DNA from: Minisyncoccota bacterium
GTDB lineage: Bacteria; Patescibacteriota; Microgenomatia; UBA1400; PJMF01
Direction of reading: 5' to 3'
DNA length: 35,381 nucleotides
NCBI GenBank assembly: GCA_003173865.1
Contig: PJMF01000014.1
Span: 1 to 35,381, forward strand
The translations under genes and the position numbers were made by a program. Within the stretch, counting starts at the first letter, position 1. Each line of letters opens with the position of its first letter. This document shows positions 1-35,381 of this stretch, one piece after another. The notes beneath the pieces are model-generated. The model was not told the origin of the DNA and searched no databases. It saw only the letters and a list, made by a program, of their open reading frames with translations.

Positions 1-74
1 TGTCAAGGGGGAGACTCGAACTCCCAACCTCCACGTTATGAGTGTGGCGCTCTAACCGGTTGAGCTACCCTGAC
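1..74 (-). tRNA. tRNA-Met(CAT), elongator type (or tRNA-Ile2)
   Basis: Read on the minus strand, positions 74 to 1 fold as a complete cloverleaf. The acceptor GTCAGGG pairs with CCTTGAC (one G-U), the D stem is GCTC/GAGC, the anticodon loop is CTCATAA (anticodon CAT), and the T arm is GGGAG-TTCGAGT-CTCCC. The discriminator base is A and CCA is not seen because the window ends there. The G1-C72 pair excludes an initiator. Base pair 31-39 is an A-C mismatch. Elongator Met and lysidine-modified Ile2 tRNAs share the CAT anticodon and cannot be separated by eye. Confidence 0.9.
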
Positions 75-110
75 GAGCAGAATACTTGAGCACAACTGGC
101 TCAGGGCAAG

Positions 111-116
111 ATTATA
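111..116 (-). promoter_or_regulatory. -10 box of the tRNA-Met promoter
   Basis: The minus strand reads TATAAT here, about 37 nt before the tRNA 5' end. No good -35 is visible. The 9-mer TCAGGGCAA occurs on both sides of it (101-109 and 122-130), 21 bp apart. Confidence 0.45.
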
Positions 117-178
117 GTATTTCAGGGCAATTTTTGCTAGGGTGCACTGATGTCTTTGTTTCTGATACACTGAATAAT

Positions 179-1879
179 ATGGCAGATTCAGACAATGAAA
201 AACCAAAGATAGACACATCACTAGTGGATGCTGAGAGAGAAAAAGAAAAGAGAGAACTTGAAGCTTTATTGAGTAAACTTGCTGATTCCGCTCGAAAAGC
301 ACTCGAAGCGAAAAACCAACAGGAGTTTACACCAACTTTAGAAGCAGTGATGACTCAGTTGCAGGGAATAGGTGAGTTACTTGTTGAGGCTCATAAACGT
401 CTCCCACCAGAACCTATAAAAGCGGTAGCAAATGAGGCTGCAGATTATTTAGGCACTTTATTAAAAAGTTTTGTTGTTAGGATCAAAGAAAATCCAGATC
501 TAGTTTCCGTTTCGAATGTTTTAGAAACTGTAGAGGTTCTAGAAAGAACTGTCTCTGCTCCAGGTTTCTTCGAGGCTTTAGCACAAAGAGTACTTGCTGC
601 AAAGGAACCAGTAGGTGCTCCAGAGGCTGAACCGCTCGAAAATCGTTTTATCAGCAATATGTTGCCTCCGTATGAAAGGGCTCGGGCTCTTATCCAGATG
701 GTCGAAAAATATATGTTTCCAAAAGCACGTAAACTTGCGTCGGAACCTACTCTCTATACAGTTGAACGTGTAGATCACGTGGCATTACTTACGCGAGAAG
801 TCCACGATCTTATAGCTGACTTAAATCCTGAAGCCAATAAACAAAATGTGCTTTTAGGAGAATTGCCAAATTTACCTATTTTGAAGGAAGCAGAGGCCGC
901 TCAAACTGCAGTAGAAATGAATATTGAAAGTTACTCAGGTGAATTAGCTACAGTTTCAATACTCTCTAGCTGGAATGAAATAGAAACAAAACGGAATCAG
1001 ATTGTAAATAGACTGGCCAATGATCAGCAGCAAATTGAAAAAATTCTGGGGTCTCTCTCTACAGAAAGAGCTTCTCAATCAACTCATTTAATAAATCGAC
1101 ACATACCTGAGGATCAAGCTAATACTGCCTTAGATACGGTTTTTAGTCCACCAACCGAGAAGCTGAAAACCTTACAGAAACAGCTAGAAGATCTGCGAAT
1201 TAATCTAGTTCATCAGGTAGTGAGAGGGAATATCAATATCTGTCGAACTCAAATTACAAAATTTACAGAATGTGACACACAAGCTAAAGCGCAGGAGCTT
1301 TATAACAGTTTGTCTAAAGTATTGAATGACAATTTAGCCCTCTTGAAAATGTATAAGAATGAAGAACTCGAAACCGTATTACAAGAAGTTTCAACTGAAT
1401 TACAAAATTCAAAGAACGAACGTCTTGGCGCGATAATTTTGAAGGACTTAGAGCAAAACCCCATATTTGAAACTGTGAGGAGAGGTTTGGAAAAAGGTGA
1501 AATTGGTCTGAAAACGGCAATGCACGACGCAAAAAGTATCTTAGATGGCGTCAAACAAGCATCATCCATTAATTTTGAGCGAACAAGATTTCATAATAGC
1601 ATCGGACTTGAAATGAACGAATGCAATGAACTCAAGATGCTTATCACAAGTGAAAAAAGACGTATTCTTCAATCCCTAGGTAATGCAGCTACAGCAACAG
1701 AAGCAATTATTCAAACGAAATTTCAGGGTCAAGAAAATGCAATTCACACATTAGCAGGGAAACTTGATATCCTAGCGGTTAAATTTGATCAAGCGTTGGA
1801 TGTCTTGAATTCATTGGCAAATGGTAGTTCTCTACCTCGAGTGATGATACTTGTAGAAAGTTTTCAAAATCAAGATTAG
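179..1879 (+). CDS. long helical protein of unknown function, N-terminal part (ends at an in-frame TAG)
   Basis: This is a 566-residue reading frame of unknown function. It is rich in Glu, Lys, Leu and Gln with almost no Gly or Pro, so it should be mostly alpha-helical with coiled-coil stretches. No signal peptide, membrane segment or catalytic motif is visible. The frame is open further upstream, but the ATG at 179 is preferred: it follows an extended -10-like TGATACACT (163-171) by 7 nt, and the upstream residues look like translated promoter DNA. The frame ends at TAG (1877-1879), yet the same frame stays open afterwards and continues into the ORF at 1925. The two pieces are probably one ~840-residue gene interrupted by a single stop. 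Confidence 0.75.
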   Translation: MADSDNEKPKIDTSLVDAEREKEKRELEALLSKLADSARKALEAKNQQEFTPTLEAVMTQLQGIGELLVEAHKRLPPEPIKAVANEAADYLGTLLKSFVVRIKENPDLVSVSNVLETVEVLERTVSAPGFFEALAQRVLAAKEPVGAPEAEPLENRFISNMLPPYERARALIQMVEKYMFPKARKLASEPTLYTVERVDHVALLTREVHDLIADLNPEANKQNVLLGELPNLPILKEAEAAQTAVEMNIESYSGELATVSILSSWNEIETKRNQIVNRLANDQQQIEKILGSLSTERASQSTHLINRHIPEDQANTALDTVFSPPTEKLKTLQKQLEDLRINLVHQVVRGNINICRTQITKFTECDTQAKAQELYNSLSKVLNDNLALLKMYKNEELETVLQEVSTELQNSKNERLGAIILKDLEQNPIFETVRRGLEKGEIGLKTAMHDAKSILDGVKQASSINFERTRFHNSIGLEMNECNELKMLITSEKRRILQSLGNAATATEAIIQTKFQGQENAIHTLAGKLDILAVKFDQALDVLNSLANGSSLPRVMILVESFQNQD

Positions 1880-1924
1880 TATACCACAGATACTGATCCA
1901 ATATTTGCTTCGATAAAATCAGAT

Positions 1925-2707
1925 ATGCTGACTTTAATTAAAATCAATACTTTAATTTCAAATAAAGGTGAAAGATGGCGAGAAAAAGTAGATGCTGAAG
2001 TTGATCAATTTACAATTAACGCTTTAAAAGTAAAATTTGGCGAATTGATTAAACGAGCTATAACGGAATATATAGATGACAGGAATCGTACAGGGAACGT
2101 CATTTTTGAAAAAATAAAGAAGACCACATATTCAACTATGGAATCTCTACTCAATGCGTTAAGTGAGATAAATCCTGAAACAGTGATTCGGCAGATGGAT
2201 GATAGCTATCCGCGGGAGATTGTTCTACAAAAATTAGTCGATGATATTAAATCAGTTCTTGGGCAGGCGACTCTTCAGACTTATCTCAGAGTACAAGGTG
2301 ACCCTCGTACAATGATTAAGCGATTACTTCAAACAGCAGGTGTTAGAGATACAAAGCTCGTAGATATCTGTCAAAATACTTTTTCTCAAGAAAATCCATT
2401 TTTTCAAGAAAAATTATGGTCAGCACATACACTTTTTATTGATATTTCGTCTGTAACCAATCAAAAGATAATCTTAGCCTTACAAGATATTGGATCAGAA
2501 ATGAAAATTTCAATTAAAGGTTCTGGAAACACAACGGAAGAAATAGATATGACTGAAGTGGCAAGAATAATAAAAAATTTTATCGATAAAGAATACCGCA
2601 TTGCATGGTTAAGAAAGCGTGATTTCAAAAATCTGATAGCACCAATTGTCGAAGCAACGGAAAAGTATCCACAGTTCACTCGAAAAATTCAAAGTATGGT
2701 CGCCTAG
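1925..2707 (+). CDS. continuation of the helical protein after the TAG (or separate 260-aa protein)
   Basis: This 260-residue frame is of unknown function. It is in exactly the same frame as the preceding ORF, and the 15 codons between that TAG and this ATG are all open (YTTDTDPIFASIKSD). It is therefore best read as the C-terminal part of the same protein. Translation could restart at the ATG at 1925, but no ribosome-binding site precedes it. Composition is similar to the upstream piece: charged, helical and without membrane segments. It ends with TAG, 1 bp from the convergent aquaporin gene. Confidence 0.6.
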   Translation: MLTLIKINTLISNKGERWREKVDAEVDQFTINALKVKFGELIKRAITEYIDDRNRTGNVIFEKIKKTTYSTMESLLNALSEINPETVIRQMDDSYPREIVLQKLVDDIKSVLGQATLQTYLRVQGDPRTMIKRLLQTAGVRDTKLVDICQNTFSQENPFFQEKLWSAHTLFIDISSVTNQKIILALQDIGSEMKISIKGSGNTTEEIDMTEVARIIKNFIDKEYRIAWLRKRDFKNLIAPIVEATEKYPQFTRKIQSMVA

Positions 2708-2708
2708 C

Positions 2709-3314
2709 CTACTCCCACCCATACACAATACTCGCCAGTGCCCCGCCGATACACGGTCCAACGATATAAAGAATTGCTGATGGCAAGTGTTGCCCAAAGT
2801 GACTCAAATCAAATAGCAACGGTCCGACTCCAACTGCAGGATTGTATGCCCCGCCAGAAATTGGTCCGCCGGCAAATGCACCGACCATGAGTGCCAAACC
2901 AATTGCTAAGCCAAAGTACTGATTGTTTTTCACTTCATTGCTTGCAGCTACGCGCAAAATAGTGTGAGTCAACAAGAAAGTAAATACAATTTCTACAATT
3001 AACGCAGTGATAAGTGAGACGCCAACTGCAGGCTGCGGAATGAAGAGAACACCTTTCAATAAATAATACATCGCCGCCGCACACACGCCCGCAATCATTT
3101 GAATGATCATGTAGCGGACGGCTTCATCGCTTTTGATTTTTTTGCTCAAAAGAAGGGTGAACGTTACTGCTGGATTGTAGTGAGCACCAGAAATATAACC
3201 GCCGGCATAGACCATCGCGATCAAGAAGCCTCCAATCGCAAGTGGATTACCAGTTAAGGCGACAACCAAAACTAAAAAAAACGTACCAATAAACTCAATC
3301 AGATATTTTTTCAT
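2709..3314 (-). CDS. aquaporin / MIP-family channel
   Basis: This is a 201-residue inner-membrane channel of the major intrinsic protein family, which conducts water or small neutral solutes. Both half-repeats carry the signature NPA: HYNPAVTF near residue 58 and AYNPAVGV near residue 163. About six hydrophobic helices are visible. The length is slightly shorter than AqpZ (about 230). The start is set at the ATG MKKYLIEF, which has AAAGGA 5 nt upstream; the longer frame above it lies inside the upstream gene. The first 20 bp overlap the end of the metal ATPase gene, so the two are probably co-transcribed and translationally coupled. Whether it conducts water, glycerol or another neutral solute cannot be told from these motifs. 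Confidence 0.9.
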   Translation of the reverse strand: MKKYLIEFIGTFFLVLVVALTGNPLAIGGFLIAMVYAGGYISGAHYNPAVTFTLLLSKKIKSDEAVRYMIIQMIAGVCAAAMYYLLKGVLFIPQPAVGVSLITALIVEIVFTFLLTHTILRVAASNEVKNNQYFGLAIGLALMVGAFAGGPISGGAYNPAVGVGPLLFDLSHFGQHLPSAILYIVGPCIGGALASIVYGWE

Positions 3315-5172
3315 AAAGTTCCTTTGATTCAATATACACCCGTAGCGCATTTAAAATCACGACGACATCGATCAGCTCTTGTAGCAGTGCTCCATACACC
3401 GGCTTGATGTAACCAAAAGTGGCCACAAGCATCAAGATAACGCTCAAACCGATTCCCACAAAAATGCATTGCCGCGCAATGTGCATTACCCGTTTGCTCA
3501 ATAAAAACACTTCGCCAACACGAGTCAAATCATCTACCATAATCACGATGTCACCCGCTTCGCTCGCAGCATTTGAACCACGACCTCCCATCGTAATACC
3601 CACTTCTGCTTTGGCAAGAGCTGGGGCATCATTAATACCATCACCCACCATTACTACCGGTGAGTAGTGTTTTTGTAAATTTTCTACAGCGTGTAATTTA
3701 TCTTCTGGTAAACACTCAGAAAGTACGTCTTTGATCCTTGCTTGCTGTGCGATTTGCTGCGCAACTTCTTTTTTATCACCAGTGGCCATGACTACTTTTT
3801 GGACGTGTACGGATAAAAATTCAAAAAAATGTTTGATGTGAGGGCGGACAGTATCGCTAAAAGAAATAGCGCCGATGATTGCTTCTTTATTTGCTAAGTA
3901 GATAAGCATCTGGCCAGACTCTTTGCGCTCCTGATGTTGTTTTTTTAATTCTTGAGAAATGTGAATGTGTTTTTGCTCAACAAAATTAAGTTTGCCTAAG
4001 TACCAAGTTTGATGATCGATTTCTGCCCTGACGCCACTGCCGAGATGCTCTTCAAAGTGTTCGGGCATCAGTAGCTGAAGTTTTTTTTCTTTGGCATATT
4101 GGGTCAGTGATTGAGCCAAAACGTGCACGGATAATTGATCTAAAGAAGCAGCTGTGACGAGGATTGTTTCGGCGTTTTCGTTTTGAAAAGAAAGGACCTC
4201 GTTTACTTTGGGAATTCCAAGTGTGAGAGTGCCCGTTTTATCAAAAATAAAACTTTTTGCTTGGCTAAGTTTTTCAATAACGCCGCCTTGTTTAATAATA
4301 ATGCCGCGCCGTGCGGCGCGGCTAATACCAGATGCAAATGCGATTGGTGTAGCCAAAATAAGAGGACACGGGGTGGCAACGACTAGTACCGCGAGTGCTC
4401 GAACTGGATCTCCCGAAATAGCCCACGCAACTGCGGCCAACAGAAATGCAGTTGCTGTAAACCACACGCTATACTTATCTGCTAAACGCACGAATGGCGC
4501 TTTATTTTTTTCTGCTTCACGCACTAATTTCACAATTTGTTCGTACTTACTTTCTGAACTTGGTCGCAGTGCACGCACTTCCAAAACACTTTCTTTGTTC
4601 CTGCTACCGCTCATGACGGAAGCGTGGAGTTGTTTCTCAACGGGGAGTGACTCGCCAGTTAATGCCGATTCATCAACGGAAGAAGTTCCCGCGATGACAA
4701 TGCCATCAACCGGAATTACTTCTCCTGATTTGATGACGACGACGTCACCGATCACGATTGATTCTACTTTGACATCCAGTAAATTTTGGCCATCTTTTTT
4801 ATGTGCCACAGTGGGGGCGCGCGAAAGTAATTCTGTGAGTTCTTTGCGAGCACGTCGTAATGCAAAACTTTCTAAAAATTCGCCCCCTGAAAGCATTAAC
4901 AGAATTACGGCTCCGGCTAAGTACTCATTAATCATCAGGCTTGATAAAATTCCTACTGCCGCGATCAAATCAACACCAAACTCTTTGCGCGCAAACGAAC
5001 GCAACATGTTAATCAAAAATGGCACGCTTCCCAAAAGTAATACCCAGAAAAGAAATATATTCGCGACTTCTTGGAAATTCATTACATAGAGTAGCCCTGA
5101 AAAAATGAGACCACTGAGCAGGATTAAGGGAATTGAGAGTTCTATACGATGAAGGAGTTTAGAAAGTGTCAC
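3295..5172 (-). CDS. P1B-type heavy-metal-transporting ATPase, TPC class
   Basis: This 625-residue P-type ATPase has all core motifs: TGES in the actuator domain, DKTGTLT with the phosphorylated Asp near residue 311, and GDGINDAP in the hinge. The membrane metal-site motif reads ATPCPLILATP (about residue 269), i.e. TPC instead of the CPC of copper and zinc/cadmium pumps. There is no N-terminal metal-binding HMA domain or Cys/His tail. The nucleotide-domain HP motif appears as HV (SVHVLAQSL). The metal is therefore uncertain; TPC pumps are not classical Cu or Zn exporters. The GTG start lies 6 nt after a TATAAT box, so the message is probably leaderless. It overlaps the aquaporin gene. Confidence 0.93.
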   Translation of the reverse strand: MTLSKLLHRIELSIPLILLSGLIFSGLLYVMNFQEVANIFLFWVLLLGSVPFLINMLRSFARKEFGVDLIAAVGILSSLMINEYLAGAVILLMLSGGEFLESFALRRARKELTELLSRAPTVAHKKDGQNLLDVKVESIVIGDVVVIKSGEVIPVDGIVIAGTSSVDESALTGESLPVEKQLHASVMSGSRNKESVLEVRALRPSSESKYEQIVKLVREAEKNKAPFVRLADKYSVWFTATAFLLAAVAWAISGDPVRALAVLVVATPCPLILATPIAFASGISRAARRGIIIKQGGVIEKLSQAKSFIFDKTGTLTLGIPKVNEVLSFQNENAETILVTAASLDQLSVHVLAQSLTQYAKEKKLQLLMPEHFEEHLGSGVRAEIDHQTWYLGKLNFVEQKHIHISQELKKQHQERKESGQMLIYLANKEAIIGAISFSDTVRPHIKHFFEFLSVHVQKVVMATGDKKEVAQQIAQQARIKDVLSECLPEDKLHAVENLQKHYSPVVMVGDGINDAPALAKAEVGITMGGRGSNAASEAGDIVIMVDDLTRVGEVFLLSKRVMHIARQCIFVGIGLSVILMLVATFGYIKPVYGALLQELIDVVVILNALRVYIESKELYEKISD

Positions 5173-5178
5173 CTAGTT

Positions 5179-5184
5179 ATTATA
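5179..5184 (-). promoter_or_regulatory. -10 box of the ATPase-aquaporin operon
   Basis: The minus strand reads TATAAT, then AACTAG, then the GTG start at 5172. The predicted +1 falls on the start codon. The -35 region overlaps the divergent small-RNA promoter, so the two may compete. Confidence 0.6.
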
Positions 5185-5192
5185 TGCGTTTA

Positions 5193-5220
5193 TTGACTGG
5201 TAGCGAAACTGATTTATAAT
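5193..5220 (+). promoter_or_regulatory. near-consensus sigma70 promoter for a small RNA
   Basis: TTGACT (5193-5198), a 16-bp spacer and TATAAT (5215-5220). It is among the best -35/-10 pairs in the window and faces a stretch with no plus-strand gene. Confidence 0.7.
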
Positions 5221-5225
5221 AGAAA

Positions 5226-5284
5226 GCTAGATAACCTCGGCCAGAAGTTCATATACTTCACATCATAGGCGGAGGTTTTTTATT
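5226..5284 (+). ncRNA. candidate small RNA ending in an intrinsic terminator
   Basis: Starting about 7 nt after the promoter at 5215-5220, this ~57-nt stretch contains nested pairing. AACCTC (5233-5238) pairs with GAGGTT (5272-5277), GCC (5240-5242) with GGC (5268-5270), and GAAGT (5244-5248) with ACTTC (5255-5259). It runs into TTTTTT. The T-run exists only on the plus strand, so the structure does not terminate the flanking minus-strand genes. No ORF follows on this strand. I do not recognise the RNA family. It could also be a short attenuated leader that has lost its gene. Confidence 0.55.
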
Positions 5285-5318
5285 TCCAGGGAAAGAAAGA
5301 AATTAAGTAAATTCTTTT

Positions 5319-6749
5319 TCAAGAACACGTTTTAAGAAAATTATTTGACAAAAGACTGTAGTCCACTAAATCGACTTTCCCATCGGCATTTAAATCGGCA
5401 CGGGGGTCAGGCAAAGGGCTTTTCAAGAAGTTATTAGCCACAATAGAGTAATCTAGTAAATCGACTTTTTTATCGCCATTAGTATCTCCAACACACACGG
5501 ACAGTGGACAAAAACCACCAATAGGTACAGCAATTTCGCAAGGAGGAGTACTATCTAAGCATGCTGGTCGAGGGACACATGCTGATACTGTTCCTAACGG
5601 TGGAATAGGTGATGTATTTATTGAACCAAATGTGTTTGTTGCGTAATACGGCAAAGAAATTCCATCTGCAAATGCATTTTGGGCTGCGGCTGTGCTTTCG
5701 ATAATATAACTACTACCGGTGTCAGAGTTCCAGTTGAACCATACAATTGCTTTAATTAACGGAAAGTTGTTTGGTAGTTGTGTTTTCAGCGCATCAGTAA
5801 TCCATGCAGCTTTGCTTACACCAGAACCTTTATCTGCACCCCATTCATCAGATGCAAACTCACCGAGCATCAGAGGCTTTTTAGGAGCAACCGAAGTAAT
5901 TTCAGTGTAGCTATTTTTGAGACCATAAGTAGTATCGCCACCAAATACTTTATTAAATGTGAGCCAATTTTTAAAGTCCTTGTTGTATCCATCTAAACAG
6001 GTCCAATCAACATATGCATCGCCAGGATAGAGCTGTGACATAGGCACAGTTTGTCCACCACTAATATTTGGACACCACACCCACGTGACGTTAGTTGCCC
6101 CTTCGCGGACAAAAATATCATGTACATGACGCCAGGCAGCAATATAGTCTGCGGGGGTGTTTCCATTAATGGCAACATTGGTAGAAGGATTTTTGGCTGT
6201 GCCCCATGGGAATTGCCACCAACCATTCATCTCCCAATCAAAACGTAAGAAAAATGGATGATTCCACGCTTTTGCAGCGCGTGCCCATGTCGTGACGTAC
6301 GCGTCAAAGGTCTGACCCTTAAATCCTTTCACATTTCCTTGTGCAATATTCTTGAGCGAAAATTCTGGTTGATTTGGTCCATTATTGTAGTCCCATGAGC
6401 CCCAGTTCATTAAAGGAATCGCGCCGCGGGCGCGGACTGTGTCAAAAAGGCTAGGTACAAAAGGAACGTAGCCATTCGGCCAACCTTTTGCGTTGTACCA
6501 AGGTGTGCTGAACGAAAGAATGGAAACTTTTTTCTTTGCATTTGTTTCGAATTTACTCCAGGTATTTAAATCCCAAGGAGCAGTTCCGTAGTTTGGGCCA
6601 TACTGCGTTCCCGAAAGATATCCGCCCCAATAGACTTGTGGCGTTGAGGTACTGAGAGCAACTGCCACTTGTGGAGATATTAGAAAAGAAACTGATAAAA
6701 AAAAGCTGAAAGAAATAAAAAAGATTTTTTTCATTACAGTTGCATTCAT
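5319..6749 (-). CDS. secreted GH26-like beta-mannanase with C-terminal dockerin-like domain
   Basis: The 476-residue protein begins with a signal peptide (basic MKK, then a long hydrophobic run ending near AVA). The catalytic part resembles glycoside hydrolase family 26: LRFDWEMNGWW holds the expected acid/base Glu and MLGEFASDE the nucleophile Glu. GH26 enzymes act mostly on beta-mannans, less often on xylan or mixed glucans. The last ~60 residues are two calcium-loop repeats, DTNGDKKVDLLDY and DLNADGKVDLVDY, typical of type I dockerins or of related repeats in cell-surface proteins. The ATG directly after the upstream TAA was chosen; the internal MKK (ATG at 6734) is possible. It lies at the end of the flavin operon but is functionally different. 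Confidence 0.85.
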   Translation of the reverse strand: MNATVMKKIFFISFSFFLSVSFLISPQVAVALSTSTPQVYWGGYLSGTQYGPNYGTAPWDLNTWSKFETNAKKKVSILSFSTPWYNAKGWPNGYVPFVPSLFDTVRARGAIPLMNWGSWDYNNGPNQPEFSLKNIAQGNVKGFKGQTFDAYVTTWARAAKAWNHPFFLRFDWEMNGWWQFPWGTAKNPSTNVAINGNTPADYIAAWRHVHDIFVREGATNVTWVWCPNISGGQTVPMSQLYPGDAYVDWTCLDGYNKDFKNWLTFNKVFGGDTTYGLKNSYTEITSVAPKKPLMLGEFASDEWGADKGSGVSKAAWITDALKTQLPNNFPLIKAIVWFNWNSDTGSSYIIESTAAAQNAFADGISLPYYATNTFGSINTSPIPPLGTVSACVPRPACLDSTPPCEIAVPIGGFCPLSVCVGDTNGDKKVDLLDYSIVANNFLKSPLPDPRADLNADGKVDLVDYSLLSNNFLKTCS

Positions 6750-6750
6750 T

Positions 6751-8271
6751 TTATACAAACCCAGGAAAGTAATCTACTTTAATTTGTTTTTTCTTTACAC
6801 CAAGATTGGCAAGAAGTTTTTCGTAACCTATCACCATTGCATTTGGTCCCGATAAGTAAAAGGTACGTTCCATAAAATCTGGGACCTTTTTCTTCAGTAT
6901 CTCGGGGGTGAGACGACCAGTTAATCCAGGCCAGTTGTTGGGAGCTTTTTTCGCGTCACTTAACAAGTAATAGACTTTAGTACCAATTTTTTTGCGGGCC
7001 GTATCAATAACATCATTGTACACAACTTCATCGACCGTTTTATTTGCGAAAAATAAAGTAATATCACGCTTTTCTTTTTTATCAATTAAGTACTTCAACA
7101 TACTGCGGAATGGTGTCACGCCAATGCCACCCGCAATGAAAACGAGTTTTTGGTTGGGATCCTTTGGTAACGTAAAATCTCCGGACAGTTGCGCGGCGAC
7201 GATTTGTTGGCCTGGTTTTAAATTGAGCAATTTTTTTTTATACTCACTTGCGGGTTCGTAAAATCTCACACCCATGCGAATTTCTTTCTCAGTTGGCGAA
7301 GACGCAATCGTGAAGTACCGGCGATTGCCACGATCATCAATTGGTACATCTGCCAGTGTCCATTCTAAGTATTGACCAGCATCAAACGGCATTGGCTCAG
7401 GAAGATCAAAAATAAAGTCGTACACATCACCTTGTTTATTAGCCAGAATTTTTTTCTTCAAAGGCAAAAATAATTTTGCTTTCGGACTTACTGCGTAGGA
7501 AAAGAGATTTCCGACCACAAGTGCCAACTCAGGTGTTGAAGAAAAGAAGCCAACTTGCAGTTGAGGAGTGAAAAGAAATCCCACTAGCGCGCCATAAATA
7601 CTTTGCAGAAAAGCAGTAGGCGGAGTAGTGAGTGGCTCAGTGATCATCACAAATGCAAAGAAAAGAATTGGTGTATCAAGAAAAGTTTTCTCAATAATCG
7701 TGAATAGGTCATTGCCCCGAAGCAGGCTAAACCCAAAAATTGTTGCAAGCGCGGCAGCGAAAAAATAAAACGCTAAGTCAAAACGACGAACTTTACGGAC
7801 AATCACTAGACCGGATAAAACAAACGGCAACATCACCGCAGTTCCGATCCACCACGTTGCTGAACCTTCGGTGGTGAAAGCAATGATGACAGCTGCGACT
7901 GCAACTGGATTAAAGAGATGTTTGCGCTTGATCGCAAACATAAATTTTGACGCCACTGTCCATCCTGCAGCCCAGAAAAAAATCGGCAGATCATGGTAAC
8001 TTTTGATTGGAGATAAAATTAAGGCCAAGATAAGTGCCGAAATGTAAATTGATTCGATATTTGTGGGCGCGTCAAACGCCCAAGCAAAAATCCAGTTACC
8101 AATAGCACACACGATCAGCAAAAATCCAGTTGAGAATAAAAGTGCCAATGGAGAAAAAGGAAGCAAGTGAAAAGTTGCCAGAACAGCTGCGACACCGATT
8201 AACAAGGCAAGGTAATAAAGTACTAATCGATACATCGTGATGGAGTTTAAAAAATCATCAATAAACTTCAT
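6751..8271 (-). CDS. NqrB/RnfD-like membrane domain fused to NqrF-like FAD/NAD(P)H reductase
   Basis: This 506-residue fusion has an N-terminal half (about 1-270) with roughly ten hydrophobic helices. They resemble NqrB/RnfD, including LFNPVAVA and MITEPLTTPP, the counterpart of the family's TDPV segment. The C-terminal half is a ferredoxin-NADP-reductase module: RRYFTIASSP for FAD, GGIGVTPFRSML for the nicotinamide nucleotide, and a terminal FPG. Such a protein could take electrons from NAD(P)H in the cytoplasm and pass them through the membrane. It starts at ATG with a strong GGAGGAG, in a 4-bp ATGA overlap with apbE. No clear SGAT flavinylation site is seen in this protein itself. Confidence 0.85.
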   Translation of the reverse strand: MKFIDDFLNSITMYRLVLYYLALLIGVAAVLATFHLLPFSPLALLFSTGFLLIVCAIGNWIFAWAFDAPTNIESIYISALILALILSPIKSYHDLPIFFWAAGWTVASKFMFAIKRKHLFNPVAVAAVIIAFTTEGSATWWIGTAVMLPFVLSGLVIVRKVRRFDLAFYFFAAALATIFGFSLLRGNDLFTIIEKTFLDTPILFFAFVMITEPLTTPPTAFLQSIYGALVGFLFTPQLQVGFFSSTPELALVVGNLFSYAVSPKAKLFLPLKKKILANKQGDVYDFIFDLPEPMPFDAGQYLEWTLADVPIDDRGNRRYFTIASSPTEKEIRMGVRFYEPASEYKKKLLNLKPGQQIVAAQLSGDFTLPKDPNQKLVFIAGGIGVTPFRSMLKYLIDKKEKRDITLFFANKTVDEVVYNDVIDTARKKIGTKVYYLLSDAKKAPNNWPGLTGRLTPEILKKKVPDFMERTFYLSGPNAMVIGYEKLLANLGVKKKQIKVDYFPGFV

Positions 8272-9011
8272 ATCTCCTCCGTATATGCTGCAAACCCAGA
8301 TGTATATGTGGCAATGCCATCGTGATTAATCATATACCCTTCAAGTTCTGGTGTCTTTTCGATAAACTCAATGCCTTTTTTGCCCATCGCAAATGCAGCA
8401 GTGGCAAAGCGATCTGCTTCGTAAATATTGGGACCGATGACCGTTAGACTTACAATTTCGTTGGCGGCTTTGCCAGTTTTTGGATTAAAAATATGTTCTC
8501 CTCGAATATACGTCCCTGATGTCGCGACACCTTTATCACGAATATACAGCACCTTCACAATTTCTTCTTGTTGGAAAGGATTTTTGATGCCAATGCGCCA
8601 AGTTTTACCCTCCGGATTATTTCCTGACACTTCAATGTCACCACCAGCTTCGACAGAAAAATTTTTTACTTTTTTTGTCCGCAAAAGTTGTGCTGCTTCA
8701 TGAATTGCCCAGCCCTTCACTATCCCTGACGGATCGTACGTGCCATTCAAAAAAATATCAAAAAAACCATCTGTCGCTTGTTTTGTTTCTTCAGCAAGAC
8801 GAAAAATATGTTGCATCTGTGCGCTTGCCTGTCTCAAAGAGAGCCGCCCATCGTTGATTTGCGAAATTTCACTATCTTTTTTATATGTGCTAAATCGTTG
8901 ATCCACCGCTCGAAAAAAATCAAAAACGCTCGTGAATGTTTGATCAGTAGCGGCGTTATCACAGACCGTTACAATGATCGGCATGCCCATAATCAACTGT
9001 GTTTGGGTCAT
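8268..9011 (-). CDS. apbE: FAD:protein FMN transferase (ApbE)
   Basis: This 247-residue ApbE-family flavin transferase attaches FMN from FAD covalently to a Thr in target proteins. Recognisable family stretches are STYKKDSEIS, YDPSGIVKGWA, EAGGDIEVSG, ATSGTY, HIFNPKTGK and YEADRFATAAFAMG. It is short because it lacks the N-terminal lipoprotein signal seen in many homologues, so it may act on the cytoplasmic side or be anchored otherwise. The likely substrate is the adjacent FMN-binding protein, which ends 2 nt upstream of this ATG. The 4-bp overlap with the downstream fusion gene argues for one operon. Confidence 0.93.
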   Translation of the reverse strand: MTQTQLIMGMPIIVTVCDNAATDQTFTSVFDFFRAVDQRFSTYKKDSEISQINDGRLSLRQASAQMQHIFRLAEETKQATDGFFDIFLNGTYDPSGIVKGWAIHEAAQLLRTKKVKNFSVEAGGDIEVSGNNPEGKTWRIGIKNPFQQEEIVKVLYIRDKGVATSGTYIRGEHIFNPKTGKAANEIVSLTVIGPNIYEADRFATAAFAMGKKGIEFIEKTPELEGYMINHDGIATYTSGFAAYTEEI

Positions 9012-9013
9012 AG

Positions 9014-9436
9014 TTAGGATCGTGCTTTGATCAATGCCGACTCTAATGACTTTTTAAAGGCATCTGCAGTTTGCGTTGCCCCAGAAACATTATCAACTTG
9101 TGAAGATTGTGATTTAATTGCTTCTGAGATCAGCGTAGGCATCGATTTTTGACTGATTTCAAGAGAAGTTTTTTTATCTTTTGGATAATCTAAGAATTGA
9201 ATATCTGCAATCTTGCCGCCTTTGATCACTGCTTTGACTTGAACGTTGCCGTAGAAAGCGTCTGTGTTATCACCTGTGTACTCACCATCTTTAAGAGGAG
9301 CGGCACTTGGATTTGTTTGGGTTTGAGTTTGAGAAGCGGAGAGCTCTTGTGCTGCTCGATCACTTTGTTGCTTTGAGTGAATTAGATAAATTGCAAACAC
9401 AAATAAAAAGAAAACCACTACAGCAACTTTTTTCAT
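9014..9436 (-). CDS. membrane-anchored FMN-binding domain protein (RnfG/NqrC-like)
   Basis: A single N-terminal hydrophobic helix (about residues 5-22) anchors this 140-residue protein. A low-complexity Gln/Ser/Thr linker follows, then an FMN-binding domain: DGEYTGDNTDAFYGNVQV at its start and SGATQTADAFKKSLE at its end. The Thr in SGAT is the expected covalent FMN attachment site, and the ApbE gene follows directly. The ATG at 9436 has GGAG 4 nt upstream; a TTG further upstream lacks support. It is the first gene of a three-gene electron-transfer operon and probably faces outside the membrane. Confidence 0.9.
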   Translation of the reverse strand: MKKVAVVVFFLFVFAIYLIHSKQQSDRAAQELSASQTQTQTNPSAAPLKDGEYTGDNTDAFYGNVQVKAVIKGGKIADIQFLDYPKDKKTSLEISQKSMPTLISEAIKSQSSQVDNVSGATQTADAFKKSLESALIKARS

Positions 9437-9469
9437 ATGCTCCTTCAATATACAAATGAGATGTTATTT

Positions 9470-9485
9470 TATAACGAAAGTTACT
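9470..9485. promoter_or_regulatory. weak Crp/Fnr-type palindrome before the flavin operon
   Basis: TATAAC-GAAA-GTTACT matches the palindrome TGTAAY-N4-RTTACA at 10 of 12 defined positions. It lies 34 bp upstream of the FMN-binding protein start and overlaps a TATAAA that could be a -10. It is weaker than the copies at 11465 and 12104. Confidence 0.4.
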
Positions 9486-9611
9486 GAAAAACAGCTGAGA
9501 ATAATCTAAAAATAGGCCTCCAGTACATCGTCGTCGACAAAAGAATTTTTTTGCTCAAACATAACAGTTCTTGCCTACAAGAGAGGTTTTTGATATGAGT
9601 TCTAGAGATGA

Positions 9612-10046
9612 TTAAGACAACTTCGCGTTGAACTCCTCCAGCCACCTCTCCACCGGCGTCAAGTCATCCGGAAAACCGTCAATCCGCAACGCTGGCAAAA
9701 GTGGTACGCCACTTTGTTTTTTGACCCATTCTTCAAGTAAAGTTGCCGACGTACAAAATTGTGGATACGTACTGTTACCGAGCCCAAACACGGCCACTTT
9801 GTGTTTACTTAAATCGGGAGTAAAGCGAGTAATAAAAACGCGCATGGCAGTTTCCAGTTTTCCATCTTCGTACGTCGGCGCGCCAATTAATATCGCGTCG
9901 CATTGAGAGATATCCGGGGAGTGACCATCATAACGGACACTATGCAGATCAACTTGATGGCCCAGTGCGATCAATTTTTCTCTCATGACTTGAGAAATAT
10001 ATTCCGTAGTTCCAGTTTGTGTTTCGTAAATAATTTTAATGTTCAT
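9612..10046 (-). CDS. flavodoxin
   Basis: A 144-residue short-chain flavodoxin, a soluble FMN-carrying electron carrier. The phosphate loop ETQTGTTEYI is near residue 8, followed by ILIGAPTYEDGKLE and VFGLGNSTYPQFC, which form the loops around the isoalloxazine ring. The ATG overlaps the LDH stop codon (ATGA), so translation is coupled; a longer frame upstream runs inside LDH and is rejected. It is a candidate soluble electron carrier for the VKOR/LDH operon or the flavin operon next door. The 163 bp between it and the FMN-binding gene hold no gene and no strong terminator that I can see. Confidence 0.93.
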   Translation of the reverse strand: MNIKIIYETQTGTTEYISQVMREKLIALGHQVDLHSVRYDGHSPDISQCDAILIGAPTYEDGKLETAMRVFITRFTPDLSKHKVAVFGLGNSTYPQFCTSATLLEEWVKKQSGVPLLPALRIDGFPDDLTPVERWLEEFNAKLS

Positions 10047-10972
10047 TTGATTTGGTCGTATGCTCCCCGTAATATCTGTGCTGTGTGTGTTAATTCTTGA
10101 GTTTCTTGAGTTGAGAGGGTGATCGCTAATGTTTTTTCCACACCATTCGCGCCTACGATGCACGGCACACTTAACGAAACATTTGATTGACCGTAGTATT
10201 CTTTCAGTGGCACAGAAACTGGAAGAACTGTTTTGGCATCGGTGTAAATACTCTTCACGATAGTTCGGATCACGGTTGCAATTGCGTAGTACGTGGCACC
10301 TTTACTTTGGATAATGGTAGCAGCAGCGTTTTTTGCTTTGTTGTATGCGTCACGGACATTTTGTTCTGAGTATTCTGAAAATGAAGTGAGTGGTTGGCCA
10401 CCAATATTTGCAGTCGATAAAAGGGGGAAAGAGTGATCACCGTGTTCGCCTAAGATATAGGCGTGGATACTCCGTGGATGAACCCCAAAAATTTTGGAAA
10501 GTTCTTCACGAAAGCGTGCCGTATCCAAGACTGTTCCAGTTCCAAATACTTGTCCGTATTGAAAAGGGGCTAATTGATAGCAATGATACGTCAAAATATC
10601 GACGGGATTAGTAACGATGAGGACGAGACCTTGAGGATTCGCCTGATAAATTTTCGGAATAATGTCGGCGAATAAGTCATAGTTTTTTTTCAATAAACTC
10701 AAGCGATCTTCACCTGGTTCCTGAGCGGCTCCGGCAGTGACGATGGTGACGGCAGAGCCAGCAATGTGCGCATAGTCATCAGTGGCTACGATGTTGGTAT
10801 GTTGTAAAAATGGGAGGGATTGTTCAAGATCGTCGCGCTCACCATTCACCTTATTAAGGTCACGACCAACCAATACTAAGTCGGTTACAGCGCCGTCCAG
10901 CAAAAGTGCATATGCGGCAGTAGCACCAACTTTGCCGACACCAACCATCGAGACTTTAAATGTGCAGCGCAT
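10043..10972 (-). CDS. ldh: L-lactate dehydrogenase
   Basis: A 309-residue NAD-dependent enzyme that reduces pyruvate to L-lactate and regenerates NAD in fermentation. The Rossmann motif is GVGKVGATAA, TNPVDILTY follows, and the active-site His is in GEHGDHSFP. The substrate loop reads AAQEPGEDRL: a Gln where malate dehydrogenases have Arg, which favours lactate. The start was set at the ATG of MRCTFKVSMVG because AAAGG lies 6 nt before it and the length then fits the family. This start overlaps the end of the VKOR-like gene by 17 bp. The stop overlaps the flavodoxin ATG. Confidence 0.92.
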   Translation of the reverse strand: MRCTFKVSMVGVGKVGATAAYALLLDGAVTDLVLVGRDLNKVNGERDDLEQSLPFLQHTNIVATDDYAHIAGSAVTIVTAGAAQEPGEDRLSLLKKNYDLFADIIPKIYQANPQGLVLIVTNPVDILTYHCYQLAPFQYGQVFGTGTVLDTARFREELSKIFGVHPRSIHAYILGEHGDHSFPLLSTANIGGQPLTSFSEYSEQNVRDAYNKAKNAAATIIQSKGATYYAIATVIRTIVKSIYTDAKTVLPVSVPLKEYYGQSNVSLSVPCIVGANGVEKTLAITLSTQETQELTHTAQILRGAYDQIK

Positions 10973-11414
10973 ATGTGGCCTTTCTTTCATGCAGTACACT
11001 GAGTATCGCTATCATCATACAATTAATTGCGGAGATCAAGCAATAAAAGCACCACGCTTTCAAAATCACTCCCATCACAAAAATTAAGTAAAGGGAGAAG
11101 ATTGCCCCTCCTATGCCCAACATTAAAATTAAAAAAGGTAAAGAAAAAATATGTTTTCCCAAAGTAACTTTTGATACCTCTAACACAGCAGCTGCGCTTA
11201 GGCTAAACATCACCGCATAAAAACTCAGCCCTAAAACAGAAAGGGGCACAGGTCCAATATATGCCCATGAACTTCTGAGTACGACGCCGCACGCAAATGG
11301 AGGGTGACACGGTGGGAGTTGTCCCGTCACTTTCGTATACGTAATGTATCCGGCATCAAAGATGCCAAGGATACTGCAGGCAACAAGAAGTAGGGCAAAC
11401 AACGTTTTTGTCAT
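10956..11414 (-). CDS. vitamin K epoxide reductase (VKOR) family protein
   Basis: This 152-residue membrane protein has four hydrophobic segments. It has the VKOR landmarks: GIFDAGYITYTK in the first segment, a Cys pair (PPCHPPFACG), Ser-Trp (RSSWA), PLSVLGLSFY, and the redox CFYC in the last segment (AWCFYC). Bacterial VKORs reoxidise thiol oxidases (DsbA type) using quinone, supporting disulfide formation in exported proteins. No DsbA-like partner is in the window. It is the first gene of the VKOR-ldh-flavodoxin operon. A perfect Crp/Fnr-type palindrome lies 58 bp upstream, shared with the divergent regulator. Confidence 0.9.
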   Translation of the reverse strand: MTKTLFALLLVACSILGIFDAGYITYTKVTGQLPPCHPPFACGVVLRSSWAYIGPVPLSVLGLSFYAVMFSLSAAAVLEVSKVTLGKHIFSLPFLILMLGIGGAIFSLYLIFVMGVILKAWCFYCLISAINCMMIAILSVLHERKATYALHI

Positions 11415-11464
11415 ATAATAGGCGCTAGATAGGACTAAATTTAAAATACAGTTGCACTCTACGC

Positions 11465-11480
11465 TGTAATAAAAATTACA
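11465..11480. promoter_or_regulatory. perfect Crp/Fnr-type palindrome between divergent operons
   Basis: TGTAAT-AAAA-ATTACA is a perfect 16-bp dyad in the 76-bp gap between the VKOR and Crp/Fnr genes. A TAAATT on the minus strand (11443-11438) would put the VKOR transcript start near 11431, making the site centred at -41.5. For the regulator gene the site overlaps the likely promoter, consistent with autorepression. Confidence 0.65.
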
Positions 11481-11490
11481 TATCAGGCAT

Positions 11491-12108
11491 ATGAAGACAG
11501 ACTTTATTCACCAATTTCCCTTGGCAAAGTATGCGGCTGGCACCAAATTGCTGACTGATCCACTGCCTAAACAAGTGTTTCTCTATCTAAAAAGTGGCTG
11601 CGTGCAGATGAGCCACACTGATGAAGAAGGTCGGGAGGTTAAGTTGCATATTTTTTATCCAGGGGCATGTGTTTCGCTGCTTTCGTTGGTTGATTCAGGT
11701 GAGCTTTATGATTTTGTCGCGCTCACAGAAGTAGAAGCGTATCGCATTCCCCGCGAAGCATTGTTGCGAGAGTTGCATCGGGATACAGAACTGACCTTTT
11801 ATTTCCTTGCACATGCTTTGAAAGGGATGAACGGTTTGCTGTTTCGGATTCAACATGCTGCGTCCGCTTCGGCGTATCAGCGGGTGGCAAGTGTCTTAAC
11901 ATACTTTGCGCGGCACTCAGAAACAGATACGCTTTTGCACTCTTTAACTCATCAAGAAATCTCTGAGTGGCTTGGCCTCACGCGCGAAAATGTGAGTATT
12001 CAAATGAAAAAACTAGAGCGCGCTGGTTTGATTACTAAAAAAGCCGACCGAATCGTTATTCTAGATTTTGCGCGACTGCAGAAATTGTCCCAAGCAGTGA
12101 GTATGTAA
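11491..12108 (+). CDS. Crp/Fnr-family transcription regulator
   Basis: A 205-residue protein with an N-terminal cyclic-nucleotide-binding-like beta barrel (about 10-115), a dimerisation helix and a C-terminal winged helix (about 145-200). The recognition helix reads LTRENVSIQMKKL. It keeps the Arg-Glu of Crp (R180/E181) but has Ile where Crp has Arg185, which fits a TGTAA-type rather than TGTGA half site. There is no Fnr-type Cys cluster (only two scattered Cys), and the cAMP-pocket residues are not evident, so the signal is unknown. Perfect palindromes lie upstream and directly over its stop codon. The neighbours suggest control of redox and electron-transfer genes. Confidence 0.92.
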   Translation: MKTDFIHQFPLAKYAAGTKLLTDPLPKQVFLYLKSGCVQMSHTDEEGREVKLHIFYPGACVSLLSLVDSGELYDFVALTEVEAYRIPREALLRELHRDTELTFYFLAHALKGMNGLLFRIQHAASASAYQRVASVLTYFARHSETDTLLHSLTHQEISEWLGLTRENVSIQMKKLERAGLITKKADRIVILDFARLQKLSQAVSM

Positions 12109-12119
12109 CCTAAGTTACA
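12104..12119. promoter_or_regulatory. perfect Crp/Fnr-type palindrome upstream of pyrD
   Basis: TGTAAC-CTAA-GTTACA is a perfect 16-bp dyad overlapping the regulator's stop codon. Its centre (12111.5) is 41.5 bp before the predicted pyrD start at 12153, the standard class II activator position. Confidence 0.65.
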
Positions 12120-12140
12120 GTGCATTTGCTAGAGAACTTT

Positions 12141-12146
12141 TATACT
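12141..12146 (+). promoter_or_regulatory. -10 box of pyrD
   Basis: TATACT followed by 6 nt and then GTG at 12153. No -35 is visible; the palindrome at 12104-12119 occupies that region, as at activator-dependent promoters. Confidence 0.55.
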
Positions 12147-12152
12147 AGGAAC

Positions 12153-13214
12153 GTGTTTTCCTTTTTGTATAAGTGTCTCGTTAAACCAATCTTATTTCAG
12201 ATAGATGCGAGCAAAGTGCATCAGTCTGTGAGTGACTTGGGAGAGCGGTTTGGTCAGTTCCGTTTGACGCGTAGTATACTGGGAAGCTTCTTACGGTATC
12301 GTCATCCGTCACTGGAAAAAACCCTGTGTGGAATTCATTTTGAGAATCCAATTGGTCTAGCAGCTGGTTTTGATTACGAAGCAAAATTACCAGGAGTTTT
12401 ACCCGCAGTGGGATTTGGATTTGCGACGGTTGGCACAGTCACACTTCATCCGTATAAAGGAAATGAAGGGGTACAGTTAGATCGCTTTCCGCGATCACAA
12501 GCATTGCTCGTAAATAAAGGTTTCAAAAGTTTGGGTGCAAAAGCAATTATTCGCAAGTTAGAGGGGCGAGTTTTTGAGATTCCAGTTGGGATAAGCATCG
12601 GGAGTACAAATAAAATATTTCATACAATCGAAGAGCAAATTGCAGATATCATAAATACTTTTCAACTTTTTGAGCAGTCGGAAGTCAAGCATTCGTATTA
12701 CGAACTGAATATCAGCTGTCCAAATACAGTGACAGGACAACCCTTTCTGCAACTTCATTATCTGTGGAGTTTACTGAGCGAACTGGAAAAATTAGCGCTT
12801 GCGAAACCGGTTTTTGTAAAAATGCCCATCGATCTTTCCCAAACAGAGACACTTGCACTACTTACTACAATCGATGCCTCTTTTATTTCAGGTGTGATTT
12901 TTGGAAACTTGACAAAAGATAAACACAATCCAGATGTTCATCGTGATGATAGGGCATTGTGGCAATCACGAAAAGGCAATTTAAGTGGTAAACCAACTTG
13001 GGAACGTTCTAATCGATGGATTCGTCTGACACGTCAGCATTTTGGTAAACGATTTGTAATTATTGGCACGGGTGGAGTTTTTTCTGGAAGAGATGCAGCT
13101 ACTAAATTTGAAGCAGGCGCAGATTTGGTGCAGCTGATTACGGGCATGGTGTATGAAGGGCCACAGTTGGTGGGAGAGATAAATAGATATCTGGCACATG
13201 GAGTCTATCTATGA
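12153..13214 (+). CDS. pyrD: dihydroorotate dehydrogenase, quinone-dependent (class 2)
   Basis: A 353-residue FMN enzyme that oxidises dihydroorotate to orotate in pyrimidine synthesis. Class 2 is indicated by the N-terminal helical extension (LVKPILFQIDASKVHQ), which docks to the membrane and quinone. PIGLAAGFDYEAKL, the active-site stretch ELNISCPNT, FVKMP and IIGTGGVFSGRDA follow. GTG at 12153 is chosen over GTG at 12120 because the latter lies inside the operator, and the protein then begins like other class 2 enzymes. The 3' end overlaps the convergent membrane-protein gene by 10 bp. Its palindrome links it to the redox regulator. Confidence 0.92.
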   Translation: MFSFLYKCLVKPILFQIDASKVHQSVSDLGERFGQFRLTRSILGSFLRYRHPSLEKTLCGIHFENPIGLAAGFDYEAKLPGVLPAVGFGFATVGTVTLHPYKGNEGVQLDRFPRSQALLVNKGFKSLGAKAIIRKLEGRVFEIPVGISIGSTNKIFHTIEEQIADIINTFQLFEQSEVKHSYYELNISCPNTVTGQPFLQLHYLWSLLSELEKLALAKPVFVKMPIDLSQTETLALLTTIDASFISGVIFGNLTKDKHNPDVHRDDRALWQSRKGNLSGKPTWERSNRWIRLTRQHFGKRFVIIGTGGVFSGRDAATKFEAGADLVQLITGMVYEGPQLVGEINRYLAHGVYL

Positions 13215-13720
13215 CGTTGGACAGTACTCCCAATCTTGAATTGGGCAAATACAAATACAGTACTGTTATACCCAATCACGTAGAACAAAAAAGCTGAGTT
13301 AGTAAAACTTATTTGACTAATTGTAAACAAGGTAATCACACTACCAATGACTGTCATAATCCAAGGCCATGCGATTTCTGTTTCAGGATATTGATATGAC
13401 TTAACTATAGTTGGGATTCCGGCTAATCCATCGGCTAAGATACTAAAGAAGATTGCTATATTACCTACCCGAGCTTCTTTATTCACAAATGAGGCTAAAA
13501 AAATAAGCAAAGGAAAAAAACCTGACGAAAAGGTAGTAATGGACTCAATACCTACTCCTTGTTTAACCTGAGCTGTAAAAGCAATAAAAGGCGCAATTGA
13601 CCACATCAAAAATGAAACCTTATTTGGCTTGACATTTCCGCGCAAAGTATCAACTACATACGAGATTGAGCCAACTGTACCGATCAATACACCAATAATT
13701 ACAAAGTATGAAGGAAGCAT
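13205..13720 (-). CDS. PQ-loop/SWEET-like small membrane protein
   Basis: This 171-residue integral membrane protein has about six hydrophobic helices arranged as two similar halves. The first has GTVGSISYVVDTLRGNVKPN and the second GLAGIPTIVKSYQYPETE; these resemble the helix-turn with a basic and Pro-containing loop of PQ-loop/SWEET-type proteins. The function is unknown; sugar or amino-acid transport would be a guess. The ATG follows an extended -10 (TGATATATT) by 6 nt, predicting a leaderless message. It overlaps pyrD tail-to-tail. Confidence 0.75.
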   Translation of the reverse strand: MLPSYFVIIGVLIGTVGSISYVVDTLRGNVKPNKVSFLMWSIAPFIAFTAQVKQGVGIESITTFSSGFFPLLIFLASFVNKEARVGNIAIFFSILADGLAGIPTIVKSYQYPETEIAWPWIMTVIGSVITLFTISQISFTNSAFLFYVIGYNSTVFVFAQFKIGSTVQRHR

Positions 13721-13794
13721 TTACTAAATATATCACTTATTTATTTCTCAAATGTTCAGAGTTACTTCGAGCATTATTATTTTCATCTATCATT

Positions 13795-13832
13795 CCCGTA
13801 AAGTGCCTTTTTTGTAATAAGCACTCTACGGG
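13795..13832. other. strong orphan hairpin
   Basis: CCCGTA-A-AGTGC (13795-13806) pairs with GCACT-C-TACGGG (13821-13832), 11 base pairs around a single mismatch and a 14-nt T-rich loop. TGTTTATT follows on the plus strand, a poor terminator tail. No gene reads into it on the plus strand within 580 bp except pyrD, which ends at 13214. The function is unclear. Confidence 0.5.
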
Positions 13833-13908
13833 TGTTTATTGGTACACAATTACCTGCAGTTGAGAAGACCCAGCGTTGTAAAAAGTAGTCAAAAAGATGT
13901 TCAATGAT

Positions 13909-13935
13909 CTATTGTTGCGACTCGTGGACGAAGTT
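13909..13935 (+). repeat. 27-bp direct repeat, copy 1
   Basis: It begins CTATTGTTGCGAC and ends CGTGGACGAAGTT. The second copy (14829-14855) differs at one position only (T versus C at 13922/14842). The two copies bracket the AbiEii-like pair; this one ends 4 bp before the toxin gene's stop codon. Confidence 0.85.
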
Positions 13936-13939
13936 AGAC

Positions 13940-14602
13940 CTACTTTATCAGAAAGTCTTTCGTTGATTCTTTTGCTTGATTTAAAAAGAATTTCTCAATT
14001 TCAGTCCACTTCATATCTCCCAAAAACTTTGGTTGATCAACAGCCTCGACAACATTTGCAAAATGTTTCGCAATTTCTTCTTTGGATAAAACCAAGTCGA
14101 ATTTATTACGGTAGCTTCGGATTAATTCTTCAACGCTGAGATTTCCCTTCGTCAAAATAAAAAATAAATCCACAAAATCGCGCCCGCGTGAACGAGTTTG
14201 AATTGCCTGAAGTTTGTTTACGCCAATATCCAGCACACTTGCCACTCGCAAGTTTTTGTATTTATAAAACTCGCCTACATGCGGAAATGGATACTGCGCA
14301 AAATCTACTTTGATGATTGATTCTGGAAAGTGAAAGAAAAAAGTCAGTTGGCCATTGAGCGTTTTGTATTCAACTTCTTTTACTTTTAATTTTTGCGCAG
14401 TTTTTTTTACCCACTCTAAAACTTCCGTTTCTACAAATGGCTTTTCACTAAAAAAATCAAAATCTTCTGAAATGCGATGCTGAAAATAAAATTCTGCCAA
14501 CGCCGTGCCACCAGTTAAGTAGAACGTATTTGTAATTCCTGGAGTGGCGAGGACTGCTGCCAAAAGTGTTTGTTGATCGGGAGTGAGGATACTTTGCCCC
14601 AT
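13940..14602 (-). CDS. nucleotidyltransferase AbiEii/AbiGii toxin-family protein
   Basis: This 220-residue protein belongs to the AbiEii group of nucleotidyltransferases, toxins of type IV-like toxin-antitoxin or abortive-infection systems. The motif FYLTGGTALAEFYFQHR (about 27-43) carries the GG-T signature, and SEDFDFFS the metal-binding Asp pair. KVDFAQYPF and DIGVNKLQAIQTRSRGRDFVDLF are further typical stretches. The upstream partner gene overlaps it by 88 bp in another frame. A 27-bp direct repeat brackets the pair. Many relatives are uncharacterised, so toxin activity is inferred. Confidence 0.85.
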   Translation of the reverse strand: MGQSILTPDQQTLLAAVLATPGITNTFYLTGGTALAEFYFQHRISEDFDFFSEKPFVETEVLEWVKKTAQKLKVKEVEYKTLNGQLTFFFHFPESIIKVDFAQYPFPHVGEFYKYKNLRVASVLDIGVNKLQAIQTRSRGRDFVDLFFILTKGNLSVEELIRSYRNKFDLVLSKEEIAKHFANVVEAVDQPKFLGDMKWTEIEKFFLNQAKESTKDFLIK

Positions 14603-14796
14603 ATGGTGTATTCTAACAGACGTCTCATGCTTGGGTCGATTTGATTTTTGATGTGTGACCAGTACCTCACGATGTCGGCTTGTTTGATTTTTTCTTTTTG
14701 ACTATGCACGCCATAATCCAAACGTTGTATAATAGACCAAATTTTTTTGGCTTCAGCAGTGGGGAATTTGGTGGTATCTGTGTTCCAGTTGTGCAC
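14515..14796 (-). CDS. small partner protein of the AbiEii-like toxin (putative antitoxin)
   Basis: A 93-residue protein beginning VHNWNTDTTKF (GTG). It is charged and helical, with KIWSIIQRLDYG and DPSMRRLLEYTIWG, the pattern of small proteins commonly found just upstream of AbiEii-type genes. The GTG at 14796 is preferred: TATCAT lies 6 nt before it, and the longer frame upstream runs through the 27-bp repeat. The last ~29 residues overlap the toxin start by 88 bp, longer than usual; a frameshift near the end cannot be excluded. The antitoxin role is inferred from position only. Confidence 0.6.
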   Translation of the reverse strand: MHNWNTDTTKFPTAEAKKIWSIIQRLDYGVHSQKEKIKQADIVRYWSHIKNQIDPSMRRLLEYTIWGKVSSLPINKHFWQQSSPLQELQIRST

Positions 14797-14828
14797 ACAT
14801 GCATGATACCAAATTTCTCGAGAAAAAG

Positions 14829-14855
14829 CTATTGTTGCGACCCGTGGACGAAGTT
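14829..14855 (+). repeat. 27-bp direct repeat, copy 2
   Basis: It matches copy 1 at 13909-13935 in 26 of 27 positions, in the same orientation, 33 bp upstream of the antitoxin-like start. The ~920-bp spacing equals the gene pair. Confidence 0.85.
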
Positions 14856-15100
14856 CGAACTTATTTCCGAACAAGTAGTGGGAATTTTTCCTCTATATTG
14901 GGCATAAATCTAACACAGGAAAAATATTATAGGATAATATTAAACTCATTGACACACCAATTTTGCATAAAAAAGCAAGTAAAAATTCTTGTTTTAGTCT
15001 GGAGAGAGCAGTAAAAAGTGTCTACTTGCTTTTGCCTTTGCAAGTAAAACTATGGAGTGAATCGACGTTTTTCGAATACTTTTATTCACCAAATTACTAT

Positions 15101-15145
15101 AATTTTAGTGAATTACATTAACCACAATTTGACAATTTTAGTGAA
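15101..15145 (+). repeat. tandem 12-mer AATTTTAGTGAA with 33-bp period
   Basis: Exact copies lie at 15101-15112 and 15134-15145. An inverted, imperfect version (TTCACCAAATT) lies just upstream at about 15086-15096. The stretch 14875-15196 otherwise shows no gene that I can support. Confidence 0.55.
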
Positions 15146-15196
15146 GCGTTTTTCTTATCCAGTTTTGTACTTCCGCACGGTTCATGTTGGAAGATA

Positions 15197-15298
15197 TGTA
15201 AGATCGCAAAAAAAATCACCAAAATCTTCTCAAGAGGCGTGCAAATATTTGCATGTCTCTCGGCTAGAAAAAGTTGAACTTTTCATGCAAACTTACAC
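15197..15298 (+). repeat. ~100-nt dispersed element, copy A
   Basis: This copy matches the reverse complement of 29136-29236. Outside a variable core of about 17 nt the copies agree at roughly 76 of 85 aligned bases. Conserved blocks include CACCAAAATCTTCTCA, GCGTGCAAATATTT and CATGCAAACTTACAC. A short hairpin with GAAAA/TTTTC arms is kept in both, with one extra G-C pair in copy B. It lies 22 bp beyond the 3' end of the fMet-type tRNA gene. Confidence 0.8.
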
Positions 15299-15320
15299 AC
15301 CGGAGGTCAGTCTTCGAGTG

Positions 15321-15389
15321 TTGCGGGACTAGGAGTCGAACCTAGCCGGGGAGATTATGAGCCTCCCATGCACCGTACATTATCCCGCG
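15321..15389 (-). tRNA. initiator-type tRNA-fMet(CAT) with shortened D arm
   Basis: On the minus strand the acceptor CGCGGGA pairs with TCCCGCA, leaving the C1-A72 mismatch that marks initiator tRNAs. The anticodon loop is CTCATAA (CAT), the T arm CTAGG-TTCGACT-CCTAG, and the discriminator A. CCA is not encoded. Two features are odd. The D arm is ATGT-ACGGT-GCAT with only a 5-nt loop, giving 69 nt in total. The anticodon stem has A-U, G-C, G-U at pairs 29-41, 30-40 and 31-39 instead of three G-C pairs. Confidence 0.8.
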
Positions 15390-15447
15390 CGATTCGCATT
15401 TTTTTCCTCAAAATAACCCTTTGCGAAGATATGTATCTTATCACAGA

Positions 15448-15810
15448 TTATGGCTGTACGCCTAGTACGGTCAACCATTGCTCCCAAGGACTCTTCTTTG
15501 GAGCAACTTGAACAACTTCGCCACTTGCGGCAGGCAGATCTGGTACTTGAATGACGTATTCTCCAGGTTTTTGCATTAATAGTTGATCACGAATGACTTG
15601 CTCTTTTATATATCCGGACTGACTTGCAGACACGTGTTGCTGCAGGACCTCGAGTGAGCGATTCTCTTCTATAACTTGAGAACGCAAGCTCTCCAGGCGA
15701 GAGGTTGGCTCTTTAAGTTCGCGGCTATTCATGTACAGAGAGATGCAAACGGCAGCCGCTACTAGAGTCAAAATTAAAGCCGTTATTCGTGAATTCAAAA
15801 GCCTATACAT
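15448..15810 (-). CDS. FtsB/DivIC-like septum formation initiator
   Basis: A 120-residue single-pass membrane protein: one hydrophobic helix at about 9-27, then a coiled coil (SRLESLRSQVIEENRSLEVLQQHV), then the family's post-coil stretch KEQVIRDQLLMQKPGEYVIQVP. FtsB/DivIC proteins bridge FtsL and FtsQ in the division complex. A TATAAT (minus strand, 15839-15834) lies 24 bp before the ATG, leaving a ~16-nt leader with AAGGG. It is divergent from the recombinase gene. Confidence 0.85.
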   Translation of the reverse strand: MYRLLNSRITALILTLVAAAVCISLYMNSRELKEPTSRLESLRSQVIEENRSLEVLQQHVSASQSGYIKEQVIRDQLLMQKPGEYVIQVPDLPAASGEVVQVAPKKSPWEQWLTVLGVQP

Positions 15811-15833
15811 TGCAGGAAAACCCTTCTCGTGAT

Positions 15834-15839
15834 ATTATA
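15834..15839 (-). promoter_or_regulatory. -10 box of the ftsB/divIC-like gene
   Basis: TATAAT on the minus strand, with a predicted start near 15827. No clear -35 was identified. Confidence 0.45.
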
Positions 15840-15885
15840 AGCCCTTAAATCGATCCAAATAGATAAATAGATATAGAAAGTTATT

Positions 15886-16752
15886 ATGAGTGAGTTGCTC
15901 AATAATCTACGACTTCGCTTCACAGAACATCTCCGTACCAGTGGTCGCGCCTATGCAACTGTCATTGCGTATAGTAAAGATGTTGAACAGATTATCCAGT
16001 TTTTGGCGGAAAAAGGGAAGACCAACCCAAGTGACGTGGCAGCAGAAGATATTGAAGAATTTAAAGAACTCCTCAAGAAACAGCGATATACCGGCAAATC
16101 GATTTCACGCAAAATCAACTCAATTAAGTCTTTTTTCCGATTTTTAATTGCTGAAAATATGCTGACTGAAAATCCAGCTGAGATCATTGTTCATCCAAAA
16201 TATGATTTGGTTCCACCACGCGTGCTCTCTAAACTAGAGTATCGAGCCCTTCGGGATGCATGTCGCAGTGATGTTCGTATTTATGCAATTGTCGAAGTGT
16301 TGCTACAAACCGGTATGCGCATCAGCGAGCTTTCGGCGTTACAACTGTCTGAGATTGATCTGGAACGAAACGTGATTTTAATTAAAGCGCAAAACTCACG
16401 CGAAAGTCGCAAAGTTCCATTAAATGCTGCAGCCAAGTTAGCACTCGAAGAGTACTTGAAAGTACGTCCTCGTGCTCGCGAAAAGACGGTTTTTTTGACC
16501 AAAACTTGTCGCCCATTTCTCGTTCGTAACATTCGTACAGCAATCGATCGCTACTTCCGCCTGGCAGGCATTAAAGAAGGCCGCGTCAATGACTTGCGCC
16601 ATACGTTTATTATCGAGCAGTTGAAAGCCGGTACTCCTTTGGTGTATGTTTCCCAGCTTGTGGGTCACAAACGCATTACCACCACGGAAAAATATCTCAA
16701 GTTAATCGAAGCTCCAGATATGAACCCAAGTGTACGGATTGAAGAGTTGTAA
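15886..16752 (+). CDS. tyrosine recombinase (XerC/D-like) with altered catalytic residue
   Basis: A 288-residue integrase with an N-terminal SAM-like DNA-binding domain (about 5-95) and a C-terminal catalytic domain. Catalytic residues visible are R145 (TGMRISEL), R238 (NDLRHTF), H261 (VGHKRIT) and nucleophile Y270 (TTTEKYLKL). The usual first His of the HxxR box is Asn235, and the beta-hairpin Lys of Xer proteins is not obvious (KAQNSRESRKVPL). The length and stand-alone setting suit a chromosome-dimer resolvase of the Xer type, but no dif-like site was found. The next gene starts 5 bp downstream. Confidence 0.9.
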   Translation: MSELLNNLRLRFTEHLRTSGRAYATVIAYSKDVEQIIQFLAEKGKTNPSDVAAEDIEEFKELLKKQRYTGKSISRKINSIKSFFRFLIAENMLTENPAEIIVHPKYDLVPPRVLSKLEYRALRDACRSDVRIYAIVEVLLQTGMRISELSALQLSEIDLERNVILIKAQNSRESRKVPLNAAAKLALEEYLKVRPRAREKTVFLTKTCRPFLVRNIRTAIDRYFRLAGIKEGRVNDLRHTFIIEQLKAGTPLVYVSQLVGHKRITTTEKYLKLIEAPDMNPSVRIEEL

Positions 16753-16757
16753 AAAGC

Positions 16758-17210
16758 ATGTTCGAGTTTTTACGAAAAATTCACAATCAAGAACAAGATC
16801 ATCCACACCTTCGAGAAGCTTTCCAAAATAGAGATTTACAGAATAGTTTGGGTGCATTGGCTCGTAAATGGGTTGTCGAGGTTGTGTTTGTTGATGAGGC
16901 AATGGTACATGTGCATACTGTGACAAAATCAGAAAAGACATTTGAGTATGCGTTTATTGATCGCACAACTGCATTGGCTCCTGTTCTTTCTCCCGCCATA
17001 GCCCCTATCAGCACGGAAGTGCAGTTTGTTTTTAAAGTGAAGTTATCGAAAGAAGGAGAAGTGGTGTATGCATTTTATCGCTTGAACGAAGGAAAACGCG
17101 TTGCCCAAGAAATCGTCTATACGGAACTCCAACCTGTTATTGCCGTAATAAAAATAGCTGCCTTTAAGGGAGACGCAAGTGTGCTGTTAAGTAGCAGCGT
17201 ACGAGGGTAA
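16758..17210 (+). CDS. conserved-looking hypothetical protein
   Basis: This 150-residue soluble protein is not recognised. The N-terminus is acidic and amphipathic (MFEFLRKIHNQEQDH). The middle and C-terminal parts alternate hydrophobic residues like beta strands (WVVEVVFVDEAMVHVHTVT, VQFVFKVKLSKEGEVVYAFYRL). There is no signal peptide, membrane segment or Cys. It starts 5 bp after the recombinase stop and is probably co-transcribed with it. It ends 2 bp before the T-box promoter. Confidence 0.7.
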   Translation: MFEFLRKIHNQEQDHPHLREAFQNRDLQNSLGALARKWVVEVVFVDEAMVHVHTVTKSEKTFEYAFIDRTTALAPVLSPAIAPISTEVQFVFKVKLSKEGEVVYAFYRLNEGKRVAQEIVYTELQPVIAVIKIAAFKGDASVLLSSSVRG

Positions 17211-17212
17211 TC

Positions 17213-17241
17213 TTGCGTAAGACAAGTTTTTTTGTTATACT
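17213..17241 (+). promoter_or_regulatory. promoter of the T-box leader
   Basis: TTGCGT (17213-17218), a 17-bp spacer and TATACT (17236-17241). The predicted start is near 17248. Confidence 0.6.
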
Positions 17242-17247
17242 ACGCTT

Positions 17248-17580
17248 AGTTTAAAACTAAAGGCTGCGTACATTTCGGATGGGACTTGTACATTCTCTCA
17301 AGAGAAAGCCGATGGGGCAAAGTGTATTGAAGGTCACTTCGATAGTCGTCGTCTCATACGCAGGTCAAGCGTTATCACATGACAACAGTATGTCGGAGCA
17401 ATCTGGAGTACTGAAATAACAAGGATGTTTATCCTTTTTGTTACTTTCAGTTCCCGCCGCAGCGGGAATTTTTGTAACCAAAGCTAAGCATCAAAGCAAG
17501 GTGGCACCGCCCTTTTGATAAGAGCCCTTGTAGACGTTTCACTTTTTTTAAAGAAGTGGAATTTCTGCAAGGGTTTTTTT
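17248..17580 (+). promoter_or_regulatory. T-box riboswitch leader (transcription attenuation)
   Basis: This untranslated leader senses uncharged tRNA. The T-box core AAGG-TGGCACC-GC is at 17498-17510. CAAGG (17497-17501) can pair with CCTTG inside 17525-17530, leaving the 7-nt bulge TGGCACC and a CTTTT/AAGAG helix: the antiterminator. The same CCCTTG (17525-17530) alternatively pairs with CAAGGG (17568-17573) before seven T: the terminator. Upstream are a long stem closed by CTGCGTA/TACGCAG (17264-17270/17357-17363), a CTGAAA/TTTCAG hairpin (17411-17450) and TTCCCGC/GCGGGAA (17451-17468). The variable base C in TGGC predicts a tRNA with discriminator G, as in the tRNA-Trp downstream. I could not fix the specifier codon; TGG at 17404-17406 followed by A is one candidate. 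Confidence 0.8.
17525..17580 (+). terminator. intrinsic terminator of the T-box leader
   Basis: CCCTTG...CAAGGG with a long stem between and TTTTTTT at 17574-17580. The CCCTTG arm is shared with the antiterminator. Confidence 0.85.
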
Positions 17581-17698
17581 ATTACCCTTGTGGGGGCAAT
17601 TAAAAGATCAAGAGAGAGCGTGTGAAAAAAAGCTTTTTACGACGCGATTTTGAGATCAAAGAAGCTAGCACTTTAAAAATTATAGAGGAGGATGCGAT

Positions 17699-17747
17699 TG
17701 CCCTCGCTGATTAGTAACGAAAGTTCTGGTGGCTAATCAGGGGGGGC
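17699..17747 (+). other. large hairpin and possible mini-ORF after the T-box
   Basis: GCCCTC and CTGATTAG (to 17714) pair with CTAATCAG and GGGGGC (17733-17747), 14 pairs around one G-G mismatch. Just upstream GAGGAGG (17685-17691) precedes a tiny frame: ATG at 17692 or TTG at 17698, ending TAA at 17734-17736, 12-14 residues. The frame crosses the 5' arm, so its translation would disrupt the hairpin. Function unknown. Confidence 0.45.
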
Positions 17748-17778
17748 AAACGATTCTGAATGAATAATGGAGATCACA

Positions 17779-18096
17779 ATGAAGGTAATGAAATCGATTC
17801 ATCAGTTCCTGGGGAGTTTTTTCACGATTATGCCAACAGAAGCAGATCTGAGAAAAAATTTTCCGCACAAAAAGCACTGCAGTGCGAACCGCTTTTTTGA
17901 TATGAAGCAATTGATCTCTGTCGGCTGGGGATCCATTTACGATGATGATGCTCATGAATACAGCAATCTCATCGAAGAGACAGAGGCTCATATGACTAGT
18001 AGTAGTACATGGCCCTTGTCGTGGTTCTTCAAATCTCACTTCTTGCGTTGTAGGGAGTGTGATGCCAGAGCGCAATATCGAGAGAATAAAAGCTAA
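17779..18096 (+). CDS. hypothetical protein downstream of the T-box
   Basis: A 105-residue frame that I do not recognise. It starts MKVMKSIHQFLGSFF, contains three Trp, an acidic middle (YDDDAHEYSNLIEETE) and ends with a basic segment holding a Cys pair (FLRCRECDARAQYR). The ATG at 17779 has GGAG 8 nt upstream; ATG at 17767 is the alternative. It sits between the T-box terminator and tRNA-Trp, so it would be T-box controlled. Codon choice looks less typical than in neighbouring genes, and an equally long frame exists on the opposite strand, so it may not be real. Confidence 0.4.
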   Translation: MKVMKSIHQFLGSFFTIMPTEADLRKNFPHKKHCSANRFFDMKQLISVGWGSIYDDDAHEYSNLIEETEAHMTSSSTWPLSWFFKSHFLRCRECDARAQYRENKS

Positions 18097-18132
18097 GTAA
18101 CTCGTAAAGTAACAAATCGTTTGTCTACCCCC

Positions 18133-18165
18133 ACGGAGAAGAGAAAGCATCCTCCTCTCCGTTTT
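18133..18165 (+). terminator. hairpin with short T-run directly before tRNA-Trp
   Basis: ACGGAG (18133-18138) pairs with CTCCGT (18157-18162), extended inward by AGAG/CTCCT-like pairs, followed by four T. The tRNA starts at the next base. It may be a weak terminator or a processing hairpin for tRNA 5' maturation. Confidence 0.4.
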
Positions 18166-18237
18166 GAGTTCATGATGCAACTGGCAGCATAAGAGTCTCC
18201 AAAACTCTCAATCTAGGTTCGAATCCTGGTGAACTCG
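18166..18237 (+). tRNA. tRNA-Trp(CCA)
   Basis: The acceptor GAGTTCA pairs with TGAACTC, the D arm is ATGC-AACTGGCA-GCAT, the anticodon arm AGAGT-CTCCAAA-ACTCT (anticodon CCA) and the T arm CTAGG-TTCGAAT-CCTGG. The discriminator is G73, as usual for bacterial Trp tRNAs, and CCA is not encoded. It lies 45 bp before trpS and downstream of a T-box whose variable base matches G73. Confidence 0.95.
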
Positions 18238-18282
18238 CATGGGAAATAAAAAAAAACACTATAGAATAGATGAAAGGAAACT

Positions 18283-19287
18283 ATGTCGAAACAAAGAATT
18301 CTCTCTGGCATCACTCCGAGTGGCAATTCACTGCATATTGGCAATTATTTTGGTGCTGTGCAGCCACAAATTCAGTTGCAGCATTCTGCGCAAACCTATT
18401 ACTTTGTCGCAGATTTGCATGCATTGACGACGATCCAAAATCGAGAAGTCTTAGAAAAAAATATCTTTGAAGTTGTGCTGGATTACTTGGCGCTTGGATT
18501 AGATCCCGAACAGTGCGTTCTTTTCCGTCAATCTGATGTGCCTGCGCATTCGCAGCTCGCGGTAGTACTTGGCAACTATATTTCCTTTGGCCAAATGCAA
18601 CGCATGCATGCGTTCAAAGATAAGTTGCAAAAAGATACTACGGTTGAGTCGATTAACATGGGGCTTTTTAACTATCCGATTTTGATGGCAGCCGATATTT
18701 TGCTTTATAAACCGTATGGTGTACCCGTCGGTGAAGATCAACGACAGCACATTGAGTTAACGCGCGATATTGCGGAAAACTTCAATCGCACGTACAACAC
18801 TGACGTTTTTCCATTGCCAGAACCGTTGATTTCTCAAGAAGTTGGCAAAATTATTGGCACTGATGGTCAGCGGAAAATGAGTAAGTCTTTGGGCAATATT
18901 ATTGGTATTTTTGAAGATGAAGCTGTGATTAGGAAGCAGATCATGGGTGCATATACGGATCCCAACCGTAAGCGTGCAACCGATCCTGGAAGTGTCGAAG
19001 GAAATACTGTTTTCCTATATCATGATTTAATAAATGATAATGTTGATGAGGTTGCCGAACTGAAGGCTCGTTATCAGGCTGGTACGGTTGGTGATGTAGA
19101 GGTCAAAGAAAAATTATTTACGGCTCATCAACGCATGTTTGCACCGGCGCGTCAGCGCCGAGCAGAGTTAGCGCAAGATCCTGAGCGAGTGAAAGAAATT
19201 TTGCGTGAAGGGGCACAAAAAGCTCAAGCATTTGCTCAGCAAACACTTGAAGAAGTATATACAGTAATAGGAGTAAAAGGAGTATGA
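18283..19287 (+). CDS. trpS: tryptophanyl-tRNA synthetase
   Basis: A 334-residue class I synthetase that charges tRNA-Trp. The N-terminus SGITPSGNSLHIGNYFGA holds the HIGN signature, and KMSKSLGN near residue 198 is the KMSKS loop. GEDQRQHIELTRDIA and the MxxADILLY segment (MAADILLYKPYGVPVG) are typical of TrpRS. Length matches the bacterial family (about 330). GAAAGGAAA lies before the ATG. It is the third element after the T-box (ORF, tRNA-Trp, trpS), and its stop overlaps the next gene by 4 bp. Confidence 0.97.
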   Translation: MSKQRILSGITPSGNSLHIGNYFGAVQPQIQLQHSAQTYYFVADLHALTTIQNREVLEKNIFEVVLDYLALGLDPEQCVLFRQSDVPAHSQLAVVLGNYISFGQMQRMHAFKDKLQKDTTVESINMGLFNYPILMAADILLYKPYGVPVGEDQRQHIELTRDIAENFNRTYNTDVFPLPEPLISQEVGKIIGTDGQRKMSKSLGNIIGIFEDEAVIRKQIMGAYTDPNRKRATDPGSVEGNTVFLYHDLINDNVDEVAELKARYQAGTVGDVEVKEKLFTAHQRMFAPARQRRAELAQDPERVKEILREGAQKAQAFAQQTLEEVYTVIGVKGV

Positions 19288-19643
19288 AAACAACCATCGA
19301 ATACAGTGATTTTGATAAATTAGAGTTGCGTATTGGCCGAGTGATTGAAGCATTGGCGCCTGCATGGAGCCGAAAGTTGTTAGAGTTTACAGTGGATTTC
19401 GGTCCCGAAATCGGCCAAAAGAAAATTCTGTCGGGAGTAAGTGGATTCTATACGCCTGCAGATTTTCTTCATAAAAATTTCCCTTTTGTTATTAACATGG
19501 CAGAACGCAAAATGGGTGAGGGTATCAGTCAAGGGATGATGCTCATGGCTGATGCAGAAGTTGATGGTGCGGCATCAGGTGAGCTGCGACCAGTTATTTT
19601 GCCTGTAGATCAAGCTTTTAAACCAGGAACACTTTTGCGATGA
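19284..19643 (+). CDS. tRNA-binding OB-fold protein (MetRS C-terminal / CsaA type)
   Basis: This 119-residue stand-alone EMAP II-like OB fold resembles the C-terminal tRNA-binding domain of MetRS and CsaA/Trbp111. Landmarks are DFDKLELRIGRVIEA at the N-terminus, KILSGVSGFY in the middle, and MAERKMGEGISQGMMLMA near residues 73-90. Such proteins bind the tRNA elbow without sequence specificity. The ATG overlaps the trpS TGA, with AAAGGAG upstream, implying coupled synthesis with TrpRS. It may act as a trans tRNA-binding factor for TrpRS or serve MetRS elsewhere. Confidence 0.9.
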   Translation: MKTTIEYSDFDKLELRIGRVIEALAPAWSRKLLEFTVDFGPEIGQKKILSGVSGFYTPADFLHKNFPFVINMAERKMGEGISQGMMLMADAEVDGAASGELRPVILPVDQAFKPGTLLR

Positions 19644-19652
19644 ATTCTCGAT

Positions 19653-19682
19653 TGGCTGATGGCTTTCGTTCGTGCTAAACTA
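19653..19682 (+). promoter_or_regulatory. putative ftsH promoter
   Basis: TTGGCT (19653-19658), 18-bp spacer, TAAACT (19677-19682), with TGC before the -10 giving an extended -10. The predicted leader is short and contains AAAAGGG. Confidence 0.4.
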
Positions 19683-19701
19683 CGCAAACGAAAAGGGAAT
19701 T

Positions 19702-21627
19702 ATGGATAAAACATCAAAAAAAACGAAAGAAGAGCAGAAACAACCTCAAAACCAATCTCAAGGTGGTTTTAAAATTAATCTAGGACAATTTCTGAATCGC
19801 GGCCTTTTATTCGTCTTGATTTTCCTTTTATTTTTGCCTTTTATTTTCTCGATTTTTAACTCGACTCAGCATGACAAAATTAGTCTTTCTCAAATGGTTT
19901 CTGATCTTCGTGACAAAAAAGTGGACAAACTAGAAGTGGCTGGATCTGATGTGCGCGTCATTTATAAAGACTCGACGATGAAGGTGGCGCGTAAAGAAGA
20001 CAATCAAGAACTCGTGAATGTCTTAAAAGCAGCCAATATTGATCTCACTGCTGCTGATGTTAAAGTCGAAAATTTGGGCCTGATGGAAATGGGTTGGCAA
20101 CTTTTAATTAATATTTTGCCAATTGTTTTGATGGCAGTGATTTTCTTGGTGCTTTTCCGTCAAGCGCGTGGCAGCCAAGAAGGTATTATGGGTATTGGTC
20201 GTAGCAAGGCGAAACTCTTTGTGAAAGGTAAGCAAGATACAAAATTTTCAGATGTCGGTGGGATGGAAGAAGCAAAGGCTGAACTTGAAGAGATCGTTGA
20301 CTTTATGAAGAATCCGAAAAAATACACAAAGGTTGGTGCACGTACACCTAAAGGTGTGCTTTTAGTTGGTCCGTCAGGAACGGGAAAAACACTTCTCGCT
20401 CGCGCCGTTGCGGGTGAAGCAAACTGTCAATTTTTATCGATGGCAGGCTCTGAGTTTATGGAGATGTTAGTTGGTGTAGGTGCTTCTCGTGTGCGTGATT
20501 TATTCCAAACTGCAAAAAAAGTTGCGCCAGCGATTATCTTTATCGATGAAATTGACGCGATTGGCCGCGTTCGTGGTCATGGGAGTATGGGTGGTCATGA
20601 TGAACGCGAACAAACACTCAATCAAATCTTAGTTGAGATGGATGGTTTTACACAAAATGATAACGTGATCGTGATGGCCGCCACGAATCGTGGAGACATG
20701 CTTGATCCGGCATTGGTTCGTCCAGGTCGTTTTGATCGCCGTGTCCAAGTGAATTTACCAGATCTAGAAGAACGCAAGTTTATCTTAAAAATCCACGCAA
20801 AGGGCAAGTTTTTCAGTAAAGACTTGAACTGGGAACGAGTTGCCAAGCGCACAGTTGGTTTTTCTGGTGCTGATTTGGAAAATATGCTCAACGAAGCCGC
20901 CATTGGTGTGGCACGCGTGAATCGCACAGAAATCACGTTGGAAGATATTGAAGAAGCATCCTTGAAAGTAAAACTGGGTCCAAGTAAGAAACGACTTTTT
21001 GATGAAGAAGAGCGTCGAATGACGGCGTATCATGAAGGTGGTCACGCAATCATTGCGCACGTTTCTGAGTACTCAGATCCAGTGCATCGTATCTCGATCT
21101 TATCTCGTGGATCGGCACTTGGTTTTACTTTAACACCTCCTGAGAAAGATAAAGTTCAGGTAACAAAATCAGAACTCATTGATGAAATTGCAGTATTGCT
21201 TGGTGGTCGTGCTGCAGAAAAAATCATTTTCAATGAACTGACTGCAGGCGCCAGCTCGGATATTGAACGCGCTACCCGAATTGCTCGCTCAATGGTGATG
21301 GATTACGGTATGAGTAAACTTGGGCCCATGAACTACTCACCGCAATACGAAGGGAGTAACTATAGCCGCGCTTGGGGTGAACCAGCCAAAATTTCTGACC
21401 GTTTACAAGAGCAAGTAGATGCTGAAATCACCGAGTTTATCCTCGAAGGTGAAAAACGCGCAATGTTTCTTCTGAAAAAATATCGCAAACAACTCGATAT
21501 TGTTTCGGAAAAACTGATCGAAGTAGAATCACTTGATGCCGATGAATTTACGCAGCTAATGGGGATGCCAAAAGCTGGTCGTAAGATGCCAACGGCAGAA
21601 ACAAAAGGTCTAGAAATCACAGATTGA
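19702..21627 (+). CDS. ftsH: ATP-dependent zinc metalloprotease FtsH
   Basis: A 641-residue membrane AAA protease for quality control of membrane and regulatory proteins. Two transmembrane segments (about 33-52 and 127-147) flank the extracytoplasmic domain. The AAA domain has Walker A GPSGTGKT near 223 (Ser replaces the usual second Pro), Walker B IIFIDEID and the second region of homology with RPGRFDR. The protease domain has the zinc motif HEGGH near 443 and the third ligand Asp in [12 protein letters not shown]. The ATG at 19702 has AAGGG upstream; the longer frame begins in the promoter region. The exonuclease gene follows after 7 bp. Confidence 0.97.
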
Positions 21628-21634
21628 TGAGGCT

Positions 21635-22567
21635 ATGCCAAAACATTTTGTTTTGATTGATGGGCATGCGCTTATTTACAGGGCGTATCACGCTTTTCGC
21701 GATCTCACGACATCCAAGGGGCAACTGGTGAATGCTGTGTATGGTTTTTCCCGCATTTTGTTAACAGTGATGCAAGACTTGGAACCTGTGTATATTGCGG
21801 TGACATTTGATCATCCCAGGCCGACATTTCGCCATGCGGATTACTTAGGATACAAAGAAAATCGTGCAGAGATGCCAGATGATTTGAAACCCCAAGTCGA
21901 TGTCATTAAGCAAGTCGTCACTGCGTTTAATATTCCTCAGTTTGAGGCAGCAGGTTTTGAAGCCGATGACTTAATTGGCACATTATCGCGACAAGTTTCT
22001 GAACAAAGACCAGATCTTTTAACCATTATTGTGACTGGTGATCGCGATGCGTTCCAGTTGGTAGACGATAAGGTTCACGTGTGGATGCCATCACGTACGA
22101 AAGGTGTGCCCGATATTGAGTATGATGCAGATGGAGTAGTGAAAAAAATGGGCGTGCGTCCAGATCAAATCATTGATCTCAAAGCATTAATGGGCGATGC
22201 ATCAGACTGTATTCCCGGTGTGAAGGGAATTGGGGAAAAGACAGCGGTGAAACTCATTCAAGAATTTGGTACAGTAGAAAAAATATATGAGGCGTTGCAG
22301 TCTGAAAAAATTGTTTCCGAGCATAACATGCTCACTTCTGGTCTCATCAAGAAACTTGCCGAGGGTCAACAGGATGCAGTCCTGAGCCAACAATTGGCAA
22401 CTATTGATCGAAATGTTCCGATTACATTAGAAATGGAAAAATGCAAAATGGCTTCTTATGACAAAGACGCCGTGATTGCTTTATTTGAAGAGCTCGAGTT
22501 TAATTCTCTATTGCGGTTGTTGCCCGCTGATGAGTTTGAGCAAGATGTGCAAGCTGCCTTATTTTAA
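21635..22567 (+). CDS. stand-alone 5'-3' exonuclease (DNA polymerase I N-terminal domain type)
   Basis: A 310-residue PIN/FEN-like nuclease equal to the 5' nuclease domain of Pol I, without a polymerase domain. It begins FVLIDGHALIYRAYHAF (first metal-binding Asp) and continues with FDHPRPTFRHADYLGYKENR. FEADDLIGTLSR and VTGDRDAFQLV hold further acidic metal ligands. The helix-hairpin-helix stretch is MGDASDCIPGVKGIGEKTA. It would remove RNA primers and flaps during replication and repair. It is probably co-transcribed with ftsH (7-bp gap). Confidence 0.93.
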   Translation: MPKHFVLIDGHALIYRAYHAFRDLTTSKGQLVNAVYGFSRILLTVMQDLEPVYIAVTFDHPRPTFRHADYLGYKENRAEMPDDLKPQVDVIKQVVTAFNIPQFEAAGFEADDLIGTLSRQVSEQRPDLLTIIVTGDRDAFQLVDDKVHVWMPSRTKGVPDIEYDADGVVKKMGVRPDQIIDLKALMGDASDCIPGVKGIGEKTAVKLIQEFGTVEKIYEALQSEKIVSEHNMLTSGLIKKLAEGQQDAVLSQQLATIDRNVPITLEMEKCKMASYDKDAVIALFEELEFNSLLRLLPADEFEQDVQAALF

Positions 22568-22591
22568 GCGTTCTGTCATAATAGTATTCTA

Positions 22592-23692
22592 ATGAAAATC
22601 GCACTTGCGCATGACTACTTGCGAGAATACGGTGGAGCCGAGCGCGTTCTCGAAATTCTTCACCAAATTTTCCCTGATGCACCAGTCTATACAGCATTTG
22701 TGGATAGAAAAGCACTTGGCATTCATTGGCAAAATTTTGCGGACTGGGATATTCGTGAGAGTTGGATTACGGAAATTCCGTTTTATAAAAGATTTTTTTC
22801 ACCTCTACGTGTGTTCGCACCAAATTTTTTTGCTGAGTTTCAGTTATGTGAGTACGATCTGGTAATTTCATCTTCTAATGCGTACTTTGCCAAAGCAGTG
22901 CATGCCCGTCGCCAAATCTGCTACTGTCACACTCCGGCGCGATCTTTGTATGGGTACTCAGCAATGACAGATTGGGAAAAAAATCCGTTAACTTTTTGGA
23001 TTGGGACATTTATTAATCACTATCTGCGGATTATTGATGTCAAAGTAGCGCAAAAAGTTGATTTTTTTATTGCAAATTCTCACGAAGTGCAGAAGCGAAT
23101 TCAAAAATTTTATCGTCGCGACTCAACAGTGATTTATCCCCCAGTACAGGTACCGCAAAGTTACAAAGCGACAAAGTTGCAAAGTTATTTTCTCTACGTC
23201 AATCGTTTGGCTTTTGCAAAGCATCCTGAGTTAGCAGTGCAGGTCTGCACAGAGCTTGGATTGAAGTTAAAAGTAGTAGGTACAGGCAAAATTTTGCCGC
23301 AGTTAAAAAAAATGGCTGGCCCAACAATTGAGTTTTTGGGGGCAGTGCGCGATGAACAATTGAGTCAGCTGTATGCAGGTGCAGAAGCACTTTTATATCC
23401 TGTTGAAGACGAAGATTTTGGCATTGTACCGGTAGAAGCCATGGGTCATGGTGTGCCGGTGATTGCGCATCGTTCTGGTGGTCCACGAGAAACAATTGTT
23501 GAAAACAAAACTGGAGTTTTTTTCGATGAGTTGACTGTTTCTGGTTTAAAAAACGCAGTTCAAAAATTTCAAAAGATGACGTTTGATCGTCAAAAAATTT
23601 ATCAACATGCAACGCAATTTAGTCAAGAAAGATTTAAAAAAGAAGTACTAGAGTTTATTGCGGAGCACTTCCCTGAGCTTGGTCAATCGTGA
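22592..23692 (+). CDS. glycosyltransferase family 4 (mannosyltransferase-like)
   Basis: A 366-residue GT-B fold enzyme. The N-terminal MKIALAHDYLREYGGAERVLE is typical of WbaZ-like GT4 transferases, and YCHTPARSLYG is a family stretch. The C-terminal nucleotide-sugar site has the E-x7-E motif in EDFGIVPVEAMGHGVPVIA followed by GGPRETI. It would transfer a sugar from a nucleotide donor in polysaccharide or glycolipid synthesis at the membrane. The 3' end overlaps the convergent GH39 gene by 38 bp. A CATAAT lies 9 nt before the ATG. Confidence 0.9.
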   Translation: MKIALAHDYLREYGGAERVLEILHQIFPDAPVYTAFVDRKALGIHWQNFADWDIRESWITEIPFYKRFFSPLRVFAPNFFAEFQLCEYDLVISSSNAYFAKAVHARRQICYCHTPARSLYGYSAMTDWEKNPLTFWIGTFINHYLRIIDVKVAQKVDFFIANSHEVQKRIQKFYRRDSTVIYPPVQVPQSYKATKLQSYFLYVNRLAFAKHPELAVQVCTELGLKLKVVGTGKILPQLKKMAGPTIEFLGAVRDEQLSQLYAGAEALLYPVEDEDFGIVPVEAMGHGVPVIAHRSGGPRETIVENKTGVFFDELTVSGLKNAVQKFQKMTFDRQKIYQHATQFSQERFKKEVLEFIAEHFPELGQS

Positions 23693-25145
23693 TGGTCACA
23701 TCTGAACTGTTACTTTGAGTCGTACTTGGTGGTGCAACGTTCGGTGTGACATTCGATGTCTTAATTAACTCAACTGTACTCACACTATTTACTGGCATGG
23801 CAACATATACTTGCAGTGCTGCTGAGTCAGTTGCGATACTTTGTGACTGCTGTCTTCCACCCAAAAACTTCTCACTTAATGTATAGGTGCCGGGTTCGAT
23901 ATTTTGAAAAGTAATTGGCACATTTTCGCTGTGGGACGAGTATTGGTCAAAGTTAGCGAGGATGACTTCTGGGTTACCATCATCTGCAATTGCTGCTAAT
24001 CCTTTGACCCAACTGCCTTGTCCAAATAACGAAAGGCGCTGATTGCCAATTTGATCGAGCATGCGCAAAGCGTTATACCGAGGCTTGGGTTGAGATTTGT
24101 AGTTAAATAACCCCCAGCGTCCCCAGTAATCTTTACCTTTTGGATCTTGGCCATCTTGAATTTCAAAAACAAATGCTTTATCGATGATACTTGTCATCTG
24201 GATTGCACCCGCAACAGTGTGAGCCGCGCCGTAAGAAGTGTCATACCCAGTGTTATTGTTACTATCGTGACCCCATTCGGTGATATGAAACTCAAGTGTC
24301 GGTTCGAGCTGGGGAAAATCTTTGACCCAAGTTTGGACGTCAAACATATCTTTTTTGTATTGGTCTAAGTTGTTGGTATAGCGATGCCAAGAGAAAAAAT
24401 CTAGACGAAGATTATTATCAATCGAGTATTTTGCCAATGCTTTGAACCAAGATTCGTAAAGAGCGGTAATGGCTGGTCCACCAATCTTAAATGGGAGTAC
24501 ACCGCGCGCATTGTTAGCGCCTTGCACGGCATTGCTATAAAGATCTAAGTAATTTTTGTTTCCATAATACTTCCAACCACCAAATAAATCTGGCTCGTTC
24601 CACACTTCGTAGTACACATCAGGAGTGCGGCGCGTACCACTAACATGCTCGATCGTTTTTTGCACAACTAACTGCCAATCTGACCAGCGCTGTGGTTTCG
24701 CTAAGATATCTCCAGAAGAAATTGCAGGGGGCATGTATGACAGGGCGATATATGGTTTAGCGCCCGTCGCCTTAATGTCGTCCAAGATTGCATCAAACTT
24801 CGTAAAGTCAAAGGTCAGATTCCCCGGCGTGCCTTTGACAATGTCATAAAAATCATAGATATGATCAAGGCGAATGTAATTTGGATGAAGCGCTTTGACC
24901 TGACCTGAGATAGGAGTCATGCGCCAATTAAATTGTTCACCGCCCTGAGCGAGATTACGCCAAGGTCGGGGCATTGGTCCGAGAATTGCCTGTGTATCGA
25001 CTACAAAGTTAGCTGGTTCACCGCTTGCTTGACCAAAAAATTCGCGAATTTTTTTAATTTGCCAAATTCCAATGAAAACAGAAACAACAATCAGTATTAG
25101 AGGAATAAACTTGAGAAATAACCCGATGTGACTTTTTCTTTTCAT
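23655..25145 (-). CDS. membrane-anchored GH39-like glycoside hydrolase
   Basis: The 496-residue protein begins with a basic segment and one hydrophobic helix (about 10-30), which anchors it or serves as signal. The TIM barrel resembles family 39: VYYEVWNEPDLFGGW (acid/base Glu), FFSWHRY and FHITEWGHDSN (nucleophile Glu). GH39 includes beta-xylosidases, iduronidases and exopolysaccharide hydrolases, so the substrate is open. A C-terminal beta-rich domain and a Thr/Ser-rich tail follow. The ATG of MKRKSHIG is chosen. It is divergent from hrcA, and its upstream region includes the CIRCE-like operator. Pairing with the adjacent glycosyltransferase suggests surface-glycan turnover. Confidence 0.85.
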   Translation of the reverse strand: MKRKSHIGLFLKFIPLILIVVSVFIGIWQIKKIREFFGQASGEPANFVVDTQAILGPMPRPWRNLAQGGEQFNWRMTPISGQVKALHPNYIRLDHIYDFYDIVKGTPGNLTFDFTKFDAILDDIKATGAKPYIALSYMPPAISSGDILAKPQRWSDWQLVVQKTIEHVSGTRRTPDVYYEVWNEPDLFGGWKYYGNKNYLDLYSNAVQGANNARGVLPFKIGGPAITALYESWFKALAKYSIDNNLRLDFFSWHRYTNNLDQYKKDMFDVQTWVKDFPQLEPTLEFHITEWGHDSNNNTGYDTSYGAAHTVAGAIQMTSIIDKAFVFEIQDGQDPKGKDYWGRWGLFNYKSQPKPRYNALRMLDQIGNQRLSLFGQGSWVKGLAAIADDGNPEVILANFDQYSSHSENVPITFQNIEPGTYTLSEKFLGGRQQSQSIATDSAALQVYVAMPVNSVSTVELIKTSNVTPNVAPPSTTQSNSSDVTITIDQAQGSAPQ

Positions 25146-25165
25146 TGACAACTCAGAATAACATA

Positions 25166-25200
25166 TTGACACATTAGCAGTAAATATGTAATATTGCTAA
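25166..25200 (+). promoter_or_regulatory. hrcA promoter with CIRCE-like operator
   Basis: TTGACA (25166-25171), 17-bp spacer, TAATAT (25189-25194), predicted +1 at 25201, one base before the ATG. Overlapping it, TTAGCAGTA (25174-25182), 9 bp, TATTGCTAA (25192-25200) form an 8-of-9 inverted repeat with the exact 9-N9-9 geometry of CIRCE (TTAGCACTC-N9-GAGTGCTAA). Only the inner GTA/TAT differ from consensus. Confidence 0.85.
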
Positions 25201-25201
25201 T

Positions 25202-25939
25202 ATGATTGACCTTTCACCAAGGCAAATTCAAATTTTACGCTCAATTATCGAGGAATACATCGAGACAGCTGAGCCCGTGGGTTCGGAGACACTTGATCGT
25301 AAATACAATCTTGGAGTCTCACCAGCAACCATCCGCAACGAGATGGTTTATCTTGCTAAACAAGGTTACTTGACTAAAACGCACAGCAGCGCGGGCCGTG
25401 CACCGACTCCCATTGCGATGAAGTTGTATGTCAACGAGTTAATGAAGGAGAAGGAGCTTTCGGTGGCTGACGAGGTTTCCGCAAAAGAGCGAGTCTGGGA
25501 TGCACGCAGAGAACTTGATCCTTTTTTACACGAAGCCACAAAAGCCCTGGCAGAAAAATCTCGTGCATTGGGAATTGCTTTAACGGGATCAAAGCGTCTG
25601 TATCATGCAGGTTACTCAAATTTACTGCAGATGCCAGAGTTTTATGACATTGAAGTGATGCGTCACGTGTTGAATTTAATTGAAGAAATTAGTTTGTTAG
25701 AAGAAATTTTTGACTTTGGGATGAGTGAAAATCCCATTCGGATTGTGTATGGCAGTGAACTGGGAAATAAACACTTAGATCCGATCGGGGTGATTTTTAT
25801 GAACTTTACTGTTCAAAATATTCCCTGTCGATTGGGAGTGATCGGCTCGTGTCGTTTTGATTATCCATACGTGATTCCGATGATGAAGTACTTTCGCTCG
25901 CTTGTCCAACAACTTACTGAACAAGGAATGGCAGCATGA
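25202..25939 (+). CDS. hrcA: heat-inducible transcription repressor HrcA
   Basis: A 245-residue repressor of chaperone operons. The N-terminal winged helix includes LSPRQIQILRSIIEEYIETAEPVGS and the recognition part GVSPATIRNEMVYLAKQGYLTKTHSSAGRAPT, the HrcA signature. It is much shorter than the usual ~340 residues; the central dimerisation insert is reduced, while the C-terminal GVIGSCRFDYPYVIPMMKYF block is kept. The ATG is one base after the predicted transcript start, so the message is leaderless. The CIRCE-like site in its own promoter predicts autorepression. It overlaps grpE by 4 bp. Confidence 0.93.
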   Translation: MIDLSPRQIQILRSIIEEYIETAEPVGSETLDRKYNLGVSPATIRNEMVYLAKQGYLTKTHSSAGRAPTPIAMKLYVNELMKEKELSVADEVSAKERVWDARRELDPFLHEATKALAEKSRALGIALTGSKRLYHAGYSNLLQMPEFYDIEVMRHVLNLIEEISLLEEIFDFGMSENPIRIVYGSELGNKHLDPIGVIFMNFTVQNIPCRLGVIGSCRFDYPYVIPMMKYFRSLVQQLTEQGMAA

Positions 25940-26454
25940 CAAAAAAAACGGATAGCCCAATGAAGAACACTGAAGATGACACCATTGCGGCGGATTTAGA
26001 GCAGCTCGAGCAGTCGCTGCAGAAAGCGCGCGAGAGTGAGCTGCGTGCGATGGCAGATTATCACAATCTCGTCCGTCGAACTCAAGACGATCGGTTGAAA
26101 ATGGTAAAGCTTGCGGGCCGCAGTGTGATCGAAAGTATCTTGCAGCCACTTGAGCATCTTTATCTTGCGAAAGAGCAGTTAAATGATCAAGGTCTGAACA
26201 TGGTGTATCAGCAGTTCACACAAGCGTTAGAGGCAGAAGGACTCGAAGAAATTAAGTGCCTTGGCAAAGATTTTGACCCTGTCACGATGGAAGTAGTAGA
26301 TAAACAAAAAGTGGAAGATCAAAAACAAGTAGGCAAAGTAGTGAAAGTAGTCCAACGTGGCTATCGCTTAAATGGTGAAGTGATCAGACATGCTCGCGTT
26401 GTCATTGGCGAAATTGGAGAAGGTGAAGAAAAAAAACAATCAGTAAATAACTAG
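25936..26454 (+). CDS. grpE: nucleotide exchange factor GrpE
   Basis: A 172-residue cochaperone that releases ADP from DnaK. An N-terminal coiled coil (about 15-65: [27 protein letters not shown]) is followed by the helical and beta-domain portion with [31 protein letters not shown] and [21 protein letters not shown], the diagnostic C-terminal block. The ATG overlaps the hrcA TGA with AAGGA upstream, so translation is coupled. dnaK begins 8 bp after its stop. Confidence 0.96.
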
Positions 26455-26462
26455 GAGGACTT

Positions 26463-28439
26463 ATGTCAGATACAAGTAACACAACTAAAAGTACCGCAAC
26501 CGGCAAGATTATCGGTATCGATCTTGGTACGACGAACTCAGCGGTAGCCGTGATGGAAGGTGGTTCACCAAAAGTGATTCCAACTGCGGAAGGTCGCAAT
26601 ACGTTTCCCTCGATTGTTGCCTATAAGGGTGACAGTGTGACGGTCGGTGATGTTGCCAAACGTCAGATGGTGCTCAATCCAAAAGCAACGATTAATTCGG
26701 TCAAACGTTTCATGGGTCAAAAAGCGAGTTCCGACAAAGTCAAAAATGCAATGAAGCACGTTGCATACGACATTGTCGAAGGTAAAGATGGCATGGCGAT
26801 GATTCAAGTGGATGGTAAGAAGTTATCACCACAGGAAGTTTCGGCCAAAATTTTAAGTAAAGCTAAAGCAGATGCCGAAAGTTACTTAGGCGAAACAGTC
26901 AGTCGCGCAGTCATTACTGTGCCTGCATACTTTGATGATTCGCAGCGCCAAGCCACCAAACAAGCCGGTGAAATTGCTGGTTTGACAGTCGAGCGCATTG
27001 TGAATGAGCCGACCGCTGCCGCACTCGCATATGGTTTGGATAAAAAAGGTAACTCCACAATTGCGGTGTATGACCTTGGTGGTGGTACTTTTGATATTTC
27101 TATTTTGGAGATTGGCGATGGTGTGTTTGAAGTGAAGTCGACAAACGGTGACACGTTCCTCGGTGGTGATGACTTTGACAACGCAGTGATTGAGTGGATT
27201 CTCTCTGAGTTTAAAAAAGAAACAGGCAAAGATCTTTCTAAAGATCCACAAGCGCTGCAACGTATTAAAGATGCCGCGGAAAAAGCAAAGATCGAGTTGT
27301 CATCAGCTCAGCAAACAGAAATTAATCAACCATTCATCGCACAAGGTGATGGAGGTCAGCCATTACACTTGACGATGACGCTTACTCGCGCCAAGTTGGA
27401 AAGTTTAGTAGATTCTCTGATCCAAAAAACCTTTGAGCCAGTGAAGAAAGCGCTTGCTGATTCCAAGTTAAAACCATCGGACATCAACGAAGTGGTGCTG
27501 GTTGGTGGTCAAACACGTATGCCGAAAGTACAAGATGAAGTGAAAAAGTACTTTGGCAAAGAACCGCACAAAGGTGTCAATCCCGATGAAGTGGTTGCCA
27601 TTGGCGCAGCTGTACAAGCAGGTGTGATTGGTGGCGATGTCAAAGATGTGGTGCTCTTGGACGTGACGCCATTAACTCTCGGTTTGGAAACTCTTGGTGG
27701 TGTGCGCACTGCTTTGATCGAGCGTAACACCACAGTGCCCACCAGTAAGTCGCAAGTTTTCTCTACTGCTGCAGACAATCAAACCCAAGTGGAAATTAAC
27801 GTGCTCCAAGGTGAGCGCGAGATGGCCGCAGATAATAAGTCACTCGGCCGCTTTATTCTGGATGGAATTCCACCAGCACGTCGCGGTATGCCACAGGTCG
27901 AAGTCACATTTGACATTGACTCAAATGGTATCTTGCACGTCACTGCAAAAGATAAAACCAGTGGGAAAGAACAAAAAATCACGATTCAGAACTCAACAAA
28001 TCTTTCGAAAGAAGAAGTTGAGCGGATGAAAGCTGATGCGGAAAAGCACGCCGAAGATGACAAGCGCAAACGCGAGCTCGTCGAAGCACGTAATCAAGCA
28101 CACGGCGTCGTTTTTGAACTAGAAAAACAACTCAAAGACTACGGCGATAAAGTAGATGAGAAGACTCGTGGCGAAATTGAAGCGAACGTCAAGAAATTAA
28201 AGGAACTTGCTGACAAAGAAGATGTCACGAAAGAAGATCTGCAAAAAGCAACTGAAGAGACATTTACTTCTGCCCAAAAACTTGGTGAAGCTATGCAAGC
28301 CGCAGGTGCCCAAGAGGCGGGAGGTCCCGCAACAGGCGGGGCAGCTGCTGGGGCTTCTGCTGCAGACGATGCCGCCAAAGCAGACGACAAGAAAGACGAT
28401 AAAGGATCCGCTGAAGAAGGTGAAGTGGTGAAAGAGTAA
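26463..28439 (+). CDS. dnaK: chaperone DnaK (Hsp70)
   Basis: A 658-residue Hsp70. The ATPase domain begins [19 protein letters not shown] and contains [30 protein letters not shown] and [15 protein letters not shown]. The linker is [12 protein letters not shown], followed by the substrate-binding domain and a helical lid. The tail is a Gly/Ala-rich then Asp/Lys-rich stretch ending GEVVKE, rather than the EEVD-like end of other families. A strong AGGAGG precedes the ATG. It is the last gene of the CIRCE-controlled hrcA-grpE-dnaK operon, closed by the terminator at 28454. Confidence 0.98.
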
Positions 28440-28453
28440 AAAAACAGAAAAAA

Positions 28454-28482
28454 GGAATATGCAAGATTGCATATTCCTTTTT
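28454..28482. terminator. bidirectional intrinsic terminator after dnaK
   Basis: GGAATATGC (28454-28462), loop AAGATT, GCATATTCC (28469-28477), then five T. On the other strand the same stem is followed by TTTTTT, so it can also stop the convergent gene at 28522. Confidence 0.9.
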
Positions 28483-28521
28483 AGTAACAGAACCGATTCG
28501 TTATGGTTTTAGTTCTGTGCA

Positions 28522-29112
28522 TCACGTCGGTTGTCGAGTTTCTAAGTCGATCATAGGATGAGAAGTCTTTTTTTCTTTGGATAGTAGAATACGAGTGACA
28601 GGCTCCAATTTTTTCAAGTCAGCTTCGTCGCTGTCGGATAATTGACGAACATTAGTTGTTATGTCTATATCTTCGCTCTGGGTTATCTCACCTAAGAAGT
28701 AAATTTCCGGTTGGAATGTGCGTAAAAAAGGGAGTCCTTTTACTTTATAAAATCGAATGCCTAGCCGGGGATAAAGATCAGGTTTACCAATTACTGGGAC
28801 TAGATGTTGCAATTCATGTTCAACCGTATCATTAATTGTTTTTCGCAATTCTTTATTGCTAAGGTGGTATTTCTTGAAGGCAAGTTCTAACAAAATCGGA
28901 TAGAAATGTGGATTCTCTACCCAAACACCATTTCGTGCATCAGCAGGTAAGTTCTCATCTAAATTCGGTCCATTAAGGGCTAACTTCCAGCTAATTGGAA
29001 CGCTATTCCTATAGGCCTCATCAACCATCTTTCGCAGAATTTCAACTTCCTTTTGGAACTCAAATTTTAGATTAAGTGGAGTAATTTCTCCTTGAAAACT
29101 TTCTGTAGACAT
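28522..29112 (-). CDS. hypothetical protein with HExxH (zincin-like) motif
   Basis: A 196-residue protein that I do not recognise. It contains TVEHELQHLVPVIG with HELQH at residues 99-103, matching the HExxH zinc motif of metallopeptidases, set at the end of a predicted helix. No signal peptide or membrane helix is seen, so it should be cytoplasmic. A third zinc ligand is not obvious; Glu and Asp residues follow 30 or more residues later. The promoter is an extended -10, TGATACAAT, 9 nt before the ATG. Copy B of the ~100-nt dispersed element lies immediately upstream. Confidence 0.7.
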   Translation of the reverse strand: MSTESFQGEITPLNLKFEFQKEVEILRKMVDEAYRNSVPISWKLALNGPNLDENLPADARNGVWVENPHFYPILLELAFKKYHLSNKELRKTINDTVEHELQHLVPVIGKPDLYPRLGIRFYKVKGLPFLRTFQPEIYFLGEITQSEDIDITTNVRQLSDSDEADLKKLEPVTRILLSKEKKTSHPMIDLETRQPT

Positions 29113-29135
29113 ACAAAATAAATTGTATCACCAAC

Positions 29136-29236
29136 GTGTAAGTTTGCATGGAAAATTCAACTTTTTCCGCCCAGTAAGATAAAAATATTTGCACGCTTCC
29201 TGAGAAGATTCTGGTGATTTTCATTGAGATTTTACA
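29136..29236 (-). repeat. ~100-nt dispersed element, copy B
   Basis: It is the inverted second copy of the element at 15197-15298. It lies 24 bp upstream of the HELQH gene and in its orientation. Similarity stops abruptly after ACTTACAC in both copies. Confidence 0.8.
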
Positions 29237-29301
29237 GGTTGACCGAGACGAAGACTCTGAGAATTTTAATTTTTGACTGATCCCAAAATCTTTTTTTCAG
29301 C

Positions 29302-29330
29302 TTGTTTTCCATATAATATTTATCTATTAT
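29302..29330 (+). promoter_or_regulatory. promoter of the RhuM-family gene
   Basis: TTGTTT (29302-29307), 17-bp spacer, TATTAT (29325-29330), 6 nt, then ATG at 29337. This predicts a leaderless message. Confidence 0.6.
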
Positions 29331-29336
29331 TTGTAG

Positions 29337-30323
29337 ATGAAAAATCTACTAAATAAATCAGCTGATTCATTATTAACCAACTCTTCTTCAGAAGTGCTTT
29401 TATATGTCACTTCCAATGGAGAAATGAAGTTAGAAGTAAAACTAGAAAACGAAACTGTCTGGCTTAGCCAAGCACAAATGGCTGATCTATTTGGAAAAGA
29501 TAGAGACACCGTTTCTGAACATATTCAGAATATTTTCAAGGAGAAAGAACTTGAAGAAATAGCAGTTACCCGGAATTTCCGGGCAACTGCAAAAGATGGT
29601 AAAACTTATCAAACTAAGTTTTACAACCTCGACGTCATCATCCCAGTTGGTTACCGTGTAAAGTCCCATCGTGGTACACAATTTAGAATTTGGGCAACTA
29701 AACAGCTGAAAGAGTACATCATTAAAGGATTTGTAATGGATGATGTCCTTTTAGCTAAAGGTCAGACAGTAAGTAAAATTAACTACTTCGATGAGTTGTT
29801 AGAACGTGTAAGAGCTATCCGCGTGTCGGAGAAAAATCTTTATACCAAAGTCAAAGATATTTTTGCAACAAGTATTGATTACAGTTCTAAAACTGATGAT
29901 GCAAAGGAGTTCTATGCAGTTGTACAAAATAAATTTCACTATGCAGTTACCGGTGAAACAGCAGCAGAAATTGTGGTGCACCGTATTGATAGTAACAAAT
30001 CGAACTTAGGATTAACGAATTGGAAGAAAGAAAAACCAACTTCGGATGATGCGAGAATTGCTAAAAACTATATGTTGGAAAAAGAATTAAAGATTTTATT
30101 CTTACTGGTCGAGCAATTTCTTTCATTTGCTGAATTGCAAATTCAACTAGAAAGGCCAATGTATATGAAGGATTGGAAAGCTCGACTTGATAGTTTTATT
30201 CAATTTAATAACTTAGACGTTTTGCAACATAAAGGTACTATATCCCACGAAGAAATGAAAAAAGTAGTTCATCGTGAGTTGCAAGAATACTTACGGCTCC
30301 CAGAGTTTAAAAATCCGCATTAG
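29337..30323 (+). CDS. RhuM-family protein
   Basis: This 328-residue protein matches the RhuM family, named for a Salmonella pathogenicity-island gene and widespread in defence and mobile regions. Typical stretches are [31 protein letters not shown] (an HTH-like N-terminal part), [37 protein letters not shown], and [19 protein letters not shown]. The molecular function is not established; the N-terminal half resembles phage antirepressor-type DNA-binding proteins. No partner gene is adjacent on this strand. The stop codon lies inside the dnaJ CIRCE-like operator. Confidence 0.9.
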
Positions 30324-30346
30324 CACTTTTTACAAACATTTGCTAA
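30320..30346. promoter_or_regulatory. CIRCE-like operator upstream of dnaJ
   Basis: TTAGCACTT (30320-30328), 9 bp, ATTTGCTAA (30338-30346). The outer TTAGCA/TGCTAA arms match CIRCE exactly and the left half matches 8 of 9 consensus bases. Its spacing is identical to that of the hrcA site. It lies 14 bp before the dnaJ ATG. Confidence 0.8.
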
Positions 30347-30360
30347 CATACATATCACTT

Positions 30361-31233
30361 ATGCCCACTAAACGTGATTACTACGAAGTTCTCGGTCTGA
30401 AGAAAGGCGCGACTGCGGCTGAAATTAAATCAGCGTATCGCAAGATGGCCCTGCAGTATCATCCTGACCGAAATAAAGAAAAAGACGCCGAAGAAAAATT
30501 TAAAGAAATTAACGAAGCATACCAAGTACTTTCCGATGATCAAAAACGTCAGACGTATGACCAATTTGGTCATGCTGCATTTGATCCAGCTGCCGGTGGG
30601 GCAGCGGGAAATCCATTTGCCGGGGGTTTCCGCACTGGGCCATTTAGTTGGTCCTATCAGACCAGTAGCTCAGCCGGTGGCAATCCGTTTGAAGGTATGG
30701 ACTTCAACGATCCTTTTGAAATTTTTGAGAGCTTTTTCGGCGGCGGTGGTGGCTTTGCAGGTGGAGGTAAACGTAGGCCTCGTTATTCTCTCGCGATCGA
30801 GTTTCGTGATGCTGTAAAGGGTGCCGAAAAAACAGTCGAGATCGACGGCAAAAAACGTGTGATTAAAATTCCAGCTGGTGCAGATGATGGGACGCGTATT
30901 CGTTTTGACGATTTTGATATTACGTTGAGTGTTCGCTCTGATCCTCACTTTAAACGTGACGGTATTGATCTCTATATTGATCAAGAAGTGAAGTTAACCA
31001 CTGCGTTGCTCGGTGGCACTGTGGATGTTCCGACTATTGACGGCAAACTCAAGATGAAGGTGAATGCTGGCACGCAGTCGCACTCGCTGATTCGCTTGCG
31101 TGGTGAAGGAGTTCAGCAACTTCAGGGTAAAGGCAAAGGTGATTTGTATGTGCGTTTGATTGTCAAAATTCCGGAAAAATTAAACCGCGAACAGAAAAAA
31201 TTGATGGAAGAGTTTCAGAAACTCGAGAAATAA
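30361..31233 (+). CDS. dnaJ: DnaJ/CbpA-type J-domain cochaperone without zinc finger
   Basis: A 290-residue Hsp40. The J domain (about 1-70) contains [21 protein letters not shown] and the HPD tripeptide (YHPDRNKEK). A Gly/Phe-rich region follows ([15 protein letters not shown] to [10 protein letters not shown]), then two C-terminal beta domains ([30 protein letters not shown]). The CxxCxGxG zinc-finger repeats of classical DnaJ are absent, so it is type II like CbpA. The ATG chosen begins MPTKRDYY; an in-frame upstream extension lies in the preceding gene. The CIRCE-like operator upstream places it under HrcA with dnaK. Confidence 0.95.
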
Positions 31234-31240
31234 GCTCCTC

Positions 31241-31849
31241 ATGAGTATCCAAGTCATTAAGAAACACTTTCAAACAGTCGATCCAATTCTCTTCACTGTG
31301 ATGGAAAAGATTAATTTAGAGTTAGTAAAACCCAATACTCATCCAGAATCTTCTTTCGCCAGTCTCTGCGAGGCAATTATTTCTCAACAACTTTCTACTA
31401 AAGTGGCGGATGTTATTCATGCACGGTTTCTTGATTTGTTGACAGCCAAAAAAGTTACACCTGAGCACATTCTTACTCTTGCGGATCAGCAACTCCGAGA
31501 CATTGGTCTTTCATGGGCAAAAGTAAAGTATGTCAAAGATTTAGCTGAGAAAGTGTTAAGCAAAGAGGTTAGACTTGATCTTATCCACTTATTTTCCGAA
31601 GAAGAAGTTATCACCGAACTCACTAAAGTTAAAGGGATTGGCCGATGGACCGCAGAAATGTTTCTCATGTTTCATCTTGGCCGCGAAAATGTTTTCTCTT
31701 TTGGTGATTTAGGATTGAAGAAAGGCTTTCAGAAAGTGTATCTCCTTAAAGAACTTCCAAGGGAAGCACAGATGCGGGCAGTTATCGATAAATGGTCTCC
31801 GTATAAAACCTATGGCAGTAAAGTGTTGTGGCGAAGTTTAGAGATATAG
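31241..31849 (+). CDS. DNA-3-methyladenine glycosylase, AlkA/HhH-GPD type
   Basis: A 202-residue base-excision glycosylase that removes alkylated purines. The all-helical domain has the early SSFASLCEAIISQQLSTKVADVIH segment, the helix-hairpin-helix KVKGIGRWTAEMFLMFHLG (about 123-141), and the catalytic Asp in FSFGDLGLKKG. The YKTYGSKVLWR end (near SPWRPYRSxAxWYLWR of AlkA) supports the family. It starts 7 bp after dnaJ and is probably on the same transcript. Confidence 0.9.
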   Translation: MSIQVIKKHFQTVDPILFTVMEKINLELVKPNTHPESSFASLCEAIISQQLSTKVADVIHARFLDLLTAKKVTPEHILTLADQQLRDIGLSWAKVKYVKDLAEKVLSKEVRLDLIHLFSEEEVITELTKVKGIGRWTAEMFLMFHLGRENVFSFGDLGLKKGFQKVYLLKELPREAQMRAVIDKWSPYKTYGSKVLWRSLEI

Positions 31850-31885
31850 CGATTTCCCGCGCTTCCAAATTGCTCTCCCTTGCGG

Positions 31886-31891
31886 TATACT
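31886..31891 (+). promoter_or_regulatory. -10 box upstream of nusA
   Basis: TATACT, predicted start near 31898. No convincing -35. The start would lie just before the hairpin at 31906. Confidence 0.45.
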
Positions 31892-31905
31892 AAACAAGTT
31901 TTGAG

Positions 31906-31932
31906 AAGGACGGCCCAAGCAGTCCTTTTTTT
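31906..31932 (+). terminator. intrinsic terminator between alkA-like gene and nusA
   Basis: AAGGAC (31906-31911), a 10-nt loop, GTCCTT (31922-31927), T-run to 31932. It ends the dnaJ/alkA-like transcript, but it is also downstream of the TATACT at 31886, so it could attenuate nusA. Confidence 0.75.
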
Positions 31933-31969
31933 GTAAAAGTTCCATTATTAGGAGAGAAAAAGGAGTTTT

Positions 31970-33262
31970 ATGTCGAGTAGTACGAAAGTTGCACGCACCG
32001 AATTTGCTGCGGCAATTGCCCAAATTGCCAATGAGCGCAACATCACGGCTGAGTCCATTATTGAAGGAATTAAACAAGCCTTAGTCTCAGCATTTCGCAA
32101 GCAAATGGGTCAATTGGAAGAAGAATTTCATTATGATGCAGCGGTCGATCCAGAAACTGGCGAGTCAAGAATCTTCAAGTATCCAGTAATTTCTAAAAAT
32201 GAGGAAACTGGTGAAGTCACTGAGTGGAACGCCAAGAAGGGTGAAGATGTTACTCCAGCTGGCTTTGGTCGCATTGCTGCCCAAACTGCAAAACAGGTTA
32301 TTCTGCAAAAAATTCGTGAATCTGAAAAAGAACAAGTCATTGCTGACTATGCTGGCAAGATTGGTGAGATTGTTTCTGGCCAAATTTTGCGCATGGATGG
32401 CAAGATGGTCATCATCGACATTGGCCGTGGCCAAGGTGTCATGCCACCAGAAGAACAAATGCGTGGTGAGTTTTATCGCCTCAACAATCGTGTGACGGTG
32501 TATATCAAGGAAATTCGCGAAACTTTCCGAGGCAAAGTCGTGATTGTTTCTCGTTCAGCGAAAGAACTCGTTGCCAAGCTCTTCGAGCGCGAAGTGCCGG
32601 AGGTGGGGTCTGGTGCGGTGGAAATTGTCAGAATTGCCCGCGAGGCTGGTGTGCGCACGAAGCTGGCTGTGCGCTCAACTCAAGATGGAGTTGATCCAGT
32701 TGGTTCATGTGTGGGCCAACGTGGTGTGCGTGTGCAAGAAGTTATTCACGAGGTCAATAATGAAAAAATCGACATCATTCCATTTTCGGATGATCCAGCA
32801 ACTTTCTTGCGTGGGGCACTTGCACCGGCGGAAAACTTAAAGATCGACATTGATGTGAAGAACAACTTAGTGACGGTCACAGCTCCTGATGATCAGCTTT
32901 CTTTAGCAATTGGTCGAGGTGGTCAGAACGTCCGCTTGGCTGCGAAGTTGACCGGATATAAAATTACAATTCAGTCCGCAACTGGTCAAGTTCAATCTGC
33001 AGTAACTGGCCAAGAAGAACACGAAATTGATACATTTGAAGGATTGACTCCAGATGTGCGTGAAGTGCTCATTCAAAATAAATTGACGACACTTGGTGAT
33101 TTGAGCAGATTTAAGAATCGTTGGTCAGCAATGGACGAAATTCCAGCTGAACAAAAAGACATGCTGATGACTCGAGTAATTCAGTTCGAAAAAGAAATGG
33201 CAGAGCGCGAGTTGTTACATCCACGAGCAGACAGAGAAGAGAGAAAAGAGAAAAAAGACTAA
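31970..33262 (+). CDS. nusA: transcription termination/antitermination factor NusA
   Basis: A 430-residue RNA polymerase-binding factor. The N-terminal domain (FAAAIAQIANERNITAESIIEGIKQALVSAFRKQ) contacts the enzyme. The S1 domain (about 135-205) is followed by two KH domains with VGQRGVRVQEVIHEVNNEKIDII and AIGRGGQNVRLAAKLTGYKI. A short helix-hairpin-like region (about 350-405) and a charged tail end the protein. AAAGGAG precedes the ATG. infB starts 6 bp after its stop, the conserved nusA-infB order. Confidence 0.97.
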   Translation: MSSSTKVARTEFAAAIAQIANERNITAESIIEGIKQALVSAFRKQMGQLEEEFHYDAAVDPETGESRIFKYPVISKNEETGEVTEWNAKKGEDVTPAGFGRIAAQTAKQVILQKIRESEKEQVIADYAGKIGEIVSGQILRMDGKMVIIDIGRGQGVMPPEEQMRGEFYRLNNRVTVYIKEIRETFRGKVVIVSRSAKELVAKLFEREVPEVGSGAVEIVRIAREAGVRTKLAVRSTQDGVDPVGSCVGQRGVRVQEVIHEVNNEKIDIIPFSDDPATFLRGALAPAENLKIDIDVKNNLVTVTAPDDQLSLAIGRGGQNVRLAAKLTGYKITIQSATGQVQSAVTGQEEHEIDTFEGLTPDVREVLIQNKLTTLGDLSRFKNRWSAMDEIPAEQKDMLMTRVIQFEKEMAERELLHPRADREERKEKKD

Positions 33263-33268
33263 CAAATT

Positions 33269-34720
33269 ATGTTGCAATCAAGACCACCTATCGTTACCAT
33301 CATGGGCCATGTCGATCACGGCAAGACCTCTCTGTTGGATTACATTCGCAAAACCCATGTCACAGCGCGCGAAGCCGGTGGAATTACGCAGCACATTGGT
33401 GCGTATCAAATTGAGTTTCAAAAGAAAAAAATTACCTTCATCGATACTCCTGGCCATGCTGCGTTTAACAAAATGCGGGCTCGTGGCGCAAAAGTAACTG
33501 ACCTTGTGATTCTGGTGGTAGCCGCTAACGATGGTGTCAAACCACAAACAATAGAATCAATCCGTCACATAAAAGAAGCAAATGCACCAATGATAGTCGT
33601 AATAAATAAAATTGATCTTCCCAATGTCTATCCAGATATGGCAAAAGCTCAATTGGCCGAACAAGGTGTGATGGTGCAAGGATATGGCGGTGATATTGAG
33701 GTTGTTGAACTTTCCGCGAAAACTGGTCAGGGTGTTGATAAATTGCTTGAATTGATTCTGCTCACGGCAGAGCTCAACAACTGCCAAGCTGATCCAGATG
33801 CAAACTTAAAAGCAGTAGTAATTGAAGCTACTCGTGATCCGAAGCGCGGAAGCGTCGCGACGGTGATCGTTCAGCAAGGAACACTCAAAGTTCGTCAAGA
33901 TATTCAAACGGATACGGTAAGTGGTCGTGTAAAACAGTTACTCGACGAAAATCGCAAAATGCTTCCGGACGTCACCCCAGGGAGTCCAGCAGAAATCATT
34001 GGTTTCACTGATGTCCCTGAAGTGGGCGCTATTGTGACAGAAGTTGGAAAACCAATTGAAGAGATCGAGGAAGAGGCCGCTCAAGTAGCTGAACAAACTC
34101 AAGCAGAAGAATTCGCTGCTCTTTTTGATGAGCGTCCGAAACTCAAATTAATTATCAAAGCAGATGTGCAAGGTACGCTCGAGGCAATTAATCAAAATCT
34201 CGATCCAGATAGTACTGAATTATTGCGTGCTGGTGTGGGTGAGGTGACAGAAGATGATTTACTTTTTGCCGAGACCACTGGAGCTATGATTCTGGTTTTT
34301 CATACTCGCGTATCACGCCAAATTGAAGAAAAAGCCCGTACAGCTAAAGTGAAAATCAAACAATACGATGTTATTTATAAACTTCTTGAAGATTTACAAA
34401 AACAAATGTTGAAGCTCATAGAGCCGACGATCGACGAAGAAGTGCAAGGCGAAGCTGAAATTCTGCAAATTTTTGATATGAAAGGTGAGCACATTGCTGG
34501 CTGTCGAATGATCACCGGTGAGCTGAAAAAGACTCATCTTCTCCACATCAAACGCGGCGAAGAAATTATTGCTGACCCAGAGTTGAAGTCTTTGATGCAT
34601 GGTAAAGAGCAAATTGATTCAGTCAAAGCCAAAAACGAGTTTGGGATGACCTTTAAACAGAAGAAACTTGATTTTCAGGTGGGAGACAAGATCATTGCGT
34701 ATGTGATTAAGGAAGATTAG
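33269..34720 (+). CDS. infB: translation initiation factor IF-2, minimal form
   Basis: A 483-residue GTPase that places initiator tRNA on the 30S subunit. It begins almost at the G domain: [23 protein letters not shown] (G1), then [15 protein letters not shown] (G3) and NKIDLP (G4). Domains II, III ([15 protein letters not shown]) and the C-terminal fMet-tRNA-binding domain follow. The long N-terminal region of other bacteria (often 300 or more residues) is entirely missing, as is common in reduced genomes. No good ribosome-binding site is seen, so it probably relies on coupling to nusA. Confidence 0.97.
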
Positions 34721-34745
34721 TTTTCAGGGTTTTAACGAAAATACG

Positions 34746-34754
34746 TGTTATAAT
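34746..34754 (+). promoter_or_regulatory. extended -10 promoter of rpsO
   Basis: TGT directly before TATAAT (34749-34754) gives a TGN extended -10. The predicted start is near 34761, leaving a ~118-nt leader. There is no strong -35. Confidence 0.6.
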
Positions 34755-34778
34755 ATCTCCTCAATTATAAACAGGTTA

Positions 34779-34875
34779 CTTTTTCAGCTGGTCCTCAGGT
34801 GCGAGCGCTATGCTTAACCTAAGCAAACGAACTGAATAAAGGAAAGGTCTCCCGCTCAAGGCGGGAAGATATACC
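34779..34875 (+). promoter_or_regulatory. structured rpsO leader (putative S15 autoregulatory site)
   Basis: CTTTTTCAG (34779-34787) pairs with CTGAATAAAG (34832-34841), enclosing at least two smaller hairpins, one of them TGCTTA-ACC-TAAGCA (34811-34825). This makes a multi-helix junction. A second hairpin, CCCGC/GCGGG (34851-34865), reaches to within 15 nt of the ATG and holds the only purine-rich stretch near it. S15 mRNAs often carry such structures bound by S15. Confidence 0.55.
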
Positions 34876-34878
34876 ACT

Positions 34879-35148
34879 ATGGCACTTACCAAGGCCAACA
34901 AATCACAAATTATTAAAGACTTCGCGCTTTTCGAAGGCGATACTGGGTCTCCAGAGGTCCAAATTGCCCTGCTCACCAACTCAATCAATGAACTTACCGA
35001 GCACCTCAAACAGCACAAAAAAGACAACCACTCTCGCCGCGGTTTGCTCAAGCAAGTTGCCAAACGTCGCCGTTTGCTGAACTTCTTACTCGCCAAGAGC
35101 GAGGAGCGCTACCGCACATTGATTGATAGATTGGGTCTCTCTAAATAA
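34879..35148 (+). CDS. rpsO: ribosomal protein S15
   Basis: The full-length 89-residue small-subunit protein, which binds the 16S rRNA three-way junction early in assembly. Family blocks are visible: [30 protein letters not shown], then [25 protein letters not shown], ending [12 protein letters not shown]. His and the GSPE motif at the expected places support the assignment. It is preceded by a long structured leader and its own promoter, separate from infB. Confidence 0.98.
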
Positions 35149-35150
35149 TT

Positions 35151-35198
35151 TTGCTATTTTTCTCGATGAGAGCTGGGTAAAAAAGCAACAGTGTTTTT
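35151..35198 (+). terminator. possible terminator after rpsO
   Basis: TTGCT...AGCAA arms with T-rich and A-rich inner strands (35151-35188) and five T at 35194-35198. The stem is AT-rich and imperfect. Confidence 0.3.
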
Positions 35199-35236
35199 GT
35201 CATCTTCTTGTAATGTTGGGCGTTTAAACTGTTGGA

Positions 35237-35381
35237 ATGTTACGACATTTGTCAGAAAGACCATTACCCGAATGGCGTACCCAACTGGGTACAGGGTTAA
35301 TCTCACTTGGAAATGGGATTGCCGGTGCCTTAATTTTTGGTCAGTTCTTAAGTAATCAAAGATTTAATCCAGCAGTGGCTT
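35237..35381 (+). CDS. N-terminal fragment of a small membrane protein (cut by window end)
   Basis: From the ATG at 35237 the frame stays open to the window end (48 codons). It reads MLRHLSERPLPEWRTQLGTG, then a hydrophobic stretch (LISLGNGIAGALIFGQFL) that looks like a transmembrane helix, then polar residues. No family is recognised. TTGGA just before the ATG is a weak ribosome-binding site. Confidence 0.5.
   Translation, partial: MLRHLSERPLPEWRTQLGTGLISLGNGIAGALIFGQFLSNQRFNPAVA

Follow-up and report, generated by a model that had tools for sequence, protein, structure and literature searches.

The leader at positions 17213–17580 of the window, the whole 35,381-nucleotide stretch of DNA analysed here, is confirmed as a T-box, with an antiterminator far above chance. 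It is probably a transcription-attenuating tryptophan T-box with an ultrashort Stem I, gating an open reading frame (ORF), trpS and, between them, a second tRNA-Trp gene. This explanation is built on sequence elements, covariation, gene order, recurrence and the second tRNA copy. T-boxes control synthetase, biosynthesis and transport genes, and trpS under T-box control is well known, for example from the transcriptional T-box 5′ of trpS in Bacillus. Contig C32, which makes up the window, comes from a 1.2-Mb genome that is 95% complete and in which all 50 tRNA matches were located and read. Its trpS shares 75–78% identity with genes of Candidatus Pacebacteria and Woesebacteria, placing the genome on the Microgenomates side of the Patescibacteria. 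The genome contains four T-boxes (Trp, His, Tyr and Gly), and the comparison set consists of 93 T-boxes from this genome and 54 relatives. The leader is composed of the following elements:

17213–17241 (+): promoter-like TTGCGT-17-TATACT at the leader start, the top-scoring + strand pair in the region, under the threshold of a stricter scan
17262–17310 (+): ultrashort Stem I with base GGCU/AGCC, containing the specifier hairpin and a second hairpin (fold −14.9 kcal/mol)
17280–17282 (+): putative specifier codon UGG (Trp) in the hairpin loop GGAUGG, with homologous loops in Trp leaders of relatives
17386–17413 (+): Stem IIA, CAGTA (17386–17390) UGUC ... GGAG UACUG (17409–17413), with 5/5 pairs in the window
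17451–17473 (+): Stem III hairpin with U-run, terminator-like, 5′ of the antiterminator (−13.2 kcal/mol)
17494–17532 (+): antiterminator with T-box bulge UGGCACC at 17502–17508 (43.4 bits, E 4.4e-11 with the relatives-only model R2)
17525–17580 (+): intrinsic terminator (17525–17573) and T7 (17574–17580), competing with the antiterminator (fold of 17520–17581, −32.6 kcal/mol)

In the antiterminator helix, CAAGG (17497–17501) pairs with CCTTG (17526–17530), flanking TGGCACC (17502–17508). The bulge fits UGGNACC, with helices A1 and A2 on its two sides. The terminator is mutually exclusive with it, as 17526–17530 belongs to both competing helices. The predicted stability is −32.6 kcal/mol for the terminator versus −8.1 for the antiterminator, and the whole leader folds with z = −6.8. 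Antiterminator, bulge and competing terminator with T7 had already been described in a sequence-only reading and are all found in place; its list of elements lacked the second terminator-like hairpin, at 17451–17473 within Stem III. A similar hairpin and T-run, at most 120 nt upstream of the bulge, is seen in 24 of the 93 T-boxes, usually at a distance of 23–34 nt, and might represent tandem terminators. The 49-nt Stem I of the window consists of two small hairpins, a layout that recurs in the Trp leader L153, and is without the distal AG bulge and the apical double T-loop motif through which the long Stem I subclass binds the tRNA elbow.

In this clade, Stem I of a leader is often very short and displays the codon in its hairpin loop: CAC for His (L002), CGC for Arg (L131 and L136) and UAC for Tyr (L041). 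The loop reads GGAUGGAA or GGUUGGAA in the Trp leaders L009, L153 and L241. In the window, the loop GGAUGG, closed by a C-G pair, is matched by the Trp-leader loops GGAUGGAA, GGUUGGAA and GGUUGGGA of relatives, and homologous loops are present in L009, L153, L156, L179 and L241. By this comparison, without binding data, the specifier is assigned as UGG at 17280–17282, the tryptophan codon that had been expected and no other amino acid’s. The variable base of the UGGC bulge, proposed earlier to fit G73 of the downstream tRNA-Trp, is indeed a C, complementary to G73 of both tRNA-Trp genes in the genome. Across the four T-boxes of the genome, this base is C (Trp), G (His), U (Tyr) and A (Gly), in agreement with G73 of the linked tRNA-Trp, C73 of the linked tRNA-His and U73 of tRNA-Gly from the same genome. 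The U of the Tyr T-box is set against A73, a base read from T-box-linked tRNA-Tyr genes of relatives.

Downstream of the terminator, three genes follow on the same strand in the order ORF, tRNA-Trp, trpS:

17767–18096 (+): 109-aa ORF, HxxxC...CxxC-like, family unknown
18133–18162 (+): hairpin and T4 directly 5′ of the tRNA, a weak terminator or processing signal (−14.2 kcal/mol), not called by the terminator scan
18166–18238 (+): tRNA-Trp (CCA), with G1-C72 and G73, CCA end not encoded (58 bits)
18263–18268 (+): −10-like TAGAAT, 15 nt 5′ of the trpS ATG, a possible own promoter; TACAAT/TATAAT similarly placed in L045–L048
18283–19287 (+): trpS, tryptophanyl-tRNA synthetase (TIGR00233, 323.8 bits versus a cut-off of 176.75)

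The sequence-only reading had tRNA-Trp and trpS following the leader in the same orientation, which holds, except that the 109-aa ORF intervenes and the gap from terminator to tRNA measures 585 nt. The ORF has no Pfam or NCBIfam match; its homologs are located in the interval between leader and trpS in L008/L047 (G028) and close to the T-box in L009. Upstream of the ORF, a very stable hairpin (17697–17749, −30.4 kcal/mol) without a U-run is also observed. No tryptophanyl-tRNA synthetase gene other than the window trpS was found in the genome.

Given a 585-nt gap that contains the ORF and a terminal hairpin, the T-box might govern nothing beyond ORF 17767 and possibly a share of trpS expression, with tRNA-Trp and trpS transcribed mostly from their own promoters of non-sigma-70 consensus. 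For trpS itself the idea has some substance, since TACAAT, TAGAAT or TATAAT is kept 9–15 nt before the gene in L044–L048; the TAGAAT of the window, together with the TACAAT/TATAAT of four close relatives, makes a basal trpS promoter possible. For the tRNA, however, TATAAT is the clade rule, a −10 with 5 or 6 of 6 positions lying within 42 nt of 13 of 18 tRNA-Trp genes of relatives, and no −10-like hexamer was found within 42 nt of the window tRNA-Trp (best 3/6). The gap between terminator and tRNA likewise has no + strand promoter pair comparable to that at 17213, the best in 17560–18166 having AAAAAT as its −10. Moreover, in L009, L241 and L250 the Trp T-box is immediately followed by tRNA-Trp. 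Control of the ORF alone is judged unlikely on this balance. A separate promoter alone serving both tRNA-Trp and trpS, which would have refuted the arrangement as first proposed, is not supported either, no promoter-like −10 preceding the tRNA.

The passage from a T-box to its cognate tRNA is a recurrent design and not a one-off. With the window not counted, 8 of the 93 T-boxes are followed by a same-strand tRNA within 39–63 nt (Tyr: L016, L030, L032, L033, L041; His: L002; Arg: L131, L136), versus a chance expectation of about 0.14 by our own arithmetic, assuming 50 tRNAs per 1.2 Mb. In all eight linked loci, specifier, anticodon and discriminator base agree in marking the tRNA as cognate, and the His T-box of the source genome also leads into tRNA-His. 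The terminator U-run ends 0–25 nt 5′ of the tRNA in the linked loci, versus 585 nt in the window, and therefore leaves little or no promoter room between. A pattern search for T-box plus tRNA yielded matches in 6 of 374 genomes of the class and 7 of 380 of the phylum, at 11 distinct places, versus one match for the reversed control pattern. A clear tRNA is present at nine of the 11 places: tRNA-Tyr occurs at L240, L242, L244 and L245 (the last being the L033 locus), tRNA-Trp at L241 and L250, with L250 preceding a TrpRS-like ORF, and three tRNA-Arg at each of L246, L247 and L248, which are weaker cases because TATAAT lies between terminator and tRNA. The match at L249 was rejected as chance. 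At L243 and L244, a Tyr T-box is directly followed by a tRNA-like sequence whose anticodon loop is unclear; at L243 this sequence was not called by ARAGORN. Viral contigs were rejected as carriers: among 80 pattern matches examined, four had a tRNA and none a terminator.

The window tRNA-Trp is a second copy, the other being located on contig C26 with TATAAT 21 nt upstream. The source genome carries two tRNA-Trp and two tRNA-His genes, each pair comprising one T-box-linked gene and one elsewhere; a T-box-linked and a separate tRNA-Tyr are found in G046, G027 and G053, and two tRNA-Trp genes, one directly 5′ of trpS, in G046 and G065. An aberrant or degenerate window tRNA-Trp was rejected, the type being ordinary in the clade, as was a phage origin, phage tRNAs matching only partially. 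A second tRNA-Trp could also have entered the operon by chance, leaving its T-box control without function. This ordinary type, and the presence of two distinct tRNA-Trp genes in relatives that do not have this arrangement, such as G007 and G024, would be compatible with a mere passenger, but the order from T-box to cognate tRNA is repeated across families, for Trp as for Tyr, His and Arg. A chance tRNA would not be cognate each time, which weakens this explanation and leaves it with a low probability.

Several further features accompany these loci. L178, L179, L180 and L208 (G057, G046, G065) place a specifier hairpin or Stem IIA and a terminator before tRNA-Trp or tRNA-Tyr, abutting tRNA-Trp; they lack a UGGN bulge, UGG is found in the terminator loop or arm of the three Trp cases, and the mechanism is unknown. 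An archaeal-type tRNA-Tyr (C1-G72, short variable arm) is located behind the Tyr T-box in L030 and L032 (G027, G033), in an operon that includes an archaeal-looking TyrRS. In L001 (609–1439, − strand), L016, L033 and L041, the gene after the Tyr T-box encodes a 270–300-aa protein that has no Pfam family and looks like a reduced version of the TyrRS/TrpRS core; it precedes tyrS in the last three. At L002:2410–2515 (−) lies a Ser-like tRNA, matched by Rfam and not called by ARAGORN, whose variable arm is unusually long. Contigs C1, C2, C5, C6, C7, C9, C11, C13, C15, C16, C20, C23, C29 and C32 of G000 end at a tRNA gene or a few bases from one (for example, window 1–74), probably through an assembly effect or at integration sites.

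At its gathering threshold, the Rfam model RF00230 calls no T-box in the window. In a search by E-value, the same model matches 17257–17532 end to end with 18.8 bits versus a cut-off of 93 (E 0.029 genome-wide), and the Tyr, His and Gly T-boxes of the genome score higher than the window leader. The cut-off is a detection threshold and not a defining trait of T-boxes; of the 54 relatives in which the model matches a T-box, just 10 pass it, and it thus misses most T-boxes in these Patescibacteria genomes. The low score of the window leader is plausibly due to its ultrashort Stem I. The covariance search proposed with the sequence-only reading came out in its favour with model R2, which covers the antiterminator domain and was constructed from 56 T-boxes of relatives, the source genome excluded: 17494–17532 is the genome’s best match, with 43.4 bits, corresponding to E 4.4e-11 for the window alone and 1.5e-9 genome-wide. 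Pairing of the antiterminator in the relatives amounts to 95.4% of cells, versus 76% when shuffled and 29–59% when slid. For Stem IIA, in a 33-row alignment including the window, the values are 89.1% versus 53% and 23–48%; the arm sequence of the window is absent from the other rows, yet 5/5 pairs are kept. A 5′-domain model from relatives, R1, did not find the window, a failure that does not count against the T-box because R1 is too poorly structured, being poorly aligned with nine pairs only and a misaligned Stem I. A decaying T-box, a relic with recognisable parts whose Stem I no longer binds tRNA, could draw on the low Rfam score, the miss by R1 and a Stem II differing from the CGGAGGCGAAACCG of other Trp leaders, but is very improbable with an antiterminator domain that is the genome’s top score, a Stem IIA fully paired with its own arm sequence, and specifier, bulge and terminator all intact.

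The window leader shares with the transcriptional T-box of RF00230, the Bacillus trpS type, the UGGN bulge, specifier, Stem II, Stem III, antiterminator/terminator and downstream trpS. It differs in its ultrashort Stem I, which lacks the distal double T-loop motif, its terminator-like Stem III hairpin, its occurrence in Patescibacteria and the ligand tRNA gene inside the controlled operon. Transcriptional T-boxes generally require a long Stem I (PMC7583486), while those with an ultrashort Stem I are mostly translational according to Sherwood et al. 2015, as far as that work is represented in PMC7583486. The window has in common with the latter a specifier near the end of a short Stem I lacking an elbow-binding motif, but its output is an intrinsic terminator. 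Tryptophan-responsive termination 5′ of trpS is also the idea of the leader-peptide attenuator of the RF00513 type, which senses the translation of Trp codons. Close relatives with the same trpS type have such Trp-Trp leader peptides (MTRTTARSSWWASLK, MDMTNTYQQIKFSWWRHSK, MTRHTTQSSWWTSLS) and no tRNA, whereas the window has a T-box and no Trp-Trp peptide with a start codon, TGGTGG near 17730 being without an in-frame start. In the Pacebacteria-like L005, L006 and L008 (also L045–L047), leader peptides and terminators 5′ of trpS are consistent with ribosome-mediated attenuation; a short ORF with tandem Trp codons before the terminator is present in L045–L047 and was not found in L044. A homolog of the 109-aa ORF is similarly placed in one relative with a leader-peptide attenuator. 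In the window lineage, T-box and tRNA thus look like replacements or additions.

In the proposed mechanism, the promoter at 17213–17241 would produce the leader RNA, which may offer UGG to the anticodon CCA of tRNA-Trp. The 3′ GCCA of uncharged tRNA-Trp is inferred to pair with the bulge UGGC, stabilizing the antiterminator and preventing the terminator at 17525–17580. Read-through, likewise inferred, would transcribe ORF 17767, the second tRNA-Trp copy and trpS. RNase P, 3′ processing and CCA addition would presumably free the tRNA, and TrpRS would restore charging, closing the switch. The C26 tRNA-Trp, from its own promoter, could provide the signal while the operon is off. With this second, apparently constitutive copy, the feedback loop need not start itself, and the T-box would thus gate an inducible reserve of tRNA and synthetase. 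More TrpRS would mean less signal, and more tRNA more signal while tryptophan is short; cis action on the same transcript is unlikely because the tRNA is no ligand before its 3′ end is made. The likely use, a physiological inference, would be to keep tRNA and enzyme in reserve for starvation or a shortage of TrpRS. The operon reading has to contend with the 585 nt, ORF and T4 hairpin separating terminator and tRNA, the Rfam score below cut-off, the miss by R1, a possible own promoter of trpS, the absence of expression or binding data, and the closest relatives, whose same trpS has Trp-Trp leader peptides and no tRNA. The unusual loop first suggested, a T-box over both a synthetase and its own effector tRNA, is accordingly supported and found to recur, with the qualifications that a second, apparently constitutive tRNA-Trp exists, that co-transcription across 585 nt is inferred and that trpS may have its own promoter.

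The open-access literature searched yielded no paper on T-box control of tRNA genes or on candidate-phylum T-boxes, which does not prove the absence of precedent. As the design recurs for Tyr, His and Arg, the signal molecule of the switch appears to be one of its own products. The leaders appear, by inference, to work as transcriptional T-boxes with an ultrashort Stem I, a feature that the literature ties to translational ones. As a tentative generalization, judged slightly less likely than not, Patescibacteria may have a standing regulatory design: the T-box would control, along with synthetase or biosynthetic genes, a divergent second gene for its ligand tRNA that is dedicated to this role and inducible according to charging, and a constitutive copy would serve as sentinel. 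Positive feedback (more ligand) and negative feedback (more charging) would then be combined, and some lineages would have lost the bulge and kept the specifier hairpin, the terminator and the adjacent tRNA. In conclusion, the T-box apparently gates transcription of the very tRNA that it senses, which would place a tRNA gene under the control of its own charging state and provide a natural feedback circuit for modelling and testing.
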